Shown here: piece after piece, positions 1-64,000 of the stretch
How the letters are laid out: every line of letters begins with the position of its first letter
Position numbering within the stretch: the stretch's first letter is position 1
Origin: a virus
Virus record (IMG/VR): IMGVR_UViG_3300031857_000002
Location: 124,001 to 188,000 of that record
Length of the DNA: 64,000 nt
Direction: 5' to 3' (one strand)
Translations under genes and position numbers: made by a program
The notes under the pieces: model-generated
Told to the model about the DNA's origin: nothing
The model's database searches: none
The model's input: the letters and a program-made list of their open reading frames with translations, nothing else

Positions 1-17
1 ATATCTAGTGGAGATTT

Positions 18-206
18 TTATTCAATCCCAAAATGTTTCAACACATAAGATCCTGCTGAATCATGTTGAAATTGATTTATTGTGGCAATATCCGCACATT
101 CTCTCACAATCAAATTGGCCAGTTGATCAATTTTATCAACTGCAATCCACTTACCGCTTACGTCGGTTCCTATTTGATTTACTAATTCCTGTAGTTTGGG
201 TTCCAT
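18..206 (-). CDS. Small conserved phage-type protein (62 aa)
   Basis: Function unknown. It is an acidic, soluble-looking 62-aa protein with a segment LIVRECADIA of a kind that recurs in small proteins of T4-like phages (family memory, not searched). It is the last gene of the operon that starts at the promoter upstream of the VWA-metallopeptidase gene, and its start lies inside the end of the upstream gene (56-bp overlap). Confidence 0.6.
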   Translation of the reverse strand: MEPKLQELVNQIGTDVSGKWIAVDKIDQLANLIVRECADIATINQFQHDSAGSYVLKHFGIE

Positions 207-390
207 ACTTCTTTTCCATAACTGGTTTGATGTTGATATCGTATATCTGTTCCATCACACGCCACAATCCTCGGCGTTCAAGTGCGGTCATGCCACGTAC
301 CCAAGGTGGGTCAGTGGCTAATTTTGGCACTTCATAATCTTCTCTGTACATCACACACATTGAGTGAATGATCTCTTCTCGAGTTTTCAC
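151..390 (-). CDS. Conserved phage-type hypothetical protein (79 aa)
   Basis: Unknown function. The first ~60 residues look like a folded domain rich in Glu, Arg and Trp (contains DPPWVRGMT). The C-terminal ~20 residues are basic and low-complexity (ends NRNRRKR) and are encoded where the gene overlaps the next one. The start overlaps the upstream stop by 4 bp (ATGA), so the two are probably translationally coupled. Confidence 0.6.
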   Translation of the reverse strand: MKTREEIIHSMCVMYREDYEVPKLATDPPWVRGMTALERRGLWRVMEQIYDINIKPVMEKKYGTQTTGISKSNRNRRKR

Positions 391-626
391 TTGTATTCCT
401 TGATGTCCTTGTGCGTGACCACAATGATGTAATGCACTTGGCCATTGTATTTGATAGGCAAATCCAAATGCACAGTAATGCGTGGACCCTCAATGTGATT
501 GATCACTGTATCGTTACCTACTGTACCTACAAAGGGAATCTTGTTCCAATGTCCGAACACACGATCCCCTAAGTACCATATAGGGTAGTAACCGATACGT
601 TCAAAGTAATCGGTTTGATTACCCAT
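387..626 (-). CDS. Conserved phage-type hypothetical protein (79 aa)
   Basis: Unknown function. It begins MGNQTDYFERIGYYPIWYLG and has alternating hydrophobic residues typical of a small beta-rich protein, with no membrane segment. Similar short proteins occur in marine and freshwater T4-like phages (recalled, not searched). Its ATG shares one base with the stop of the upstream membrane peptide gene (TAATG). Confidence 0.6.
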   Translation of the reverse strand: MGNQTDYFERIGYYPIWYLGDRVFGHWNKIPFVGTVGNDTVINHIEGPRITVHLDLPIKYNGQVHYIIVVTHKDIKEYK

Positions 627-805
627 TACAATTTCATCTTATGTTTATTGAGAAAGTAGTTAACGGCAGCAATGGCAAAATTAAATGCGGCACTAACATA
701 GTTTCCAACCGCTAGCGAACTCAATCCTGCCATAACACAGATACCAATGATGAACCAAGTAATAGCATCTTGGTGTGTAATATACCACGTTCTAAAAGCA
801 CTCAT
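626..805 (-). CDS. Small two-segment membrane protein (59 aa)
   Basis: Unknown function. The peptide starts MSAFRTWYITHQDAITWFII and has two hydrophobic stretches (about residues 15-32 and 36-52) joined by a short Gly/Asn turn, then a basic tail (NKHKMKL). That predicts an inner-membrane hairpin protein. It sits in a coupled series: its start overlaps the upstream stop by 4 bp and its stop overlaps the downstream ATG. Confidence 0.65.
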   Translation of the reverse strand: MSAFRTWYITHQDAITWFIIGICVMAGLSSLAVGNYVSAAFNFAIAAVNYFLNKHKMKL

Positions 806-990
806 GTTAGTTTCCTTTCGTGTACAAGAGTTTCAAACTGTTCAAACAGTTCTTCAAACTTATGATGATAAACAGCAGACAATGCCTCAAAATCGGCACT
901 CTCTGCATTCCGCTTGGCCAACAACTTAACGTCATCAACCATGCCCCAGCAACTCATAATCTGTTGCTCAAAATCAAAACGGTCTGTCAT
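802..990 (-). CDS. Conserved small phage protein (62 aa), helical
   Basis: Unknown function. It begins MTDRFDFEQQIM and is acidic and probably all-helical, a type common among T4-like phages of aquatic bacteria (recalled). The start at 990 was chosen over one three codons upstream because it makes the same ATGA overlap with the preceding stop that is used throughout this operon. Confidence 0.65.
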   Translation of the reverse strand: MTDRFDFEQQIMSCWGMVDDVKLLAKRNAESADFEALSAVYHHKFEELFEQFETLVHERKLT

Positions 991-1121
991 TGCTTCCATT
1001 CCTGTCTGGCCTTAAGGGCCTCTGTAAAAATCTTCTTAGCTATTTCCCAAATTGGATGCCAACAGTATCCTACTGCGGCACCCGCTACAAACCAATTTAA
1101 TGCATTAAGAAAGTCTTGCAT
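987..1121 (-). CDS. Very small membrane-anchored peptide (44 aa)
   Basis: A 44-codon gene reading MQDFLNALNWFVAGAAVGYC, with one N-terminal hydrophobic helix (about residues 8-24) and a basic amphipathic tail ending RQEWKQ. The ATG overlaps the TAA of the VWA gene and the TGA overlaps the next ATG, so it fits the coupled operon exactly. No homologue recognised. Confidence 0.6.
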   Translation of the reverse strand: MQDFLNALNWFVAGAAVGYCWHPIWEIAKKIFTEALKARQEWKQ

Positions 1122-2401
1122 TAGTGAGACTTCTCCTCGTCATAGTAAGCATATTGACCCCATGGTGGCTCAATAGTTGTGGTACCGTGCAAGATCCAAA
1201 CTGTATCTGCATAGTTCTCATCACCCCAGCTACCGAATGGGTATCCGTCTGTAAACACTACAAGACGCTTGGGCTCAATCTCGTTCTCTTTTAAGTAACT
1301 GTAGATGGCGTCAAAGTCTGTGCCGCCGCCACCTTTGACCTCGTAGTCGCAAATGTCATCTAAGTTGTCACTGTCGTATTGTGCAGGGTTATATGCTTCT
1401 GTGTCAAAAGTAAACACATGGATCTTGTACGCAGGGAACGAGTCCATGATACCTTGAATCTCACCCAAGAAGTCTTTTAGCATGGTCTCGCTAATTGAAC
1501 CAGAAGCGTCCAGTGCCACAGCAATGTCAATCATGGGATCCACCTTCATGCCGGGCATGACAGCATCCATGTGCCAGCCTTTGCGGCTTGCTCTCATCCA
1601 TGTGTAGTCACTTTTAATTGTAGATTCCAATTGCATACGGAGCAGTTCACGCCAGTTCATCTGGGGCTCTGTGAGCTCTTGTATAAGACGCTTGACACCT
1701 GCGGGCAAGTTACCTGCGCCATCCACTGTAGCGGCAGCCGCCAACATGGCTTCTTTAATCTCATCCTTAATTTGCTGACGCTCTTCTGCTGTGAGCTTGG
1801 GACGACCCTTGCCTTCTTTCTCGTTGCCATCGCCATCTTGTTCCTCATCGCCTTCGCCATCTAAGTGCTCGTCGATCATCTGGTCCAGCAATTTGCCAAT
1901 GTCAAGTTTTTCTGCTTTCTCGTACAAGATATCGTAGATCTCTTCCGAGCTCATGCCGTCATACTTGGGATTGTGCAAACACGGCACTGTGGTGATCTTC
2001 TCGCCCACACGGTGCTTAATTAAATCTGCGTTGACACAATAGTCATTGGCAATGTTAAACAACTGGTGGTCCCGCTCACCTCGGCGCCCAAAGTGGTCAT
2101 ATACACAATGCAGGACCTCGTGCCCAAACAAGAATTCGATTTCTTTGGGACGCAACATTTTAATGAAGCGGCTATTGTAATAGAAGTTTCTGCCATCTGT
2201 TGCGGCAGTAGAGCACCACTCGTCTGCGTTTACTAGTTTCAACCGTGTTGCCAAGTTACCAAAGAAACTGGCCTTGAGCAACAGGCCCACACGAGCAGTG
2301 ATCAGCATCTCGCGTACTTCTCTGTCAAGTTTGGGATCTGTTTTGCCCAGAAGGTTGGCAAACTTTTTCTTGTCGTCTTTTGTTGCAGTAGTGGATGTCA
2401 T
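1121..2401 (-). CDS. VWA-like protein with putative metallopeptidase domain
   Basis: A 426-aa protein of the DUF2201/VWA-like type. The N-terminal domain has an HEVLH zinc-peptidase motif at about residues 94-98. An acidic low-complexity linker follows at about 175-200, then a C-terminal von Willebrand A domain with a DASGS MIDAS motif near residue 295 for divalent-metal-dependent binding. Such proteins usually act with a MoxR-type AAA+ ATPase in assembling or remodelling protein complexes, and a MoxR gene lies directly upstream (116-bp gap). Its own sigma70-type promoter is at 2428-2456. The target in a phage is unknown: virion assembly or a host complex are both possible. Confidence 0.85.
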   Translation of the reverse strand: MTSTTATKDDKKKFANLLGKTDPKLDREVREMLITARVGLLLKASFFGNLATRLKLVNADEWCSTAATDGRNFYYNSRFIKMLRPKEIEFLFGHEVLHCVYDHFGRRGERDHQLFNIANDYCVNADLIKHRVGEKITTVPCLHNPKYDGMSSEEIYDILYEKAEKLDIGKLLDQMIDEHLDGEGDEEQDGDGNEKEGKGRPKLTAEERQQIKDEIKEAMLAAAATVDGAGNLPAGVKRLIQELTEPQMNWRELLRMQLESTIKSDYTWMRASRKGWHMDAVMPGMKVDPMIDIAVALDASGSISETMLKDFLGEIQGIMDSFPAYKIHVFTFDTEAYNPAQYDSDNLDDICDYEVKGGGGTDFDAIYSYLKENEIEPKRLVVFTDGYPFGSWGDENYADTVWILHGTTTIEPPWGQYAYYDEEKSH

Positions 2402-2427
2402 ATATGCCTTTCTAATTTGTATAACGT

Positions 2428-2456
2428 ATTATAGCAAAGAGCAATTTACTGGTCAA
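2428..2456 (-). promoter_or_regulatory. sigma70-type promoter, TTGACC-17-TATAAT
   Basis: Minus-strand TTGACC at 2451-2456 and TATAAT at 2428-2433 with a 17-bp spacer ending TTTGC, which gives an extended -10 (TGC). It lies 27 bp upstream of the VWA gene start. Confidence 0.8.
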
Positions 2457-2516
2457 GTTAAAGAGGAGGGCAGTGCGACACAGCCCTGTGTTTTTGAACA
2501 CCACCCTCCTAATTAA

Positions 2517-3599
2517 TTAAGCGGATGCCTGCAAAATGTACTTACCAAAGCGTTGATGGAACTCATCAAAGTTCTTGAGCTTGGTGGGCAAGAACGGCAA
2601 GTCGTATGTGGTCAATGCAATACGAGCACCCATAACTGTCAACTCTGTCTCAAAGTTCTTCATCATGTAGCCCAGGAAGTTGTCTGCCATGTCGTGGAAC
2701 TCTTTGTCTGCTGTCTTGTTCTCCACAGCGGCCTTGAGCTCGTAGCACATGGAGATCACCAAGCTGTACATGGCACTGACCTCTTTGACGTTCAAGTCCT
2801 TGACCTTGCCCTTAAGGATGTCTAACGGGTTGGGCATCTTGCTGGCAACCTTGCGGTGAGCCATAAACTTAACAGCAAGACCTTCACCTACTGTACCAGC
2901 AATTAAGTTGGTAAGAGTATCGTTGTCGCACTCGTCGTCTAAGAGCTCACTTACAAAACTCCATGAACGAGGAGTAGCAAAGGCACGACTGGCACTCTTG
3001 GCATCGAAGTCGTATAAGTCTTGCTTGGCAAAACTCAAATAACCTACCACGTCTTTGTGGATCTTGTTTAGAACAGCCCACTCTTGCCAAGACGCAAAAT
3101 CCACTTTCATCTCTTGGTGAATGAAACGATTGGCAAGCGGAGTAGGCATACGATAGGTAACGCCTTTGTCGCTTTCTCGGTTGCCTGCGGCTACCATAAC
3201 AACATTGTCGGGCAATTTGTATTTGCCAATACGACGATTCAAAATAAGTTGATAAGCGGCACTCTGAACACTGGGTGCGGCACTGTTCAACTCGTCTAGG
3301 AACAGGACCACAACAGGATACTGGCTGGCCAGTTCGTCATCGGGCAGTTCTACTGGGGGAGCCCAATCCATCTTGCCAGAGTCCTTGTTATAGAACGGGA
3401 TACCACGAATGTCTGTGGGCTCCATCTGACCCAACCGTAGGTCGATCATGTAGCCACCGAGATCCTTAGTAATGTTCTCAACAAGCTCGGATTTACCGAT
3501 GCCTGGAGGACCCCACAAGAACAAAGGACGTTGAACTTTAAATGCTTTGAGTAGGGATTTACGAGCCTGTACGGCTGTGACTGTGCGGGTATCTGACAT
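2517..3599 (-). CDS. MoxR-family AAA+ ATPase
   Basis: A 360-aa AAA+ ATPase. Walker A is GPPGIGKS at about residues 30-37, Walker B is VVLFLDELNSA at about 96-106, and a sensor-1-like AAGNRES follows. Length and layout match MoxR proteins, which use ATP to remodel or load metal-dependent complexes together with a VWA partner, here encoded next door. It has its own promoter (3645-3673) and a GAAAGG Shine-Dalgarno. The pairing suggests one two-component machine; the substrate is unknown. Confidence 0.88.
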   Translation of the reverse strand: MSDTRTVTAVQARKSLLKAFKVQRPLFLWGPPGIGKSELVENITKDLGGYMIDLRLGQMEPTDIRGIPFYNKDSGKMDWAPPVELPDDELASQYPVVVLFLDELNSAAPSVQSAAYQLILNRRIGKYKLPDNVVMVAAGNRESDKGVTYRMPTPLANRFIHQEMKVDFASWQEWAVLNKIHKDVVGYLSFAKQDLYDFDAKSASRAFATPRSWSFVSELLDDECDNDTLTNLIAGTVGEGLAVKFMAHRKVASKMPNPLDILKGKVKDLNVKEVSAMYSLVISMCYELKAAVENKTADKEFHDMADNFLGYMMKNFETELTVMGARIALTTYDLPFLPTKLKNFDEFHQRFGKYILQASA

Positions 3600-3644
3600 G
3601 GGCTGTGCCTTTCTAGGGTTGAAAAATTAACTAACTAAGCTTCT

Positions 3645-3673
3645 ATTGTAGCAAAACACGATTTTCGTGTCAA
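3645..3673 (-). promoter_or_regulatory. sigma70-type promoter, TTGACA-17-TACAAT
   Basis: Minus-strand TTGACA at 3668-3673 and TACAAT at 3645-3650, spacer 17 bp ending TTTTGC. Upstream of the MoxR gene; the -35 overlaps the stop of the gene before it. Confidence 0.78.
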
Positions 3674-3855
3674 CTGTTGACTGTTGCAAAAGGGCTACAG
3701 TCTTCATGTTCCTGGTTGACAGGATTTTCTGAAGGATCTGCAACTTCGTACACCCAGTTGATGGGCACATCAAGAAGTCGGGCAATAGTAACAGGCAAAT
3801 AGCCCTCAACTAACATGCCGTCAATTTCCACGGCGAGATTGCTCATAGCACTCAT
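3670..3855 (-). CDS. Small protein with helix-turn-helix-like segment (61 aa)
   Basis: Contains LPVTIARLLDVPINWVYEV (about residues 20-38), which resembles a helix-turn-helix used to bind DNA. The tail is acidic. Start chosen for its AAGGAG Shine-Dalgarno. The gene is alone behind promoter 3886-3914 and would be a candidate small regulator. Assignment rests on pattern only. Confidence 0.6.
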   Translation of the reverse strand: MSAMSNLAVEIDGMLVEGYLPVTIARLLDVPINWVYEVADPSENPVNQEHEDCSPFATVNS

Positions 3856-3885
3856 AACTAACTCCTTTTTAACTACAATACACGT

Positions 3886-3914
3886 ATTATAGCAAAAAGC
3901 AATTTAATGGTCAA
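3886..3914 (-). promoter_or_regulatory. sigma70-type promoter, TTGACC-17-TATAAT
   Basis: Minus-strand TTGACC 3909-3914 and TATAAT 3886-3891, spacer 17 bp ending TTTGC; drives the 61-aa gene. Confidence 0.8.
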
Positions 3915-3933
3915 CCTGGGCAACCGCCACAAT

Positions 3934-5079
3934 CTATGCGGGTGCTGTGGGGGTAAAGTCTTTGATATAGATGGCCGAACTCATACACGTATTAAATCCT
4001 GTAATAGGGTTCCAAATCTCAGCATGATTGTTGTTTAGGTATTGTAACCCTTGCACCCAGTGGTTATAAATTTTTGAGTTGGTTTTTTCTGCTAGGTCTT
4101 TGAGTACTGCACTGTCGTAATTGGTTGTACTGCTGATACCGTTTTCTGATTTGGTGTCATAGTAATATTTGTTAAAACCTGAGGCTGCAACAGCATCAAA
4201 CACGTTGCTACGCCCAAAACTTTTGTTCCAATCAGCATACAGATCACCTCGTTCGCGCAAACTGCGATTGGTTGATTTTCCCTGAACCTCGTGAACAAAA
4301 TCATGACTGCACTCTGGATGACTTTCCATCCAGGCAATACTCATCCATACTTGTTTTATATAAAGTCTAGTAGCGTCCGGGCACAGATAAAACAAATGCC
4401 TAGGACCACCAAGATGATGGTACAATGCAGAATCTGGCATCTGTGCGTACCACTTTCCGTCACGTAAGTTAACTCTGGGTTTCTCTACGCCAGTGATGTC
4501 ACATCTACCTACAATTTGATCTAGTCCAACAAGATCTTTGTGATACCTTGCTGTATTGTATCTAGAAGTTTTAGTAAAATTATGAAAATTTCCTGGCCCG
4601 TGATAGATCCAATCAGCACCGTATTCCTGATAGAATTTAAATGTGGTATCTTGATCGTACTCAACTTGCCTAATTTTTAACCAAGGTTGGAGATGAGTCT
4701 TGATATGATATGCTTGCTTGAGTGCAATCAAGTGTTCAAAATTGTCCGACGTATTGATATAAGGTCGACTGTATATCAGTATTTCGTCTAGTCTTGTGTT
4801 AGTGCGTAAAATACTATCTAGAATAGTATGGCTATCATATCCTGCACTGTACCACAACGCCAAATACTGATGTTGCTCTCTTAGATCTCTAACACGTTGA
4901 TCTATGAGTGCGTGTATTGATTCTTCTGGTTCAAGGGTCCAGTTATGCTGGCGGTGCTCATCATCTGCAAAATAAAAATGCACACGATTCATGTCACCGC
5001 CAGCAGCCTCTACTGCCAACAGTTTGTTGATGGTTTTATAATCGCCTACTTGATAGTAAAGGTACTGATCAGAATTCAT
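3934..5079 (-). CDS. PP-loop (asparagine-synthetase-like) ATPase family protein
   Basis: A 381-aa protein with SAGYDS at about residues 78-83, a variant of the SGGxDS pyrophosphate-binding loop of N-type ATP pyrophosphatases (asparagine synthetase C domain, NadE, QueC and related enzymes). That fold adenylates a carbonyl or carboxyl group. The rest does not match QueC well in length or motifs, so it is not called as the missing preQ0 synthase. It overlaps the upstream Bug-protein gene by 4 bp and shares its promoter at 6058-6086. Substrate unknown. Confidence 0.6.
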   Translation of the reverse strand: MNSDQYLYYQVGDYKTINKLLAVEAAGGDMNRVHFYFADDEHRQHNWTLEPEESIHALIDQRVRDLREQHQYLALWYSAGYDSHTILDSILRTNTRLDEILIYSRPYINTSDNFEHLIALKQAYHIKTHLQPWLKIRQVEYDQDTTFKFYQEYGADWIYHGPGNFHNFTKTSRYNTARYHKDLVGLDQIVGRCDITGVEKPRVNLRDGKWYAQMPDSALYHHLGGPRHLFYLCPDATRLYIKQVWMSIAWMESHPECSHDFVHEVQGKSTNRSLRERGDLYADWNKSFGRSNVFDAVAASGFNKYYYDTKSENGISSTTNYDSAVLKDLAEKTNSKIYNHWVQGLQYLNNNHAEIWNPITGFNTCMSSAIYIKDFTPTAPA

Positions 5080-5990
5080 AGATCAATGTTTTGTATGCTT
5101 GTTTTAAGTTGGTTGATAAATTGTAGGTACGATTGGGAACCATGCCCAATGCTGAACTGATTTCGCTTGGCAAGGCTTTCTTGTACTACAGGGTCTTTTA
5201 TAGCGTTGAGTATGTCCTGATGCAGTTGTCTAGCCTCGGTTGAATCCATCTTTGGACTTGACGCAATTAGTACTCCTCCTGTGACCTGTGCAACCCCTAA
5301 CTGTTTACTAACTGACGGCACAGACTGTCCAGCAATTTGCAAAGACTGCTCAGTAGTATTACCTAAGATACGAAGTTTACCAGCTTTGACATGTTCTTCC
5401 ACAACAGGAGTATAAGACACAATGGATACTTCTATATCGTTGGCCAATAACGCTGTAAGAATTTCCGCTGTGCCTTTGTACTTGATTGGTTCAACACTTT
5501 TTGGTCTCCACTTGAAGTGTTGGGCCAGTATATGTAAATTGGCAACCTCAACTGGGTTGGCATACCCTACAAAGTTTTTAGAATTGGTTGGTAATGTTTT
5601 GACCAAATCGCCCATGGTTTTATACGGGCTGTCGGCTCTTACTACCCAGGTAATTGGACTTAGAGCAATTGGACTGATCGGAACAAAATCATCTTCGCTA
5701 TAGGGCAAGTCTTTCATAGACTTGGGATTGAATGCCAACAGGCTGGTAGTGGTCAAAATCAGCCCAGGTTTTGCCATATTTTTAAAACGTACTGCTCCTG
5801 GAATCTGATTGCCACCACCAACACTTTCAATAATCAGTGTGTTACCAGTTTGTCTAGTGTACGCTTCGGCAATTGCCCTTGCAGTAACTTCGCTTGAAGA
5901 CCCAGGTGCATTGGGATTGATCAACACATACTCTTTGGCCGTGGCCACGTTAATAAACATTGCAAAAAGCAATGAAACAATAAATTTCAT
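5076..5990 (-). CDS. Bug/TctC-family periplasmic solute-binding protein
   Basis: A 304-aa secreted protein with an N-terminal signal peptide (about residues 1-18, ending NVATA before KE). Mature-region motifs include NPNAPGSSSEVTARAIAE, ESVGGGNQIPGA and YANP...VANLHILA, typical of tripartite tricarboxylate transporter (Bug/TctC) receptors. These bind carboxylates such as citrate in the periplasm and pass them to TctA/TctB membrane partners, neither of which is visible here. Bug genes are hugely expanded in betaproteobacteria, so acquisition from such a host is likely. First gene of a two-gene operon with the PP-loop protein. Confidence 0.85.
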   Translation of the reverse strand: MKFIVSLLFAMFINVATAKEYVLINPNAPGSSSEVTARAIAEAYTRQTGNTLIIESVGGGNQIPGAVRFKNMAKPGLILTTTSLLAFNPKSMKDLPYSEDDFVPISPIALSPITWVVRADSPYKTMGDLVKTLPTNSKNFVGYANPVEVANLHILAQHFKWRPKSVEPIKYKGTAEILTALLANDIEVSIVSYTPVVEEHVKAGKLRILGNTTEQSLQIAGQSVPSVSKQLGVAQVTGGVLIASSPKMDSTEARQLHQDILNAIKDPVVQESLAKRNQFSIGHGSQSYLQFINQLKTSIQNIDL

Positions 5991-6057
5991 AATTTCCTCG
6001 ATAAGTTTAAAAAGTACTAGTAGATGAATTCTACGTACGGAAGGCGTTCTGTAGTAT

Positions 6058-6086
6058 ATTCTACAGTAAAGACATCTCTATGTCAA
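6058..6086 (-). promoter_or_regulatory. sigma70-type promoter, TTGACA-17-TAGAAT
   Basis: Minus-strand TTGACA 6081-6086 and TAGAAT 6058-6063, 17-bp spacer; upstream of the Bug-family gene. The -10 matches consensus at 5 of 6 positions. Confidence 0.7.
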
Positions 6087-6129
6087 GCGTCAAATTGATC
6101 CGACGTCGGCCCTTGCCGGCGCTGTATAA

Positions 6130-6744
6130 TTATTTAGTATTCATGTCATGCACTGACGTTTTAATATGCTTTAGGTCTTCGTACCCTAAACTAACTTGAA
6201 GAACTATTCGCGGAGATTGCAAATTTTCCACACTATGCATGATTCGAGTATTCAGCAAATACCATGTGCGCGGCCGGAATCTTACCTTGGCATATTCTTT
6301 TAGATTGTTATAGGTGTCCAACCACTTGCCTCGAGATTCACTGACCAAGGGCTCATTGAGCACTTCCCAAAACACAGTATCCACATCTGGCCCGCCGGTG
6401 TCATATATCCACATAATGGTAACATCTCTAGACCCGTCAACATGAGGACCATGTGTGTCAGTAACATTCCCGGGGTCAGATACTGATATGGCAGCATGAA
6501 TAAATTCAGAACAAATATTAGTTTGCACCCACTCTTCTAATTCCTTGCTAATTTTTAATCTACTGTAATTTATATTTGATACACTAGTCCCATCAGGCTT
6601 GGTGATTGTACGAGTAGATTCAGCCCATTTTAGAAACAGAGGTTGGGTCAGATATTCGTTGAATTGCTGCTCGAATTGTGGCGGCAACGATGGCAGTTCG
6701 TGCAATTCTTCCCAGCACCACGGAGTTACAGTAGTATCAGTCAT
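6130..6744 (-). CDS. 2-oxoglutarate/Fe(II) oxygenase-like protein
   Basis: About 204 aa. Candidate facial-triad residues are HxxHVD (THGPHVD, about 97-103) and a distal H in MHSVENL near residue 167, followed by an Arg (SPRIVL) suitable for binding 2-oxoglutarate. This order fits the double-stranded beta-helix dioxygenases that hydroxylate proteins or small molecules. The start at 6744 overlaps the upstream stop (ATGA); an alternative start lies four codons upstream. Substrate unknown. It forms a pair with the next gene, which has a related motif set. Confidence 0.6.
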   Translation of the reverse strand: MTDTTVTPWCWEELHELPSLPPQFEQQFNEYLTQPLFLKWAESTRTITKPDGTSVSNINYSRLKISKELEEWVQTNICSEFIHAAISVSDPGNVTDTHGPHVDGSRDVTIMWIYDTGGPDVDTVFWEVLNEPLVSESRGKWLDTYNNLKEYAKVRFRPRTWYLLNTRIMHSVENLQSPRIVLQVSLGYEDLKHIKTSVHDMNTK

Positions 6745-7817
6745 TTTATAAAACAATCATTGATAATTTTTTTATTTACACGTAGCCCCAATGCATATCG
6801 AGTCTGGGTACTGGCATTGATCACGCTATGTGTAAATGTATCATTGTTAATAACCAATGTTTCCTCGTCCATTGGCAATATTCCAGCCCCGGCGATTTTA
6901 ATAAAATTTCCCGCAGGCCATACCAATGGAACATAAAGTTGTGTACATCCTTGATAATTTTGATACTCGGGATTTGACTTACTTTGGTTATCCACATGAG
7001 GATATATAAAATCTCCCGGGGATAATTTTCCTATAAACACAGACCAACAGTCAAGGTCTAGTAGATCTATTATTTTTTGAACATGCGGGTAATCATCGGC
7101 ACAGGGCAATCTTTTACCATACTTGTACAACCAGGTAACGTCCCAGTTTGAATTGAACTTGTCTCTAAATTCTTTCTGATTTTCCGCTAGATGAGCAGAA
7201 GAGTTGGTTGTCTCGCCGATGTTTTTTATTGCTTCCTGGCCAGCAAGTTCTACTAGTGAATGTGGAATACTTTTTTTATACCACATATAAGGTATTTGCT
7301 CTGCAGTTGTTGTTTCTTTTGGAACTACTGTATAGTTAAAATTATGCAGGAAAAAATCTCTAATAATATTAGGAAACTTCTCTGAATCAACAGTCATGCT
7401 ATCAGGATAGTAAATCCAGTATTTTTCATATAGATTTGTTCCCAGCTCTCCAGGAGAAAATTTATTTTCAGCAAGCTCAAGCCAATAGCTGACAGGATAA
7501 CCAAAAGGTAAATGCCAGGTTTGTCCTGCTTCCCACAACACTGTTCCTGGTTGAAATTTTTGATGATCTGAATTTTTAATCCAGCTCATGTACAATAGTT
7601 TTCTTAGGCTAGACCCGTTTACAAATACTTGTAAAATTTCCAATCTGATAGGGTTGACACTGGTCAACGTCAATTTGTGTAGACCAAAGGTGCAATCTGT
7701 ATGGATAGAAATGCCAGCTTCGCTTGTTGTAAAGTCAACAGCTTGGCCGTTTATCTCAATACATATATCACTTTGGCTTATTTGTCCGGTTGTTTCAATA
7801 AAAATAAATGGTAACAT
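6741..7817 (-). CDS. Aspartyl/asparaginyl beta-hydroxylase-like protein
   Basis: A 358-aa protein. The C-terminal part carries YPHVDN (HxD) and FTHSVINASTQTRYALGL (distal H and 2OG-binding R), the signature of Asp/Asn beta-hydroxylase-type Fe(II)/2OG dioxygenases. The ~200-residue N-terminal region is unassigned. Upstream of the ATG there is a TAAATA box but at 12 nt, further away than in the leaderless set. It is coupled to the second oxygenase-like gene downstream. Confidence 0.65.
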   Translation of the reverse strand: MLPFIFIETTGQISQSDICIEINGQAVDFTTSEAGISIHTDCTFGLHKLTLTSVNPIRLEILQVFVNGSSLRKLLYMSWIKNSDHQKFQPGTVLWEAGQTWHLPFGYPVSYWLELAENKFSPGELGTNLYEKYWIYYPDSMTVDSEKFPNIIRDFFLHNFNYTVVPKETTTAEQIPYMWYKKSIPHSLVELAGQEAIKNIGETTNSSAHLAENQKEFRDKFNSNWDVTWLYKYGKRLPCADDYPHVQKIIDLLDLDCWSVFIGKLSPGDFIYPHVDNQSKSNPEYQNYQGCTQLYVPLVWPAGNFIKIAGAGILPMDEETLVINNDTFTHSVINASTQTRYALGLRVNKKIINDCFIK

Positions 7818-7831
7818 CTTGCTATTACTAT

Positions 7832-8422
7832 TTACATAGCAGGTCCGTTACCATTTTTAAACCCTACTGAACCGCCTTCTGCTTCAATACGTTTGATAAC
7901 GTCTTCAAACAAGATAGGTGCGAAGTCAGTTTGTTCCACACATACGCAATGGTAGCGAGGATCAATTACGGGGATACCATACTTACCCACGGGTTCCATC
8001 TTTACACGACTGGCATGCAAATGACCATGAATGTTAACGCCAAACCGTCCCAATGATTCGGGATGTATCGGAATATGACTCAAGATCATTCCGTTCATCA
8101 CATGGTATGCTCTCAACTCACGAAAGTACTCGCGGTATTCAACATCGGGAAAGATATCGTGGTTGCCACGGATCAACACTTTGTCGCCGTTCAATCGATG
8201 CAATGTTTTCAAAGCCTTGCGGTTGATAACAACATCGCCCAAATGGTACACCTTGTCGCTAGGACGCACACGGTCGTTCCAACGTCGAATCATTTCTTCG
8301 TCCATCTCATCGGCATTGTCCCAAGGACGCAATTTAACGTCAGGGTCATCCGGGTGCGTGAAGCGACAGACACCGGCGTGTCCAAAGTGTGTGTCACTGA
8401 CCAAAAATACTGCTGGCATCAT
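7832..8422 (-). CDS. Calcineurin-like metallophosphoesterase
   Basis: A 196-aa enzyme with all main metallophosphoesterase motifs in order: SDTHFGH (about 9-15), HLGDVV (about 60), RGNHD (about 84), SHIPIH (about 114) and HGHLH (about 131). These bind two metal ions that hydrolyse phosphomonoesters or diesters. Similar phage proteins are common, with uncertain substrates. AGGAGC Shine-Dalgarno and the promoter at 8445-8473. Confidence 0.88.
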   Translation of the reverse strand: MMPAVFLVSDTHFGHAGVCRFTHPDDPDVKLRPWDNADEMDEEMIRRWNDRVRPSDKVYHLGDVVINRKALKTLHRLNGDKVLIRGNHDIFPDVEYREYFRELRAYHVMNGMILSHIPIHPESLGRFGVNIHGHLHASRVKMEPVGKYGIPVIDPRYHCVCVEQTDFAPILFEDVIKRIEAEGGSVGFKNGNGPAM

Positions 8423-8444
8423 GTGCTCCTTTCTTTAATAAAGT

Positions 8445-8473
8445 ATTATAGCACAGATGCCTTTTGAGGTCAA
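8445..8473 (-). promoter_or_regulatory. sigma70-type promoter, TTGACC-17-TATAAT
   Basis: Minus-strand TTGACC 8468-8473 and TATAAT 8445-8450, spacer 17 bp ending GTGC; overlaps the stop codon of the omega-like gene and drives the phosphoesterase operon. Confidence 0.8.
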
Positions 8474-8751
8474 CGGCTATAAGTTTGTTGTTGTTTCTGA
8501 CGATGTCGGTCTTCTGCTGTTTCTTTTAACAAATAGTTGTTGCCTACAAGACCTTCTTCAATCTCTAAAATGGCAGTAACCATGGGTCCGTATTTGGTAG
8601 CAATCTTGGGAGCATGACCTCGACGGAGTTCTCTCACTCGCTGACTTGCAACCAACACCAAGTCATATCTATTGCCCAGGGCTTCAACTGCATGCTCACT
8701 TGTAAGGCCAGCAGTTCTACCACGTACATCATGTTTAATTTTCATCTTCAT
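8470..8751 (-). CDS. rpoZ: RNA polymerase omega-subunit homologue
   Basis: A 93-aa protein (E. coli omega is 91). It shows the omega core NRYDLVLVASQRVREL at about residues 27-42 followed by the EIEEGLV element at about 63-69, in the same order and spacing as bacterial RpoZ. Omega binds the beta' subunit and helps assemble RNA polymerase; a phage copy could compete with host omega or adapt host RNAP for phage transcription. The segment between the two motifs (HAPKIATKYGPMV) is shorter than in E. coli. Overlaps the upstream zinc-binding protein gene by 17 bp. Confidence 0.8.
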   Translation of the reverse strand: MKMKIKHDVRGRTAGLTSEHAVEALGNRYDLVLVASQRVRELRRGHAPKIATKYGPMVTAILEIEEGLVGNNYLLKETAEDRHRQKQQQTYSR

Positions 8752-9046
8752 CTTTCGTTGTTAAACCATTTGAATGTTTGTCTGTGACTTGTTCTAAGTC
8801 CTGGAACAAACGCTTTTCTTGAGCTGTGAGTCGATCCTTGTGAGTCTTGCGTGGATTACCACACAAGTAACAGCCTGGGTTTCCACAATCCATCACATGG
8901 TGTTTGGCAGTACGATGAGGTTGTTTTATTACCTGATCATGAAACCCTAACCCATGTGCTTTGGCAATTTTTACTTGCCTAGCAATCTTGACATCGGTTT
9001 TGTGCCGACGTCTTGAATTCATAAATTTGGCTAATTCGTTACTCAC
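8735..9046 (-). CDS. Putative zinc-binding conserved phage protein (103 aa)
   Basis: A basic protein with MDCGNPGCYLCGNPRK (about residues 52-67), whose Cys residues with nearby His could form a zinc site. The C-terminus is acidic. Similar CGNPxCxxCGNPRK proteins occur in aquatic T4-like phages (recalled). It is first in a two-gene operon with the RNA polymerase omega homologue, so a role in transcription is possible but unproven. Confidence 0.7.
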   Translation of the reverse strand: MSNELAKFMNSRRRHKTDVKIARQVKIAKAHGLGFHDQVIKQPHRTAKHHVMDCGNPGCYLCGNPRKTHKDRLTAQEKRLFQDLEQVTDKHSNGLTTKDEDEN

Positions 9047-9065
9047 AATGTCTCCGTTTCAATGT

Positions 9066-9094
9066 ATTATACAACAACCCAACATTATTGTCAA
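9066..9094 (-). promoter_or_regulatory. sigma70-type promoter, TTGACA-17-TATAAT (full consensus)
   Basis: Minus-strand TTGACA 9089-9094 and TATAAT 9066-9071 with a 17-bp spacer: both hexamers are perfect consensus. Drives the zinc-protein/omega operon. Confidence 0.82.
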
Positions 9095-9867
9095 CTTGCT
9101 ATTGCCCGATCTGTGCGGGTCATGTCTGCACACGTATAAGTTTGGTAACTCTGCTTTAGGTGTTCGGGCATGGGTATTTCATCTATAGGTACACCAAATT
9201 GTTCTGCAACTTCATAAAAACTTTGGGTCCGGCCTGTACCTACATTGAACACGCCTGACTGTTTGATGTGTAAGAAGGCCAAGTGGGTATCAACGATTTG
9301 ACTTACAGGCACAAAATCTCTGCGGTACTCTCTACTGCCCTCAAACACACGTATGCGTCCTGTTTCTCTAGCTTGTTTTTCAAACTGATGATACGGGCTG
9401 GCTTGCCCGCCTTTGTGAGCTTCACCAGAGCCATACACATTAAAATACCGAAATCCTTGTATGCGATCGCCAACCTGGTCAGCAAACTCTTGACGCTTGA
9501 GTGCATAGCGTTCAAACATGTATTTTGACCAAGCATAAGGTGTGCGTGGATCTACAGGTGAGTCTTCACGGAATTCTTGATTCAAACCATACACGCTGGC
9601 ACTACTGGAATACTGAAAATGTGTGCCAGTGTTCATGCAACGATCCAACAAGCGACAACTGAAGTCATAGTTTTGACGCATGACTTTGTCTACATCACGT
9701 TCGGTGGTGCTGGATATGCCACCAATGTGAATACACACATCTCGATCTCTAGTATCTAGCTTGTCTTCGTCTTCGCCCCAGTCGTATGTTCTAACATCAT
9801 GTCCTGACAGCGCCTTTAGCATGTTTGATCCAATAAAGCCTCGGTGGCCTGTGAGTAAAATTTTCAT
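9091..9867 (-). CDS. hldD: ADP-L-glycero-D-manno-heptose 6-epimerase
   Basis: A 258-aa short-chain dehydrogenase-type enzyme beginning MKILLTGHRGFIGSN (NADP-binding glycine motif). It has SSASVYG and the YAWSKYMFE catalytic Tyr-Lys pair, then YFNVYGSGE and HKGGQASP, characteristic of HldD. HldD makes the ADP-L-heptose donor for LPS inner core. It is shorter than E. coli HldD (310 aa). Start at 9867 overlaps the upstream stop by 4 bp. Last gene of the ahpC-to-hldD operon; its C-terminus ends at promoter 9066-9094. Confidence 0.85.
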   Translation of the reverse strand: MKILLTGHRGFIGSNMLKALSGHDVRTYDWGEDEDKLDTRDRDVCIHIGGISSTTERDVDKVMRQNYDFSCRLLDRCMNTGTHFQYSSSASVYGLNQEFREDSPVDPRTPYAWSKYMFERYALKRQEFADQVGDRIQGFRYFNVYGSGEAHKGGQASPYHQFEKQARETGRIRVFEGSREYRRDFVPVSQIVDTHLAFLHIKQSGVFNVGTGRTQSFYEVAEQFGVPIDEIPMPEHLKQSYQTYTCADMTRTDRAIAS

Positions 9868-10220
9868 TGTTGACTGTCTCCTTTGCCCACACGATAGTTG
9901 TCTTCTACAGAGTCTGGTGTAGATACTTCGCAAATCATGCCTGGCTCTATGCAAATCAACTGATGTGGCGACAGTGGAGGATTGTGCCATACATCGCCGG
10001 GCACTAGCTCACGTTCTTCAACTTCTGCAGTGGCAGTATCGATCACACGCACAACAAAGCGGCCCATGATCACATACCAAGTTTCATCCTTTTCGGCGTG
10101 AAAATGCATTGAAAACTTTGCACCTGCTTTGAAGTTCAACATCTTGCCACAGTACTTGTCGGTGCTGGCCCAGATGTTTTCAGAGCCCCATCCTTTTTCT
10201 ACAAAGCCATTTAATCTCAT
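9864..10220 (-). CDS. Cupin-domain protein in heptose operon
   Basis: A 118-aa single-cupin protein. Motif 1 is FHAEKDETWYVIMG with HxH...E...(G), motif 2 is PGDVWHNPPLSPHQL with a third His. These residues would bind one metal ion. Resembles sugar-phosphate isomerase or mannose-6-phosphate isomerase-like cupins, so a sugar-nucleotide isomerisation or regulatory role in heptose synthesis is plausible. It lies between hldE(N) and hldD with 4-bp overlaps on both sides. Confidence 0.7.
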   Translation of the reverse strand: MRLNGFVEKGWGSENIWASTDKYCGKMLNFKAGAKFSMHFHAEKDETWYVIMGRFVVRVIDTATAEVEERELVPGDVWHNPPLSPHQLICIEPGMICEVSTPDSVEDNYRVGKGDSQQ

Positions 10221-10975
10221 GTGATTTCCTCTAATGTAGGAGCATACACTCCTATGTGTTGTACGGTAACTGCGCTGGCTCGAATTGCAAACTCTATAGC
10301 CTGATCCATGTGTTGTGATTTTAAATATTCATAACACAAGGCAGCAAGAAATGTGTCACCTGCACCACACACATCTGTCACTGCTATTTCCACAGCAGGA
10401 TATGTTTGGTCTTTGTAACGAGCACCTTGACGACCTTGTGTGACAATGAGATCTTCGCACACGGTCTTGGCATCGTTGTATTCTTTGTTGTTGATTTTTA
10501 CAATACATCCTGCAAGTCTTGCCAGGTCAGTTTTCTTTGTGTCTACAAAGATAGGGCCTGTGTATGCTCGACGCAGATTCTCAATAAGTTCGTAGGTAAC
10601 ATTGCCTTTGTTGTAATCACTAACAACTACAGCATCGCATACACTGAGATTAACCCCACTGAGTTGATACGGCTGATTGATATAGTCGTTGTCTATGCGA
10701 ACAATCTGTTGTCGGCTACGTTCGTCAATAAGTCGAGTTTTTGATCCAGGTTGTCCACTAGCTACTACAACTTCACAACCTAGTGCCACAAGATTAGCTG
10801 CCACATTAGCAGCCATGCCATTGCGACTTTCTTCTCTTGTGGGGACAAACACAGGAACAGGTGCCTCGGGGCTGATACGATCAACTATACCATACTGGTA
10901 GTTGTCCACGCACACATCACCTACTACTAATATCCTGAATGGCTCGGGTGGTTGAGTATGGTTCAATTCTGTCAT
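10217..10975 (-). CDS. hldE: D-glycero-beta-D-manno-heptose-7-phosphate kinase (HldE N-terminal domain type)
   Basis: A 252-aa ribokinase/PfkB-family sugar kinase. N-terminal VVGDVCVDNYQYG and RISPEAPVPVF match the RfaE/HldE kinase domain, and DVCGAGDTF near the C-terminus carries the catalytic Asp and anion hole. It phosphorylates heptose-7-phosphate at C1. In E. coli it is fused to the nucleotidyltransferase; here the two are separate genes in reversed order with a 59-bp frame-shifted overlap. At 252 aa it is compact for the domain. Confidence 0.82.
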   Translation of the reverse strand: MTELNHTQPPEPFRILVVGDVCVDNYQYGIVDRISPEAPVPVFVPTREESRNGMAANVAANLVALGCEVVVASGQPGSKTRLIDERSRQQIVRIDNDYINQPYQLSGVNLSVCDAVVVSDYNKGNVTYELIENLRRAYTGPIFVDTKKTDLARLAGCIVKINNKEYNDAKTVCEDLIVTQGRQGARYKDQTYPAVEIAVTDVCGAGDTFLAALCYEYLKSQHMDQAIEFAIRASAVTVQHIGVYAPTLEEIT

Positions 10976-11312
10976 AAAACACTATTTCTTTACAGTACTG
11001 TTGGCCTATAATGTGCCGATCCTGATAGTCTGATCCTTTGACCATGACAGGATTGTACAATCTACAGATATCCTCGAGCTCTTGGTCACTGTTAAAAATC
11101 CAAACGCTGTCTACACTGCGTAGGCTTTCTAACATGAGCTTGCGGTCATCTTCAGAGTTTATAGGACGGCTGGCGCCTTTGAGTTCTCGAACACGTTGAT
11201 CGCTGTCAATTGCGACAATTAAAGAATCACCCAGGCTCCGTGCATAATTTAGCAATTGTACATGGCCTGGGTGTAAGATGTCAAATGTTCCGTTGACGAA
11301 TATGGTTTTCAT
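10917..11312 (-). CDS. hldE: Heptose-1-phosphate adenylyltransferase (HldE C-terminal domain type)
   Basis: A 131-aa nucleotidyltransferase. NGTFDILHPGH at about residues 7-17 holds the HxGH nucleotide-binding motif, and KGSDYQDR plus a terminal YSTTRAIQDI match the HldE adenylyltransferase domain. It converts heptose-1-phosphate and ATP to ADP-heptose. Stop of ahpD and this ATG overlap. Together with the kinase, cupin and HldD genes it covers the later steps of ADP-heptose synthesis; GmhA and GmhB are not in the window. Confidence 0.85.
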   Translation of the reverse strand: MKTIFVNGTFDILHPGHVQLLNYARSLGDSLIVAIDSDQRVRELKGASRPINSEDDRKLMLESLRSVDSVWIFNSDQELEDICRLYNPVMVKGSDYQDRHIIGQQYCKEIVFYDRIEPYSTTRAIQDISSR

Positions 11313-11827
11313 TAACTGTTTAGGACTCTGGCTACACTAGTAATTACCGCCGCAATGCGACCAATGTCACGTAATTGCTCTACTGTGTATCCTTCCTTTT
11401 TCAGTGTCTCATAATGTGCTTTGACGCAGAAGTGGCACTTGCCCACAATGCTGGCTGCCAAACTATAGGCTTCAAATCTAGCTTTAGTTGTGCCACCATG
11501 GCTGGCAATAGCATTCATGCGTAACTGCGCTGGTAACCCTTTTAGATTCTCGTCATCGGCCATTTCAACATAAGGATACCAGATGTTGTTTTGTGCCATG
11601 ATTGATCCGGCAGTCAGTGCGGCATCACGCTCAGTAGTGTTTGCAATATTACTCGAAATAAACGTAATCAGCTTACCATTTCCTGTAGCAAAAGCTGCCG
11701 CTAGTGCAACAGCTTCTGCTTGTTCTGGGTCAATGGCACTACGCTTGATCACAGCATCCAAGTTCAGTTTAGTGTCTTTGGCATACTCTGGCAAGCCTTC
11801 TTTGAGTTGATCAACCCAGGCGGTCAT
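11312..11827 (-). CDS. ahpD: AhpD-like alkylhydroperoxidase
   Basis: A 171-aa AhpD/CMD-family protein. The key CxxC is KCHFCVKAHYE near residue 130, with the following His typical of AhpD active sites. AhpD reduces oxidised AhpC, and itself reduces peroxides using lipoamide-linked thiols. Start at 11827 overlaps the ahpC stop (TAATG), so the pair is co-translated. Confidence 0.85.
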   Translation of the reverse strand: MTAWVDQLKEGLPEYAKDTKLNLDAVIKRSAIDPEQAEAVALAAAFATGNGKLITFISSNIANTTERDAALTAGSIMAQNNIWYPYVEMADDENLKGLPAQLRMNAIASHGGTTKARFEAYSLAASIVGKCHFCVKAHYETLKKEGYTVEQLRDIGRIAAVITSVARVLNS

Positions 11828-12396
11828 TATAGAGTCTCTCCGCCAACTGTACGATTGCAAGCACACAGTTCGCCTGTTTGCAATGCATCCAACACACGAA
11901 GTGTTTCTTCCGGGCTACGACCAACATTCAAGTTGTTCACAGTAACGTGTTGAATTTCGTTGTTAGGGTCAACAATGAATGTTGCACGAAGTGCGGCACC
12001 AGCTGGCACATAAAACACACCCAACTGCTCAATCAAGCTGAGATTAGTGATGCTGTTGGTCACAGGATCATACTTAGCACGTTGTGTGTCAGCAAATTGT
12101 GTGTGAGTGATCTTCTTCAAATCGGCATGTGCATTTTGCCAAGCTACTTTGCAGAACTCATTGTCTGTTGAACCTGTGAGCAACACTGCATCGCGGTCAG
12201 CAAAGTCCTGTGCCAACTTGTCGTATGCCACAATCTCTGTTGGGCAAACGAATGTAAAGTCCTTGGGGTAGTACACAATGACTTTCCACTTGCCTTCGAA
12301 ACTTTTCTCTGTGATGTCAAAGAATGCATCTTCGGGTTGTCCTGGACGCACACCTGTTACCACAAATGGTTGTATTTTATCGCCTACTGTTTTCAT
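11827..12396 (-). CDS. ahpC: AhpC-type peroxiredoxin
   Basis: A 189-aa typical 2-Cys peroxiredoxin. Peroxidatic Cys51 is in FTFVCPTEI, and the C-terminal GELCACNR carries the resolving and extra Cys residues as in AhpC proteins that use AhpD rather than AhpF. It reduces hydrogen peroxide and organic hydroperoxides. First gene of a six-gene operon (ahpC-ahpD-hldE parts-cupin-hldD) from promoter 12445-12473. Confidence 0.9.
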   Translation of the reverse strand: MKTVGDKIQPFVVTGVRPGQPEDAFFDITEKSFEGKWKVIVYYPKDFTFVCPTEIVAYDKLAQDFADRDAVLLTGSTDNEFCKVAWQNAHADLKKITHTQFADTQRAKYDPVTNSITNLSLIEQLGVFYVPAGAALRATFIVDPNNEIQHVTVNNLNVGRSPEETLRVLDALQTGELCACNRTVGGETL

Positions 12397-12444
12397 ATTT
12401 TCTCCTAGTAAAAATTAGTACATCAGTGTTTGTACTGAGTGTTT

Positions 12445-12473
12445 ATTGTACTAGTATATAGTCTCGAAGTCAA
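12445..12473 (-). promoter_or_regulatory. sigma70-type promoter, TTGACT-17-TACAAT
   Basis: Minus-strand TTGACT 12468-12473 and TACAAT 12445-12450, 17-bp spacer; drives the ahpC-hldD operon. The remaining intergenic bases (12397-12532) show no other clear signal. Confidence 0.75.
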
Positions 12474-12532
12474 GCAAAATTTGTGATTTTTGCCAAAAAT
12501 GTTTCTATGACTGTAATAGGAAAAATCAATAG

Positions 12533-12685
12533 TTAACTGGGAATCATTTTGGGAAGATACGGCACTGCTCTGGGTCCGTAACGTTGTTGCAGAAGAAATC
12601 GGGCCGCTTGTGCTGTATCTGCGCCCACACGGTCTTTGAATTCGCGACCGTCGGGTGTGCGTATGGTTGCTTCAAAAAGTTTCAT
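12533..12685 (-). CDS. Small hypothetical protein (50 aa)
   Basis: A 50-codon gene starting MKLFEATIRTPDGREF and ending YLPKMIPS; looks like a small alpha/beta protein. No Shine-Dalgarno is visible; instead a perfect TATAAATA (12690-12697) ends 4 nt before the ATG when counted from its TAAATA core, as in the other apparently leaderless genes here. Sits just downstream of tRNA-Arg(TCG). Confidence 0.6.
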   Translation of the reverse strand: MKLFEATIRTPDGREFKDRVGADTAQAARFLLQQRYGPRAVPYLPKMIPS

Positions 12686-12700
12686 ATGGTATTTATATGG

Positions 12701-12772
12701 CCGGTCCGGAGAGATTCGAACTCCCGACAGCTGGTTTCGAAGACCAGAACTCTTCCACTGAGCTACGGACCG
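12701..12772 (-). tRNA. tRNA-Arg(TCG)
   Basis: 72 nt, 7-bp acceptor stem fully paired, T-loop TTCGAAT, anticodon loop CTTCGAA. CCA is not encoded, unlike nearly all other tRNA genes in the window. Confidence 0.9.
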
Positions 12773-12783
12773 TTAAATAGTTT

Positions 12784-13962
12784 ATGCTTAAATCTAAAAC
12801 TTCTTGTGTGATGCCTTACATGGGTCTAGCAATTCAAAATGACGGAGACTTTTGTGCTTGTAATAGAAACAATTGGAGTTATACCAATCGACAACAAGAA
12901 GTTTTGTTTGCCAATAAAAACACACTAGAAGAAGCATGGGCAAGCCCCACTAGAAAAATGTTGGCTGCTGGATTGGATTATGGAAAATCAATACCAAGTT
13001 GCAGTCCATGCACTAACTTAGAAGCCAGTGGCAAAATCAGTGCAAGACAAACGTTCAATAACCAATTTGGTCATCTTGCTCCGTTGCCTACTCAACCACG
13101 TGTGTTGATCATGAAACCAGGCAATGTTTGTAATCTGTCCTGTAGGATGTGCAATCCAGCAACCAGCACCACATGGTATCAGGATGGGTATAAATTAGCA
13201 AAGGCACATGACAATTTTGTTGGCACTCAAAAAGAATACACTGCACAATTTGAAACTATACGTTCGGCATTCAATCAAGAAAATCCCATATGGGATACCA
13301 TGGAACAGTGGCTGCCCAGTTTGGAATTTTTTGACATCTACGGAGGAGAACCATTCCTAGCTCCTGGTTTGTTTAAAGCCCTAACAGCAGTGGCCAAAGC
13401 AGACAAAAGTTCAACAGTGAGCTTGCAATTGCATACCAATGGTACGATATGGAATCCTGATTACTTGAATACATTGTCCAAGTACAAACACGTAAGAATA
13501 GGCATCAGCATTGACAGTGATGTAACCAGTCAGCTTGAGTACATTCGTTATCCACTGGAAGCTGACGTTGTTTGGCAAAATCTCAGCAGGTACAAAGACT
13601 GGGCAAGCAATCATTCCAACATAGAACTTTATATTTGTGTTACCCTTACGCCTCTTAATATATTTTACTTTGATTCAATTGACAAAAATTTAAGCAGGCA
13701 TTCATTACCAGTTGGCCACAATATTGTTTATAGCCCAACCGAATACGATGTGCGACACATACCAGTATCAGTGAGAAAAATTATTGCTGAGAAATTAAAA
13801 CATTATCCCACCCTGGCAAACTTTTTAATGCAGACCATACCAGGATGCGATGTTGCTTGGCCTAAGTTTTGGAAAATTACAAAAGAATTAGACAACATAC
13901 GCAATCAATCATTTGAATCAACGTTTCCTGAGTTTTATGAATTGATCAAGATGTATGTATGA
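12784..13962 (+). CDS. Radical SAM protein with N-terminal Cys-rich region
   Basis: A 392-aa radical-SAM enzyme. The [4Fe-4S] motif is CNLSCRMC (Cys 116, 120, 123), the SAM-binding YGGEPF lies near residue 186, and Cys residues before the core (DFCACN at about 23-26 and CSPC at 73-76) could hold an auxiliary cluster as in SPASM/twitch proteins. Such enzymes often modify peptides or nucleotides by radical chemistry. No substrate peptide gene is recognised nearby. Plus strand among minus-strand genes, with TAAATA at 12774-12779 ending 4 nt from the ATG and no Shine-Dalgarno. Confidence 0.8.
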   Translation: MLKSKTSCVMPYMGLAIQNDGDFCACNRNNWSYTNRQQEVLFANKNTLEEAWASPTRKMLAAGLDYGKSIPSCSPCTNLEASGKISARQTFNNQFGHLAPLPTQPRVLIMKPGNVCNLSCRMCNPATSTTWYQDGYKLAKAHDNFVGTQKEYTAQFETIRSAFNQENPIWDTMEQWLPSLEFFDIYGGEPFLAPGLFKALTAVAKADKSSTVSLQLHTNGTIWNPDYLNTLSKYKHVRIGISIDSDVTSQLEYIRYPLEADVVWQNLSRYKDWASNHSNIELYICVTLTPLNIFYFDSIDKNLSRHSLPVGHNIVYSPTEYDVRHIPVSVRKIIAEKLKHYPTLANFLMQTIPGCDVAWPKFWKITKELDNIRNQSFESTFPEFYELIKMYV

Positions 13963-13963
13963 T

Positions 13964-14039
<76 letters not shown>

Positions 14040-14043
14040 AATT

Positions 14044-14118
14044 TGGAGCAGGATATCGGGTTCGAACCGATGACATTTTCGTTGGCAACGAAACATTCTA
14101 CCACTGAATTAATCCTGC
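14044..14118 (-). tRNA. tRNA-Gly(GCC)
   Basis: 75 nt with encoded CCA; anticodon loop TTGCCAA; perfect acceptor GCAGGAT/ATCCTGC. Confidence 0.94.
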
Positions 14119-14130
14119 AATCCGTTACTA

Positions 14131-14601
14131 TTAGGCAGCTCGAAGACTTTTAAATCTATCTGCCGCGTATGATGCCGCAAATGCTTCAGGCTTCACAAAT
14201 GGTACTACATTGCATACACCTTTGATGTAGCCAATAGCCTGGCTAATAACACAGCTTGAGCCGTACATTTCGTCAGGGTTGATGTCCAAATGAACTTCAA
14301 CATTGCGTCCTTCAAGTACTTCTGCTAATTTTAAATACAGCTCAGCTACTTTGTAGACTTCGGTCATCAGACGCATGGCAGGCTTGGATTCTTTTTGGTC
14401 GTACACACGTTCACGGTGCACCTCGCCAAATAGTTTACAGCCGTTGTTGCCATTGATGTGTACTACAACCGCTAACACATAGTCCGCATGCCACACACCG
14501 TCAATTCTGATTCTTTCACTGTCACACCCGAGATAAATTTTGGTCTCTGGAGTCTGATCCTTGATAAATTTTGATACCTCTGCCAGATTTAGTTTTTTCA
14601 T
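14131..14601 (-). CDS. RNase H-like DUF458/YkuK-family protein
   Basis: A 156-aa protein with KIYLGCDSERI near the N-terminus (Asp at an RNase H-like position), VHLDINPDEMYGSS in the middle and a C-terminal FAASYAADRF with Asp. This matches the YkuK/DUF458 RNase H-like family, of unknown substrate and common in T4-like aquatic phages (recalled). It could act on RNA or DNA hybrids. Four bp separate it from the next gene upstream. Confidence 0.7.
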   Translation of the reverse strand: MKKLNLAEVSKFIKDQTPETKIYLGCDSERIRIDGVWHADYVLAVVVHINGNNGCKLFGEVHRERVYDQKESKPAMRLMTEVYKVAELYLKLAEVLEGRNVEVHLDINPDEMYGSSCVISQAIGYIKGVCNVVPFVKPEAFAASYAADRFKSLRAA

Positions 14602-14605
14602 GATA

Positions 14606-15772
14606 CTATTTTTGTTTAGTGGATTGATACACCTGATTGATTTCTTCTAAACTAAGTGATTGCCAATTGAGATGTAAAATATCTGTGTTAGCAGGACTTG
14701 ATACATTCAATTGGTATCCGTGCTGATGAATAATTTCATCTTGTATATCCTTGGGTAATGTATAAAAATTGTTTTCATCAGATATCATGGGCCATGATGG
14801 ATCTTTGATTTTGGTATAAAACTCTGTCCAATTCGACTGTTGAACGTGTATATTACTATTCTTAAAGATTCTTGTCAGAACATGTGCTTCTATCCCACAA
14901 TGACTGGTAAGGTAAGAATCTAACACTCCAGTGGCCTCCCACTTGTTTATAGATTCAAACCACTGGAGATTGGATTGCGAGTTGATATAATTATCTTGAT
15001 AATTTGTTACATGGTCGCAGTTGTATGCATCACTTACCCCGCTGTTATTCATAAAATTTTCTAGCCACTGTGGAAAATAATTGGATGCAATGTCGGCACA
15101 TGAAATATCAAAAACTCTATTGTCTAACGCAAAATTGGTAACATAAGTTGACTCATTTACTTCGTGTGGCTGTAGTCTATTTCTTGTTTGATACCAGTTC
15201 ACTCCTCTTTGAATCTCGTTTTTCAATTCGTTGTAATCAGGTTTCTCCATGTGTTCAAAGAAGGCAGAATGATGTTTAACAATAAAATTTCTGTAGGCTT
15301 TACTTGATTCATGGAAACTAAAATCTTCTTCCCGTGGATCTGTGGGCAATAGTTGAAGTTTTGCATCACCGTATGAAGGCCACTTAGTAACACAATTAAT
15401 AGTGCCATAGGCGTCAACGTCAACGTCAGAATTGTTATGAACAATAACAAATACTCCAGTTGGATCCGATTGCATTATGATCCTAACTGATTGATACACG
15501 GTCGGAGTACCTTCATTGATAATGTATATTTTTTTATCTGTTGGTCGGTTGTAGATAACCCATGACAAGTGCCACAAAATACCCTGATGCGTAGGAACTC
15601 TCACATGCTTGTGTGAGGTGCCAGCACCTCCGAATTGAGCACTAGTTGATGTATTAATTGGTGACTTTACAGTGGTGTTGTAAAGATCGTTGTCACTGAT
15701 GTGAATAGCCCAATTGAGATAACTTCCGCTGTATCCAGCTGGATACAGTATGTATATGTTTTTTGTAAGCAT
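14606..15772 (-). CDS. Unknown protein (388 aa), possible nucleotide/sulfotransferase-like N-terminus
   Basis: Not confidently recognised. The N-terminus IYILYPAGYSGSYLNWAI resembles the PAPS-binding loop of sulfotransferases, but the later 3'-phosphate-binding motif is not clear, so this is only a hint. The remainder is rich in Asn, Ser and aromatic residues, without membrane segments. No Shine-Dalgarno is visible before the ATG. Lower-GC than its neighbours, suggesting a separate origin. Confidence 0.55.
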   Translation of the reverse strand: MLTKNIYILYPAGYSGSYLNWAIHISDNDLYNTTVKSPINTSTSAQFGGAGTSHKHVRVPTHQGILWHLSWVIYNRPTDKKIYIINEGTPTVYQSVRIIMQSDPTGVFVIVHNNSDVDVDAYGTINCVTKWPSYGDAKLQLLPTDPREEDFSFHESSKAYRNFIVKHHSAFFEHMEKPDYNELKNEIQRGVNWYQTRNRLQPHEVNESTYVTNFALDNRVFDISCADIASNYFPQWLENFMNNSGVSDAYNCDHVTNYQDNYINSQSNLQWFESINKWEATGVLDSYLTSHCGIEAHVLTRIFKNSNIHVQQSNWTEFYTKIKDPSWPMISDENNFYTLPKDIQDEIIHQHGYQLNVSSPANTDILHLNWQSLSLEEINQVYQSTKQK

Positions 15773-15811
15773 TAATTAATGATGCAATGATGTTGCACCA
15801 CTCAAAAATAA

Positions 15812-16084
15812 TTATTCAGGCGGTGCGTCTGTTATTGAGGTTGATACAATGTTACAATTATAAATTTCTGCCTGTGCCGTGACGAAGGAAATAAACTCTT
15901 CGGCGGCAGCTAAATCTCTCCAGTATCTTTTGGTAGTAACTTCGTCAACCGCTTCCCAGCGACCATTAGTTTTTCCATCAGTTTGCATCTCTTCAAGTTT
16001 TGGTGCGCGAACTTCGGTCAGTCGTGTTTCATTCTGGTGGTCTGCAGATCCCCAGATAATTGTAGTAATTTTAGTCATTGACAT
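15812..16084 (-). CDS. Small hypothetical protein (90 aa)
   Basis: Starts MSMTKITTIIWGSADH, 90 aa. The start at 16084 has an AAAGGAAA Shine-Dalgarno about 8 nt upstream. A T4-type late promoter box TATAAATA lies at 16105-16112, leaving a short normal leader. Function unknown; probably expressed late. Confidence 0.6.
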   Translation of the reverse strand: MSMTKITTIIWGSADHQNETRLTEVRAPKLEEMQTDGKTNGRWEAVDEVTTKRYWRDLAAAEEFISFVTAQAEIYNCNIVSTSITDAPPE

Positions 16085-16104
16085 AATAGCGTTTCCTTTG
16101 TGCT

Positions 16105-16112
16105 TATTTATA
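16105..16112 (-). promoter_or_regulatory. T4-type late promoter box TATAAATA
   Basis: Exact TATAAATA on the minus strand, 20 nt upstream of the Shine-Dalgarno-led start at 16084. Matches the gp55-dependent late promoter consensus of T4-like phages. Confidence 0.6.
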
Positions 16113-16158
16113 GGCAAGCAGTAACATCTCCAAGAGATTATCTAACATACAATATGAA

Positions 16159-16330
16159 TTTGCAAACAAACCGGTTTCGCTAGGGCGGGAATTTGTACAC
16201 CAATCGTTAATAGATTAGCTCTACACCGGCAACAATCAAGGACCTCTCATCCTGACAACTGGTCCGACAGATACGCATCACTGCGCAGAGCCATCGGGGT
16301 TTACCCCTAAACGTTTTTTTTGTTTGCAAA
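16159..16330 (-). ncRNA. Putative structured RNA next to tRNA-Leu, closed by 12-bp inverted repeat
   Basis: Non-coding segment of 172 nt. A perfect 12-bp inverted repeat (16159-16170 and 16319-16330) would pair its ends. Inside are a GGACC/GGTCC stem and a GGGGTAAACCCC hairpin. The RNA would begin 3 nt after the CCA of tRNA-Leu(TAG) in the same transcript. Comparable to the stable RNAs C and D in the T4 tRNA cluster by position only; no family recognised. Confidence 0.45.
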
Positions 16331-16333
16331 ACT

Positions 16334-16418
16334 TGGTGCCCTAGGTCGGACTCGAACCGACACATATTTCTACGCCAGAACCTAAATCTGGTGCGTCTAC
16401 CAATTTCGCCACCAGGGC
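16334..16418 (-). tRNA. tRNA-Leu(TAG)
   Basis: 85 nt with long variable arm and encoded CCA; anticodon loop TTTAGGT; acceptor GCCCTGG/CTAGGGC. Confidence 0.92.
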
Positions 16419-16592
16419 TTATACTTCTACAACTTCTTGTAAACTGTCTTTGCGCATGAGAACTTTTCTTTCTTCTCCTACGCGGCGAACACTTAGGTAC
16501 TCAATCCCATCTAGTCGACGTACCATTCGTATGTTGTCACAGATGTAACGTTCAAGTGTGATTTTGTTTTCAAAAGTTTTAGTTTTTGTCAT
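16419..16592 (-). CDS. Small basic hypothetical protein (57 aa)
   Basis: 57 codons, starting MTKTKTFENKITLERYIC and ending RKDSLQEVVEV. Mixed charge, no membrane segment. A GGAG Shine-Dalgarno lies 8 nt upstream of the ATG. Embedded between tRNA-Leu and tRNA-Ser with its stop adjoining the tRNA, so it shares the tRNA transcript. Function unknown. Confidence 0.65.
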   Translation of the reverse strand: MTKTKTFENKITLERYICDNIRMVRRLDGIEYLSVRRVGEERKVLMRKDSLQEVVEV

Positions 16593-16622
16593 AGTGGTCT
16601 CCTATTAGATGTTGTACTTATC

Positions 16623-16714
16623 TGGCGGAAGACGGAGGAGTCGAACCCCATCCCATTTCTGAGAACCTGGTTTTCAAGGCCAGTCGCGGCACCAACGCCA
16701 CTGCATCATCTTCC
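16623..16714 (-). tRNA. tRNA-Ser(TGA)
   Basis: 92 nt with long variable arm and encoded CCA; anticodon TGA; acceptor GGAAGAT/GTCTTCC. Confidence 0.9.
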
Positions 16715-16721
16715 AAAAAGG

Positions 16722-16798
16722 TGGTCGGAATAGTAGGATTCGAACCTACGACCTCCTGGTCCCAAACCAGGCGCACTACCAGGCTGTGCTACACTCCG
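16722..16798 (-). tRNA. tRNA-Pro(TGG)
   Basis: 77 nt with encoded CCA; anticodon loop TTTGGGA between CCTGG/CCAGG stems. Confidence 0.94.
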
Positions 16799-16804
16799 AA
16801 TGTG

Positions 16805-16879
16805 TGGTACCTGGACACGGTTTCGAACCGCGGACCCTCTCCGTGTAAAGGAGACGCTCTACCCCTGAGCTATCCAGGC
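16805..16879 (-). tRNA. tRNA-Val(TAC)
   Basis: 75 nt with encoded CCA; anticodon loop TTTACAC in a TCTCC/GGAGA stem; G1-T72 wobble. Confidence 0.93.
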
Positions 16880-16887
16880 AAATTGTG

Positions 16888-16961
16888 TGGAGCGGAGTAG
16901 GGGAATCGAACCCCTCGCTTTAGCTTGGAAGGCTAAGGTATTACCACTATACGAACTCCGC
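16888..16961 (-). tRNA. tRNA-Gly(TCC)
   Basis: 74 nt with encoded CCA; anticodon loop CTTCCAA in TTAGC/GCTAA stem; second Gly isoacceptor beside GCC. Confidence 0.94.
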
Positions 16962-16986
16962 GTGTTGATACTTATAATAGTGTAAC

Positions 16987-18171
16987 ATGTACACTATAAA
17001 TAGTCAATCTATGAACTTCCCAACCAACTACTGTGCATTGCCGTTTAGAGGCATGCAACTCGAATGTGATGGTGAGATTAAATCTTGCTGTCTGTACAAA
17101 CCACATCTTGATCAATCAATTACTCAATATCATATGACCAATTATGATCACTGGTGGAACAAATCTCTTGACCGAATACAAAATCATGTGATCAACAACA
17201 CCGTTGATCCTGGCTGCTCTTATTGTCTAGAGCCAACTATTCTTCCGCATCCTATGCGAACAGGCGCCAATGACTTTTTCAAACATGATCCACAATACAC
17301 ACCAGGTGACTCGCCTGAGTGGTTGGACATACGATTTGGCAACTTCTGCAATCTCAAATGTATGATGTGTACTCCTCTAAATAGTAGTCAAATTGAACTG
17401 GAATACAAAAACAATACCGCAGCCTACAATGCACAAGGAATTGCACACAGCAGTGGATGGAAACGATTCAGCATCGAAGACCAAGCGGCCAGCAAAGAAA
17501 ACTGGTGGGACAATTCTGAAACGTTTGCCAAGGTAGTCCAAATAGTAAATCGTGCTAGATATGTGAACTTCTCAGGAGGTGAACCTCTAATGATGCCACA
17601 ATTGTATGATCTCATGGATGCTATGAATCCCAACTGCATCATTACATTCAATACCAACTTGACCAGACTCACTGATCGCACTATGCAAGCATTGAAAAAA
17701 TTTAAAGATGTTAACTTGCAAGTCAGTTTAGACGGTGTTGGCGCACATCAAGAGTGGATACGTTGGAACAGCAACTGGCCTGAACTTGATCGCAACATTC
17801 AAACAGTTTGTAACACACCTAACATTAGAGTTACATTTAGTTATTTGTTACAACACACCACAATCTACACATGGCCAGCACTTTGGAAATATCTTGAACC
17901 ATTGAACTGTCAAATACTTGCAATGCCAGTGTACGCAGACACTATTGGCAAAGGTGTGTTAACACAACATTCGGCTGTGTCTACGGATGTTGAACGGTTT
18001 GTAGATTGGATCAAAGCCAACCCCAGTTCATGCAATCAAGAAATTGAACACTGGATTAGCAGTTATCAATTTGATCCTGTACTACACAAACAGTTTAGGG
18101 ACTATGTTGGTATGCTTGACAACATACGTGGTGGCAATTTCCGTGCCACGTTTGATCCTGCTTGGGACTAA
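16987..18171 (+). CDS. Radical SAM protein
   Basis: A 394-aa radical-SAM enzyme, second of three in the window. Core motif CNLKCMMC (Cys 121, 125, 128) follows DIRFGNF, and FSGGEPLM lies near residue 197. Upstream Cys pairs (SCC at about 33-35, GCSYC at 76-80) could bind a second cluster. Related in layout to the proteins at 12784 and 43258. Function unknown. TATAATA at 16973-16979 ends 7 nt before the ATG and no Shine-Dalgarno is seen. Converges with the next minus-strand gene, overlapping 4 bp. Confidence 0.8.
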   Translation: MYTINSQSMNFPTNYCALPFRGMQLECDGEIKSCCLYKPHLDQSITQYHMTNYDHWWNKSLDRIQNHVINNTVDPGCSYCLEPTILPHPMRTGANDFFKHDPQYTPGDSPEWLDIRFGNFCNLKCMMCTPLNSSQIELEYKNNTAAYNAQGIAHSSGWKRFSIEDQAASKENWWDNSETFAKVVQIVNRARYVNFSGGEPLMMPQLYDLMDAMNPNCIITFNTNLTRLTDRTMQALKKFKDVNLQVSLDGVGAHQEWIRWNSNWPELDRNIQTVCNTPNIRVTFSYLLQHTTIYTWPALWKYLEPLNCQILAMPVYADTIGKGVLTQHSAVSTDVERFVDWIKANPSSCNQEIEHWISSYQFDPVLHKQFRDYVGMLDNIRGGNFRATFDPAWD

Positions 18172-18524
18172 TCCCAATACATTTCATTGTGGCACTGGTA
18201 GTAATACTCACGCTCTAAGGCAATCATGTCCTCATAGTCAACTCTGTAGTTGAACATGGGATTGCCCCCAATGGAAATTCTAACATAACTTGCCGGCGCC
18301 CACTCGGGACCTGGCGTTTGTTTTTTGTACTGGATGAACCAGGCATTGTTGTTGTGCTGGAACGAATGGCCTCGTTGGTTACGCCAGTTTGCCACAATGT
18401 CCGCAAACACTGCCTGAGGCAAACTCCATGTGTGTGCATGTGCATCACTCACACGTATGCTCAAGTCTATTGACTCGCGATCCTTGAACACATATAATTT
18501 TAATGGTTTGGTAAATTCTAACAT
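18168..18524 (-). CDS. Hypothetical protein (118 aa)
   Basis: Unknown, soluble, rich in His, Trp and Tyr (SDAHAHTWSLPQ; C-terminal REYYYQCHNEMYWD). A TAAGTA element at 18529-18534 ends 4 nt before the ATG and there is no Shine-Dalgarno, fitting the leaderless pattern. Converges on the radical-SAM gene with a 4-bp overlap. Confidence 0.6.
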   Translation of the reverse strand: MLEFTKPLKLYVFKDRESIDLSIRVSDAHAHTWSLPQAVFADIVANWRNQRGHSFQHNNNAWFIQYKKQTPGPEWAPASYVRISIGGNPMFNYRVDYEDMIALEREYYYQCHNEMYWD

Positions 18525-18538
18525 ACACTACTTATTGG

Positions 18539-18615
18539 TGGCAGGAGATATAGGATTCGAACCTATGCGTGTCGGAATCAAAATCCGATGCCTTGACCAA
18601 CTTGGCGAATCTCCA
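18539..18615 (-). tRNA. tRNA-Gln(TTG)
   Basis: 77 nt with encoded CCA; anticodon loop TTTTGAT; starts with T1 and has an open 1-72 pair as expected for tRNA-Gln; discriminator G. Confidence 0.93.
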
Positions 18616-18626
18616 GTAAAACTACA

Positions 18627-18701
18627 TGGTGGATGAGAGTAGAGTCGAACTACTACTTGACTCCGTATGAAGGAGGCGCACTACCATTATGCTACTCATC
18701 C
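18627..18701 (-). tRNA. tRNA-Met or Ile2 (CAT)
   Basis: 75 nt with encoded CCA; anticodon loop TTCATAC, acceptor GGATGAG/CTCATCC. The sequence alone does not settle elongator Met versus lysidine-modified Ile(CAT). Its first base directly follows the CCA of tRNA-His (no spacer). Confidence 0.85.
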
Positions 18702-18778
18702 TGGGGTGCATGATGGGGGTCGAACCCACGCATATCGGAATCACAATCCGAGGTCTTAACCACTTGACGACACGCACC
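18702..18778 (-). tRNA. tRNA-His(GTG)
   Basis: 77 nt with encoded CCA; anticodon loop TTGTGAT; extra G-1 opposite C73, the hallmark of tRNA-His. Confidence 0.94.
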
Positions 18779-18785
18779 ATATAGG

Positions 18786-18887
18786 AGCACTCTCAACAGC
18801 AGGCCTAGAAGGCAATCTGGTTGCTGAAACTTTTGCATCTGCAGATACTAGGTTTCTTCTTCCGCTTTGACTTACGCCAAGAATGCT
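18786..18887 (-). ncRNA. Putative structured inter-tRNA RNA (8-bp closing stem)
   Basis: Non-coding segment between tRNA-His and tRNA-Lys. The ends 18786-18793 and 18880-18887 pair over 8 bp as RNA (one G-U). The arm is short, so this is the weakest of the inter-tRNA structures. Confidence 0.25.
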
Positions 18888-18893
18888 TTTATA

Positions 18894-18967
18894 TGGTAGG
18901 GGTGTTCGGGAACGATCCGAATTTTACTGGTTAAAAGCCAGTTACTTCACCTTAAAGTTTCACCCCC
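18894..18967 (-). tRNA. tRNA-Lys(TTT), atypical T-loop
   Basis: 74 nt with encoded CCA; anticodon loop CTTTTAA in ACTGG/CCAGT. The T-stem TTCGG/CCGAA encloses ATCGTTC instead of TTCRANY: position 54 is A and 58 is T, the reverse of normal. The 8-9 positions are AA. Confidence 0.82.
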
Positions 18968-19017
18968 GTAGGTTTGGGTATCTTATCACTGTCCATCGGG
19001 ACTCTCCTTTAAAAATC

Positions 19018-19091
19018 TGGTAGCCTGTAGAGGTTACGATCCTCTGTCGCTCGATTATCAGTCGAGTGCTCTTCCATTGAGCTAACGGGCT
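19018..19091 (-). tRNA. tRNA-Ile(GAT), atypical T-loop
   Basis: 74 nt with encoded CCA; anticodon loop CTGATAA in CTCGA/TCGAG. T-stem AGAGG/CCTCT encloses ATCGTAA, again A54 and T58 swapped. One mismatch in the acceptor stem (C5-A68). Confidence 0.82.
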
Positions 19092-19095
19092 GTAT

Positions 19096-19170
19096 TGGTA
19101 CCGCCATATGGAATCGAACCACAATTTCCAGGTTCGTAGCCTGGAGTATTATCCATTATACTATAGCGAT
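19096..19170 (-). tRNA. tRNA-Arg(ACG)
   Basis: 75 nt with encoded CCA; anticodon loop CTACGAA in CCAGG/CCTGG; A34 would need TadA deamination to inosine. Confidence 0.92.
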
Positions 19171-19175
19171 GTTGT

Positions 19176-19250
19176 TGGTGCCGACTATCGGATTCGAACT
19201 GATGACCTATCGCTTACAAGGCGATTGCACTACCACTGTGCTAAGTCGGC
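19176..19250 (-). tRNA. tRNA-Thr(TGT)
   Basis: 75 nt with encoded CCA; anticodon loop CTTGTAA in ATCGC/GCGAT; acceptor GCCGACT/AGTCGGC. Confidence 0.94.
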
Positions 19251-19254
19251 TAAT

Positions 19255-19330
19255 TGGCTCCCCAACGTGGGCTCGAACCACGGACCAACAGATTAACAGT
19301 CTGCTACTCTACCGACTGAGCTATTGGGGA
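19255..19330 (-). tRNA. tRNA-Asn(GTT)
   Basis: 76 nt with encoded CCA; anticodon loop CTGTTAA; acceptor TCCCCAA/TTGGGGA; discriminator G. Confidence 0.94.
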
Positions 19331-19340
19331 ATGATTGATA

Positions 19341-19430
19341 TGGCCGAGAGCCTGGGAGTCGAACCCAGTGACCGTATTACTACGGTCTACGGATTAGCAA
19401 TCCGCTGCATTACCGTCCTGCCCGCTCTCG
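19341..19430 (-). tRNA. tRNA-Ser(GCT)
   Basis: 90 nt with long variable arm and encoded CCA; anticodon loop TTGCTAA; acceptor CGAGAGC/GCTCTCG, discriminator G. Confidence 0.93.
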
Positions 19431-19470
19431 ACAATCTACTTAGTAGGCACTCAAGCCTTCTACAAAAATC

Positions 19471-19545
19471 TGGTGGACCGTCCCGGGATCGAACCGGGGA
19501 CTGAAGCTTGCAAAGCTACTGTGTTCCCATCTATACCAACAGCCC
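19471..19545 (-). tRNA. tRNA-Ala(TGC)
   Basis: 75 nt with encoded CCA; anticodon loop TTTGCAA. Acceptor GGGCTGT/ACGGTCC has the G3-T70 pair that identifies tRNA-Ala. The anticodon stem has one T-T mismatch. Confidence 0.92.
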
Positions 19546-19550
19546 ATGTG

Positions 19551-19624
19551 TGGCGTACCTCCAAGGACTCGAACCTTGACTGACGGTTTTGGAGACCGCG
19601 GTGCTGCCATTACACCAGAGATAC
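19551..19624 (-). tRNA. tRNA-Trp(CCA)
   Basis: 74 nt with encoded CCA; anticodon loop CTCCAAA in GCGGT/ACCGT; discriminator G. Confidence 0.92.
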
Positions 19625-19647
19625 CTAACACACTCTTTGGAATGTGT

Positions 19648-19703
19648 GTATTAAAGCACTCTAAAATACTTAGGCTGCCTGTTCTTAAAGAATGCTTTAA
19701 TAC
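19648..19703 (-). ncRNA. Stem-loop with perfect 11-bp stem between tRNA-Trp and small gene
   Basis: GTATTAAAGCA (19648-19658) is exactly repeated inverted at 19693-19703, enclosing 34 nt. A second hairpin (ACACAC/GTGTGT) lies at about 19627-19648. The rest of 19704-19853 holds a CCCTAG/AGGGT-type hairpin near 19803-19829 and no recognised gene. Confidence 0.4.
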
Positions 19704-19853
19704 GCTGTAATTTTTTGTTCTACAAGAAGAACTCTATCCTACAGGCCGCCCATTTGCAGTTTTGAGTGATGCAGGCTCTCGTTGCCATTGCACTAAAAGA
19801 AAAACCCTAGAGTGTTTAGTTCCAGGGTCCTTTGGGTAGAATACTAATGTACT

Positions 19854-19970
19854 TTACACGGACCCCGGGTCTCCTGGAATGCTATTCACGCGACCGTTCG
19901 CATGCGTCCAGGCCGATGGCTGGATAAACATGGATGTCTTTGACAGTGAATAGAATTTTGTTTTCATCAT
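19854..19970 (-). CDS. Possible leaderless small gene (38 aa)
   Basis: Begins MMKTKFYSLSKT, 38 codons. The TATAAT of promoter 19977-20005 ends 6 nt before the ATG, so the start codon would be at or near +1. Codon pattern gives little support and no homologue is recognised; it could instead be the leader of a non-coding transcript. Confidence 0.3.
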   Translation of the reverse strand: MMKTKFYSLSKTSMFIQPSAWTHANGRVNSIPGDPGSV

Positions 19971-19976
19971 GTACCT

Positions 19977-20005
19977 ATTATAGTTTATTTATGGTTGACA
20001 GTCAA
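19977..20005 (-). promoter_or_regulatory. sigma70-type promoter inside tRNA array, TTGACT-17-TATAAT
   Basis: Minus-strand TTGACT 20000-20005 and TATAAT 19977-19982, 17-bp spacer; would restart transcription for the tRNAs below 19.9 kb. Confidence 0.75.
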
Positions 20006-20042
20006 CCTGTTTTTGAACTTTTATTTATCAAGTTCACCAAAT

Positions 20043-20118
20043 TGGTTGCGGGAGGAGGAATCGAACCTTCCATCTGTGAGCTTATGAGACTCACGTGCGA
20101 CCACTACACTTTCCCGCG
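20043..20118 (-). tRNA. Initiator-like tRNA-Met(CAT)
   Basis: 76 nt with encoded CCA; anticodon loop CTCATAA. The acceptor CGCGGGA/TCCCGCA leaves a C1-A72 mismatch, the main determinant for formylation of bacterial initiator tRNA, and begins CGCGGG as E. coli tRNA-fMet does. It lacks the three G-C pairs at the base of the anticodon stem (stem TGAGT/GCTCA), so full initiator activity is uncertain. Confidence 0.85.
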
Positions 20119-20137
20119 GTAATACTTATACAAAAAT

Positions 20138-20215
20138 TGGAACACAGGGTGAGATTTGAACTCACGACTTTACGGATTTGCAATCCGTTGCATTTGACCG
20201 CTCTGCCACCTGTGC
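20138..20215 (-). tRNA. tRNA-Cys(GCA)
   Basis: 78 nt with encoded CCA; anticodon loop TTGCAAA in ACGGA/TCCGT; discriminator T as expected for Cys. Confidence 0.94.
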
Positions 20216-20218
20216 ATA

Positions 20219-20376
20219 TTTTTATAGTCAAGCACCGAGAGATGCCGATTTGTCAACAAAGTAGCTAGCTCTGACAAGCGAATGGCAGTTATGTCAGGAC
20301 CTGTTCCTCGCACAGTTAGGCCCGAATAGTGACAGCGTCCCGTCACGATACCTTTATCGATGCTTGACTATAAAAA
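20219..20376 (-). ncRNA. Putative structured RNA closed by perfect 16-bp inverted repeat
   Basis: 20219-20234 (starts TTTTTATAGTC) and 20361-20376 are exact inverted copies over 16 bp, enclosing 126 nt with no coding sense. Sits between tRNA-Cys and the next hairpin. Part of the 443-nt tRNA-free stretch 20216-20658, for which no protein gene can be supported. Confidence 0.5.
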
Positions 20377-20459
20377 CATATTGAAACACACTAACTACCT
20401 TGGTATGTACTCAAGTTCATTGAACCGCTACGACCCTATCTTTAATGTGCTTCAATATG
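20377..20459 (-). ncRNA. Putative structured RNA closed by 13-bp stem, abutting the previous one
   Basis: 20377-20389 and 20447-20459 pair over 13 bp as RNA (one G-U). The arm starts at the base after the 16-bp repeat ends, so the two hairpins stack directly. The remaining 20460-20658 contains a 6-bp TCCAGA/TCTGGA hairpin (about 20633-20650) and nothing else recognised. Confidence 0.45.
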
Positions 20460-20658
20460 CTCTGCATCCCCCGGCGGTAATTGTAGTACAGAAAGATACG
20501 ACGCTATCGTACCCATCACACGTACCTTCCACCCGCTTCCCGACAGGGACCGTTCTCGCATTGCTAGCGGCCTTTAGGTTCGAAGACTACCACCCGTAGT
20601 TGTCACACTACTTCTCATCCTGTGGGTCACAGTATCCAGAGACTAATCTGGAACGTTC

Positions 20659-20743
20659 TGGTGGAGATGATAGGGATCGAACCTATCGTGACCGAAGTCG
20701 GAGGAGTTACAGTCCCCTGCCACACCATTGCGGCGGCATCTCC
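20659..20743 (-). tRNA. tRNA-Tyr(GTA)
   Basis: 85 nt with long variable arm and encoded CCA; anticodon loop CTGTAAC; acceptor GGAGATG/CATCTCC. Confidence 0.93.
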
Positions 20744-20748
20744 ATGTG

Positions 20749-20823
20749 TGGTACTCGATAGCGGAGTCGAACCGCTCTTGCCTGGATGAAAACCAGATGT
20801 CCTAACCGATAGACGAATCGAGC
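20749..20823 (-). tRNA. tRNA-Glu(TTC)
   Basis: 75 nt with encoded CCA; anticodon loop TTTTCAT in TCTGG/CCAGG; G1-T72 wobble. Confidence 0.92.
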
Positions 20824-20902
20824 AAATAAGGGAGAGCCACGGTTGCAGGACCTAGTGCTTCGTTACCGAAGGAAGTGTCCAGGCGATGTGACTCTCAAAA
20901 CT

Positions 20903-20977
20903 TGGCGGTCTGTGGGGGAATCGAACCCCCGTAAGTGGATAGACAATCCACAGTAATAACCTCTATACGAACAGACC
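20903..20977 (-). tRNA. tRNA-Asp(GTC)
   Basis: 75 nt with encoded CCA; anticodon loop TTGTCTA in GTGGA/TCCAC; discriminator G. First tRNA after the array promoters. Confidence 0.94.
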
Positions 20978-20985
20978 AAAATCTA

Positions 20986-21200
20986 CTATATTAAAAAATA
21001 CTAAAGGAACCATTGTGCATCTATGTCTACCTATAGGACCGTCTCCTATAGACCTGCACGGTCATTACTGCCTACATGCTCCGCCGCTTTTCTGGACATT
21101 TCTGCCCGGTTTCATAGACCTAGCTTGAGCGTGGGCGGCCCCACTGTCCTCGCCTTAGATCCCTAACGGTGTAGGTAACCTTTAATACATTTTAATATAG
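20986..21200 (-). ncRNA. Putative ~215-nt structured RNA, first in the tRNA transcript
   Basis: A long end-to-end helix: 20986-20996 pairs perfectly with 21190-21200, and 20999-21007 pairs with 21179-21187 with one wobble. Inside is a TATAGGA/TCCTATA hairpin. It would be the first element transcribed from the promoters at 21272 and 21369, just before tRNA-Asp. No coding sense. Accounts for most of the tRNA-free stretch 20978-21271. Confidence 0.5.
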
Positions 21201-21271
21201 CAACCCTTGCGGGCTACTACAAGCAAACTTAACTTTTTAAAGAACATCTAGTTAATTTCTAACTAGTCTCT

Positions 21272-21300
21272 AGTATAACACAATAGCTATATCTAGTCAA
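21272..21300 (-). promoter_or_regulatory. sigma70-type promoter for tRNA array, TTGACT-17-TATACT
   Basis: Minus-strand TTGACT 21295-21300 and TATACT 21272-21277, 17-bp spacer. Proximal of two tandem promoters; no gene follows before the structured RNA and tRNA-Asp. Confidence 0.8.
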
Positions 21301-21368
21301 CTTGTTTTTGCAAGTCCCTTCATTTTGGAAGGATTCTGCTAAGAACACTTGTTTCTTAACTTGTTTCT

Positions 21369-21397
21369 ATTGTAGCAAATTGCAAATATTGCGTCAA
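21369..21397 (-). promoter_or_regulatory. sigma70-type promoter for tRNA array, TTGACG-17-TACAAT
   Basis: Minus-strand TTGACG 21392-21397 and TACAAT 21369-21374, 17-bp spacer ending TTTGC; distal tandem promoter, 9 bp beyond the terminator of the preceding gene. Confidence 0.75.
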
Positions 21398-21405
21398 CCA
21401 CCAAT

Positions 21406-21431
21406 AAAAAACCCGCTTAGTGCGGGTTTTT
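21406..21431 (-). terminator. Rho-independent terminator
   Basis: 10-bp stem AAAAACCCGC/GCGGGTTTTT with a 5-nt loop, T-rich on the minus-strand 3' side; ends the DUF4214 gene transcript before the tRNA promoters. Confidence 0.85.
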
Positions 21432-21457
21432 ATAAATGTAATACTTTTGTTTACATT

Positions 21458-22357
21458 TTATGCAACGAACGGAGTATACTCAATTCCTGTTGTTGCTAAC
21501 CCTACTAATCCAATTGTGGTTTCAAACGCTGCCAACTCACTTGCGGCTACTAACACATCTGCTTGGCTCAAATTGCTACTGGTCATCCAAGCTGTGTAGT
21601 CAGTGACTTGTGTCAATGTAGCATCTGTACCAAATACGTTTTTGTAAACGTGCTTGATGAATGTTTCATTGCTGACACCACCTGCATCAGTTTTGTAAGC
21701 ATCGGTGGCCAACAATGCTGTGGCTAGTTCTTTGTTTGTCCACCCTGCATCGGCAAGATAGATACCAATGCCTTTGTATGCGTTGGTTACGTCTGTGGTA
21801 CCCAATGCGGCTGCCAACAATGCGTAAACATCACCAGCACGACCTGCGGCATCATAGGCAATGGCCTTGTCTGTGAATACCACACGCTCGTGGTCAGCAA
21901 GATTGAATTCCATGTTGCTGACCAATGTGCTGGCTAAGGTAACTTTAGCGGCAGTTTTGGTTGTGGTGAATTCTGTGCTGGCACCACCCATGGTGTAGGT
22001 GTCAACGCCTGTGGTGCCTGTAACATCCACAACGACATCAACTGTGCCATCACCTGCACGACCTGTGCCCACTACACCAAAGGTGGCAACTTTACCTAGT
22101 GTGCCAACAGTAGCCACTGTAACGATCAAGTTGTTGGCTACTGTACCACCCAATGCTGTTCCAGCAAGAGTGATAGTGTCTCCTGCCACATAGCCGCGAC
22201 CTGCACTTGCGGCAAGACTATCTAATACAACGGAATAAACACCGTTGGTCTTTGTAACATCAAATGCGGCTTCAACACCTGCACCGCCCGTTAACCCTGT
22301 AACGTTTTGGTATGTGGCATTGACTGCTTTGTCTTTGATTGTGATTGTTGTTGTCAT
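21458..22357 (-). CDS. DUF4214-containing surface/virion-type protein
   Basis: A 299-aa Ala/Thr/Val/Gly-rich, almost Cys-free protein. The first ~150 residues are a repetitive beta-type region (runs such as GTGRAGDGTVDVVVDVTGTT). The C-terminal ~120 residues match a DUF4214 module (ETFIKHVYKNVFGTD...), otherwise found in secreted and S-layer-like bacterial proteins. No signal peptide. AAGGAAA Shine-Dalgarno. It stands alone with its own terminator, which suggests strong, independent expression. A decoration or fibre role is an inference. Confidence 0.65.
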   Translation of the reverse strand: MTTTITIKDKAVNATYQNVTGLTGGAGVEAAFDVTKTNGVYSVVLDSLAASAGRGYVAGDTITLAGTALGGTVANNLIVTVATVGTLGKVATFGVVGTGRAGDGTVDVVVDVTGTTGVDTYTMGGASTEFTTTKTAAKVTLASTLVSNMEFNLADHERVVFTDKAIAYDAAGRAGDVYALLAAALGTTDVTNAYKGIGIYLADAGWTNKELATALLATDAYKTDAGGVSNETFIKHVYKNVFGTDATLTQVTDYTAWMTSSNLSQADVLVAASELAAFETTIGLVGLATTGIEYTPFVA

Positions 22358-22490
22358 AATTTTCCTTTAAAATAAAAATGATCTATAAACTTAATTAGTG
22401 GTTTATACTAGTAGTATACATGAATTTTCTAACAAAACTTGTGCGTGTGCGCACATGATTGGTACGAAAGTTTGAAATTATTGCCAAAAG

Positions 22491-22512
22491 AAAACCCGCC
22501 GGAGCGGGTTTT
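22491..22512 (-). terminator. Rho-independent terminator of tmRNA
   Basis: 9-bp stem AAAACCCGC/GCGGGTTTT with a TCCG loop, followed on the minus strand by TCTTTT. It ends the tmRNA coding piece; the sequence is nearly symmetric and could work in both directions. Confidence 0.85.
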
Positions 22513-22694
22513 GGTGGTTTCTGTTACGAGGTATTTCCTACCCTAGGCTGCGTTTAGGCTGCCAAAGCGAACTGTTCGTCGTTTGCATTTACGGTTTTTG
22601 TGTCTTCGACCAGGTTACCCCAATCCTAACGGCTTCTACCTTGCCGGACTGTCCATGTTGTTACTCTTGACCCAATCGATCCTGTGTCAGGCCC
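22513..22694 (-). ncRNA. ssrA: tmRNA coding piece (permuted, two-piece ssrA)
   Basis: Starts GGGCCTGACACAGGATCGAT, matching the 5' end of tmRNA. The tag reading frame is at 22554-22586 and encodes ANDEQFALAA followed by TAA, close to the E. coli tag ANDENYALAA. The first 7 nt (22688-22694) pair with the acceptor piece at 22919-22925 including G3-U70. Instead of continuing to a tRNA-like 3' end it stops at a terminator, because the 3' half is encoded upstream. tmRNA with SmpB rescues stalled ribosomes and tags the nascent protein for proteolysis. The exact 3' end of the mature piece is not known. Confidence 0.9.
22554..22586 (-). other. tmRNA proteolysis-tag reading frame (ANDEQFALAA-stop)
   Basis: Ten codons GCA AAC GAC GAA CAG TTC and on to GCC, then TAA. 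The resume codon is GCA, preceded by GTAAAT. Ends in the ALAA degron read by ClpXP-type proteases. Confidence 0.9.
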
Positions 22695-22695
22695 A

Positions 22696-22905
22696 TCATA
22701 ACGATTTTCGTCCCCAATTAATAATGTTCCATACTCTTTCATGAATATAATACAATATTGTATTCACTATTAATTGTGTTATAGCAATAGGTCCTGCAAT
22801 TGATAAGTTACCTGAAATTAACAAGACTATGAGGAATGTTGCACCCGATCCTGTTAATCTCCAACTTATAGTTTTTACAATGCTTCTCAAATTGCTATCG
22901 TTCAT
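22696..22905 (-). CDS. DUF2061 membrane protein encoded in the tmRNA intervening segment
   Basis: A 69-aa DUF2061 protein: SIVKTISWRLTGSGATFLIV near the start and LYYIHERVWNIINWGR near the end, with two hydrophobic helices (about 20-34 and 37-52). It fills the 220-nt spacer between the two pieces of the permuted tmRNA: its AAGGA Shine-Dalgarno lies directly after the acceptor CCA, its start is 10 nt from the CCA, and its stop ends 1 nt before the mature 5' end of the coding piece. DUF2061 proteins have no firm function, though some neighbour sulfate-assimilation genes. Processing of tmRNA would cut out exactly this gene. Confidence 0.85.
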   Translation of the reverse strand: MNDSNLRSIVKTISWRLTGSGATFLIVLLISGNLSIAGPIAITQLIVNTILYYIHERVWNIINWGRKSL

Positions 22906-22914
22906 AAATCCTTA

Positions 22915-22979
22915 TGGTGGACCTGGCGGGCACTGCCCCCGCGTCTTGAATCCTTTTCTCTCTACTTCATACAGTCTTA
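22915..22979 (-). ncRNA. ssrA: tmRNA acceptor piece (permuted, two-piece ssrA)
   Basis: Ends CGCCAGGTCCACCA with encoded CCA. The T-arm is GCGGG-GGCAGTG-CCCGC, with the non-canonical GGCAGTG loop recalled from two-piece tmRNAs. CAGGTCC (22919-22925) pairs with the coding piece 5' end, leaving the G3-U70 pair required by alanyl-tRNA synthetase. GACTGT just inside the 5' part pairs with ACAGTC of the coding piece (helix P2), followed by ATG/CAT. The mature 5' end is a guess placed at the stop codon of the upstream gene. Confidence 0.88.
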
Positions 22980-23156
22980 AACTTGCTCCACTATCTGAAT
23001 ATCCAGTCTTAACGGCTGATCCCAGTTGACCCAGGGTATGGTGCCGGCTTCTCTGGCACTCTCAATATCATCCAATATTTCGGTGACATTGTAGCCAGGC
23101 CCAGGAATGTCTCGTTCCTGCCATAGTTGATTTTGCATTGAGATAGTGATTTTCAT
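22977..23156 (-). CDS. Small hypothetical protein (59 aa) ending at the tmRNA
   Basis: 59 codons, starting MKITISMQNQLWQERDIPGP and ending IQIVEQV; acidic and soluble. Its TAA (22977-22979) coincides with the first bases of the tmRNA acceptor piece (TTAAGACTG), so gene and RNA are transcribed together. A TAAATA box at 23162-23167 ends 5 nt before the ATG with no Shine-Dalgarno. Confidence 0.65.
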   Translation of the reverse strand: MKITISMQNQLWQERDIPGPGYNVTEILDDIESAREAGTIPWVNWDQPLRLDIQIVEQV

Positions 23157-23167
23157 AACGATATTTA

Positions 23168-23722
23168 TTAGTCAACATCAATATCATCGTCTAGCACAAC
23201 CCATCCCAATCGAAACAAATCTTCACGAATTTCATCAGTGATCACGCTTTCAGGCACATAATTTTTTTTAGCTAGAATCTCTGCCTCTATTTCTGGACTA
23301 GATTCACTACCTCCGCCAATTACACCGCCAATGCCTGAACAATACCAATCCATGTAATCACCTTGTACTCGCATGTCTGCAATGATACCGCCAGCATACC
23401 GCCAGCTACAACTCCAGGTTTGATTCTTAAGAGTGGCCCAGACTTCGTTTTTTTGAAAGGTACGATTGCACATGGCCGCATAGAGATTCTGCGAATAGGA
23501 CTTGCTAGAACGAACTTTGGCCAACATGAAATCAGAGGTACGAAGATCGTACTCCATGTTGTTTTGTTGCCATTCGGTATCTTGTTCTTTGGCCATCTTG
23601 TTAATATTTGCTTGTTCAAACATTTTGATGTAGGCTTTATTGAGTTTTTTGCCGTTTTCTGCACATCGTTTGATGTAGTTTTCTTTTTGGAAAGTATTAC
23701 GACTAGGACTACAACTGATCAT
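23168..23722 (-). CDS. Conserved phage-type hypothetical protein (184 aa)
   Basis: Unknown function. The N-terminal half is basic and helical (KKLNKAYIKMFEQANINK). The middle has a Cys/Trp-rich stretch (WSCSWRYAGGIIAD, DYMDWYCSGIGG), and the C-terminus is acidic (DDDIDVD). The separate domains suggest a structural or nucleic-acid-associated role, but no family is recognised. Confidence 0.6.
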   Translation of the reverse strand: MISCSPSRNTFQKENYIKRCAENGKKLNKAYIKMFEQANINKMAKEQDTEWQQNNMEYDLRTSDFMLAKVRSSKSYSQNLYAAMCNRTFQKNEVWATLKNQTWSCSWRYAGGIIADMRVQGDYMDWYCSGIGGVIGGGSESSPEIEAEILAKKNYVPESVITDEIREDLFRLGWVVLDDDIDVD

Positions 23723-23735
23723 TGTTACTCCAAAA

Positions 23736-23819
23736 TGGTACGAGTAGCCGGAGTCGAACCGGCACGCATTAAGCGGCGGATTTTAAGTCCGCTGGGTCTA
23801 CCGATTCCCCCATACTCGT
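23736..23819 (-). tRNA. tRNA-Leu(TAA)
   Basis: 84 nt with long variable arm and encoded CCA; anticodon loop CTTAAAA in GCGGA/TCCGC. Confidence 0.93.
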
Positions 23820-23826
23820 ATGTTGT

Positions 23827-23988
23827 TTATCCGCCTCGGCCAGTGACCTTTTTAACAGGTTTACCCACTGGTGCAGGTGCTGTTGTTTTTTTAACTGACT
23901 TGGAACCTTTGGTAGGTTTTGCATCAGGATGTTGCGCGGCATGTTTTTTCTCTAATGCCGATTTTACTGCTGTGATAAATGAAGCCAT
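23827..23988 (-). CDS. Small lysine-rich protein (53 aa)
   Basis: 53 codons: MASFITAVKSALEKKH, then a Lys/Pro/Thr/Ala-rich disordered tail ending KKVTGRGG. The tail resembles basic nucleic-acid-binding tails; no fold is predicted there. Lies immediately downstream of tRNA-Leu(TAA). Confidence 0.6.
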   Translation of the reverse strand: MASFITAVKSALEKKHAAQHPDAKPTKGSKSVKKTTAPAPVGKPVKKVTGRGG

Positions 23989-23997
23989 AGTGTTCTC

Positions 23998-24198
23998 CTA
24001 GTACTTGTTATTTAACGCGGCCCAGGTCATCCAGGCACGAAAAGCATTATATACTGTGAGGGCTTCGTTTTCGTCTACAGGAACTTTGACACCACGAACA
24101 TAAAATCCATCTGCAGTGACTCGCAACATTTCATCATCGCTACCTGCATGAAGTATGATTTTGGGTTTGCTATCTGATTGATGTAGCGTGTATGTCAT
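23998..24198 (-). CDS. Conserved small phage protein (66 aa)
   Basis: Contains DDEMLRVTADGFYVRGVKVP and ENEALTVYNAFRAWM, a small protein type often seen in phages as an isolated gene (recalled). Start at 24198 was chosen so the gene does not run into tRNA-Arg(TCT). Function unknown. Confidence 0.65.
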   Translation of the reverse strand: MTYTLHQSDSKPKIILHAGSDDEMLRVTADGFYVRGVKVPVDENEALTVYNAFRAWMTWAALNNKY

Positions 24199-24207
24199 AA
24201 TATTCCT

Positions 24208-24282
24208 TGGTCCGGCCACTAGGAATCGAACCTAGATTGATAGCTTAGAAGGCTACTGTATTATCCATTATACTATGGCCAG
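24208..24282 (-). tRNA. tRNA-Arg(TCT)
   Basis: 75 nt with encoded CCA; anticodon loop CTTCTAA; acceptor CTGGCCA/TGGCCGG. Confidence 0.92.
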
Positions 24283-24288
24283 AGAGTT

Positions 24289-24365
24289 TGGTGCGCCCAC
24301 AAGGACTTGAACCTTGGACCAAAGGATTATGAGTCCTCTGCTCTGACCAACTGAGCTATAGGCGC
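24289..24365 (-). tRNA. tRNA-Ile2 or Met (CAT)
   Basis: 77 nt with encoded CCA; anticodon loop CTCATAA. GACTCATAATC, TTGGTC and GGTTCAAGTCC match E. coli tRNA-Ile2 (lysidine-modified CAT), so Ile2 is favoured. First gene after promoter 24374-24402. Confidence 0.85.
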
Positions 24366-24373
24366 ATTGTTTT

Positions 24374-24402
24374 ATTGTACAAGGAAAACTATTTATAGTC
24401 AA
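24374..24402 (-). promoter_or_regulatory. sigma70-type promoter for two tRNAs, TTGACT-17-TACAAT
   Basis: Minus-strand TTGACT 24397-24402 and TACAAT 24374-24379, 17-bp spacer. The -35 overlaps the TGA of the 41-codon gene upstream. Confidence 0.75.
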
Positions 24403-24524
24403 CCCATCTGGCGGATCTCTACCACCTGATACCGGCTGTATGGGTAGCGTTCCTGTAGCCACTCCAGCAGGCCTTCTTCCCAAGGTAGTACCACAGTCTC
24501 GGCTGAATTTACAATCACTCTCAT
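24399..24524 (-). CDS. Small hypothetical protein (41 aa)
   Basis: 41 codons starting MRVIVNSAETVVLPWEE; alpha/beta-looking with a Trp/Tyr-rich second half. ATGA overlap with the upstream gene's stop. Function unknown. Confidence 0.5.
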   Translation of the reverse strand: MRVIVNSAETVVLPWEEGLLEWLQERYPYSRYQVVEIRQMG

Positions 24525-24655
24525 AGTAGGGACTTGATGTAGGCAATCACAGCCTGGGCTTCTGTGAAGTCTGTGATTTCGGGTGCAAGTGCCTCATATC
24601 TATAAGATGTCCACCCTAGTTGGCTAAAGTCTGCTCGTTTCATGCTGTCATCCAT
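24521..24655 (-). CDS. Small hypothetical protein (44 aa)
   Basis: 44 codons starting MDDSMKRADFSQLGWTS, acidic and helical. An AAGGAG Shine-Dalgarno sits inside the end of the upstream gene, which it overlaps by 16 bp. Function unknown. Confidence 0.55.
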   Translation of the reverse strand: MDDSMKRADFSQLGWTSYRYEALAPEITDFTEAQAVIAYIKSLL

Positions 24656-24948
24656 TTTACTTCTCCTTTTATTTCGATACTTTCAGCACCGTCGTATTCG
24701 TTGATTTGAAATTCAGTGCCCACAGGAAGCCAGGCTATGGCCAAGTCTTTCATGCCACCTGTGTAGAGTCCTGGATACTTGAGTGCGACATAAGTTTCCA
24801 TTTCTGCCCACTGGTCAGTTTCCACGAACTTTACAATGGCCGGATCAAACACAAGTTCTGGCACTTCCTTGTTCCAGGTCGACCAACCTGCACCGAACCC
24901 TGGCGAGTATAGCACAGCCACTTTGCCGTTGTCAATCAACTTGTTCAT
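24640..24948 (-). CDS. Conserved phage-type protein (102 aa)
   Basis: Contains GKVAVLYSPGFGAGWSTWN near the start and VKFVETDQWAEMETYV, a small alpha/beta protein type frequent in T4-like phages (recalled). Start at 24948 overlaps the upstream TAA; a start two codons earlier is possible. Function unknown. Confidence 0.7.
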   Translation of the reverse strand: MNKLIDNGKVAVLYSPGFGAGWSTWNKEVPELVFDPAIVKFVETDQWAEMETYVALKYPGLYTGGMKDLAIAWLPVGTEFQINEYDGAESIEIKGEVKWMTA

Positions 24949-25178
24949 TACCATTCTTTCTTGTCGCCATTGGCTTCGTTGTCACGATAGCCGGCTGTGT
25001 AGGCCGCAAGCTCGGCTGGGGTCATCTGATCCATGTCAATGCGAGGACTTTTGTGAGTGTCTCTCACAAAGTAATGGGGCCAGTAGTCACGACCGTAGTA
25101 GCTGTCACAGACGCCACGATCGTAAGGACCACCATGTCGTTGGTCGTGATAACCAGATTGTGTTTGTTCTTTAATCAT
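24948..25178 (-). CDS. Hypothetical protein (76 aa)
   Basis: The N-terminal half is Tyr/His/Gly/Arg-rich and probably disordered (HGGPYDRGVCDSYYGRDYW); the C-terminal half is a short helix (TPAELAAYTAGYRDNEANG). Overlaps the upstream gene by 4 bp. Function unknown. Confidence 0.6.
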   Translation of the reverse strand: MIKEQTQSGYHDQRHGGPYDRGVCDSYYGRDYWPHYFVRDTHKSPRIDMDQMTPAELAAYTAGYRDNEANGDKKEW

Positions 25179-25378
25179 ATTGTTTCCTTTGGTGCCATCA
25201 TTTTGCGTCCTGCCGCTATAAACATACGATAGGCCACTCGCTCTTCTTTCTCAAGATCGTCGTAGCATTCTTCCATGCTCTTAAGACCTTCTAAAACGTT
25301 GCCTTCGCAGTAGAGTTCTGCGTATTCCTGCACAATACGGCAAGCATCGCCGAGTTCCATGTATAGTGGTGTTCCCAT
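25175..25378 (-). CDS. Small acidic helical protein (67 aa)
   Basis: Starts MGTPLYMELGDACRIVQEY with an AAGGAG Shine-Dalgarno at the chosen start. Helical, Glu-rich (SMEECYDDLEKEERVAY). Function unknown. Confidence 0.6.
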   Translation of the reverse strand: MGTPLYMELGDACRIVQEYAELYCEGNVLEGLKSMEECYDDLEKEERVAYRMFIAAGRKMMAPKETI

Positions 25379-25388
25379 TGTGTTCTCC

Positions 25389-25766
25389 TTAAGCCGCTTT
25401 GCGGAAGTATTGATAGGGCAAGCCCAGGGTCCAAGCAAGGTAATCATTGTCGCCTTGGGTGCCTTCGGCTTCGTGGATCCAACGCATGGCCATGTCCTGA
25501 TCCTTGGCACCAATGCTGATTAACTCAGCAACACGGCGCTCAAACTTTTCTAGGTTGATAGCCTCTGCGGCCTTACGAGCGATTTCTTCACGCTCGATAA
25601 TTTCTTCCAACTGCTTGAACTCAGCAACATAGTCTGCCTCTGTCCAAGCAGAAGTGTCAATGCCACGTGGGCGGATACCAAACGCATCTTTGTACATATC
25701 CCAATAGGTGCAGGCATACTGCTCAAGAGTTGTCATCTGTTCCCAAGTTGTAAATTCTGTAGTCAT
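25389..25766 (-). CDS. Conserved phage-type helical protein (125 aa)
   Basis: Starts MTTEFTTWEQMTTLEQYAC after an AAGGAG Shine-Dalgarno. Mostly helical with a coiled-coil-like Glu/Ala-rich centre (EEIIEREEIARKAAEA). Heads the operon from promoter 25797-25825 that runs to about 24399. Function unknown. Confidence 0.65.
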   Translation of the reverse strand: MTTEFTTWEQMTTLEQYACTYWDMYKDAFGIRPRGIDTSAWTEADYVAEFKQLEEIIEREEIARKAAEAINLEKFERRVAELISIGAKDQDMAMRWIHEAEGTQGDNDYLAWTLGLPYQYFRKAA

Positions 25767-25796
25767 CTGTGGCTCCTTATTTCTTACTATGTTCAT

Positions 25797-25825
25797 ATTA
25801 TAGCAAATTGGTAATTATTGGTCAA
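25797..25825 (-). promoter_or_regulatory. sigma70-type promoter, TTGACC-17-TATAAT
   Basis: Minus-strand TTGACC 25820-25825 and TATAAT 25797-25802, spacer 17 bp ending TTTGC; heads the 25.8-24.4 kb operon. Confidence 0.8.
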
Positions 25826-25844
25826 CCAAAATGCAGTGTTGTAA

Positions 25845-26183
25845 TTAAACAACACCACGCACATCTGTGTTTAAATTGGGTTTGTGCTCACGGATCAATT
25901 CACGCTCTAATTTATGAGCGTCAGTTTTGCCGCGCACAACGTCCACAACCACCAAGTTAAATGTGTCAACACCACGCTCACGCATGCACTCATATAGTGC
26001 CCAGGATTTGTCTTCTGAACGTGAGCGATATACGTGTTTGTTAAAACGCACTTGAGCACTCTTGTTAACAGTGCTTTCAGTCTTGGCTGTGACACCAATG
26101 TAGAAGTCAGCACCACTTTGCAACATATAGATGATATGTGTACGATCGGTGCGCTTTTTACGTGATTGCTTTTTAAGTTCCAT
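25845..26183 (-). CDS. GIY-YIG nuclease-domain protein
   Basis: A 112-aa protein with IIYMLQSGADFYIGVTAKT (GIY-YIG variant), a conserved Arg in QVRFNKHV and a C-terminal RELIREHKPNLN element with the catalytic Glu. It could be a homing-type or repair endonuclease; no second DNA-binding domain is visible. The TATAAT of its promoter (26190-26218) ends 6 nt before the ATG, so the mRNA may have no leader. Confidence 0.75.
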   Translation of the reverse strand: MELKKQSRKKRTDRTHIIYMLQSGADFYIGVTAKTESTVNKSAQVRFNKHVYRSRSEDKSWALYECMRERGVDTFNLVVVDVVRGKTDAHKLERELIREHKPNLNTDVRGVV

Positions 26184-26189
26184 ACAAGT

Positions 26190-26218
26190 ATTATAGCAAA
26201 TCGGGCATTTCTGGTCAA
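26190..26218 (-). promoter_or_regulatory. sigma70-type promoter, TTGACC-17-TATAAT
   Basis: Minus-strand TTGACC 26213-26218 and TATAAT 26190-26195, spacer 17 bp ending TTTGC. Predicted +1 falls at or next to the ATG at 26183. Confidence 0.8.
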
Positions 26219-26310
26219 CCAAAATAATGTGGCAAAAAAGCCACAAAAATACGGTAATACTTGAGTATTACCCGGATAATCCAATAATATTATCGATAAT
26301 CCCTGATAAT

Positions 26311-26340
26311 ATTATAGTGGATTATAGTGAATTATAGTCA
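26311..26340 (-). repeat. Triple 10-bp repeat of a -10 box
   Basis: Three successive copies of ATTATAGTGG/GA/CA at 26311, 26321 and 26331. Read on the minus strand each contains TATAAT, one helical turn apart. A TTGACT (26336-26341) and TTGACC (26363-26368) lie upstream. The surrounding 26247-26393 stretch is very AT-rich with GATAAT repeats and has no gene. Confidence 0.6.
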
Positions 26341-26393
26341 ATCTAATAGATTGGGATTATTTGGTCAACTGTTTTGTGTTTATAAGTATTTCC

Positions 26394-27455
26394 ATGAACT
26401 TTGATCCTTACACACAAGAGCCCATCCATCGCAAAGGAATTTGGAACAGTGGGTGCTTGTCACAAGAGCAAGCTACTTTAGATTATTTTGAAACCACGCT
26501 AACTAATCTTGGCTGGCAAAGAGATGATCAGCAACGACGCAATTGGCATCGTGGAGATAAAAAAGTTGTGCTATGTCTAGTTGACGACATACGTGATTGT
26601 GCCGACAACTATCATGTGGATGTACCTTACATGTTTGATCGCAACACCACAGTTATCACCGACAACTATATTGGATGCCCAACACAATATCGAGTTTGGC
26701 AGTTGCCTCCTAGCTTTTACGGAATCTACAGTCACAATGAACTCATGCCAGAATGGCAACCAGATCGACAGTTTTGTTTCAGTGTGAACAGGATTGACCC
26801 TCGACGACTCAAACTCGTGTTAGAGTTGGCCAAACGTGTACATCTACACAAAGGTTATGTAAACTTCAACTGTCAAGATCAATTTGATGGTGACACATTT
26901 GGTGGCACTGATCGTTTGCCTGCAGTATTTGAAAAATACTGGAACAATGAGTTGTCTGATGACGACAAGGCACTATGGCAAGCCAGTTATAAACTATTAG
27001 CACCACAAATGCCACTGAAAAATTATGACATTGCACATCATGAAATATACACTCGCAGTTGGTTAACTATTGAATGTGAAACCTACAGTAGCGATAACAC
27101 AGTAGCACTCAGTGAAAAAATCTTTAGACTGCTTACGTTACCTGTGCCATGGACAGTATACATGGGACGTTATGGAGTGGCGTACTTAGAAAGTCTTGGG
27201 TTTGATTGTATGAGTGATATGATTGATCACAATCATTATGACAAACTCAAAGTTGTAGAAAACAGAATAGGTATTTTTGTGTGGAAAAGCATTAGTGATA
27301 CATCAAAAGTGCTAATGAATGGAAATCAAGATCAAATACGTGCCCGATGTTTAAAAGCAGCCACTTACAACAGAGAACTACTCAAGCTCTACAAAAACAA
27401 CTGGGACGCAGAATTTGAGCAATGGAAACAGGCCTATTTGTCTCACCTGGCATAG
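26394..27455 (+). CDS. Glycosyltransferase-like phage protein (353 aa)
   Basis: Starts MNFDPYTQEP. The C-terminal third holds ECETYSSDNTVALSEKIFR, then a pattern P-x3-YMGRYGVAYLESLGFD and SDMIDHNHYD, shared with the protein at 28113. The EK-loop-GxDxxxD arrangement resembles the nucleotide-sugar end of GT10/GT4-type enzymes, so a glycosyltransferase is suspected. TATAAGTA at 26381-26388 ends 5 nt before the ATG, no Shine-Dalgarno. Plus strand, like other apparently late accessory genes here. Confidence 0.55.
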   Translation: MNFDPYTQEPIHRKGIWNSGCLSQEQATLDYFETTLTNLGWQRDDQQRRNWHRGDKKVVLCLVDDIRDCADNYHVDVPYMFDRNTTVITDNYIGCPTQYRVWQLPPSFYGIYSHNELMPEWQPDRQFCFSVNRIDPRRLKLVLELAKRVHLHKGYVNFNCQDQFDGDTFGGTDRLPAVFEKYWNNELSDDDKALWQASYKLLAPQMPLKNYDIAHHEIYTRSWLTIECETYSSDNTVALSEKIFRLLTLPVPWTVYMGRYGVAYLESLGFDCMSDMIDHNHYDKLKVVENRIGIFVWKSISDTSKVLMNGNQDQIRARCLKAATYNRELLKLYKNNWDAEFEQWKQAYLSHLA

Positions 27456-28084
27456 ATGTCCCAATTAATATGGTTTCTAGCCCAGTCAACTGAAAACTCA
27501 AAGGTATCTTCCTGTGTGTCAACATAGCGTTGCATCATAGCAATACGTTGATCAACATCATGCAAATGATGTGCAGTGGTATGGTCACCAATTTCTAACC
27601 ATTCAATCCTACCAGCATCGTTGACTCGTAATGCAATATCAGCGCCGCGTCCAAATCCTGTAACCCGCATAAGATCTCGATTGGTATGTATTTGACGCCA
27701 ATCAGAATACTCCCCAGCTTGGGAAATTGGCACAACAACCATCACACTTACTGTACCCGGGTCCGGCAACAAATTCAAGCTCATTAGCCTAGTGTCACCA
27801 CAATCTACTACCAGCTGTTCGTTGTGTTTGTGTACCAGCACCGGCTTGCGTATGGGTTCAGCACCTAGTCGTTGATACATCCAGTTGACCCATAGCAGCC
27901 TGGCTATTTCATCTTGATGCGCATACTTCCATTGACTTAGATCACGCACACTTTGCAGTTGTTGATTTACTGTGCGCACACTTTGTTCTAGTGTGCAAAC
28001 TGGCTGTAGATCTTCCACAGGCCATTGTGAGTGATAAAACATAGCCCATTGATCGCCCAGTGCTTGTTCAATTGTTAGTTCCAT
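27443..28084 (-). CDS. Hypothetical protein (213 aa)
   Basis: Starts MELTIEQALGDQWAMFY. Contains RKPVLVHKHNEQLVVDCGDTRLM, a beta-rich region. No family recognised. A TAAATA box (28089-28094) ends 4 nt before the ATG, and a divergent gene starts only 28 bp away with its own box. Its 3' end overlaps the convergent gene by 13 bp. Confidence 0.55.
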   Translation of the reverse strand: MELTIEQALGDQWAMFYHSQWPVEDLQPVCTLEQSVRTVNQQLQSVRDLSQWKYAHQDEIARLLWVNWMYQRLGAEPIRKPVLVHKHNEQLVVDCGDTRLMSLNLLPDPGTVSVMVVVPISQAGEYSDWRQIHTNRDLMRVTGFGRGADIALRVNDAGRIEWLEIGDHTTAHHLHDVDQRIAMMQRYVDTQEDTFEFSVDWARNHINWDIYAR

Positions 28085-28112
28085 GCAGTATTTACAGGTT
28101 AAATAGATCACT

Positions 28113-29087
28113 ATGAATTTTGGACAATTTTTTAATAAAACACTAGGCCCAATGGGGTTTGACATAACTCCAAATCGGTACCATGCTTACCGGGGAGAGT
28201 TTGATGCTGAGAATGGCTGGGACTTGTGGCTAGACAACATTGAGTTCACTCCTAAAACATTGGCAGTGGTACACTTTCCTGATTTTGTAAAAATGAATGG
28301 TAGTCGTGTGTTAGAACTAGAAAAAGTTGAACAGTTTTATGGCGCCAACTCAAATCAAGTTCTTGTCACATACTGGACCAGTGACATGGATCAGTACTAC
28401 ACAGGTCCCTTGAACTTGATCAAATTTAGCAATCACAACTATGACATGTGTAATGCACTGGCACAAGGGTTTGATCAATGGAAAGATATTCTAGGCAAAC
28501 CACGTACACATGCCTGGCAATGTTTGAATGGCAGAATTACTCCTCACAGATGTCAAGTTGCTTATATGTTAAAAAACTGGCACAATGGTTGGGTGAGTCT
28601 CGGACAAGAAATACCTTTGCCAGAGTGGGACTACAGCAGATATTTTGGTTGCGATAACTTTCCTAACTTTCTAGCACTGAAATATGTGTACGGATCAGCG
28701 GCTGTTAATGTTGTGACAGAAACACAATACACAGAAGCCACAGGTATTGTTACAGAAAAAACACTGCTGGCCATGGCAGCAGAACAGATACCCATTGTGA
28801 TTGGTCATCGAGGCATTGTGGATCAGTGTCGTCGTATGGGGTTTGACATGTTCGACGACCTAGTAGATAACAGTTACGACACCATGCCAAATGAATCTCG
28901 AGCAGAGATGGCACTGCGTCTAAATCAAGATGTTATCTGTGGCAAGATTAATCTTGAACCTTATCGTGACAGACTTGAACGTCAACGTGAGTATGTGTTG
29001 TGGGGCTTGCCTGATCGCATGGAGCGTGAATTTGTAATACAGGCTCGGGCACTAGCCGACAGATTACTGCCGGCTTATGCCCCTTAG
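28113..29087 (+). CDS. Glycosyltransferase-like phage protein (324 aa), relative of the 26394 gene
   Basis: Starts MNFGQFFNKT. The C-terminal VTETQYTEATGIVTEKTLLA followed by PIVIGHRGIVDQCRRMGFD and DLVDNSYD parallels the motif order in the gene at 26394. In fucosyltransferase-type enzymes a comparable region binds the nucleotide sugar. Substrate unknown. TAAATA at 28100-28105, 7 nt from the ATG. Confidence 0.55.
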   Translation: MNFGQFFNKTLGPMGFDITPNRYHAYRGEFDAENGWDLWLDNIEFTPKTLAVVHFPDFVKMNGSRVLELEKVEQFYGANSNQVLVTYWTSDMDQYYTGPLNLIKFSNHNYDMCNALAQGFDQWKDILGKPRTHAWQCLNGRITPHRCQVAYMLKNWHNGWVSLGQEIPLPEWDYSRYFGCDNFPNFLALKYVYGSAAVNVVTETQYTEATGIVTEKTLLAMAAEQIPIVIGHRGIVDQCRRMGFDMFDDLVDNSYDTMPNESRAEMALRLNQDVICGKINLEPYRDRLERQREYVLWGLPDRMEREFVIQARALADRLLPAYAP

Positions 29088-29429
29088 GAACTTTTCAAGA
29101 TCTCCGTACAAGGAATACATTGTGGCTTCCTTGCTGCCAAATAATAATAGTTTGGGTTTCTTGCCAAGAAAGATGTAGTAAGGACATGTGAGCTTGCGAT
29201 CAAGTGTTAGTAATTGCCCAGGCTTTGCTGGCATACTTGCAGGAACGTCAAACTCGTAATGTGCAATTTCCAATTGACTAAAAACAAAAAAGCCCTCGGC
29301 AGTTAAGCGTAGGCCTGCATGTTCGTCGGGGTTTTTCCACCACTCTTGTAGTGCTTGATCTAGCGTGGGTTTGATCTCCCACTTGAGTTGATCTAATATC
29401 TGTTGAGTTAGAAAGATCTTATTGGGCAT
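29064..29429 (-). CDS. Conserved phage-type hypothetical protein (121 aa)
   Basis: Starts MPNKIFLTQQILDQLKWEIK; contains FGSKEATMYSLYGDLEKFL near the C-terminus. Alpha/beta protein without recognised family. Overlaps the plus-strand gene by 24 bp (convergent) and its upstream neighbour by 11 bp. Confidence 0.6.
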   Translation of the reverse strand: MPNKIFLTQQILDQLKWEIKPTLDQALQEWWKNPDEHAGLRLTAEGFFVFSQLEIAHYEFDVPASMPAKPGQLLTLDRKLTCPYYIFLGKKPKLLLFGSKEATMYSLYGDLEKFLRGISRQ

Positions 29430-29715
29430 TGGGGAACACTTGCGCCCCTTGCGTTAACAGTACCACACTAAATTTGTCTGTTTTAAACTGCGTGTTGAGT
29501 TTGCGAGCCAAGTTGATTGCGTGGCCAGGATTTGAAAAACTGACCTTTTTGTACTTGGGTCCAGGATACTGTGTCAGCATGTTGCTGGTCTTTAGGTTGA
29601 TAGGTTTTGAGTCATAGAACACAGCCCACACTCCTTCCGACGCTAGCACTTGCTCGGTCTTGTAAGTTTGTTTGTTTGTGTGCTCTATTAACACACTGGG
29701 TTTAGGTCTGCTCAT
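29419..29715 (-). CDS. Hypothetical protein (98 aa)
   Basis: Basic, starts MSRPKPSVLIEHTNKQTYKT and includes NPGHAINLARKLNTQFKTDK. A GGAG Shine-Dalgarno precedes the ATG. A CATAAATA late-type box lies about 20 nt upstream. Function unknown. Confidence 0.6.
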   Translation of the reverse strand: MSRPKPSVLIEHTNKQTYKTEQVLASEGVWAVFYDSKPINLKTSNMLTQYPGPKYKKVSFSNPGHAINLARKLNTQFKTDKFSVVLLTQGAQVFPNAQ

Positions 29716-29756
29716 TGATAAACTCCTAGCATTATTTATGCTAAAAACTGGGTACT

Positions 29757-29960
29757 TTAAAAAGTACCTCCGGTCAATTCAACCTTTACTACCTCATCAA
29801 CTTTGCTCTGATCTTCACGAAGTTTCTCAAGTGTTAGCAATAACTTGGTAATATCTGCGTGTAGATCCTTGGCGTCTTTGAGCGGTAATGTAACATCTCT
29901 GCCGCCGCGGCTTTCTTGTGCTTTAATTAAATCAATAAAGCGATTTATATGTAAACTCAT
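29757..29960 (-). CDS. Small coiled-coil-like protein (67 aa)
   Basis: Starts MSLHINRFIDLIKAQESRGG, then a Leu/Lys/Glu helix (DITKLLLTLEKLREDQSKVD). Probably oligomeric. Overlaps the upstream gene by 4 bp. Function unknown. Confidence 0.6.
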   Translation of the reverse strand: MSLHINRFIDLIKAQESRGGRDVTLPLKDAKDLHADITKLLLTLEKLREDQSKVDEVVKVELTGGTF

Positions 29961-30367
29961 TTGTTTTCCTGTTCAAGTTCGGCCATTTTGGCATGGTACC
30001 GATCCCAGTAACTGTGATACACAGCATGATTCTCTTGGCTAATGGTGTTCATCCACTTCACGTGAACTTCCTGATTGCGCCATTTGATCTGCACATTATA
30101 CTGATCAGTTCGATCATGAAAGCAATCACCAGCGGCAATGGCAGCGTGTACCGCTTCCTCGTGTATGCGATCCTGCTCCAGCCATTCGGCATTTTCTTCA
30201 GGAGTGAGGTATTTTTCTCCCCACTCATTGATAGTAATCTTGCCATGCTTGACTGTGATTACTTTGTCGTAATCAGGATCGTCGCCAAATGTGGTATCAA
30301 CTTTTGTGGTCACTAGCTTCTTCTTTAGAGTGGAAAGGTCCTTGATACTTGTAGCGTTCAAGTACAA
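29957..30367 (-). CDS. Hypothetical protein (up to 136 aa)
   Basis: Mixed-charge protein with YLTPEENAEWLEQDRIHEEA and VHVKWMNTISQENHAVYH. The annotated start gives a 71-bp overlap with the upstream gene, so a later non-ATG start is possible. Function unknown. Confidence 0.55.
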   Translation of the reverse strand: MYLNATSIKDLSTLKKKLVTTKVDTTFGDDPDYDKVITVKHGKITINEWGEKYLTPEENAEWLEQDRIHEEAVHAAIAAGDCFHDRTDQYNVQIKWRNQEVHVKWMNTISQENHAVYHSYWDRYHAKMAELEQENK

Positions 30368-30743
30368 TTAGTTTGGGGTTTTGTACCGGTTTCCAGTTGC
30401 GATGTTGTTTGATCATGTACCATCCAGCGGCGTACCATGATTTACTTTTGGTGTCTTTGGTAAACAATGGTAATTTGTGCTTGACGTCCCAGATAGGATT
30501 GTGTGCTCTGCATCCAGTGGGATATCCATGAACCACATCCATGGCCGGCTTGGTTGTTTTCTCTGCTGGCTCGAATTCCACATTCTCACGTTTGCGCAAC
30601 ATGGGAATGGTTTTGTACAATCCTGTTTTGTTCTCAATGGTTATTTGATAACCATCATTGACTGCTTGAATATTGCCAACTTTTTGGTCGTCTTTTTTCA
30701 AGATCCAATATTCGTTATCAACTACTGGTTTGGCGTGTATCAT
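30297..30743 (-). CDS. Conserved phage-type hypothetical protein (148 aa)
   Basis: Starts MIHAKPVVDNEYWILKKDDQ; contains VVHGYPTGCRAHNPIWDVKH, FTKDTKSKSWYAAGWY and LERYKYQGPF, a layout seen in small T4-like phage proteins (recalled). AAGGAG Shine-Dalgarno. Overlaps the RNase H gene by 26 bp. Function unknown. Confidence 0.65.
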   Translation of the reverse strand: MIHAKPVVDNEYWILKKDDQKVGNIQAVNDGYQITIENKTGLYKTIPMLRKRENVEFEPAEKTTKPAMDVVHGYPTGCRAHNPIWDVKHKLPLFTKDTKSKSWYAAGWYMIKQHRNWKPVQNPKLIVLERYKYQGPFHSKEEASDHKS

Positions 30744-31737
30744 TTAATACTCCTTTGTATGTTTCATTGAGCCATCGACTGATTGTATCAGCTTGGTCAC
30801 TGAGCTTGGTCAGCTCGTACTTGCCACAAAACTTCATGAAATGTGCGCCTACCATGCCCACATCTTTGTGACTAAGTTGTTCACGGATTGCGGCATCTAC
30901 AGTTGCCTTGACCGCATCCGGTTGTGCGTTGAGATCGATCAATGTACAGTTACGTTCATAATCGTCCAACACTCTGTGCTCTTCGCCGTTGTGGTCGGTC
31001 CAGCGTTGAAGCATCATGTTGTTCCACGAGTATCCTCGCTTGTCTCTGTCGGCAAAGGCCTCACGGAGACCAACTTTATTCTTTGTCCCTTTTTCACGTA
31101 CTCCCGGATAAGCAGAGAAGACATTGTCGGAGGTGTCGCCACGCATGCACTTCTCAAATAATAGCCAGGACGGATCCGGGATGGTTTTTGGTTGTTTAGT
31201 TTTTTTATCTGTAACAGGCTTACCCTTGGCATCAAATATGCCCTCCAGTGTGATCAATTCATCTGTGATGCCATTGTATTGTGTGACGTTAGGTGCCACC
31301 AACTGTACAAAGTCTGTATCTGAACTAACTACTACGTGATCGTCTTGGGGGTGTAATGATATCCAACGTGCAATGATGTCATCTGCTTCGGCTGTTGCGC
31401 AACGGATCACACTGCAATTGGTTCGGTCTGACAAGTATTTAGTCAGATTGTCATAGGTTTCCCAAAACAGTTTATCTTCGTCTGCTTCGTCCTCGGTCAT
31501 TTTACCACGTGCTACAGCGCGATTCTTTTTGTAGGGTTCGTAGTAGTCCTTGCGCCACGAGCGACCTTCTAGTGCGAAAATCACGTGATCTGCTTGAAAA
31601 CGCTTGGCTACTTTGTTGGCAGCCATCATTGTAACGTGTAGCGCAAAGCCCAGTTTAGTCCAAGTGTCACTGGCTCTGTGGGCACCGTGACGTGCTCGGA
31701 AAAACATGTTGGCTGTATCAATAAGTAGGTATTTCAT
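30718..31737 (-). CDS. rnh: RNase H / 5'-3' exonuclease (T4 Rnh-like)
   Basis: A 339-aa FEN/PIN-fold nuclease. The metal-binding acidic residues are visible in LLIDTANMFF (N-terminus), YEPYKKNR, ATAEADDIIA, SSDTDFVQL and the helix-hairpin-helix region beginning RGDTSDNV. T4 RNase H removes RNA primers of Okazaki fragments during replication. Length is slightly above T4 Rnh (305 aa). Confidence 0.88.
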   Translation of the reverse strand: MKYLLIDTANMFFRARHGAHRASDTWTKLGFALHVTMMAANKVAKRFQADHVIFALEGRSWRKDYYEPYKKNRAVARGKMTEDEADEDKLFWETYDNLTKYLSDRTNCSVIRCATAEADDIIARWISLHPQDDHVVVSSDTDFVQLVAPNVTQYNGITDELITLEGIFDAKGKPVTDKKTKQPKTIPDPSWLLFEKCMRGDTSDNVFSAYPGVREKGTKNKVGLREAFADRDKRGYSWNNMMLQRWTDHNGEEHRVLDDYERNCTLIDLNAQPDAVKATVDAAIREQLSHKDVGMVGAHFMKFCGKYELTKLSDQADTISRWLNETYKGVLNDTRQTSS

Positions 31738-32446
31738 TTGGACTCAATAGTTGGTTGCGTTTAATGTATTGTAACACATATTCCGCCCAATAGCAATGGG
31801 CATCTGGCCCAAAATGCCAACTATTTGGATTAACCGTTTTGAATCCTTGCCGCTTTAGTACCGAATTGTAAGTCATTTCGTCATCATATGGATGCATGTA
31901 GCTAGCACCCCAGGCTCTTTGGTCAGTAATACCACCAAAATGGCTATTGCCATTAAACATAACATGGCGTATGCCCAAATCATCTAGCTCTCGGTGGAAT
32001 GCCCAAATCTCTCGGTGGGCACGTTGCCTGCACTCTTCCCAATTTACATCAATGACAAATTGTTTGTAGCGTTGGTGTAGTTCGTCAGGAACGTCGTCAA
32101 TGCCACTGGCATTAACTTGAAAGTCATGCCCTTCGTGCCACCACTCTTCTCGTTCCCACGTAGTCCATTGGATGACCATGAAGCAATCTTTGACTGCATC
32201 AGGATTGGCCTTGATCCATTCTCTTGTGGTACGCATGATACGTGTGTTTGAACAACCGGCTTGTGCATCCAGATACAAGATAGCACGTAGCCAATTGGCT
32301 AATTCACAACCAAAACTCACACGTTCATTGTCAGGATGTGGTTGTCGACCCAGTCCATAAAACAATCCATCATCCTGTGCCCAGGCATGTGGATTTACTG
32401 CTTCAGCAGCGGCAGCATGACTATCACCGTTTACATATAGAATCAT
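31718..32446 (-). CDS. SGNH/GDSL-hydrolase-like protein
   Basis: A 242-aa protein with block I VNGDSHAAAAE at the N-terminus (Ser nucleophile), GNSHFGG in the middle and block V PDAHCYWAEY (Asp and His) near the C-terminus. Related to the neighbour at 32424 and to the genes at 34795 and 39037. SGNH enzymes cleave or form esters, often on sugars. Substrate unknown. Confidence 0.7.
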   Translation of the reverse strand: MILYVNGDSHAAAAEAVNPHAWAQDDGLFYGLGRQPHPDNERVSFGCELANWLRAILYLDAQAGCSNTRIMRTTREWIKANPDAVKDCFMVIQWTTWEREEWWHEGHDFQVNASGIDDVPDELHQRYKQFVIDVNWEECRQRAHREIWAFHRELDDLGIRHVMFNGNSHFGGITDQRAWGASYMHPYDDEMTYNSVLKRQGFKTVNPNSWHFGPDAHCYWAEYVLQYIKRNQLLSPNEIPTY

Positions 32447-33092
32447 AGACTTGTCGTTGGTTCATGTAATCAACTAAGGTCTGTGCCCAGGCGGCATGCG
32501 CATCTTCATTGTAGTGTTGCCAGCCAGGTGTGATTTCTTCAAACTCATGTTCCACACAGTAGTTGATATAGCAAAGATTTTGCTGGTAAGGATGGAAAAA
32601 GCATTCGTCCCAGTCCAGTTGTTCGGCTGTGTTAGCAACCTGGAACGCATTGAACGCATTGAAAAACAAGTGCGGAATGCCACGCTCTTTGAGAATCAAG
32701 TGCAGGTTATAGATCTTGTTGTGCCAGTAGTAGCCCATCACACGATGCCACTCGCCTTCTTTCTGAATGTGATTTTTCCAGAACTGATATCGTCGGCGAA
32801 ACTCTTCAGGAATACGCTGACCAACATCCAACTGATTGATCTCGTGGAAAGCACCTTCAAAATACCATTGCTCACGACCATGCTCAGTCCACCCAATCAC
32901 CACAAGGTCCGGCTTGTTATCTTTAAGATACTCAAGTGTGGAATTGTAGATCAAGTCGTTGCTAGCACCACTCACTGATAGGTTAGTGCCTGTTCCGCCA
33001 AGATGTCTTGATATCTCACCAATCATGCTACGGCTGCGGTCTTGCAACTCCTCGCCATTCATGTTGGAGTCACCGTTAAACAGTATGTTCAT
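32424..33092 (-). CDS. SGNH/GDSL-hydrolase-like protein
   Basis: A 222-aa protein starting MNILFNGDSNMNGEEL, with VSGASND, FFNAFNAF and a C-terminal DAHAAWAQTL. Shares motif order with the adjacent SGNH gene, suggesting a tandem duplication that then diverged. Overlaps both neighbours by 17-23 bp. Confidence 0.7.
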   Translation of the reverse strand: MNILFNGDSNMNGEELQDRSRSMIGEISRHLGGTGTNLSVSGASNDLIYNSTLEYLKDNKPDLVVIGWTEHGREQWYFEGAFHEINQLDVGQRIPEEFRRRYQFWKNHIQKEGEWHRVMGYYWHNKIYNLHLILKERGIPHLFFNAFNAFQVANTAEQLDWDECFFHPYQQNLCYINYCVEHEFEEITPGWQHYNEDAHAAWAQTLVDYMNQRQVYDSICKR

Positions 33093-33561
33093 TTTTAAGT
33101 ACCTTTAGAGTTTCAGCATGTGCCACACGCTTACGCAGGCTTGAGCTAGAGAAAGAGTGATCTCGACCATTGAATACTAGTTCAATTCCACGCTCACTAC
33201 CTTCCCATCTTCCAGTAAACTCTTTGTCAGCATATTCTACTCCTAGAATTCGAACGTCCAATGGTAGAATTAGCAAGAGGTCAATAAGGTCTTGTTCAGT
33301 TTGGTACACCACAACTTCGTCCACATAGCGACAGGCTGCAAGTTGAATCTGTCGTTCTACAATACTTTGTATAGGTTTGTTCTTGGTATCAGGTCTATCA
33401 ATTGTGGGATCAGTTTGTAGTCCACAGATCAAGTAATCGCAGTGATTTTTAGCTTCGCTTAACATGGCAACATGGCCAGCATGCAACATGTCAAAGGTTG
33501 AGAATGTGATGCCGATCTTTTTGCCTTGTGCTTTTAGTTCTTTGATGTGATTGAAAATCAT
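33076..33561 (-). CDS. Cytidylyltransferase-type nucleotidyltransferase
   Basis: A 161-aa protein. TFSTFDMLHAGHVAMLSEAK holds the HxGH motif of the nucleotidyltransferase superfamily (glycerol-3-phosphate or sugar-phosphate cytidylyltransferases, HldE-C). A C-terminal SSSSLRKRV matches the ISTTxL-type loop. It activates a sugar- or polyol-phosphate; it differs from the heptose enzyme at 10917. Linked here to SGNH and glycan genes. Confidence 0.8.
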   Translation of the reverse strand: MIFNHIKELKAQGKKIGITFSTFDMLHAGHVAMLSEAKNHCDYLICGLQTDPTIDRPDTKNKPIQSIVERQIQLAACRYVDEVVVYQTEQDLIDLLLILPLDVRILGVEYADKEFTGRWEGSERGIELVFNGRDHSFSSSSLRKRVAHAETLKVLKNEHTV

Positions 33562-33953
33562 GACACTTCACTCCTGCCGTTGCCAATGTCTTTACTCTGC
33601 ACCCAGATACCCGAGTTCTTGATCGCTTGCTCTTGTTCCCAAGTTTCCATAACAACGTGCCTGCACACATTCTGAAACCACTGGTCCACAATGTCTGCAT
33701 CTACTTTGCCTTGGTAGCCGGCCTTGATCAATCTAGCAACAAAGATATCATTCCAGTCTAGTTCAAACGCACCTTGATGTAGATTATTAAGATCCACATC
33801 CATGCCCAGCACAGCCACATACGGCTCGCCAGCTTCAGTAGCCAATTGCTTGGCTGTTTTTTCAGGAGCCTTGACTTTGGGAGTAGATGGCGTCTTGGCT
33901 TCTACAGGCTTTGCTTCCTTCTTGGGCTTTAAGAATCTATCAAACAAGCCCAT
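33558..33953 (-). CDS. Conserved phage-type hypothetical protein (131 aa)
   Basis: Starts MGLFDRFLKPKKEAKPVEA with a Lys/Pro/Ala-rich disordered N-terminus (about 40 residues), then a compact domain (VAVLGMDVDLNNLHQGAFELDWND...). Start at 33953 overlaps the queE stop (TAATG). Similar proteins occur in aquatic T4-like phages (recalled). Function unknown. Confidence 0.65.
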   Translation of the reverse strand: MGLFDRFLKPKKEAKPVEAKTPSTPKVKAPEKTAKQLATEAGEPYVAVLGMDVDLNNLHQGAFELDWNDIFVARLIKAGYQGKVDADIVDQWFQNVCRHVVMETWEQEQAIKNSGIWVQSKDIGNGRSEVS

Positions 33954-34798
33954 TATTTGCCCCAGCCATTGCCCCAAAGATCAACGTGTAATCTTGGGCT
34001 ATACCAGTAACCACGCTTGAGTGCTTCGTCTGCAACATTAATACGATTGCCATCGTACACACTGACAACACCACCTACGGGCATTACAAACACAGGACCT
34101 GCAAACTGTGCGAGTCTATATTCATCCACTGCACGATCCAGCTCGTCAAAGTCTTGAACTTTCTCAACCACAAACTTGAGATAAGTTATGCCATATGTTT
34201 CGAGATCAAAAATAATCTCTGGCTTGATTGCCTCTTCCCACTTCTCGCCCGACACACTTAGCTTGGGACTTACTGAGAATGTGATCTCACCGTGCCAGTT
34301 GCTCAGGTACAGTTTGAAGTCTCTTGATAGTTCTTGAGTACCATTGGTCTCAAATGTAATGTGACGCAGGCCACGTTCATGCAGTTTGTCCAGCAATGCA
34401 GGATACGCACGTTGCCACCCCAACAAAGGCTCACCGCCTGTGATAACCAAGTGTACAGGATTGCCATTGGGTTGTTGCCAGTTACCGTTGGGCAATAGTG
34501 CTGCCATCTTTTCCACTAGTTCATCTTCTGTGTAGGTAGGGCTGAGTTCTTTAAATGCAGGATGCCATGACGCATAGCTGTCACAGCCTGTGCTAACAAG
34601 AGGCAGCTCTTCAAATGTCTTGTAGAGATGCACACTCTTGGCAACTTCATCTGCTTCCAACGATGCCTCGCCTGGCTTGCAACCAAACCCCGAGCAGGTA
34701 AAGTTGCAACCAAACATGCGAAGGAACACGCTGGGAACACCAACGTAACGACCTTCGCCTTGTGCTGAATAGAATAGTTCTGATACTTTAAATTTCAT
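33953..34798 (-). CDS. queE: 7-carboxy-7-deazaguanine synthase (QueE, radical SAM)
   Basis: A 281-aa radical-SAM protein with the QueE N-terminus SELFYSAQGEGRYVGVPSVF and the active-site GGEPLLGW. QueE turns 6-carboxytetrahydropterin into 7-carboxy-7-deazaguanine (CDG), the first deazaguanine. The cluster-binding Cys are spaced CNFTCSGFGC, that is CX3CX4C, longer than the usual CX3CX2C. Works with FolE and QueD encoded 3-4 kb upstream on the same strand. Overlaps both neighbours by 1-4 bp. Confidence 0.85.
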   Translation of the reverse strand: MKFKVSELFYSAQGEGRYVGVPSVFLRMFGCNFTCSGFGCKPGEASLEADEVAKSVHLYKTFEELPLVSTGCDSYASWHPAFKELSPTYTEDELVEKMAALLPNGNWQQPNGNPVHLVITGGEPLLGWQRAYPALLDKLHERGLRHITFETNGTQELSRDFKLYLSNWHGEITFSVSPKLSVSGEKWEEAIKPEIIFDLETYGITYLKFVVEKVQDFDELDRAVDEYRLAQFAGPVFVMPVGGVVSVYDGNRINVADEALKRGYWYSPRLHVDLWGNGWGK

Positions 34799-35463
34799 AA
34801 TCTTGTTACCTTTGTCATTCCTGTACGGTTAGGATCTTTATTTAGATTGATACTCTGCTCGTGCATTATAACACGAGTGTTTTGTTTTGTCACCCATCCC
34901 GGCAACACAACATCTAAATAGGCTAAATGCTCTGCAGGCGTAGGATGCGGATCTTGTCGATCAGGCCACCCTTCGGGATGCAATACCTTTTGGTAGCTGG
35001 GCAGAACACTATCAATTACATCTTGATACAAATCAATCACGTCTGAGTCACCGTCAAAGTTTGCCATGCTCATGAATTTCCATCTGATGTTGCGATGTTC
35101 TAGCAATGTTTTTATTGATTTAATATATGCTAGGTCTCTTATAAGGTACCCACGAGAGTCAACATGTGTTGTAAGATACTCTTTATCATAGATAGGACAA
35201 GTAAACATGTTGCCTAGCGTGTGCCATCTACCTTGTGCATATCGATCATCTCTGTGTACTGTAGTCCAACAAACAACTACAGTATCATTTGGACCAAATT
35301 GTGTTCGCTGATCGGCCTCTATAATACTGTTAAAGATGTAGCTGTTGCCAGCACCACTTTGTCCCCAATTTTCAACTGTGTCAAACTCAGGTTCTAAACA
35401 GTCAACCCAGGTACTCCAACGATAGTTAGTAAAACTACATCCAAATGCAAACAGTCTACTCAA
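34795..35463 (-). CDS. SGNH-hydrolase-like protein
   Basis: A 222-aa protein starting MSRLFAFGCSFTNYRWSTWV (block I GCSFT), with GQSGAGNSYIFNSI (block II Gly/Asn) and DPHPTPAEHLAYLD (block V Asp/His). Third member of the SGNH-like set; closest in motif to the gene at 39037. Likely acts on a carbohydrate or acyl ester; target unknown. Confidence 0.7.
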   Translation of the reverse strand: MSRLFAFGCSFTNYRWSTWVDCLEPEFDTVENWGQSGAGNSYIFNSIIEADQRTQFGPNDTVVVCWTTVHRDDRYAQGRWHTLGNMFTCPIYDKEYLTTHVDSRGYLIRDLAYIKSIKTLLEHRNIRWKFMSMANFDGDSDVIDLYQDVIDSVLPSYQKVLHPEGWPDRQDPHPTPAEHLAYLDVVLPGWVTKQNTRVIMHEQSINLNKDPNRTGMTKVTRL

Positions 35464-36248
35464 ATTTTTCTTGCTTTAACTAACAAATGCCAGCCCAGAT
35501 ATTCTCTCACAGCCTGTCGATGTGACTCTGTCATGGCTTCAAACCAAGGTTCTAACTCGTAACGGCCTTCTTTGTACGCATCTACATTATACATAAAGCA
35601 ATGATCCTGACGGAGGCGTTCGATGTACCAGCCGTTGTCGCTGTTCATCAATTGGTGGATTTCATCTTTGCTGAATGCCTGTGCGTATGGACACCCTGCT
35701 TGTGCTTCAAATTGGTCAAGACCCTTTTGAATCATGGCATACTTCCAGGAGTTCTTGGCGTATACCATGTATCGGAATTCGCCACCATGCTTGACCACCT
35801 CATGTACATTGTCAATGATTTTGTCAATGCCTGGAAAGTGATGGATTACACCATAACTGTACACAAGATCAAACTCACCTAGTTTGGCAAGTGCTACTCC
35901 ATCAGTTGCATCTACATTGTAGAACTCGCCTTCAAGGCCTAGTGTTTCGAATCGTTGCTTGCTTAGTGCAATACTTTGATCGCTGAGATCAATGCCCACA
36001 TACTCAGCACCGTGTTTGGCAAACTCTTCGGCATCCGAACCAATCCCGCAGCCAATTTCCAACACACGTTTACCAGCCCACAAGTGAAACCCCGCAAACT
36101 CAGCAATGTGCGGCTCTACACGATAACGACGTTCGCTTACTTCTCGAAAGAACTCGGGTGTGCCTATGTCGCTTTGACCGTGCTTGATGTTGCACGGCTG
36201 TGTGTTCCAGTAGCGTTTAATACGCTCTTCAAGACTTAGTTGTTGCAT
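35460..36248 (-). CDS. Class I SAM-dependent methyltransferase
   Basis: A 262-aa protein starting MQQLSLEERIKRYWN. The SAM-binding GxGxG is VLEIGCGIGSDAEEFA (about 62-77), followed by VGIDLSDQSI and FDLVYSYGVIHHF. Typical small-molecule or sugar O/N-methyltransferase layout. Between SGNH and GT2 genes, so methylation of a glycan is plausible. Confidence 0.85.
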   Translation of the reverse strand: MQQLSLEERIKRYWNTQPCNIKHGQSDIGTPEFFREVSERRYRVEPHIAEFAGFHLWAGKRVLEIGCGIGSDAEEFAKHGAEYVGIDLSDQSIALSKQRFETLGLEGEFYNVDATDGVALAKLGEFDLVYSYGVIHHFPGIDKIIDNVHEVVKHGGEFRYMVYAKNSWKYAMIQKGLDQFEAQAGCPYAQAFSKDEIHQLMNSDNGWYIERLRQDHCFMYNVDAYKEGRYELEPWFEAMTESHRQAVREYLGWHLLVKARKI

Positions 36249-37116
36249 TTTGTTTTTCTGCTTCCTGTTGACGTGCCTTTTCAGCAAAGTGGCTGTGAGG
36301 ATTTTTAAACTGCACCATTTGTTTGTTGACATCATTCAATGCCAACTTTTCCCAAGGATCTTGTGTGCCACGGAAGATGTTGGCAAAGAAACTCATATCT
36401 TGACCAAGTTCTGTTTCAAGATACTGTGCTATTTTTGCACAGTCTGTGTGACGAACATCCATTTGCTGTACACTGTGAAAGTCTCGGGGATCTCGGGGAT
36501 TGCCTTCTAACATGGGACGATTTTGGAATGTTTCGTCTCCATTGTTGCCTGTAAGGTCATGGCGGTCATGCAATACATTAACTGGAATACGTTCCCAGAT
36601 GTCCAGCATGTAAGCCTGTTGACTTAACCATGCATCAGAGATTTGATGCGGGCTCAAGTATCCCAACAAGTCCAACCACTTGCGAGGCACAATAGGGAAG
36701 ATACTATAAGGATGATCATTGTGTGTATGAAAGGCCAACAGCTTGAACTCACCTTCGTGAATCATGATCTCTTGATCCCAGGCACCTGTTTCCATCACAG
36801 CATCATCGTTCCAGAATACCAACCAACGGGCATCACTTTTGCGAGCTAGTTCATTCACATATTCATTGAGACGAATGTATCCTAGTGGATTGAACGTCAT
36901 AGCAGTGTAGTTTACCTTGTGTTCGTCCAACCAAGGCTGTAGCTCATCAACGAAACATTGTGTGCCCACATCATCGTCGTTGTCAAACCCAAACATGATT
37001 TGAATACGACTTGGGTCAGCCGCTAGTTCAATCACGCTTTTTACACTGCGTTCCAGTGAGTCTGATCGCCCACGAGTGGGCAACAAGATTGCAATATCAA
37101 ATTCAGGTGTTGTCAT
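36229..37116 (-). CDS. Family 2-type glycosyltransferase (GT-A fold)
   Basis: A 295-aa protein. DIAILLPTRGRSDSLERSV is the GT2 N-terminal strand, FGFDNDDD a nucleotide-binding Asp, and WLVFWNDDAVM a DxD-like metal site. Length fits a single catalytic domain. It probably adds sugars to a phage or host surface polymer. Confidence 0.75.
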   Translation of the reverse strand: MTTPEFDIAILLPTRGRSDSLERSVKSVIELAADPSRIQIMFGFDNDDDVGTQCFVDELQPWLDEHKVNYTAMTFNPLGYIRLNEYVNELARKSDARWLVFWNDDAVMETGAWDQEIMIHEGEFKLLAFHTHNDHPYSIFPIVPRKWLDLLGYLSPHQISDAWLSQQAYMLDIWERIPVNVLHDRHDLTGNNGDETFQNRPMLEGNPRDPRDFHSVQQMDVRHTDCAKIAQYLETELGQDMSFFANIFRGTQDPWEKLALNDVNKQMVQFKNPHSHFAEKARQQEAEKQNATTKS

Positions 37117-37667
37117 TCAAATAAATCCTCATTCCATTCTCTGTGGCCTTCTCTAAACGCCATGTTTGCTTGTGTTTCACGTACTTCCACTCGGTAGCAC
37201 CACAGGCGTTGTGCTTCGCCCTCGCCCCAAAAGTCTGGAATGTAAACACCGTTCACATACTTGTACAGCATGTCAGCAAGTGATTCACATCCTACTCTGG
37301 GCAAGATTGTAAGTTTGGCCAGTTTGCGACGTTCCATCTCTTTGTAAAATTCAAGTTCAGGATCATCGGCGCTGACCAGGGTTGTGTGATCAAATTGATC
37401 TTCTAAAATTTTCTTGAGTTCTTTCAAGCCGCCATAGTCAGCGGCCCAGTTGCGAACATCAAGGTCGTTTGTACCAAAGTAAAACTTCATTGAGAAACTG
37501 TAACCATGATTCAAGTTACAATGACTGTCGGCCCTCCATTGACGATAAGCACAAGGAAATGCGTCAATGTACTCTTTGGTACTGGTAAACTTGTATTGAA
37601 CAGGTCCGCGATATGGAAGGTTTTGCTCCATGTGTTTAATTAGATCCTGAGTTGATGATAGTGCCAT
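37113..37667 (-). CDS. queD: 6-carboxytetrahydropterin synthase (QueD)-like
   Basis: A 184-aa T-fold protein. FPCAYRQW holds the catalytic Cys, SHCNLNHGYSF the zinc-binding His residues, DYGGLKELKKILED...FDHTTLV the central Asp-His, and CESLADMLY the substrate Glu. QueD converts dihydroneopterin triphosphate to 6-carboxytetrahydropterin. Longer than bacterial QueD (about 120 aa) owing to insertions. Lies between folE and queE on the same strand. Confidence 0.8.
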   Translation of the reverse strand: MALSSTQDLIKHMEQNLPYRGPVQYKFTSTKEYIDAFPCAYRQWRADSHCNLNHGYSFSMKFYFGTNDLDVRNWAADYGGLKELKKILEDQFDHTTLVSADDPELEFYKEMERRKLAKLTILPRVGCESLADMLYKYVNGVYIPDFWGEGEAQRLWCYRVEVRETQANMAFREGHREWNEDLFE

Positions 37668-37753
37668 TATTATTCTCCTATGTTAAATGTTAGCATAGGC
37701 TTGCAGAATTTATATAGCGGGATGAATGCTCTAAAGGCCGCTGAGATCATTAC

Positions 37754-38155
37754 TTATGCTGGCTTTGTGTAACCACTAGCTTTATAGTTGGCCTGTCCGT
37801 GGATCACGCCTCGAACACCGCCAATGGGATTGGCACAATCTCCTACCCGTCGTGGAATCAAGTGTATGTGTGGATACATCACAGTTTGACCTGCTGCCTC
37901 GCCGCAGTTGATACCCACGTTGTAGGCTTCCCACTCGCCGGTTACCACTTTGTGATGACCAAAACGGAAAGCATACTTCAAGGCTTCTTCGATAATTTCA
38001 TTCTTGTTCCACCGTGGCACAAACAACAAATGTCCCTTGGCCACTGGGTAAGCATCACGGAACACAGCCACATGATAGTCTGAATGCTCTGTGGCCTCAT
38101 CTGACCATGGTGCGGCACCTGCTGCCGCTGCCTCTTCTAGTGTTTCATATCTCAT
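37754..38155 (-). CDS. HIT-family hydrolase/transferase
   Basis: A 133-aa HIT protein: AYPVAKGHLLFVPR (strand with pocket) and YPHIHLIPRR (histidine-triad region, with Tyr at the first of the usual three His positions) followed by NPIGGVRGVI. HIT proteins hydrolyse nucleoside phosphoramidates or dinucleoside polyphosphates. The first-His substitution may alter activity. Overlaps folE by 4 bp. Confidence 0.8.
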   Translation of the reverse strand: MRYETLEEAAAAGAAPWSDEATEHSDYHVAVFRDAYPVAKGHLLFVPRWNKNEIIEEALKYAFRFGHHKVVTGEWEAYNVGINCGEAAGQTVMYPHIHLIPRRVGDCANPIGGVRGVIHGQANYKASGYTKPA

Positions 38156-38964
38156 CTTGGGGCAAACTCCTGTTGTAATTTAATGTTGTCAAAAAACTCT
38201 TTCTTCACAGACGGATCAGTCTTAAAAGCACCTTTGAGCACTGTGGTCTGTGTGAGACTAGAGTGTGCCATAATGCCGCGATTCTCACAACATCCATGTG
38301 TGGCCTGAATGTACACTGCTACGTTTTCGGAGTCAGTAGCTTTACTAATCTCACGGGCAATGTCGTTACAAAGTTCCTCCTGGAGAGTTCCTCGTCTAGC
38401 GCACCATTGAGCGATTCGGGTATACTTACTAAGACCAATAAGTGTATTGGCAGCAATAATGCCAATATAAGCAACGCCAGCCACAGGTTGGTGATGATGG
38501 CTACACATACTGCGCAACTCACTACGTACAACCAACATACCCTCATAACGATCCGCCGAATCATTTGGAAACGCTGTGGCGTCAGGTCCTGGTTCATATC
38601 TACCCTCCATAATTTCATTGAAGTACATTTTAGCAAGTCGTCTTGCTGTGCCATGCGAGTTTGGATCTGTTTCTCGATCAATTAGCAAGCGGTCAAGCAC
38701 CAGTTCAAACGCTTCAGTTGCTTCATCTATAAGGGTATGTTTCATCTCTTCCGAAACATAATCACTAATGTTGTCGCCTGCCCAAAAACGTTTGTTATCA
38801 CGTTTCATCTTGGTACGAATGGCATCTGCTAGATACCCTTCTTTGTAGCCCTTGTCGCTCATGTCCTTGCCGGCTTTTTCAATTGCGCTTTGATGGGCAT
38901 GGGGGATAAATGTGTTTTTTGAATCCGTATGTATAACAGGATCTGGAATAAAGTCTTTTGTCAA
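38152..38964 (-). CDS. folE: GTP cyclohydrolase I
   Basis: A 270-aa FolE. Zinc ligands are in RSMCSHHHQPVAG (Cys and His) and HGCCENRGI (second Cys). FolE makes dihydroneopterin triphosphate from GTP, the entry to the 7-deazaguanine pathway here. The N-terminal ~55 residues extend beyond E. coli FolE (222 aa). Heads a long operon (promoter 39004-39032) with the HIT, queD, GT2, methyltransferase, SGNH and queE genes. Confidence 0.9.
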   Translation of the reverse strand: MTKDFIPDPVIHTDSKNTFIPHAHQSAIEKAGKDMSDKGYKEGYLADAIRTKMKRDNKRFWAGDNISDYVSEEMKHTLIDEATEAFELVLDRLLIDRETDPNSHGTARRLAKMYFNEIMEGRYEPGPDATAFPNDSADRYEGMLVVRSELRSMCSHHHQPVAGVAYIGIIAANTLIGLSKYTRIAQWCARRGTLQEELCNDIAREISKATDSENVAVYIQATHGCCENRGIMAHSSLTQTTVLKGAFKTDPSVKKEFFDNIKLQQEFAPR

Positions 38965-39003
38965 TTTAGTTCTCCGAGTTAATGACGTGGATGTCTTTGT
39001 GCT

Positions 39004-39032
39004 ATTGTATTGTATTTAGATCGCTGTGTCAA
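39004..39032 (-). promoter_or_regulatory. sigma70-type promoter for folE operon, TTGACA-17-TACAAT
   Basis: Minus-strand TTGACA 39027-39032 and TACAAT 39004-39009, 17-bp spacer; 40 bp upstream of the folE start. Confidence 0.78.
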
Positions 39033-39036
39033 CTGT

Positions 39037-39810
39037 TTAGAAAATTTTACTAACAAAATTTTTTTCTAGTAGACAAGGAATTAAAATTTCTTGGGTCCAT
39101 TGACAATGACATTCAGGGGTAGGATGACTGTCATTTGGTATCCATTGGTTTGTTGTTCTCATAAAGTTGCCTAATGTAAGTTCATCTTCAATGTCAAAGT
39201 ATTGAGTAACTTTTTTAGTCAGTGGTGTTTGTATTAGATCAAATTCCCAGTTTGGGTAGTAAAAATTTGTAAACACATACGAGAAGTTTTTTTCAATAAG
39301 ATATGATCGAAGTGCTAGTATTTTAAGAATGCTCTCGTATACCTGTGCTGTAGGTGATACCACTCGTTTATAAATTTTACATAAATCTTCTTGTAACTTT
39401 CCACGCCGTGATTCCAATGGCTGGTTGAAAATACTTAATGTTGAAAAAGTGTTATCAAAATTATAGTTTGATGACCAATGATAATCTTTGGTCATGTCTG
39501 TGGTGGCAATAACGTCAGTTCTTTGCAGCGAGCTCCACATGATAACCACCAGCGTCGATTCACTGTTGATGTTTTCGTTGAGTTCAATCTCATTGATAAT
39601 GCTGTTAAAAATATGATTTGTTCCGGCACCTGATTGAGACGTATCGTATACTTCTTCAAACCCGCAAAGATCTCTAAGATAGTATGGCCAGGTCTGTTGT
39701 TCATTATTGTCGGGATTAAAAGTAAAACTGCAACCGCCAACAAGTACATTTTTAAATCTCGATAGGTGAGTAGCCGGCAGATGTCTACTAATATTTCTGG
39801 TATGACTCAT
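39037..39810 (-). CDS. SGNH-hydrolase-like protein
   Basis: A 257-aa protein starting MSHTRNISRH; block I LVGGCSFTF, GQSGAG-like SQSGAGTNHIFNSI, and SHPTPECHCQWTQE near the end. Fourth SGNH-like protein. Start at 39810 overlaps the stop of the DegT-like gene. AT-richer than neighbours. Confidence 0.65.
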   Translation of the reverse strand: MSHTRNISRHLPATHLSRFKNVLVGGCSFTFNPDNNEQQTWPYYLRDLCGFEEVYDTSQSGAGTNHIFNSIINEIELNENINSESTLVVIMWSSLQRTDVIATTDMTKDYHWSSNYNFDNTFSTLSIFNQPLESRRGKLQEDLCKIYKRVVSPTAQVYESILKILALRSYLIEKNFSYVFTNFYYPNWEFDLIQTPLTKKVTQYFDIEDELTLGNFMRTTNQWIPNDSHPTPECHCQWTQEILIPCLLEKNFVSKIF

Positions 39811-40415
39811 ATGATAGTTATTTTTCTGCAATCTGGATAATCAACATGTATTGGCTTTGGCCGATTTACCTTCACCCCTTCTAGCAAGGCAAGTCCTTGA
39901 ATGGCTTCTTCGATGGTGGGTTTGTAGTGGTAACCAACTCGGAACACCTGTTGTGATTCCCATGGCTTGATGGTTAAATCTCTGCCGTCGTAGCGTTGAG
40001 CCAACATGGTATCGTATGCTTCGACATCATCTAACAAGATGGCACCACCACGCCCGATATGTAATGGCTTGCCATGGCCAAAACTCAAACAGGTCAATGT
40101 ATCTGGACGATACATATCTTGTTCGAGTCTGCGAGCACTATCCCAAATGCGAGTTTCAAGTATGGGATATTCGCCAACCCAACGTTGCCAGGCATGATCA
40201 AGATATTCATACTCAATGCCCAACTTGTGCATGGTCATTGGTATACTTAAATACGTGTAAGGTTGCATCTTGCAGTGTTTGACCTGATCATATCGCAAAC
40301 ACAGCTCAATGGCATGAGTACAGCAATCAGTCATGATTGCATATGGTGCACCGGTAAACTCTGCTAGAGCTCGTTCAAACTGCAGGATTTTATCGAACAT
40401 ACCATTTCCAGGCAT
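39807..40415 (-). CDS. Short DegT/DnrJ/EryC1-family aminotransferase-like protein
   Basis: A 202-aa protein with recognisable DegT elements: GAPYAIMTDCCTHAIEL (cofactor phosphate region), IWDSARRLE (Asp for the PLP ring) and LSFGHGKPLHIGRGGAIL with the Schiff-base Lys. Only about half the ~370 aa of standard enzymes, lacking the C-terminal small domain. It may act with a partner or be a reduced enzyme. Overlaps galE by 26 bp. Aminosugar synthesis is the likely context. Confidence 0.7.
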   Translation of the reverse strand: MPGNGMFDKILQFERALAEFTGAPYAIMTDCCTHAIELCLRYDQVKHCKMQPYTYLSIPMTMHKLGIEYEYLDHAWQRWVGEYPILETRIWDSARRLEQDMYRPDTLTCLSFGHGKPLHIGRGGAILLDDVEAYDTMLAQRYDGRDLTIKPWESQQVFRVGYHYKPTIEEAIQGLALLEGVKVNRPKPIHVDYPDCRKITII

Positions 40416-41337
40416 GAGTGATCATGTCGTCTAGCGTGTACTTTTGCCAGTCTTTGTATACTTGTCCAAACTTGTCTGCGCTAGCAGTTAACACAGCCGG
40501 ATCGCCAACACGCTTGTTGCCAACTACTACTTTTAACTGACGTCCTGTAATGCGTGTGGCTGCCTTGATAATCTCTGCATTGCTAGTGCCTTGGTTGGTT
40601 CCAAGATTGTACACACCGGGCGCAAGATTATCGTACAACGCACTCACGTGCGCATCGGCAATGTCTTGTACGTGAACATAATCACGTACACAGGTACCAT
40701 CTTCGGTGGCATAGTCAGTGCCATACAATGTAAATGGGGTGTTGTCTCGCAAACTTTCTAGTACTCGAGCAATAATATGTGTAGCACCTGGCTCTTGTCC
40801 ATGTCGAGCTTGCATGTCTGCACCACACGCATTAAAGTATCGGAATGCCACGTAGTCTAAGTTGTATGCTTTATGATAACTTTCCAACATCATCTCAACC
40901 ATGAGCTTGCTTTCTCCGTAAGGACTAACAGGCTCAGTGGGATCAACTTCGTGACAAGGAGGCATAATTGGTTCACCATACACAGCCGCTGAGGAACTGA
41001 AAATAAATCTAACTTTAGGCAAGGCCTGCACAATAAAGTTCAGCAAGTTCATGGTCTTGGCCACGTTGTTACCGTAGTATTCTGATGGCTTCTTGATGCT
41101 AGGACCAACCAAGCTAGTACCTGCACAATGCACAATGGCGTTGGGCTGGGTGTCTAACAATTTCTTGTAGGCAATATCGCTGTCAAAGTCGGCTTGAAGA
41201 AAGTTATCAAGTTGTCCTACTTGATGCTTTTGCAAAGGTCTACGGTCAATACCTATAACAGTATGTCCTGCGCCTTTTAACTGCAAGGCAATTTGTCCGC
41301 CAATGTAGCCGGCGACGCCTGTGACTATTACATTCAT
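40390..41337 (-). CDS. galE: UDP-glucose 4-epimerase
   Basis: A 315-aa extended short-chain dehydrogenase. VTGVAGYIGGQIA binds NAD, SSSAAVYGEP and YGESKLMVE carry the catalytic Ser/Tyr/Lys, and VRDYVHVQDIADAH with NLGTNQGTSN are GalE-type. Interconverts UDP-glucose and UDP-galactose (or N-acetyl forms). Supplies donors to the adjacent glycosyltransferase. Confidence 0.88.
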   Translation of the reverse strand: MNVIVTGVAGYIGGQIALQLKGAGHTVIGIDRRPLQKHQVGQLDNFLQADFDSDIAYKKLLDTQPNAIVHCAGTSLVGPSIKKPSEYYGNNVAKTMNLLNFIVQALPKVRFIFSSSAAVYGEPIMPPCHEVDPTEPVSPYGESKLMVEMMLESYHKAYNLDYVAFRYFNACGADMQARHGQEPGATHIIARVLESLRDNTPFTLYGTDYATEDGTCVRDYVHVQDIADAHVSALYDNLAPGVYNLGTNQGTSNAEIIKAATRITGRQLKVVVGNKRVGDPAVLTASADKFGQVYKDWQKYTLDDMITHAWKWYVR

Positions 41338-42536
41338 TCTTCAATCTTTACAACTTGATATTTCTCATGCGCAACATGATCACGATAGCGATTGCCTGCA
41401 CGATTCCACTGCTCGCCTTGACCAGTCATGATATCGATCACACGATCAATAGTGCCGTTGTTCCAGTCTGAGATAAGTCCCATGTTGTGATGTGGCTTGT
41501 GCAACATGTTTTGCATTTTGTGATAGGCATCATCAATTGACCAAGGCACATACAAGCGTTCTGGATCATTGGCAAAAGTCTCTGGGAAACTTCTGTAAGC
41601 AGGGAACACCACGTTTGCACCAAGTGTATCTGCTTCGCTTACAGTATTGCTTACCCAGTCTTGTAGCGCACAGTTGAACAACACACGGGTGTCATTGAGC
41701 AGAGCATAATAATCGTTCTTGCTGAGGTTTTCGTAGATCTTGAGCTTGCCTTCTCGTTCCAGTTGTCTAGCACGAGTAATGAACTCTGGATTGTTGCTAC
41801 GCAACGGGCCGCCTTGGAAAATAGCAAATTCACATGGTTGGTTAGTCAATTGCCCATACATCTCAATCAAGTCCATGAAGAAACCTGGCTGCTTTTCTTG
41901 ATCAAACCGTGCGGCAAATCCCACACGACGTGGACGTTGATCAAATGGCTTTATGTTCTCCGCACCGCCAATGCGTTCTAACACTTCTTCCTTGCCAAAT
42001 GCTAAGCCACTAATATTATATATAGGAGCACGCCATCCAGCAATGCGCATATGAGCAACCATCTCTTCGTTTGTGGCAAGAACTCCATCCACGAACTCAT
42101 TAACCATTTGTTCGTAGAGTCCCATCCATTTTGCCATACCCCATACGTGTACGAAGTCATCAGGATCAATGGACTGAGCAAGACAGCGCACATACACGCA
42201 AGGACGTTGATCAGCAGGAACCTGATTAAGGATATAGGGTAAACTCTCAATACCGGGTTGAAACATGTCTTCAAAGTAGATAACATCCGCACTTGTGATC
42301 TCTCCGTTCTTCATCATCTGAACTAGATTCATCATCTGGCTCATGCTAAAATAACTGCGTCCATGTGCGTCCAGCACCTGTCCTACTGAAATAGCTTGGC
42401 TATTGTCAATAGTGGTTCCGGGAACATACACAACGTCAAGACCTCTACGGTCAAACACACGCCGATTCCACTCAGTGAGCTGTAGTGTGTAACGGGCTTC
42501 ATAGCTCTCTAAGCCCATGTAAAACAGCTTTCTCAT
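41334..42536 (-). CDS. Glycosyltransferase (GT4/GT-B-like)
   Basis: A 400-aa protein starting MRKLFYMGLESYEARY. Second domain: RRVGFAARFDQEKQPGFFMD (typical GT-B opening), EFAIFQGGPL, IYENLSKNDYYALLNDTRVLFN and VSNTVSEADTLG (substrate-binding E). Start at 42536 makes an ATGA overlap with the upstream gene. Probably uses the nucleotide sugar produced by GalE. Confidence 0.78.
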   Translation of the reverse strand: MRKLFYMGLESYEARYTLQLTEWNRRVFDRRGLDVVYVPGTTIDNSQAISVGQVLDAHGRSYFSMSQMMNLVQMMKNGEITSADVIYFEDMFQPGIESLPYILNQVPADQRPCVYVRCLAQSIDPDDFVHVWGMAKWMGLYEQMVNEFVDGVLATNEEMVAHMRIAGWRAPIYNISGLAFGKEEVLERIGGAENIKPFDQRPRRVGFAARFDQEKQPGFFMDLIEMYGQLTNQPCEFAIFQGGPLRSNNPEFITRARQLEREGKLKIYENLSKNDYYALLNDTRVLFNCALQDWVSNTVSEADTLGANVVFPAYRSFPETFANDPERLYVPWSIDDAYHKMQNMLHKPHHNMGLISDWNNGTIDRVIDIMTGQGEQWNRAGNRYRDHVAHEKYQVVKIEE

Positions 42537-42760
42537 GCTGGGCGATATCCTGCGAAGCGTCGAGCATCTTCCCACCACATGTTCTTGGCATTCTTGCCCA
42601 GCATCCATTTGTTGAACTGCTGGAATGCATAACTTTTAAAGTTATACAAGTCCGCTTCATTATAGCGGTAACCAAAGTCTTGGCAGAACTCCAAGTACTT
42701 TTCGAGGTCCTCGTAGATCTCAGTCACACGTGGATTGGATTTAATTGTAGGCTTGGCCAT
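42533..42760 (-). CDS. Small conserved phage-type protein (75 aa)
   Basis: Starts MAKPTIKSNPRVTEIYEDLE; contains FCQDFGYRYNEADLYNF and WWEDARRFAGY. Helical, Tyr/Trp-rich. Similar small genes occur near replication genes of aquatic T4-like phages (recalled). Function unknown. Confidence 0.65.
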   Translation of the reverse strand: MAKPTIKSNPRVTEIYEDLEKYLEFCQDFGYRYNEADLYNFKSYAFQQFNKWMLGKNAKNMWWEDARRFAGYRPA

Positions 42761-42770
42761 ACTTTTCCTT

Positions 42771-43214
42771 TTAATTTACAATTGATAAACTTGGACGAGA
42801 AATTTCATATTTAATCAAAGCGCCGTTCTCGCCATCCTCGGCCACTTCAATCCAGACCGCACGGTCAGGATACCTTTGAGCAATCTGTAGATACAGATCG
42901 TCAGAGATCATTTCACAACTTTTGAAGTTGAGTTCTAGTGTTCCACCAGCATAGAGTTTTTCTAACCAGCGTTTGAACTGAATAAATTCAATGTCTCGAT
43001 CATTATGAAACACGTCAATCCACACACGGAAATGAAAGATGTGTCTATGCGGCACACCAAGAAAACTCACGTCATACTCATCGCCTGTTGCTAGTGCAGG
43101 ATCAGTTGCGGCAGCAGGGTATTTGTGTATGCCTTCTTTGCGGAATGTAACCCAGATTTTTCTATCTGCATATTGTTTAATTCTGTTAATTTTTTCTCGT
43201 TGCTCTTGATTCAT
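42771..43214 (-). CDS. T-fold/QueD-like conserved phage protein (147 aa)
   Basis: Contains FLGVPHRHIFHFRVWIDVFH and DRDIEFIQFKRWLE, then KSCEMISDDLYLQI. The His cluster, the DxxIEF strand and the SCE-x2-DD element follow the order of QueD-type T-fold enzymes (HGH, DF, Glu in the helix), but the catalytic Cys is not evident. It may be a divergent pterin-binding protein. Lies in the DpdA transcript. Function unproven. Confidence 0.55.
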   Translation of the reverse strand: MNQEQREKINRIKQYADRKIWVTFRKEGIHKYPAAATDPALATGDEYDVSFLGVPHRHIFHFRVWIDVFHNDRDIEFIQFKRWLEKLYAGGTLELNFKSCEMISDDLYLQIAQRYPDRAVWIEVAEDGENGALIKYEISRPSLSIVN

Positions 43215-43257
43215 GTGTTACCTTTGGTTAGAACATAGTGTATAATACTACAAATAA

Positions 43258-44436
43258 TCATGTTTGTCTATGGGTGTATATGTCCGAAAACACTGTGCGA
43301 CTATCCAGATGCCTGCGTTGGTCAAGTTCTGCCAGTCGATTAAACAGACTGTGATACCCGTTGTCTACTACAGGCACATCCAAACAGTCTAGAACAAACT
43401 GTAGTTCTTGATCAAATCTAGTACCTGTGGGTTTTCTGGCAGCAATAATCTCTTTGACTTCTGCAATGTACGAAGCTGGCAGTGCCCTGGCATCACACCA
43501 GATAAACTGATGCCCGTTGTTGATATAGGCAAGATTTAGATGATCGTAATCACGTGCATGGCCGTTGTCTAGCAAGAAATCAACATAGTTCCAAATGGTC
43601 TTGGCATTGAGTGCAGAGAACACCATGTTGAATTTGACCTTGTGTGTTACAGGGATTGTGGACTTGAGTATGTCTAAGTTTTCAGCAAATACTGACCAAT
43701 CGCCTGGATAGCGAATATAATTGTATCTGTCGCCCATGTCTTCGGCACTAACCAACCAATCTACATTGGGAAACTTGGTCAGTAGCTCAAAGATTCTATT
43801 GCCGCGAATCATGCTGAGATTGGTGTTTACAATAAGATGACAATGTGGATTAATCTCAAGTAACTTTTCTAATATCACTTGATTTTCTTTGATCAACAGT
43901 GGCTCACCTCCGGCCATGTAGATCTTGCGCAGATCGGCTGCATTGTCCACAAAGTACTGCGTGACATCTGCAATAGCACTTTCGTCAATTTTGACAAACT
44001 GCTTTAGTTCGCTGGCCCAGGTTGAACTTAGATCAGGACCGCAATAAACACAGCCATAGTTACAAGTATTTCTAAATCTCAAGTCAGCATACTGTAGTTT
44101 AAAGTTTTTGGGTTGATCAAAAAATGCTTTGTCTGGTTGCCATGTATCAAACTCAACCAATTGATTGTCTCTATGATACTTACGACCTTCGTCAACGTTG
44201 TCTCCGGGTGCATAACAAACCTTACAGCCTTGAGCTCGTTGGCCAGACAGCATCTCTTGTTTGATCTGAATATTCTTGTTGCCGCCTACAATATTTTGTA
44301 GTTTGGTCTCGTGCAAATTACCAAGATTGTTATGAGCAATACAACAACTGTCTACCCTGCCGTCAGTTTCTACATAGATACTGCCCCAAGGTAGTGGGCA
44401 AAATGCATCATTGTTCCAGTATTGCTCTTGGTTCAA
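43258..44436 (-). CDS. Radical SAM protein with N-terminal Cys motif
   Basis: A 392-aa radical-SAM enzyme. The N-terminal region FCPLPWGSIYVETDGRVDSCC and GCKVCY is a SPASM/twitch-like Cys region. Core motif CNYGCVYC (Cys 125, 129, 132), MAGGEPLL near residue 175. Third of its type here and directly downstream of DpdA and the 44433 gene, which makes a role in deazaguanine maturation possible. Confidence 0.8.
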   Translation of the reverse strand: MNQEQYWNNDAFCPLPWGSIYVETDGRVDSCCIAHNNLGNLHETKLQNIVGGNKNIQIKQEMLSGQRAQGCKVCYAPGDNVDEGRKYHRDNQLVEFDTWQPDKAFFDQPKNFKLQYADLRFRNTCNYGCVYCGPDLSSTWASELKQFVKIDESAIADVTQYFVDNAADLRKIYMAGGEPLLIKENQVILEKLLEINPHCHLIVNTNLSMIRGNRIFELLTKFPNVDWLVSAEDMGDRYNYIRYPGDWSVFAENLDILKSTIPVTHKVKFNMVFSALNAKTIWNYVDFLLDNGHARDYDHLNLAYINNGHQFIWCDARALPASYIAEVKEIIAARKPTGTRFDQELQFVLDCLDVPVVDNGYHSLFNRLAELDQRRHLDSRTVFSDIYTHRQT

Positions 44437-44942
44437 AGTGTTTGGTCCTTGGTGTATTTAGACCAATCAGTAAACACTGAACGTTTTTGTAATGTGTGTA
44501 GACTATGGCACCACACACCGGGATTGGTTGCCGCAAAGTCTTTGTCATCTATTTTAATAGTGGCATTGTACCCTAGTTGTCGTATGTAAGGTATTTTGAC
44601 AGAAATCATGGGAATAAAATTATTGTGTTCACACAGCCCAGATTCTAACAGTCCTTCCACTTGAGAAACATCAATGTCAAAGGTACACCAATAGCCTGCA
44701 TCCAACCATTGTTGAATCATTTGTTCCCAAGGTGTCCAGAACACACTATCGTTGGTGCGTATACTTGACGGAAAGCTCATGTTGGCACCAAAGTAAATGT
44801 GCTCACAATCGGCTAGTTGATTTTTTATGTCTGTTGCGGATTGTAATCCTACTACAAATAACGTTTTTATACCAAATGCCGGAGTATGTTCTACTTCTGT
44901 TCCGGTAAAGAACTTGACGTTGTTATGGCCTTCTCTATTCAT
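44433..44942 (-). CDS. Unknown protein coupled to DpdA (169 aa)
   Basis: Starts MNREGHNNVKFFTGTEVEHT. Contains IYFGANMSFPSSI, GYWCTFDIDVSQVEGLLESG, PMISVKIPYIRQLGYNATIK and NPGVWCHSLHTL: conserved-looking Cys/His/Asp residues suggestive of an enzyme. No family recognised. Overlaps DpdA by 4 bp and the radical-SAM gene by 4 bp, so it is a candidate accessory enzyme of the base-modification route. Confidence 0.6.
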   Translation of the reverse strand: MNREGHNNVKFFTGTEVEHTPAFGIKTLFVVGLQSATDIKNQLADCEHIYFGANMSFPSSIRTNDSVFWTPWEQMIQQWLDAGYWCTFDIDVSQVEGLLESGLCEHNNFIPMISVKIPYIRQLGYNATIKIDDKDFAATNPGVWCHSLHTLQKRSVFTDWSKYTKDQTL

Positions 44943-46513
44943 AGCTGTTCCTGTTCCAGTTGATCTAATGCTGTGGTGTCTAATTGTACACTATCATCGG
45001 ATTCAGTGTCAACTTCTGGCTCATCAAAACTGAACAATGCTTTGAACTGTGTACGAGCATTCTTGGCTTTTTTGCCTTTGAAGCCACGAGTGCCCACAAT
45101 CTCCATCCAGTATGAATCATACTGTTCAATTATGGCTTCAGCAGTGTCTCGATCTGGTGCCGCAAAGATTGCTTCCACAATGTCCTCAAACTTGGCATAG
45201 TCTCCACCTTGACGTTGCATCATGGCAGGACGAGATCCTGCATCAAAGCGTCGATTGGCTTCTTGTACCGCAGTCAAGTGCATCCAAACATTGTGACCCA
45301 TAAGCAAAGCATATGAGAATGAATCCCAAGATGTTTTGCCTTCTTTGCCAATTTTATTAAGGTCACCTGGTTTGTAGATGCAGATGTCTTTCATCTTGAA
45401 CAAGTTGCTTAGTGGACTGTCTTCCCAGCGTGGATACACCCCGTCGGCTATTACTCCGTCACTCCACTTGCGTGTGTCTGTGGCGTATTTTTTGTCGTCG
45501 GCTGAAGGAGCCATGCGATACGACCACTTGGAGTCGTGTTCGTAGACATTTTCAAAATACACTTGTCCGTTGGCGGTTGCAAGGAACGGACTGGCGCAGT
45601 CAAACGAGATAGTGAATTGCGGGTTGACATATTTTCTTACGGCTCTCTGGATTACAGTTAATAAAACGGCCCACTCCAACTTGGAGGTGCCCAAGAAGTG
45701 CATCCAATCATGGCGGCCCTCTTGTAGTAGATTGTCGTAGCGCAAGGCTACCAGGCGCCGGAGCACCAAGTGTACATCGCACATGTTTTGTCCGCCCATG
45801 CCCCAGCCATCAAAGTGACGATCTGGGTACACAGCAGGGTCGCAGAAGTGTTTCATTTGCTGATACCATTCTTCTGCTGACGTATGGTTATCACCTTGTA
45901 GCACATTTAAGAAACGTGCGCCACCTTGATCTTTGCCCTTGCGGTGCTTGATAAAGTATTCATTGTTGAACTTGGTGGCTGCCACTGCTTCGTCTAGTGT
46001 TTTGATCTGACAAGCATCCGATGCTTTCTTGTCATGGATAACCCATGTGGGAATATCCAGGCCCATGCCATAGTTAGAAATAGTGTCCAACCAAGTCAAC
46101 ACAGATTCACGTTTCTTTTGTGCTTTGGCGCAACCTGAGTTGGCTTTCCAGTCACCTTCCCACAAGCCCTTGGCAATCTGGAATCCACCAGAGTCACCAA
46201 GCATGATAGTGTTGGGATCACGATTACGAACCATGTCCTCTGACCAGTCCGGCTTGGTCAAGTCCAAGTTAGCATGACCACCAGAATACAGTGACCATTT
46301 GTATGGGAACAATGCTTTCTGACTGTTGAGCCAGTTCATTTGTTCCATGTCTGTAAGACCTTGCGGCAATCTAGCAGGATCTACATATGGTCCATTTACA
46401 GGATCACGTTGCTTGCCCACAAACGTGGCGTAGAAGCCAGAGATAGCCGGAAGGAACACAGCATAGTCGTTCTGCTTGGCAGTTAAGTTGTCTTGAACTA
46501 CAGTCTCGGTCAT
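44939..46513 (-). CDS. dpdA: DpdA/tRNA-guanine transglycosylase-like protein
   Basis: A 524-aa TGT-superfamily protein. MLGDSGGFQIAKG carries the conserved Asp/Gly of the TGT base-binding pocket, and FTISFDCASPFLATA the nucleophile-region Asp. Phage DpdA enzymes exchange guanine in DNA for a 7-deazaguanine. It is longer than tRNA-TGT (about 375 aa) and no CxCxxC zinc site is seen, consistent with a DNA-acting DpdA. Its ATG follows the clamp-gene stop directly, tying modification to replication. Confidence 0.78.
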   Translation of the reverse strand: MTETVVQDNLTAKQNDYAVFLPAISGFYATFVGKQRDPVNGPYVDPARLPQGLTDMEQMNWLNSQKALFPYKWSLYSGGHANLDLTKPDWSEDMVRNRDPNTIMLGDSGGFQIAKGLWEGDWKANSGCAKAQKKRESVLTWLDTISNYGMGLDIPTWVIHDKKASDACQIKTLDEAVAATKFNNEYFIKHRKGKDQGGARFLNVLQGDNHTSAEEWYQQMKHFCDPAVYPDRHFDGWGMGGQNMCDVHLVLRRLVALRYDNLLQEGRHDWMHFLGTSKLEWAVLLTVIQRAVRKYVNPQFTISFDCASPFLATANGQVYFENVYEHDSKWSYRMAPSADDKKYATDTRKWSDGVIADGVYPRWEDSPLSNLFKMKDICIYKPGDLNKIGKEGKTSWDSFSYALLMGHNVWMHLTAVQEANRRFDAGSRPAMMQRQGGDYAKFEDIVEAIFAAPDRDTAEAIIEQYDSYWMEIVGTRGFKGKKAKNARTQFKALFSFDEPEVDTESDDSVQLDTTALDQLEQEQL

Positions 46514-47235
46514 TACTTGCTTTGTGCTGGTAAGAGATAGTTGTAAACAGCAACCCCTGAGTCTACTGTGATTTGTGCAACGCCATCATCGCTAATGCGA
46601 ATTGTTTTGTCACCAACCAAGTCCATGATGCTGGCAAATTGTTTGGCTGGATAACTCCACGCACGTTTTAATTGACCTGTAATGTCTGATTGAAACACAA
46701 AGTTGCCAGCGTGTGTAGAGTGATCACCAAAGTAAAACTTCAAGTCTGTGCCATCAGTTTTGACTTGAAAGTTTGGCTCTTCTGCGTTGGCACTCATTTG
46801 CATTTTCAGTCTCATGATGCTGGCAACTGCAGGCTCGAACTCAATGTGCCATGGCACAGATTTCATTCTAGCAGTTTTTAATTTCTCGCTAACAACACCC
46901 GATGTCATAAATCGATAGTTGTTTTTAAAGTCGCCTGTTTTGTTCACAAAGTCAATGCCATCTGGCTCTGTGGGTGTTTTGCGTGTGATAGTAAGTTTGG
47001 CATCTTCTTTATACTCTTGCAAGTTAAGCAAGGTTTTGAGTTTGCTCAAGTTGGGCATACCAAATGTACCAACAAAGTCGGGCACTGGATTTTTGTATTC
47101 GCCTTTGACGATCACGCTCAAATCTTCTGCCAGGCCCTCAATTTGTGTAGTGTTCTCATCGCCTACAATCTTGATCAGGTCAATGCAACCAAGATCATAT
47201 GTGTGTTGTACCAAGTCTAATAGACAGTCTCTCAT
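46513..47235 (-). CDS. 45: DNA polymerase sliding clamp (gp45-like)
   Basis: A 240-aa protein matching T4 gp45 in size and in the order of its conserved stretches (TFGMPNLSKLKTLLN, SVPWHIEFEPAVASI, KFYFGDHSTHAGNFVF). The trimeric clamp tethers the polymerase and, in T4, activates late transcription. GGAGAA Shine-Dalgarno. Upstream of dpdA in the same transcript. Confidence 0.85.
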   Translation of the reverse strand: MRDCLLDLVQHTYDLGCIDLIKIVGDENTTQIEGLAEDLSVIVKGEYKNPVPDFVGTFGMPNLSKLKTLLNLQEYKEDAKLTITRKTPTEPDGIDFVNKTGDFKNNYRFMTSGVVSEKLKTARMKSVPWHIEFEPAVASIMRLKMQMSANAEEPNFQVKTDGTDLKFYFGDHSTHAGNFVFQSDITGQLKRAWSYPAKQFASIMDLVGDKTIRISDDGVAQITVDSGVAVYNYLLPAQSK

Positions 47236-47267
47236 AAGTTTCTCCTAAGTGTTTAAGTATACAGGGT

Positions 47268-48209
47268 TTATTTAGATCGCGCAACTATTTTGGCTAAAGT
47301 TTGTCCGCCTCTTAACGAACTAATTTGACCAGGACGTTGCAGTTCCAACCATGACAAATCACCAAGACCTGTGTGTTGATATACAATATCAAACCCTGCT
47401 GATTCGGCTGCCTGGACAATTGCTCGACCAGGTGTATAGCACATGAATTTTTGTTCAGCTAACTCTACGTTGTGCGCACGATCACAATCGTTGATGGTCA
47501 TGATAACCATGCCACCTGGCCGCATTTTTTTGTACATCTCTACGAGATAGCGTGTGATCAATTCCATAGGACGGAAATTGAAATAGTTGTAGGCAAAGAT
47601 CAATCCAAACTGGTCATTGGGCAACGCAGCCAGTATATGTTCGTCTGTTTCGTTGATCACATAAGGTCTTAGTCTTGCTCGATATGTGTCATTGAATTCG
47701 CTTAGTGCAGGATCTATTAGATCCTGATGTTGATCCACAATATACAAAGGATCCAATGGCACAAGTTCTTGAATGAATGTTTCACGGCTAGGTCTGATAA
47801 TCATACCAGGCACACGCCAATCAGTATAACTGCGAAGACGATTTCGCAGGATCAAGTTGCTCTCATCGTCAATTGCCAACTTTCTATTCAGCAGGTACTC
47901 GTTACTTTCCCAACACATTTCATCTTGATAGAATCGTGTGCTTTCTTTATAGTAGGCAACTTCTTGCTTTTTGATCTGTAGGTCAAGATCGCTTTTGAGG
48001 CCAGAGAATACTTTGTCAAACTGGTCAAACGAATCCTTTACAGCAGAGAACCGTTTTTCAATACGATGTTTGTAAAATCCAATATCTGACTCGTTGTTAG
48101 CAACCACATGATTTATAGCAGACAACTCGTGTTCAGCCTGTCCACGTATGGCGTCAAGACTCATACTTTCAAGTTGATTACGATAGGCAATAATGCTACT
48201 GAGTTTCAT
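47268..48209 (-). CDS. Coiled-coil plus methyltransferase-like phage protein (313 aa)
   Basis: N-terminal ~110 residues form a predicted coiled coil; the C-terminal half has FGLIFAYNYFNFRPMELI and KMRPGGMVIMTINDCDRAHN, typical of the later strands of class I SAM methyltransferases, though the GxGxG loop is not obvious. Between the polymerase and clamp genes with a 4-bp overlap. Function unknown. Confidence 0.6.
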   Translation of the reverse strand: MKLSSIIAYRNQLESMSLDAIRGQAEHELSAINHVVANNESDIGFYKHRIEKRFSAVKDSFDQFDKVFSGLKSDLDLQIKKQEVAYYKESTRFYQDEMCWESNEYLLNRKLAIDDESNLILRNRLRSYTDWRVPGMIIRPSRETFIQELVPLDPLYIVDQHQDLIDPALSEFNDTYRARLRPYVINETDEHILAALPNDQFGLIFAYNYFNFRPMELITRYLVEMYKKMRPGGMVIMTINDCDRAHNVELAEQKFMCYTPGRAIVQAAESAGFDIVYQHTGLGDLSWLELQRPGQISSLRGGQTLAKIVARSK

Positions 48210-50866
48210 TCAAATGCAAATAAACTTGTAAATGTGTTTTCTGTGTTGGTTGCTGACGCTAAGTTCCATTCCAACACACCTAGCAAGTTGTCAACCTTTT
48301 GGTCCACAACAGTTGCTTCCATCAGTCCGTCATCAAACGGCAATTCCTTAAACCATTCTGGTAGGCGTTGTTCATCAGTGGGATAGCCGATGCTGGTCCA
48401 GCCAAGTGCATTTGACTTGAGCTTGCACACAATAGTTTTCATACCATCCACAATCTGCATTGAGTAGTTGTCACCATTCATCCTACGCATTTGATTCCAG
48501 TTCATTGCGGCCCTGACGTGCCCTGGCATGTTGGCTTTGCCAAGGCGGGCCTCTTCTGCCGCATACTTGGTCAAGTTATTCACACGCTTGGGCGAACCTT
48601 TTTCCCACCCTGGCCGTTCCATAAACTCATACTTGAATTCACGAATACGTTCGATGATTGCTTCACGTGTGGCACCATGCAATGTACTATTTAGAATTTC
48701 CAACAAGAAGTCTTGAATTACCTTGGGCGTATCACTACGCTTCAAGTCTAGGCCCATGGCTTTGGTTTTGCCTTTCTTGCCGTCCACATCTAGTCTCTTG
48801 CCCTCAAGGTCAATGATGTTTACAGCATAACGTTTCTTTGTGATAAACAATCCGCGATCTGCTACCAGTTCTCGACCTGCCGCAATCAGCGCACCCATCT
48901 CTCTTGGGCAGTGAAATGCCTGTTCCATAAAGCCCGGAAAACTCTCATTCACTTGTTCAGCAATGGAGTCATACAGTTGGATGCAAGTTTCCTTGTTCCA
49001 CTCCATGCGACCTTCTGCTACTTCCTTCTTTAACACTGGCCAAGCAGTAAAGTAACAGGAGTCTGTGTCACCATAAATGATAGCTTCGCCTGTGTGATCA
49101 TATATGCCAGTGATACACTCATTAATATGTGCATCCATGTGCCGAGCAATGGCACGACCAGTCAAGGTAGTTGACTGACCAATTCTGTGATCAAAGAATC
49201 TGCAACCTGAATTCAAAATAGCACCATATAACGAGTTCAAGTTAATCTTCTTGACCAACTGCCTCTTGTCCCAGAATGCTTCTTCTTTTTTGTCCTTGGC
49301 TGTTTTCTTTTTGGCCTGCAGTTCTTTACGTTCCGAATACCAGCGTTCCAACAAACCCGGGATGATACCCTTCTTCTCATATGTAAGGATAGTTCCGTTA
49401 GCACTCATGATCCAAGGCTGGTTGCTGTCAAACATAATGGTCCAGATCTCTGCGGCACTGTGTGTGCTTTCTGTGCCATCCTGCCAGTCAATGGTGATCT
49501 CTGTACCACGTTGCTGTTCCATCACCGCAGTGTATTCTAAACTGCCAAACAAGCCCTCCCAGGCCGCCGCAAAACTTGCACCCTTGGCAATCTTTTCTTT
49601 GATATACTGGTCAGTCATGATAGGACGCAGTTGTCCCACCACAGTCTCTGGACCCATGTTCATGGCACGAATAGCCGAAGGATACAGACTGTTAATGTCA
49701 ACAGATCCAATCCAATCATGCAAGCCCTTCTTTGGATAAGCAACATACGCACCTGCGGCTTGTGTGTCATCATCTGTTAGGCGTTGCTTGCGATTGGGTA
49801 CAACCATGCCACGTTCATGTGCTTCATTGATAATGGCCTGCTCGGTCACTGCCACAGCACCCATTGTAGTTTGTAGCAACACAGTATTGGCATGTGCCAA
49901 TTCGCTTGCTAGAGCCAAAAATTGTAGTTTACGATCCAATTTGTGCAACAACAATGTATCTTGTCTGTTGTATTCAATAAACTTTTTGAAGTGTTGATTG
50001 TACAACTGATCCAAAGTGCCTTCGAACTGTGTCTTGCGCTCATTGAGTTCGTATTCGCCAATGGCATCTAAACTGTAACTATGACGTTCTTCATACGTGT
50101 ACTTGCGATACAATTGCATATAGTCCATATGCACACGACCAATCAAGTCATATGTTTGATTCTCGCTGCCAAAGCGTTCAAACATACGCATCTTGGGCAA
50201 TTGTCCCCACAAGCAGAACTTGCGTGTGTCGTCTTTGCTTAACACACGAGTGCAACGATTCACAGTGTATGGAATATCGTAACCCTCTGAGTTCCAGCCT
50301 GACAGCACATCTGCATCTTCAATCAAGTCTAGGAATGTTTTGATCATATCCTCTTCTCGTTCAAACAGCATGGTGTTTTCAAAGTCCTTTACAAGGTCTT
50401 GCGCAGTCTCCCAACTTAACCCACGAGGCGGAACTGCTAGTGTGACCAATTGATCTAACCAGTTTAGGTAGACTGAGATTGCAGTGATGGGATTGAATGG
50501 ATCACTCACTGGCGAGAAACCTCGCTCTTTGTCAAAGTCTACCTCAATGTCAAAAAATGCAACATTGAGTTCTGGGGCGTCTTGGTCTTTGTAGTTTTCT
50601 TCTAAACAACGAAAGATTGGGTTGATATCACTCTCGTACAATTGCTTGCTGGAGTGCATTTTGACTTCCTTGCGGAACTCTTTGTTGTTGCGGGTTGAGA
50701 AACGACTAACAGGTGTGCCGTAGATGCTTTGGAACTTGCCTCGGGCATCGTCATAGTAAAAGATGTAGTTGGCAGGATACTCTTGGTATTTCCTCACGCC
50801 GTCTCGGCGTTCTACAACATGAATGCGATCGTGTTCACGATCAAAAAGTGCGTCAATATAACTCAT
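48206..50866 (-). CDS. 43: Family-B DNA polymerase (gp43-like)
   Basis: An 886-aa replicative polymerase. 3'-5' exonuclease motifs: FFDIEVDF (Exo I), GWNSEGYDIPY (Exo II) and EYNRQDT (Exo III). Polymerase motifs: DINSLYPSAIRAM (A), KINLNSLYGA (B) and YGDTDSCY (C). Size is close to T4 gp43 (898 aa) and no split or intein is seen. The 70-nt leader can pair its 5' end with the Shine-Dalgarno (see finding). Confidence 0.95.
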   Translation of the reverse strand: MSYIDALFDREHDRIHVVERRDGVRKYQEYPANYIFYYDDARGKFQSIYGTPVSRFSTRNNKEFRKEVKMHSSKQLYESDINPIFRCLEENYKDQDAPELNVAFFDIEVDFDKERGFSPVSDPFNPITAISVYLNWLDQLVTLAVPPRGLSWETAQDLVKDFENTMLFEREEDMIKTFLDLIEDADVLSGWNSEGYDIPYTVNRCTRVLSKDDTRKFCLWGQLPKMRMFERFGSENQTYDLIGRVHMDYMQLYRKYTYEERHSYSLDAIGEYELNERKTQFEGTLDQLYNQHFKKFIEYNRQDTLLLHKLDRKLQFLALASELAHANTVLLQTTMGAVAVTEQAIINEAHERGMVVPNRKQRLTDDDTQAAGAYVAYPKKGLHDWIGSVDINSLYPSAIRAMNMGPETVVGQLRPIMTDQYIKEKIAKGASFAAAWEGLFGSLEYTAVMEQQRGTEITIDWQDGTESTHSAAEIWTIMFDSNQPWIMSANGTILTYEKKGIIPGLLERWYSERKELQAKKKTAKDKKEEAFWDKRQLVKKINLNSLYGAILNSGCRFFDHRIGQSTTLTGRAIARHMDAHINECITGIYDHTGEAIIYGDTDSCYFTAWPVLKKEVAEGRMEWNKETCIQLYDSIAEQVNESFPGFMEQAFHCPREMGALIAAGRELVADRGLFITKKRYAVNIIDLEGKRLDVDGKKGKTKAMGLDLKRSDTPKVIQDFLLEILNSTLHGATREAIIERIREFKYEFMERPGWEKGSPKRVNNLTKYAAEEARLGKANMPGHVRAAMNWNQMRRMNGDNYSMQIVDGMKTIVCKLKSNALGWTSIGYPTDEQRLPEWFKELPFDDGLMEATVVDQKVDNLLGVLEWNLASATNTENTFTSLFAFE

Positions 50867-50867
50867 A

Positions 50868-50931
50868 GTCTCCGTTTGTGGCCGGTAAGCCGTGATTCAT
50901 GCTCGTAACGTGAGCGACTCGCTGTTGAGAC
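50868..50931 (-). promoter_or_regulatory. Structured leader of gene 43, possible translational operator
   Basis: GTCTC (from 50927-50931) at the 5' side of the leader is complementary to GGAGAC (50868-50873), which contains the Shine-Dalgarno of gene 43. A GCTC/GAGC hairpin lies between. T4 gp43 represses its own translation through a leader hairpin, and this could be an analogue. Confidence 0.45.
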
Positions 50932-50934
50932 AGA

Positions 50935-50942
50935 TATTTATA
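50935..50942 (-). promoter_or_regulatory. T4-type late promoter box TATAAATA before gene 43
   Basis: Exact TATAAATA on the minus strand, overlapping the stop region of the DsbA-like gene; would start transcription near 50929, at the base of the leader structure. Confidence 0.55.
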
Positions 50943-51201
50943 GAGTTTTGCCAACGGTTTCTAAAATTGTTTCTAGTGTTTCGTGGTCTTGTTTCTCTTG
51001 ACCAAAGCTGGCTTTGTGTGCTAACTTGACTGCTTTTTTAAGAATAGCAGGTTTAACTTCAAGTTCTTCCGCAACAGCTTTGATGGTGTCATTGAGACCA
51101 CCTTGTAATGTATCAATTTCATGCATGACTTGCATGCCCTCGTTGATAATTTGCACGAGTTTGATCTTTTGATCGCCATTGAAAGTTTTGGGTTGTGACA
51201 T
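50938..51201 (-). CDS. dsbA: DsbA-like small DNA-binding protein (87 aa)
   Basis: An 87-aa helical protein (T4 DsbA is 89 aa) that sits just upstream of gene 43. Layout is helix, loop, helix with KAVAEELEVKPAILKKAVKLA, like the DsbA family, which binds double-stranded DNA and modulates late promoters in T4. Assignment is by size, pattern and context. Confidence 0.7.
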   Translation of the reverse strand: MSQPKTFNGDQKIKLVQIINEGMQVMHEIDTLQGGLNDTIKAVAEELEVKPAILKKAVKLAHKASFGQEKQDHETLETILETVGKTL

Positions 51202-51220
51202 AAAATACTCCTTGTTTTCT

Positions 51221-51249
51221 ATTGTATACTTGTTCTAGAGCAAAGTCAA
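51221..51249 (-). promoter_or_regulatory. sigma70-type promoter, TTGACT-17-TACAAT
   Basis: Minus-strand TTGACT 51244-51249 and TACAAT 51221-51226, 17-bp spacer; heads the dsbA-like gene and probably the replication genes downstream. Confidence 0.75.
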
Positions 51250-51286
51250 ATAATGTTTGGCTCAATATAGCCAAATAAATATTTGT

Positions 51287-52168
51287 ATGCCAAAATTCCA
51301 CGTTGAGATAAACAATGAGGTTGATTTCTACATCAATCTCTATAACACAGAACTTGCTGAACGATTCTATCAAGCCCATGCCAATGTAAAACGAGAACAT
51401 CCTGACTGGGCGCAGGCCCGCCTTCAAGACTACAATCGATTCAACATCACATACTTTAAAGAACTGATTGCACAGGCGCAGGCACAAAACATTGTGAATT
51501 GGGCACATTATGAAATATTGCCAGGAGCAGAAAACTACGCTGCCAATCAAGTGGTGTTTAACCACATGCATCGAGACGTTGAAGTCTGCGCTGGAATCAA
51601 CCAGTATGCAGGTCTTGAAGATGATCAACGTCTGTTAGTTGATGAACTACACTGGTGCCTCCACAGCCTTGAGTCACCAGATGCTCCTAAAGATTACAAA
51701 TTTGTGCCAAGAGATATAGTACAGTTTACCTATCGTGGAGAACTATTACGTCCCAACATGTCCAAGGATACTGTGTTTAAAAAACAGTTGTTGCCTGGCG
51801 AAATCATGCTGGACTATCCTTATGTGGGCAAAGAACCACTTTACTGTATCATTCACGAAGACAACGACATGCTAGAACAAGCCTGTAAAATTATTGAACA
51901 TATCAGTTATAGTTGGAAACTGCATTTATCCCCAACAATAGCAACACAATGGGCTGGCGGCCCATGTTGGCCCAAGGATGTTGATGCCGCTCTTACTGCG
52001 TGGTATTATGCACACCAACCAACCCTTGATCGCATGGGCTACGGGCTTGATCTTATTTTAGCTAGATCTGGATTTTGTCCTGTTGGTATCATTGATGATG
52101 TTGCCAAACTTGATTACGTAAGAAACACACCAGTAATCAAACTTACCAACTACGAATTATTAGCATGA
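51287..52168 (+). CDS. Hypothetical phage protein (293 aa)
   Basis: Starts MPKFHVEINNEVDFYINLYN; contains NHMHRDVEVCAG and GEIMLDYPYVGKEPLYCIIH. A beta-rich soluble protein; an HxxRD...H arrangement hints at a metal site but no family is recognised. TAAATA at 51276-51281 ends 5 nt before the ATG, no Shine-Dalgarno. Coupled to the next gene (4-bp overlap). Confidence 0.6.
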   Translation: MPKFHVEINNEVDFYINLYNTELAERFYQAHANVKREHPDWAQARLQDYNRFNITYFKELIAQAQAQNIVNWAHYEILPGAENYAANQVVFNHMHRDVEVCAGINQYAGLEDDQRLLVDELHWCLHSLESPDAPKDYKFVPRDIVQFTYRGELLRPNMSKDTVFKKQLLPGEIMLDYPYVGKEPLYCIIHEDNDMLEQACKIIEHISYSWKLHLSPTIATQWAGGPCWPKDVDAALTAWYYAHQPTLDRMGYGLDLILARSGFCPVGIIDDVAKLDYVRNTPVIKLTNYELLA

Positions 52169-53523
52169 AAAAAGACTTCCCAGAAATTGCCGTTGTCATG
52201 TACAACAATCTTCCTGAACGTTGTAAAGAAATCAGCGAAAACCTATGTGACCTAACTAGATTCAAGTTCAACGGACAATATCAATTTTCAATATACGAAA
52301 CTGATAGCATTACAGCTACTCTAAAAACCCTTATTGGTCAGCACAAATGGGCTGTGGTAGTATCTGCTGGCAATACCTTGCAAACACAGATGTTGATAGT
52401 GGACATTGTCGACCACGCACGCCGCGAAAAATCTCCTTTGAGTTGTCATATTTTAGATCGTGGAGGATATTATCACTTGCATTCGCAGTGCTTTGCTGTA
52501 GACCTTGATGTGTACCAAGAGATTGACTGTCCCGCATTTGAAGAAACGCCAGGGCCTGTACAACTTACAACATTGCATACTACTCGCAGTGAGGACAGCG
52601 TACACGACGATTATACCCCTTGGTGGTTGCATGCTGGCACAGATTCACAGGAATACACTAGCAACCAAGGATATTTTGGTATACAAGTAATTGCTGGCAT
52701 GATACGTGCAGGATATAACATTACCAATATACCTATAGAAATACGCCAACGCAAAAACTATTGTTATCCCGAATACAACCTAGATGAAATAAAGCGTATT
52801 ATTGCTGACCCTAAATACTTGCCTGTTAACGATGGCGGACCTGTGTGGTGGTTCTCGCATGAAATGCGCGATATGGTACAAGGACTCAGTAGAGGTTACT
52901 ATGTGTTGAATACAGAGCGATTGTATTTTGACACACGATTGGTCAGTCGTAAGTTTGATTGCTTTGTTGGTGTGGCCAGCGGAGTCAAGCCTGCTTGTTT
53001 AATCGGGCAATTGGACTTTGCTGATAACTCTCAAGTAATACTAGCAGATATCAGTCCTGCAGCACTAAAATGGCAGAGATATTTGTTTAATTCGTGGGAT
53101 GGTGATTTTAACAAGTTAGAATCGTTGTTGACCACATTCAAACACCAAAATCCTAATCTTAGTCCTATCTATTACCGGCGACAGACATTTGAAGAATTAA
53201 TCTCTTGGTTCTTTTCACACGTGAACATGGAACCTGCTGAGTTTCAACAATGCTGGAAAAAATACACCAGCATGAACGTACAATTTGTTGAGCTAAACTT
53301 TTTAGAACCTAGAGGGGTAGATTTTGTGGTTGATGTTATTAATCAGCACAGTCAAGGCGCTTATGTATGGACCAGCAACTTGTTCCACATGGACTACTTG
53401 AGTTTTTATAAAACAAATCGTTGGGCTGAGCAACGCCTCACAGAATTTAAGCAGGCATTACACACACGCTGTCAACTGCCAGTTACACTAGAAAATGGTT
53501 GGTCGTTTGATTTTTTTAGATAA
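52165..53523 (+). CDS. Hypothetical protein (452 aa), possible nucleotide-binding halves
   Basis: The N-terminal half has Rossmann-like alternation (WAVVVSAGNTLQTQMLIVDI, ILDRGGYYHLHSQCFAVD). The C-terminal half contains FDCFVGVASGVKPACLIGQL followed by VILADISPAALKW, resembling a SAM-dependent methyltransferase core. The overall family is not recognised. Second gene of a plus-strand pair. Confidence 0.5.
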   Translation: MKKDFPEIAVVMYNNLPERCKEISENLCDLTRFKFNGQYQFSIYETDSITATLKTLIGQHKWAVVVSAGNTLQTQMLIVDIVDHARREKSPLSCHILDRGGYYHLHSQCFAVDLDVYQEIDCPAFEETPGPVQLTTLHTTRSEDSVHDDYTPWWLHAGTDSQEYTSNQGYFGIQVIAGMIRAGYNITNIPIEIRQRKNYCYPEYNLDEIKRIIADPKYLPVNDGGPVWWFSHEMRDMVQGLSRGYYVLNTERLYFDTRLVSRKFDCFVGVASGVKPACLIGQLDFADNSQVILADISPAALKWQRYLFNSWDGDFNKLESLLTTFKHQNPNLSPIYYRRQTFEELISWFFSHVNMEPAEFQQCWKKYTSMNVQFVELNFLEPRGVDFVVDVINQHSQGAYVWTSNLFHMDYLSFYKTNRWAEQRLTEFKQALHTRCQLPVTLENGWSFDFFR

Positions 53524-54209
53524 CTGTTGACCAGCAACGGAGCCAGTCGTTCCATGTCTGCTTCGCCGTGTACAATAATGTGAAATCGATCAGTATTGCT
53601 GTCATTGTACACACAATGTGGATAGTGATTGTTAAAATAAAACATACTGCCTGAATCTTTAAATGGTAATGTGCCGTGTGTGTTAACTAGTTTACATCCA
53701 TCTGGTTGATTAAGGCTAATGTTTACGGCCCCACCAAGGAATGACGTGTGATGATCTTGGTGTGGCATAATAAATCCACCTGGTTCCAACAACATAAATC
53801 TCACTCTTGCATATCGACGATAAGGAAATTGTTCCTTAAAAAACTTCACAGTCACAGGACAATAATCCTGTATCTCAGTCCAGTCATACTTTGCAGTTTT
53901 AGAATCTAATCCATAGGTTTCGGCCACATTGGTTTTGGTGGCACTGATACCATGGATGGCCAAGCTACTCCATCCTTGATGCCCTCCTTCGTCGCTACGA
54001 TGACCTACAAACATTGATTTTAATGCCTGTGCTTCCGTCAACATCTCTTTGTAAGGTGCATCAATGCCTAGTATTTCCAACCAAGGTGCATGACTTTGAT
54101 TGAATATCCAACCAGCTTGCCATCGAGGATGCCCTGCTGGCAATGCGGTTAGTGGTGCAAGGTCAATATTACTGTGTTGATTGATAAAGTTGGTTAGTTC
54201 AGGGTTCAT
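53472..54209 (-). CDS. Aspartyl/asparaginyl beta-hydroxylase-like protein
   Basis: A 245-aa protein starting MNPELTNFINQHSN. MPHQDHH gives HxD of the iron site, and PHCVYNDSNTDRFHIIVHG the distal His and 2OG-binding Arg. Hydroxylates Asp/Asn in proteins in related families. Third such protein in the window. Converges with the plus-strand gene (52-bp overlap). An in-frame GTG lies at 54260. Confidence 0.75.
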   Translation of the reverse strand: MNPELTNFINQHSNIDLAPLTALPAGHPRWQAGWIFNQSHAPWLEILGIDAPYKEMLTEAQALKSMFVGHRSDEGGHQGWSSLAIHGISATKTNVAETYGLDSKTAKYDWTEIQDYCPVTVKFFKEQFPYRRYARVRFMLLEPGGFIMPHQDHHTSFLGGAVNISLNQPDGCKLVNTHGTLPFKDSGSMFYFNNHYPHCVYNDSNTDRFHIIVHGEADMERLAPLLVNSYLKKSNDQPFSSVTGS

Positions 54210-54338
54210 AGTTGTATATGCTAATAAGCAACATGAGATATAGCTCACTTTTGGGTTCACGGTAGCGAATCGTTACATCAAGGCAGCAGCCGCCTCACAC
54301 TATCGGTAACAAGTTACCGGTCCTAAGGTGTGTTCAGG
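54210..54338. other. Intergenic hairpin region
   Basis: CGGTAAC at about 54305-54311 and GTTACCG shortly after form a 7-bp hairpin with an AA loop; there is no T-run, so it is not a clear terminator. No coding sense seen. Confidence 0.35.
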
Positions 54339-54581
54339 TTATGTAGATGCTGTGTGCCTTACATTTGCATACTCTTCCCATTCAGCAAACATAGCATTGG
54401 CTTCATCATTGGCGTTTGATGAATGTGCTGATGGATTGGCTTCTTGCCAGATTTTGTGCTTTGCAGCCGCTTCCCACCATGCCGCCTGGCGCTCTGTGTT
54501 GTCATTAATCCAGTCGTCAAATCCAAGTTTGTCGTCATCATATGTGCATTCGTGTCCACTGGCGCTTCGGTATATTGCCAT
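54339..54581 (-). CDS. Small hypothetical protein (80 aa)
   Basis: Acidic, Trp/Ala-rich, starts MAIYRSASGHECTYDDDKLG. Highly helical (ERQAAWWEAAAKHKIWQEAN). Function unknown. Confidence 0.55.
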   Translation of the reverse strand: MAIYRSASGHECTYDDDKLGFDDWINDNTERQAAWWEAAAKHKIWQEANPSAHSSNANDEANAMFAEWEEYANVRHTAST

Positions 54582-54591
54582 AATATGTTCC

Positions 54592-57189
54592 TTATCTAGC
54601 TAATTGTTGGCTGTGTGTTCTTCTGCGCAATGCACCAATTCTAGTGACTTCGTTGAGCAAGCGACTGCGCTGTGCATCAGCAGATTCACTGAGTTGTCCA
54701 GAAAACTGACGATTGATGTATTTTTTAATAAACGCAACGTCATCTCGTGTCTGCACAGTTTCTAACATTTTCTTTACCTGCTTGATTGTTTCGGCAACTG
54801 GTTGTGCTTTGGCAGCGGCTGCAAGACGTTGTTGATACTTGGCCATCTCATCTGGGGTTGCACCACCTGATGTGACTTTGGGTGTCTTAGGTGTAGCGGG
54901 AGCCGCAGGAGCGCCAGGCGCTTTCAACCCTGGAATACCAGTCATGGGCTTGACGCTCATGGTCGTTTTGCCATAGCCGCCCTGTTGACCAAAGTTAGCA
55001 GTCTTTGCTGCCGGAGCAGTCTTGGCATACTTTTCCATGCCAGGCATTTGCATCACGTTGGTAGCATTAAACGACGTTGTGTTATTTGGTTGTGTAATCT
55101 TACCTGGGGCAGGAGTAGTACCAGTTGCTGGCGGCAATCCAGCAGTTGGGCCACCAGTAAGTGCAGGTTGTTGTGCTCCGTCCGCTGCCGAGATTTGTGA
55201 GGGTGTTGCTCCTGAGCCATACATTCGTGCCAGTTTTTCTTTTTCGTAAGGCTTGCCAGTTTCGGGATCAATAGCATAAATGTCACCAGTTTGAATGCCA
55301 GCGCCACGTTGCGGTGCAGGTGTACCATCGGGAACTGTTGCTGGTGCTGTGTAAGGAATACCCATCTTGCCGTATACATCAGTGATAACACCTTGTGGTA
55401 CACCTTGCTTGGCCAAGAAATCCGCAAGATAATCTGAATCAGTTTGGTGCCCTTGTTGTTCCCACTCTGTTTTGAGTTTGGCAGCAGTGACCTTGCGTGT
55501 GAAGTTTTGTGCTTGCTTGCTGAGATAACCGCCGACTTTGCCAGCAGCTTTGTCCAGCCAGTTAAGACCCTTGCCAATCATTCCAGGCTTTACTGCTCCG
55601 GCTTGTGGTGCATCGGGCATGTCTTGACGAGGCACAGCAGGTATATTTGTACGATTAGGACCCATTGCGTCAAGTTCTTTTAACAACGAACGACGATGAC
55701 GATCAACGTTTTCGATCACGGTCAACACACCTTTGTGTGTCAAGTGTATGTTACGAGCAGGTGCACGGCCTGTACTTTCGTTTAGAGCCCAGGCCATCAC
55801 AGTGAGCTTCTGATCAATCAACTGGTCGGCTGGCAAATGACGCAATTTTATTGCTGGTACCCAGCTTTCTTGCACTGGATTTGAAAATTCTGCAGGGTTA
55901 AAATTCTTAATGTAGGCTTTGTCGCCTCTGATATAAGCAGTTACGTCTTGGCCAGCATAGTTTACTTGAACTGTTTCGCCGCCTGGGCCAAGTCTTGGCT
56001 GAACACCGCCTTGTGGGAAAGCATAGGCCTGTACTTCTCTTCCATCTGGCAGTGTCAATGTACCACTGTTACCACCGTCGGGGAAAGACAATGAAGGTCC
56101 TGAAGGTGCTGTGGGCACTGCGGCGTCTACAGCGGCACCACCGCCTAACGGTTCTGGACTGGCTGCTGAGCCGCCTGCACCTGGCACTTTGTCCCCATAC
56201 ATGCCGCCCTTGTAATCTGCCCACAAGCTGCCTTGCCCTGGAGTACCTGCCGCAGGTAAATTAATTTCTTGGCCCTGCTGTAATGCCTTGGAGAAATCAA
56301 TATCTGGATTTGCCGCACGAATCAATTCAGGTGTGGTACCTTGAGCCTGGGCAATAAAGCCCAGTTGGTCACCTTTCATTATAGTATAGGTGCCACCACC
56401 TCCACCAGGTACAGGTGGGGGATTGCTAGGATCATTGTAAAAATCTGGATCTCCTGCAGGTAGCGGAGTGTCGTTGTAAAAATCTGGATCACCTTGTGGT
56501 AAAGGAGTGTCATTGTAAAAATCTGGATCGCCTATTGGACCACTTGGAGCAGACAATGCGGCAGCTACTTCTTGTGCACCAAGACCCATAAGTCCGGCGC
56601 CTACACCTTTTCCAATAATACTAGATAACTTCTCGCCTTTAATGGCAGCATCAATGGCAGCAGTAAGACCGGCAATAGCAACTGCACCAGCACCGCCGGT
56701 GGCCAGGCCAGCTAATCCAATCAGTGCTGTTTTAACAAACAACTGTGTTTTGGGATATTCTTTGGCCAACAATCGATACTTCTTGATTGCGTTCATAATC
56801 TTGCTGTCATTGCCAATTGCATCGCGTAGTGCGCCAGTGGCATCATTATAGGCAGCATCAACTCCGGCAACAGGAGTAGACTTAGTGATAGAACTTAAAA
56901 CACTGTTTATAGCATCCTTGGCAGACGTGTATGCTCCTGACACCGCATCTTTACCGCGACCCAATGCAGTACGATTTTGTCCTGTGGCATTGGCACCTGC
57001 TTCAATGGCCGCAAACAAGTCAAGAATTTCTTTCTCACTCATTCGACGTTCAACAATCATGCGACTTAGATTATGAAACTTGCGATAAGTTACATCTTCC
57101 TTCAACATTTTGTTGTGACGGCTCTCACTAAAAAACTGTCGGGTGTTACCAACTACAGTGTAGGTTGTGAATAATTGATCTACTATCAT
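54592..57189 (-). CDS. Large LysM-containing virion-type protein (865 aa)
   Basis: Layout: helical N-terminus; hydrophobic Gly/Ala helix pair at about 153-182; three tandem repeats around GDPDFYND (about 219-255); a poly-Gly hinge; a LysM domain at about 267-313 (TIMKGDQLGFIAQAQGTT...), which binds peptidoglycan-like glycans; then long Pro/Gly/Ala/Thr-rich disordered linkers and a Lys/Gln-rich helical C-terminus. This architecture fits a structural or ejected virion protein that meets the cell wall. No catalytic domain seen. Confidence 0.7.
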   Translation of the reverse strand: MIVDQLFTTYTVVGNTRQFFSESRHNKMLKEDVTYRKFHNLSRMIVERRMSEKEILDLFAAIEAGANATGQNRTALGRGKDAVSGAYTSAKDAINSVLSSITKSTPVAGVDAAYNDATGALRDAIGNDSKIMNAIKKYRLLAKEYPKTQLFVKTALIGLAGLATGGAGAVAIAGLTAAIDAAIKGEKLSSIIGKGVGAGLMGLGAQEVAAALSAPSGPIGDPDFYNDTPLPQGDPDFYNDTPLPAGDPDFYNDPSNPPPVPGGGGGTYTIMKGDQLGFIAQAQGTTPELIRAANPDIDFSKALQQGQEINLPAAGTPGQGSLWADYKGGMYGDKVPGAGGSAASPEPLGGGAAVDAAVPTAPSGPSLSFPDGGNSGTLTLPDGREVQAYAFPQGGVQPRLGPGGETVQVNYAGQDVTAYIRGDKAYIKNFNPAEFSNPVQESWVPAIKLRHLPADQLIDQKLTVMAWALNESTGRAPARNIHLTHKGVLTVIENVDRHRRSLLKELDAMGPNRTNIPAVPRQDMPDAPQAGAVKPGMIGKGLNWLDKAAGKVGGYLSKQAQNFTRKVTAAKLKTEWEQQGHQTDSDYLADFLAKQGVPQGVITDVYGKMGIPYTAPATVPDGTPAPQRGAGIQTGDIYAIDPETGKPYEKEKLARMYGSGATPSQISAADGAQQPALTGGPTAGLPPATGTTPAPGKITQPNNTTSFNATNVMQMPGMEKYAKTAPAAKTANFGQQGGYGKTTMSVKPMTGIPGLKAPGAPAAPATPKTPKVTSGGATPDEMAKYQQRLAAAAKAQPVAETIKQVKKMLETVQTRDDVAFIKKYINRQFSGQLSESADAQRSRLLNEVTRIGALRRRTHSQQLAR

Positions 57190-57190
57190 T

Positions 57191-57880
57191 TCAACGTTCT
57201 TCCAAATAATCTTGATTGCCTTGTGGCCGGCGGTTACGCTTCTGGAATATCTTTACTGCCATGTCGGCATCATTGACATTGCGGAAACGTGTGGGCAACT
57301 TACGCTCGCCTTGGCGAATTTCAAACCCTCTTTCTTCATCCCCGTAACACTCTAACATACTGCCATCTTCCATAGGGTAAGTTTTTACAGGTGCTTCGGC
57401 CATTACAGGTTCTTGTACCGGTGCTTGAGCAGGCACAATATCTAAATCTTGTTGTGTGGGATCTTCTTCAATCTCTTCATTTTCAGGATCTGGATCATTG
57501 GCGATGTCCAACTCGTCCTTGGCCTTGCGAACCAGGTGGCCATCAATTTTATTGTCGTCTTCCAGTCGCTCAAGATAATCCACAAAGGTACGTTTGACTT
57601 TGCTGAGCATGTCTTCTTCGACTTCTTGCATGGCTTCTTCTAACGGGCTCTTGGTAGGCTCAACTGAGTCACCAACCAGTTTGCCATCCATAGGATGCTT
57701 TTGGTAAGGCTTTTTGGTTAGTGTCGGTGAAATGTCCTTGGGCTTGAACAGCGCAGGCAACTGATCCACAGACTTCTGTTGTTTGTTTAGTCCGTGCTTG
57801 ACATTGACAGGAGTAAGTTTACCTTCCTCTACTGTGGCCAAGCGATCCAGTATTGATCTAATGTCTGCTGATGAACTCAT
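57191..57880 (-). CDS. Hypothetical acidic protein (229 aa), scaffold-like
   Basis: Starts MSSSADIRSIL; the middle is a helical Glu/Asp-rich region (EEAMQEVEEDMLSKVKRTF) and a disordered Pro/Gln/Val stretch, ending in a compact Tyr/Asp-containing domain. Lies between Dps and the LysM protein with ATGA and 1-bp spacings, which suggests a virion-linked gene. Function unknown. Confidence 0.6.
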   Translation of the reverse strand: MSSSADIRSILDRLATVEEGKLTPVNVKHGLNKQQKSVDQLPALFKPKDISPTLTKKPYQKHPMDGKLVGDSVEPTKSPLEEAMQEVEEDMLSKVKRTFVDYLERLEDDNKIDGHLVRKAKDELDIANDPDPENEEIEEDPTQQDLDIVPAQAPVQEPVMAEAPVKTYPMEDGSMLECYGDEERGFEIRQGERKLPTRFRNVNDADMAVKIFQKRNRRPQGNQDYLEER

Positions 57881-58317
57881 GCTCGTTGCTCTTTCAAATA
57901 ACTTCTCAACATCCAACCATGTTTCTGGTGGGCATCAATTCGTTCTGCAATGAAGTTAGCAATGCCTTGCTGGTTTTCATTGGTTGCTACTTGGAAAGTT
58001 TCGTTGAGAAGATCCAGCATCTGACCATTGTTGGCCAAGAGTTCTTCTAGCATGAGTCTAGCACGTGGGATCTTTGTTTGTCCCTGAATCTTTGTCAGTT
58101 CTATAAAGCGTTCAAATGAGCCAGGGGCATAGTCGCCCAGGGCACGAATGTATTCAGCAGTAGGGTCAGTAGCACCATACACATCATCGTGGATCGCGTC
58201 AAAGAAAGCATGTAGTTGACCAAAGTCTGGTCCTTCTACGTTCCAGTGAAACTGTTTGGCTTTTAGAGCAAAAGCCTCTTCAGTTGCCAGGAGAATTTTT
58301 AAAGCGTCCGCTAACAT
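57877..58317 (-). CDS. dps: Dps-like ferritin-family protein
   Basis: A 146-aa four-helix protein. KQFHWNVEGPDFGQLHAFFD carries the ferroxidase His and acidic residues at the subunit interface, as in Dps; DAIHDDVYGATDPTAEYIRALG is the matching second helix. Dps oxidises iron and protects DNA from hydroxyl radicals. AAAGGAAC Shine-Dalgarno. In phages, Dps could protect the packaged or replicating genome. Confidence 0.88.
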   Translation of the reverse strand: MLADALKILLATEEAFALKAKQFHWNVEGPDFGQLHAFFDAIHDDVYGATDPTAEYIRALGDYAPGSFERFIELTKIQGQTKIPRARLMLEELLANNGQMLDLLNETFQVATNENQQGIANFIAERIDAHQKHGWMLRSYLKEQRA

Positions 58318-58498
58318 TCTTGTTCCTTTTGTATTCTTTAGGTGTGTTCGGCGTAGGATCAGCACCTGTTACATATTTACCTGCTAACAAAGATCCGCCA
58401 TTTCTTGACACAACACCCAGACTGCTTTGAACAGGGGCAATTGATCCTGCGCTTGTACCGCCTACGCTGGCGTTTTCCATGATTTCTTTAAATCGCAT
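58280..58498 (-). CDS. Small conserved phage-type protein (72 aa)
   Basis: Starts MRFKEIMENASVGGTSAGSI, a kind of N-terminus recurring in virion-associated proteins of aquatic T4-like phages (recalled); the rest is disordered, ending KNVSGRFKNSPGN. Overlaps Dps by 38 bp and the next upstream gene by 11 bp. Confidence 0.6.
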   Translation of the reverse strand: MRFKEIMENASVGGTSAGSIAPVQSSLGVVSRNGGSLLAGKYVTGADPTPNTPKEYKRNKNVSGRFKNSPGN

Positions 58499-58775
58499 TG
58501 TGGATCCTTAGGGTGTTGTGAGATATGAATTCTGCTGATCCGTGATTGACTCTGGGGTTGCTCACAACAAGATTGCCCTGGCCGATCAACTGATATTCTA
58601 TCGCATAATCACCAGGTGGTGCAGAGATAGGAATAACTTCTTCAAGACTTTGATCTTGCCAGATATAGGTACGTTCAGTAAACAATTCGTTGTTTACATA
58701 CAAACGATAGCTAGGCGGAGAGTTGTGCCACTCACAGCTTACATCGTATTCAATTTGAACGTCTTTTACAGGCAT
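58488..58775 (-). CDS. Conserved phage-type beta protein (95 aa)
   Basis: Starts MPVKDVQIEYDVSCEWHNS; beta-sandwich-looking (EVIPISAPPGDYAIEYQLIG). A TAAATA box at 58780-58785 ends 4 nt before the ATG and no Shine-Dalgarno is present. Function unknown; probably late-expressed virion or fibre-associated. Confidence 0.6.
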   Translation of the reverse strand: MPVKDVQIEYDVSCEWHNSPPSYRLYVNNELFTERTYIWQDQSLEEVIPISAPPGDYAIEYQLIGQGNLVVSNPRVNHGSAEFISHNTLRIHNAI

Positions 58776-58823
58776 AGTGTATTTAGCTATGGTTTTATCT
58801 GTGTTGATCCAAGTAAATAAACA

Positions 58824-59525
58824 ATGACTGAACTAATTTACACTCTAGTGGTCACACATATTACTATAATCTGTGTCACACTATTCTTACACCGTGGCCA
58901 AGCACATCGCGGTATCGTCTTTACTCCTGCACTAGAACATTTCATGCGAGCCTGGCTATGGCTTACCACAGGCATGGTCACTCGGCAATGGGTGGCCATA
59001 CATCGCAAACATCATAGATTCACAGAAGAACCTGAAGATCCGCACAGCCCGGTACACTACGGCATATGGCGTGTGTTATTTACAGGAGCGGGATTGTATC
59101 ACTCGGCCAGCAAAGATGCCGGGATGGTTGCACAATATGGCGTGGGCACACCCGACGACTGGGTTGAACGCAACATCTACACCAAGCACAGTCGCGTGGG
59201 TATTGCACTAATGTTGTTGATTGATATTGTGTTGTTTGGCGCCTGGGGTGTGTTGATATGGGGCATCCAAATGATATGGATTCCATTCTGGGCCGCAGGA
59301 GTTATCAACGGCATAGGACACTGGTGGGGATATCGTAATGGCCAAACTAAAGATCAAAGCAGGAACATTATGCCTTGGGGCATTATTATTGGCGGTGAAT
59401 GTCTGCACAATAATCATCATATTGAACCCGGCAATCCTCGTCTCAGTCGCCGCTGGTTTGAATTTGATATAGGCTGGATGTGGCTGAGCGTGTTTAGACT
59501 TGTGGGTCTTGCCAAGCTACGCTAG
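58824..59525 (+). CDS. Fatty-acid desaturase (acyl-CoA/acyl-lipid delta-9 type)
   Basis: A 233-aa membrane di-iron desaturase. Three His boxes: LHRGQAHR (about 23-29), HRKHHR (about 61-66) and HNNHH (about 192-196). Four hydrophobic segments flank them. These enzymes put a cis double bond into membrane acyl chains, affecting fluidity. Shorter than bacterial DesC-type proteins (about 300 aa). TAAATA at 58814-58819 ends 4 nt before the ATG. Plus-strand island between virion-type genes. Confidence 0.88.
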   Translation: MTELIYTLVVTHITIICVTLFLHRGQAHRGIVFTPALEHFMRAWLWLTTGMVTRQWVAIHRKHHRFTEEPEDPHSPVHYGIWRVLFTGAGLYHSASKDAGMVAQYGVGTPDDWVERNIYTKHSRVGIALMLLIDIVLFGAWGVLIWGIQMIWIPFWAAGVINGIGHWWGYRNGQTKDQSRNIMPWGIIIGGECLHNNHHIEPGNPRLSRRWFEFDIGWMWLSVFRLVGLAKLR

Positions 59526-59527
59526 TG

Positions 59528-59752
59528 TTATGATATTTTTACCACGCCGCTGACCACAGAGTCTTTACCATATTGTCCTTGCAACAGCAGTTTGGCCATG
59601 GCTGGACTTTTGGCAAACACAGCCACATCAATGCTGGTACTGTAGTCGGGATTTTTTACCTTGACTCGAGCCTGATATACTTGAAATCCCGGTGCTATGG
59701 ATTCATTGAGATTGTACTGTGATCCTGTGACATTGGTTGCATACTGTTTCAT
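59528..59752 (-). CDS. Small conserved phage-type protein (74 aa)
   Basis: Starts MKQYATNVTGSQYNLNESI; beta-rich with FQVYQARVKVKNPDYSTSID. Overlaps the upstream gene by 4 bp. Function unknown, probably virion-linked by position. Confidence 0.6.
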   Translation of the reverse strand: MKQYATNVTGSQYNLNESIAPGFQVYQARVKVKNPDYSTSIDVAVFAKSPAMAKLLLQGQYGKDSVVSGVVKIS

Positions 59753-60360
59753 TTTTTACGTCCACTCTTCATGTTGGCACACCAGTGATACATCCGGGCC
59801 TTTTCGCCTGACGCATTTTTAGCACGTTGACGCAGATCAGTTACTGATCCTGAACAACTGGCACCTGCACGTTTCACACGTCCAGGACGGCTCTTGCCTT
59901 TGACCTTGCCGTCAGCAAAGTTTTCTGCCATAGTGGATTCCGCCGCAGTACCGATCAAATGCTTTGCATCGCCTGCCTTGTTCCAGGCCGCCCACATTGC
60001 TTGGCCTTGACTTGTTTGATTGTAACTGGGTCGAATATCATTGCCTAACATTTTGGCATACGCATACATTGTAGATGCCACACCTTTGTTTCTATATGCT
60101 GGATCAACCTCAGTGCCGCCGCTTTCTAAGTAATCCGCGGATGGATCTCTCTTCCCTCCTGGAGATCTTACAATTATTTCAAACAGAATATGACCTATTT
60201 CTCTATCGCCGTCATAGGCCTTGATCGACAATATCGGCTCACCCATAAACATTTCAACTGATGCTTTGTAAGTATAATCGCCAATCACTTGTTTGTGTCG
60301 GAATCTCTTGTTGAGAATACCTGTGTTTATTGTTTCTGTTATAAACTCTTGTGCTCTCAT
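59749..60360 (-). CDS. GNAT-acetyltransferase-like protein with prohead-type tail
   Basis: A 203-aa protein in two parts. Residues ~1-125: a GNAT-like fold, with the acetyl-CoA loop suggested by TEVDPAYRNKGVASTMYAYA. Residues ~143-203: SRPGRVKRAGASCSGSV and AKNASGEKARMYHWCANMKS, a basic Cys/His tail recalled from virion proteins of T4-like phages. A MAEN sequence between them resembles a prohead protease site. May be packaged in the head. Confidence 0.65.
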   Translation of the reverse strand: MRAQEFITETINTGILNKRFRHKQVIGDYTYKASVEMFMGEPILSIKAYDGDREIGHILFEIIVRSPGGKRDPSADYLESGGTEVDPAYRNKGVASTMYAYAKMLGNDIRPSYNQTSQGQAMWAAWNKAGDAKHLIGTAAESTMAENFADGKVKGKSRPGRVKRAGASCSGSVTDLRQRAKNASGEKARMYHWCANMKSGRKK

Positions 60361-63300
60361 AATTCATCCTTAAACAAGTACACTTGTATAGGAGTACCAG
60401 ATTTGTGTGCATCAGCAGATCTATGATGTCCGTCAAGTATGTACAGTTTGTTGTTTTTTTGTAGCACAACAGGATGTTGTTTCATTGTGGCAAATGGTGG
60501 CTTGCCTCCACCTTGTGTGCTCAGCCAATCTTGTGTGGCCAACAAGTGTCGTGGATTAACTTGTAGCAATGTGGGTTTGGTCCCTGCATCTAGTAAACTG
60601 TGTACACGATCTTTTAAATCGCCTGAGAACTTGAACTTGCTATCATACGGCTCATTGGTAGCAGGATGTGTTTTGCCACGATACTCGCTCATGCGCAATG
60701 GCATGGCGAAAAACTCTATGCCTTCCGCCACACCTTGCTTCTTATAGTAGAAACTATGAACATCTGTTTCTGGATCATACTTGACAACTAAATCACCAAC
60801 AGTAAATTCGTCACCGTGTTCTTCAACCATGTTAGCAAAGTTATTAACATCACCAAAAATATGTTCAATAACATCATCTTCTGTGCAATTACCTTGATAT
60901 GATAGATTGGAATCGGAGCCTTCTGCCACATCTTGATTGATACCTTCCGCCATGCCTTCAGCACCGTATTGTTGAATCTTTCCAGTCTTGTGCATGGATT
61001 GAACTTGGTTGAATACTTTGTTTAAGTTATGTGTGACACGCACAATCCATCCTTGGCTAGCAATGTATTGGAACGGGTCACTGATTTCAGTTTGTTTCAG
61101 TGGTGTCCCGGGGTTCTCACTAAAGTATTCCCCGGTTGGTAATTTTCTAAAGTTTGCGGCATCAAACACAGTAAGATAAGTTTTGCGGCCACGCATCTTG
61201 GGTAAATCTTTTTGATCAAAATACACAACAGGTTGTCCGTTTCGTGTAAATTCTACATAGCGTGTTTCATGAGCATTGCCAGTGGCATACAATGCTGTTC
61301 TATGTGGATCACCTGCAAACAATCCTTTAGTGGCATTGGTTTTAAGATTTTTCTTCTGCCAATAGGAGTCATCGCCAGTGTCGATGCCACTTTGTGACCA
61401 ATCATCTGTATGCTTGTAGTTCTTGAGATTAGAGCCAAAGTCTTTGATTTTTTGAGAATCTATTCGTGTGACTGTTTGTGGGCTGTTAGAGATGCCTTCG
61501 GCAATGCCTCGCTTGTGTAGATTTTGAGATGCGTTAGATGATTCCTTTTCGGCAGCATTCCACTTGTCGGCATAGTACTTGGCATCGCGTCTCAGGTCAG
61601 TAACGTCCACCACAAAGTCACCGTCCATAATGTGCCATACAGATTTTTCTACACCAGCCTTGGACATGGTGTAAGATTTTTTAATCGTGTATTTTTTATC
61701 TGCGCCTTCTGCAATGCTCTCACTCATGATTGGAACAACTTCAATCTCTGTGCCGTAGGCGTAGCCGTTGTTTTGAACCCATTGTGTGGCCACACGGTTA
61801 GCATCGCGTTGATCGTTACCTATACCAGAGAATCTATGCATCTCGTTGCCATCATTGTCTATGATCTTCCACGCACCTGTAAATGTGCCGGGTGTGGCTC
61901 GTTGCCGTGCTAGATCATTTGTGGATCCCGCAATATCGATCAGGCCACCTTGCTGTTGATCCGGTGTTGGTGCTGGTGCAGTGTCTTCCGCAGGTTCAAC
62001 TTGGTAGTTGCCATCAAAGTTGTTTTCTCTTGCCCACAAAGAGGCCAATTCATTGGCTTTTGCTCTAGTGTTCTCTGCAGGGCGGAAACGATATAATTCA
62101 CGATTTAATCCGTCAACTATTTTCCACTGTCCAGTTGGGCTTGTGGCAGCACGGCCTTGAGCCATTGGAATGTCTATGTCAACAAGTTCAAGGCCATCGG
62201 CAGTGCGCACACTATAAAAATCATCAGGATGATTGCGACGATACTGTTCAAGTCTGGCCAAAGCAGCTTCGTCATTGGGTGCTAGGAAGGCTACCGCTGT
62301 ATGTTGGCTACTTGGATCAAATATTTGATATTCTCTACCAGAGCTGGTGGCACGGCCTGCTGGTTCTTGCCTGCGCACAGGCCTAATGCTAAACATACGT
62401 GCGGCTTGAGTGGGTTGTAATCCGTGCGGCCCATGTTGGAAATAATCTTCAAGATGAGCAATTGCTTCTGCTTCATTGGTAACTCTGTCAGGTGCATTTT
62501 CTACTGAGTTACCAGTTTGTCTGTTGTAAATTTCATATTTGGTAGTTTGTTCAGTAGGTACGTCGCCAACACGTTCTGCTGACCAACCATTGGTGCTGAA
62601 AAATTCTTCCTCAGTGCGCCCACCTACGTTTAGATTCCATTTTTGTCTGGCTTTTTGCATTGCTTCGAATTCATCGGTAGCAACAACTTCTACACCCAGT
62701 CTTTGATAGGGAGAACTATTACTACCATAAACTTTCCAAATGGAGGGTTTAGATTTTTCATAATAAGGACTCAATGGTTTGGCACGTAGACTGCCACGGA
62801 ACTGTATAGCCTGCGGTGTGTTGGGTTCATCTGGCGCCCAATAGCTTTCGTTAAATGCTTTGTCAATGGCTTCTTCTTTGGTTGTGGCCACAACTTCCAC
62901 ACGACCATTACCCCAGGACACATTCCACCAGTAGCGTTGTCCACCAGTGTCGCCCTTCTTAAGTTTGTTAGCTAGATTCTTCTGCTGGAGTTCTTGAGCA
63001 GCTACTTTTCTAAAATCTTTAATGGCCTGTTGTGTTTCTTTGCTGAGTTTGCCGCCAGCCTCTTTCCCATCGCCCTGCAACGACGTCATGTACTTGGCAA
63101 ACTCTTCGATCATATCACCGTACTCGTCTTTGATGCCATCAGGGTTCAACAACTTATACAGTTTCTTCAAGTATTCTTCACGATACATTTCAGGATTTAT
63201 GGCCGCACTCATGGCCACTGTAAAGCGCAACAAGGTGTTTTCAATCTTGTCAAAGTTTTCATCCAGCCAATCGCCACCAGGTGAACGGAATTCAATGTGT

Positions 63301-64000
63301 CCGTCTTTGACGTTGATACTAGTGTACTTTGTGGTCACACCTGAGTGGATGGCCTTGCTGGCTGCTGTATCCAAGTGTGTTTTCATTTTTTCTAATGCTT
63401 GTTCTACTGCTTCAGGACGACTGCGAATGTTATCACGAATCATGCCCATGGCACTTTTGGCGTAGAAAGCACCAAGTCGACCAAAGCTGTCAGACACATA
63501 CTCGTCACCCATTAAGATAGCCAACTTAACAAAGTCCAAGTTTTCTCTGCTGTAGTCAGGCACTGAAACATTGATGTGCAATCCTGTTGAATCATTGGTG
63601 TAACACCCATATGATTTGGCCCATCGCTTGACCTTGTTTAGATCATTAAGAATCACATCAATGGGCAGGGGCGGGCTCACAAACTCCAGGCCTCTGTCTC
63701 CGTAGTCGTCGCCTTCTAAACTGCCATCAGGTTCAACCACATAGTGATGCGAACTTGTACTGGGTCTATCCACACTTCCTGCGTGATAATTGGTGCTGGC
63801 TTGAACATCTGTTCCTATAGCATCTTGGAAATCGTTAGCCACATCTTCTATGCTTCTATCACCACCACCCTGTGAATACCAGTGAGGCCAATTAATATCA
63901 TAATTGCTTTCAACGTCCTGCATGGTATTGATATTATTATCTTCCAGCCATTCTGATTCTAAATCTGCATTTTGATTAAAATCTTCTTGAGCGGATTCAC
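60357..64000 (-). CDS. Very large multi-domain virion-type protein, N-terminus beyond window
   Basis: The reading frame stays open to base 64000, so the start is outside; the first visible ATG is at 63923 (numbering from there). Amidoligase-like region: GLEFVSPPL (about 78-86) and TGLHINVSV (about 113-121). A central stretch (about 320-790) contains at least four degenerate ~50-residue repeats of the form WKI(V/I)D...R..AN..A..W. VAEG/IAEG/MAEG sequences are scattered between domains. The C-terminus holds LDGHHRSADAHKSG, a ParB/sulfiredoxin-like nucleotide-binding motif. Likely an internal head or ejected multi-enzyme protein. Confidence 0.7.
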   Translation of the reverse strand, partial: ESAQEDFNQNADLESEWLEDNNINTMQDVESNYDINWPHWYSQGGGDRSIEDVANDFQDAIGTDVQASTNYHAGSVDRPSTSSHHYVVEPDGSLEGDDYGDRGLEFVSPPLPIDVILNDLNKVKRWAKSYGCYTNDSTGLHINVSVPDYSRENLDFVKLAILMGDEYVSDSFGRLGAFYAKSAMGMIRDNIRSRPEAVEQALEKMKTHLDTAASKAIHSGVTTKYTSINVKDGHIEFRSPGGDWLDENFDKIENTLLRFTVAMSAAINPEMYREEYLKKLYKLLNPDGIKDEYGDMIEEFAKYMTSLQGDGKEAGGKLSKETQQAIKDFRKVAAQELQQKNLANKLKKGDTGGQRYWWNVSWGNGRVEVVATTKEEAIDKAFNESYWAPDEPNTPQAIQFRGSLRAKPLSPYYEKSKPSIWKVYGSNSSPYQRLGVEVVATDEFEAMQKARQKWNLNVGGRTEEEFFSTNGWSAERVGDVPTEQTTKYEIYNRQTGNSVENAPDRVTNEAEAIAHLEDYFQHGPHGLQPTQAARMFSIRPVRRQEPAGRATSSGREYQIFDPSSQHTAVAFLAPNDEAALARLEQYRRNHPDDFYSVRTADGLELVDIDIPMAQGRAATSPTGQWKIVDGLNRELYRFRPAENTRAKANELASLWARENNFDGNYQVEPAEDTAPAPTPDQQQGGLIDIAGSTNDLARQRATPGTFTGAWKIIDNDGNEMHRFSGIGNDQRDANRVATQWVQNNGYAYGTEIEVVPIMSESIAEGADKKYTIKKSYTMSKAGVEKSVWHIMDGDFVVDVTDLRRDAKYYADKWNAAEKESSNASQNLHKRGIAEGISNSPQTVTRIDSQKIKDFGSNLKNYKHTDDWSQSGIDTGDDSYWQKKNLKTNATKGLFAGDPHRTALYATGNAHETRYVEFTRNGQPVVYFDQKDLPKMRGRKTYLTVFDAANFRKLPTGEYFSENPGTPLKQTEISDPFQYIASQGWIVRVTHNLNKVFNQVQSMHKTGKIQQYGAEGMAEGINQDVAEGSDSNLSYQGNCTEDDVIEHIFGDVNNFANMVEEHGDEFTVGDLVVKYDPETDVHSFYYKKQGVAEGIEFFAMPLRMSEYRGKTHPATNEPYDSKFKFSGDLKDRVHSLLDAGTKPTLLQVNPRHLLATQDWLSTQGGGKPPFATMKQHPVVLQKNNKLYILDGHHRSADAHKSGTPIQVYLFKDEL

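Follow-up and report, generated by a model that had tools for sequence, protein, structure and literature searches.

The excised spacer of circularly permuted, two-piece tmRNAs in phages very probably provides a slot in which one small protein gene can be exchanged for another, with the message read first and the tmRNA matured after it. Comparison of sequences supports both tmRNA pieces, the gene between them, a class of such loci, exchange of the gene as a cassette, a conserved helix at the spacer ends, and purifying selection. The locus that was analyzed lies on the minus strand of a 64,000-nt stretch of viral DNA (the window), and its features are as follows.

22491..22512, minus strand: terminator-like palindrome (AAAACCCGC TCCG GCGGGTTTT, then CTTTT) 3' of the coding piece, from sequence
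22515..22694, minus strand: tmRNA coding (5') piece, from RF04321 and RF01849; 193/193 identical in locus L075 across window 22509-22701
22554..22586, minus strand: tag reading frame ANDEQFALAA plus TAA, from ARAGORN and sequence
22695..22707, minus strand: 3' arm of the spacer end helix (AAATCGTTA, 22707-22699, codons of the last residues) plus TGAT (22698-22695), from covariation and the minimum free energy (MFE) fold
22695..22914, minus strand: intervening segment (IVS), 220 nt, between CCA and G1 of the coding piece
22696..22905, minus strand: DUF2061 gene, 69 aa, ATG to TGA, from Pfam PF09834 and dN/dS; sole copy in the record
22909..22914, minus strand: TAAGGA, immediately 3' of CCA; Shine-Dalgarno-like, and doubling as the 5' arm of the IVS end helix, from covariation and the MFE fold
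22915..22976, minus strand: tmRNA acceptor (3') piece, from RF04321 and ARAGORN; L075 and L243 match it exactly, as they do over the 60 nt upstream
22977..23156, minus strand: 59-aa open reading frame (ORF) of unknown function, its stop codon directly adjoining the start of the acceptor piece

A circularly permuted tmRNA on the minus strand

The Rfam covariance model for permuted tmRNA (RF04321, tmRNA_permuted) matched over its full length (model positions 1-213) at 22976-22554 on the minus strand, with a score of 104 bits against a gathering threshold of 47 (E=3.2e-20). The alpha_tmRNA model RF01849 also matched at 23028-22510 (64.3 bits), and ARAGORN called a permuted tmRNA at 22463-23007 with an identical tag. 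The permuted tmRNA was assigned the extent 22976-22515, of which the 3' end of the coding piece (~22515) is approximate. Both the sequence and the covariance-model alignment placed the acceptor piece first and the coding piece second. A first-pass annotation made from the sequence alone had proposed this order, with a 3' half bearing the T-loop GGCAGTG and ending in CCA ahead of the 5' half, and the proposal was borne out by RF04321, ARAGORN and the sequence; the absence of a covariance hit to both halves, which would have refuted it, was not what the search returned. The annotation had run the acceptor piece from 22979 to 22915. The end was retained, but the start was corrected to 22976, as positions 22979-22977 are the stop codon of the upstream ORF.

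The acceptor piece begins with one strand of P2 (GACTGT, 22976-22971), followed by GAC and the T arm GCGGG-GGCAGTG-CCCGC, and closes with CAGGTCC-A-CCA, the encoded ACCA finishing at 22915. The first bases of the coding piece (GGGCCTG, from 22694) pair with CAGGTCC at 7/7 positions, G3-U70 included, and P2 (GACTGT/ACAGTC) joins the two pieces in the covariance-model alignment, with the same bases in L003 and L075. The 7-bp acceptor stem and the P2 pairing claimed earlier were thus found in both sequence and alignment. The tag codons (GCA AAC GAC GAA CAG TTC GCT TTG GCA GCC TAA) fulfill the criterion for permuted-tmRNA tags, an alanine resume codon and an -LAA end. Similar tags occur in Burkholderiales permuted tmRNAs (for L557, ANDERFALAA), which offers only a weak hint of the host.

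The 320-kb virus record contains a phage-type DNA polymerase, and 26 tRNAs are found in the window alone. No SmpB was found in the record, which may be incomplete, and the tmRNA would therefore depend on host SmpB. No T4-type late promoter (TATAAATA) was found within 1.4 kb of the tmRNA gene. The upstream 59-aa ORF had no Pfam or PHROG match and probably shares a transcript with the tmRNA; the sequence of this region, upstream of the acceptor piece, is conserved in L075 and L243. Elsewhere, the window encodes three radical SAM proteins, two of them with SPASM domains (12784-13962, 16987-18171 and 43258-44436), and, ~3 kb upstream of the tmRNA (25845-26246, minus strand), a protein with a GIY-YIG domain that may be a free-standing homing endonuclease.

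The intervening segment encodes a DUF2061 protein

The IVS would be missing from the mature RNA if processing follows that of known permuted tmRNAs. The ORF within it matched PF09834 over the complete profile (1-52/52) with 72.6 bits (gathering threshold 23.1, E=3.5e-20), and no second DUF2061 gene is present in the 320-kb record. The product is a membrane protein. Only 3 nt separate AAGGA from the ATG, compared with ~6 nt in most other members of the class described below, and the TGA stop (22698-22696) is followed by a single T before G1 of the coding piece (22694).

The same layout, with DUF2061 inside a permuted tmRNA, was found on an independent contig (L003). Substitutions between the window and L003 numbered 10, 7 and 33 at codon positions 1, 2 and 3, with dN/dS of ~0.10, indicating that the spacer ORF evolves as a protein; judged from this comparison, the gene is under purifying selection. 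The first-pass annotation had described a DUF2061 gene that fills the spacer exactly, from a Shine-Dalgarno sequence right after the CCA to a stop 1 nt before the coding piece, and Pfam, the sequence, the selection estimate and L003 all confirmed that description. It had also suggested a search for DUF2061 between tmRNA halves. This search yielded one further case, L003, among the 54 viral relatives found, and a further pattern scan for DUF2061 inside tmRNA gave no case beyond L003.

The ends of the intervening segment form a conserved helix

The tetranucleotide TGAT was found at the IVS end in 112 of 123 unique IVSs; in the window its TGA is the DUF2061 stop codon, opposite ACCA. When the first ten IVS bases were aligned with the bases before TGAT in 99 unique end pairs, 93.5% were paired, and several pair types occurred at many positions. 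Pairing fell to 48% when the register was slid by one base and reached no more than 73% when the 3' arms were randomly redealt (2000 shuffles). Relatedness among the loci inflates these counts, yet the slid register, in which relatedness is unchanged, collapses. AAGGA lies in the 5' arm of gene-bearing IVSs and TCTTTA or a similar sequence in the 3' arm, so that the Shine-Dalgarno sequence pairs with the codons preceding the stop.

The window precursor was predicted to fold (MFE -121.9 kcal/mol, z -3.1) such that the acceptor stem, a contact between ACCA and UGAU (A73-U, C75-G and A76-U) and the IVS helix make one near-continuous stem. The window end helix contains a G-G mismatch, which together with the 3-nt Shine-Dalgarno gap may make both translation and sequestration weaker than in other members. 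Because the end helix occurs also in gene-less IVSs, it did not arise to regulate the gene. Plausibly UGAU is structural in gene-less IVSs as well, and that its UGA was co-opted as a stop codon is an inference.

Protein genes in other viral intervening segments

Viral loci were gathered by three patterns (the junction TGAT-GGG; a T arm followed by CCA, a Shine-Dalgarno sequence and ATG; and the T arm), and both tmRNA pieces were placed in them by pairing rules. Uncultured viral contigs gave 139 unique IVSs, and in 43 of them a Shine-Dalgarno sequence was present together with an ORF of 20 aa or longer that terminates no more than 20 nt before the coding piece. The stop codon lay 1 nt before the coding piece in 28 of these and 12-13 nt before it in 12. 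The window's locus meets the class criterion: its IVS opens with a Shine-Dalgarno sequence, albeit at short spacing from the ATG, and its ORF stops just short of the coding piece. The spacer gene, for which the first-pass annotation knew of no parallel, is hence not a one-off but belongs to a class with many different cargo genes.

The sample of 139 was enriched by the search pattern that contains a Shine-Dalgarno sequence; in the sample from the TGAT-GGG junction pattern, which is blind to it, 11 of 68 clusters qualified. For IVS clusters of at least 80 nt, a Shine-Dalgarno sequence with an ATG-initiated ORF whose end lies no more than 15 nt from the coding piece was present in 26 of 72, compared with a mean of 1.7 and a maximum of 6 after shuffling of the IVS interiors (500 shuffles). 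The corresponding values for clusters of at least 110 nt were 17 of 37 observed and a shuffle mean of 0.39 (maximum 2). The frame of the terminal TGA was open in 9 of 20 IVSs of at least 150 nt that end in TGAT, and the other two frames in 0 of 20 and 1 of 20. These shuffles and frame counts indicate that the spacer genes are not explained by chance. All gene-bearing cases came from uncultured viral contigs; within the sample, genes in the spacer thus characterize uncultured phages. Many viral IVSs lack any gene, from which it follows that the tmRNA does not need cargo.

ARAGORN called no tmRNA in L645 or L653, though both match the layout, and detection tools may thus overlook such tmRNAs. 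In L634, L643 and L650 the tags called by ARAGORN were unusually long (28-30 aa), which probably reflects a wrong resume codon, although the tags are possibly real. Across viral permuted tmRNAs the type of T-loop varied together with a D-loop-like segment of the coding piece (GGCAGTG with ACACAGGATCGA, TGCGAAT with ACCTAGATTCGA and TTCGATT with ACCTGGTTTCGA); this joint change could be covariation of a contact or could reflect lineage. The gene-less IVS of L080 (~469-544 of the locus) looks like a degraded tRNA, with a T arm (AAGGTTCGAATCCTT) and ends that pair, but the resemblance is by eye only, and neither ARAGORN nor Rfam calls a tRNA there.

Cargo is diverse and has been exchanged

Cargo ranged from 23-aa single-helix peptides to proteins of ~120 aa, most of which had no family match in Pfam or PHROG. 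Assignment of the L200 and L173 cargo to RNA 2'-phosphotransferase rested on weak matches only (E ~0.04) and is not claimed, and an apparent likeness of the L224 cargo to GNAT was unsupported.

Exchange of cargo was evident in L075. The tmRNA of this locus is identical to that of the window on the coding side (193/193) and on the acceptor side with its upstream sequence (88/88), and the flanks are 87-94% identical across ~12 kb. Its IVS, by contrast, encodes a 72-aa protein unrelated to DUF2061. On this alignment, the difference between the two loci is a cassette swap in which cargo was exchanged between identical tmRNA halves. A third ORF occupies the IVS of L243, which has the same upstream sequence as the window and L075.

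A family of 35-aa proteins was found at 19 loci, of which 11 are in the IVSs of tmRNAs with several different T loops, 2 are directly upstream of a tmRNA and 6 are elsewhere. Mean dN (0.18) and dS (1.17), estimated from the sequences, place this family under purifying selection. In L642 and L646 (~1501-1615) the 35-aa gene is immediately 5' of the acceptor piece; these upstream genes are a possible step toward or away from the IVS slot. The 24-aa peptides sit in an IVS at 5/5 loci found, and closely related tmRNAs occur both with and without cargo.

Some spacer ORFs cross the predicted RNase P site

In nine IVSs (L072, L243, L223, L228, L281, L227, L280, L172 and L646), an ORF with a Shine-Dalgarno sequence and ATG continued past the predicted site of RNase P cleavage and remained open in the coding piece. 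Named groups among them are L072/L646, L243/L281 and the Cys-rich pair L223/L228. These ORFs stop inside the coding piece, and the tail of the protein is encoded by tmRNA sequence. An ORF open across the predicted cut could be completed only on the uncut precursor, and cutting would leave its message without a stop codon. No other sequence evidence hints as strongly as the crossing ORFs that a single molecule is both translated and processed.

Bacteria, cultured phages and known systems

RF04321 scored above threshold in 174 of 190 Alphaproteobacteria and in 62 of 151 genomes of a Burkholderiales family, with mostly short spans, and alphaproteobacterial IVSs measured 5-71 nt (45 loci). No spacer gene was found among ~240 bacterial permuted tmRNAs surveyed, whose spacers were mostly short. 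The longest bacterial IVSs found (115, 165 and 232 nt) had a repetitive or non-coding look and no gene-like ORF on reading; the 232-nt IVS, in a permuted tmRNA of an alphaproteobacterial genome (L588, G128), is an imperfect repeat. A strict form of the gene-bearing pattern, with AAGGA only, gave 0 hits in 84,980 species genomes.

DNA searches of cultured phages with the window tmRNA gave nothing comparable. Permuted tmRNAs are present in the cultured phages XacN1, FBPa45, X1, BUCT628 and PHB04 without an evident spacer gene; spacers of cultured-phage permuted tmRNAs span 26-126 nt. Three cargo proteins searched against cultured phages had no match. In XacN1 (L593) and the cultured-phage loci L594 and L595, ARAGORN called permuted tmRNAs where public records have no tmRNA feature.

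The window shares with bacterial permuted tmRNAs (Alphaproteobacteria, Betaproteobacteria and Cyanobacteria; RF04321, RF01849, RF01850 and RF01851) the piece order, T arm, CCA, G3-U70 stem, P2 and tag frame. A short IVS-end helix is also present in bacteria, for example in Rhizobium (AAAACCGG...CCGGCTTTTGAT). The bacterial IVS, however, is short and gene-less, whereas that of the window is 220 nt long with a complete conserved protein gene. Permuted tmRNAs in virulent aquatic phages, like that of the window, have been described in the Methylophilales phage Melnitz and the Pelagibacter phage Mosig; the available part of that account (PMC9004378) describes a riboswitch and no protein gene in the spacer.

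The 2025 tmRNA database holds 97,179 sequences, of which 11,946 are permuted, and its main text reports a tRNA gene in one IVS and a repeat in another, as well as nuclease genes within group I introns of tmRNA (PMC11915505). The first of these, a tRNA-Ala gene nested in the permuted-tmRNA IVS of GCA-2688965, resembles the window in that a gene is nested, as far as the main text describes it. It is, however, a single tRNA in a nominally archaeal MAG, whereas the class described here comprises protein genes of many families in phages, with gene ends fitted to the processing helix. A group I intron tmRNA with a LAGLIDADG gene, from the same main text, likewise has a protein gene inside a tmRNA gene, but there a self-splicing intron with a homing nuclease interrupts the T loop, and the T arm of the window is uninterrupted. 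An Rfam scan of 6 kb around the window tmRNA gene found no group I intron, and the searches that were run matched no cargo protein to a nuclease family. The database main text, its supplements excluded, was not found to mention protein genes within a permuted IVS. The earlier remark that no protein gene filling the spacer was known held up to that extent, no description having been found in that main text or in the available part of PMC9004378; older literature on permuted tmRNA was not covered. The likeness to arfA is one of function only, in that the message is targeted by tmRNA on account of its end. arfA stands as a gene of its own, whereas in the window the message and the tmRNA would share one precursor, which has not been demonstrated.

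Proposed mechanism and alternative explanations

Under the favored model, a single transcript would contain, in order, the acceptor piece, the protein gene, the coding piece and the terminator. The Shine-Dalgarno sequence would emerge just after CCA, before the 3' arm exists, so that ribosomes could translate the gene while the precursor was still nascent or unprocessed. Once the 3' end of the spacer and the coding piece had been made and the end of the gene was free of ribosomes, the spacer ends would pair and the acceptor stem close. The closed end helix would hide the Shine-Dalgarno sequence and expose the RNase P site (22695/22694), and cuts there and at CCA would release the two tmRNA pieces to act with host SmpB. 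Each precursor molecule would thus give the message first and the tmRNA later. According to reviews, tmRNA ends are processed by RNase P and tRNase Z, or by RNase III or E plus exonucleases (PMC3985003, PMC3968760). Were RNase P to act first, followed by exonuclease trimming to CCA, the message would be destroyed; were an endonuclease to act first, a mini-mRNA would be released that ends one base past its stop. By either route both products would derive from one RNA. Single-unit transcription, RNase P cutting, translation, mutual exclusion and trans-translation activity are inferences only, in the absence of RNA or protein data. The competition between processing and translation anticipated by the first-pass annotation is likewise an inference without transcript data, with support from the pairing of the Shine-Dalgarno sequence with the last codons and from the ORFs that cross the predicted cut.

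A serious possibility, somewhat short of an even chance, is that small genes simply landed in a length-tolerant IVS in tightly packed genomes and are co-transcribed with the tmRNA without mutual influence, an endonuclease cut after CCA and RNase P freeing an intact mini-mRNA that is freely translated. The diversity and swappability of the cargo, close tmRNA relatives with and without it, the end helix of gene-less IVSs, and the upstream 59-aa ORF, which likewise adjoins the tmRNA, all favor this explanation. It does not account for a Shine-Dalgarno sequence kept in the pairing 5' arm with the last codons in the 3' arm, nor for the nine ORFs completable only on uncut precursor, and a message released by RNase P would finish 1 nt past its stop codon. 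That the stop codon precedes the cut by 1 nt in 28 unique cases, and is lost on cutting in the nine crossing ORFs, would instead suit a feedback like that of ArfA, in which RNase P leaves a spacer message ending at or before its stop, the product is tagged for destruction by its own tmRNA, and the cargo protein builds up only if tmRNA maturation or trans-translation fails. A precedent is arfA itself, whose mRNA lacks a stop codon and is controlled by trans-translation, as far as the available part of PMC10107115 goes. This feedback is nevertheless unlikely, as the stop codon survives cutting in most cases, release factors can in principle work at a stop near an mRNA end, and the cargo has no common function that would replace ribosome rescue. 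Similarly doubtful is the wider proposition that phage permuted tmRNA precursors are dual RNAs, in which the RNase P cut truncates the message at or before its stop so that cargo is made only from uncut precursor and is otherwise tagged by the same tmRNA.

That the tmRNA is a decaying relic beside the only gene that matters, or conversely that the ORF is noise in a working tmRNA, is very improbable. Phage tmRNAs could be dispensable, DS6A being an example of phages with only the tRNA-like domain of tmRNA (PMC4131195). Against a relic stand an intact, conserved tag frame, G3-U70, P2, T arm and end helix, and against noise the dN/dS of ~0.10; conservation of both tmRNA and ORF largely refutes the two alternatives. 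The window record is an uncultured metagenomic contig, and an assembly artifact or a chance ORF beside a tmRNA had to be considered for that reason, but the independent contigs L003 and L075 have the same layout and the shuffle and frame tests also speak against it, leaving this explanation with next to no support.

The preferred reading, a message translated from the spacer before the tmRNA matures, suggests that the making of an RNA and the making of a protein are physically linked. The spacer of permuted tmRNAs would thereby gain a possible function, and the processing of a split precursor and its interference by ribosomes become testable with one reporter construct. Identical RNA halves with swapped cargo are natural cassette-exchange experiments, and the small phage proteins thus revealed, being encoded inside an RNA gene, may escape gene callers. 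A new regulatory circuit is possible and has not been shown; if the dual-RNA proposition were true, the state of trans-translation would set the level of a swappable phage protein in a self-referring circuit.
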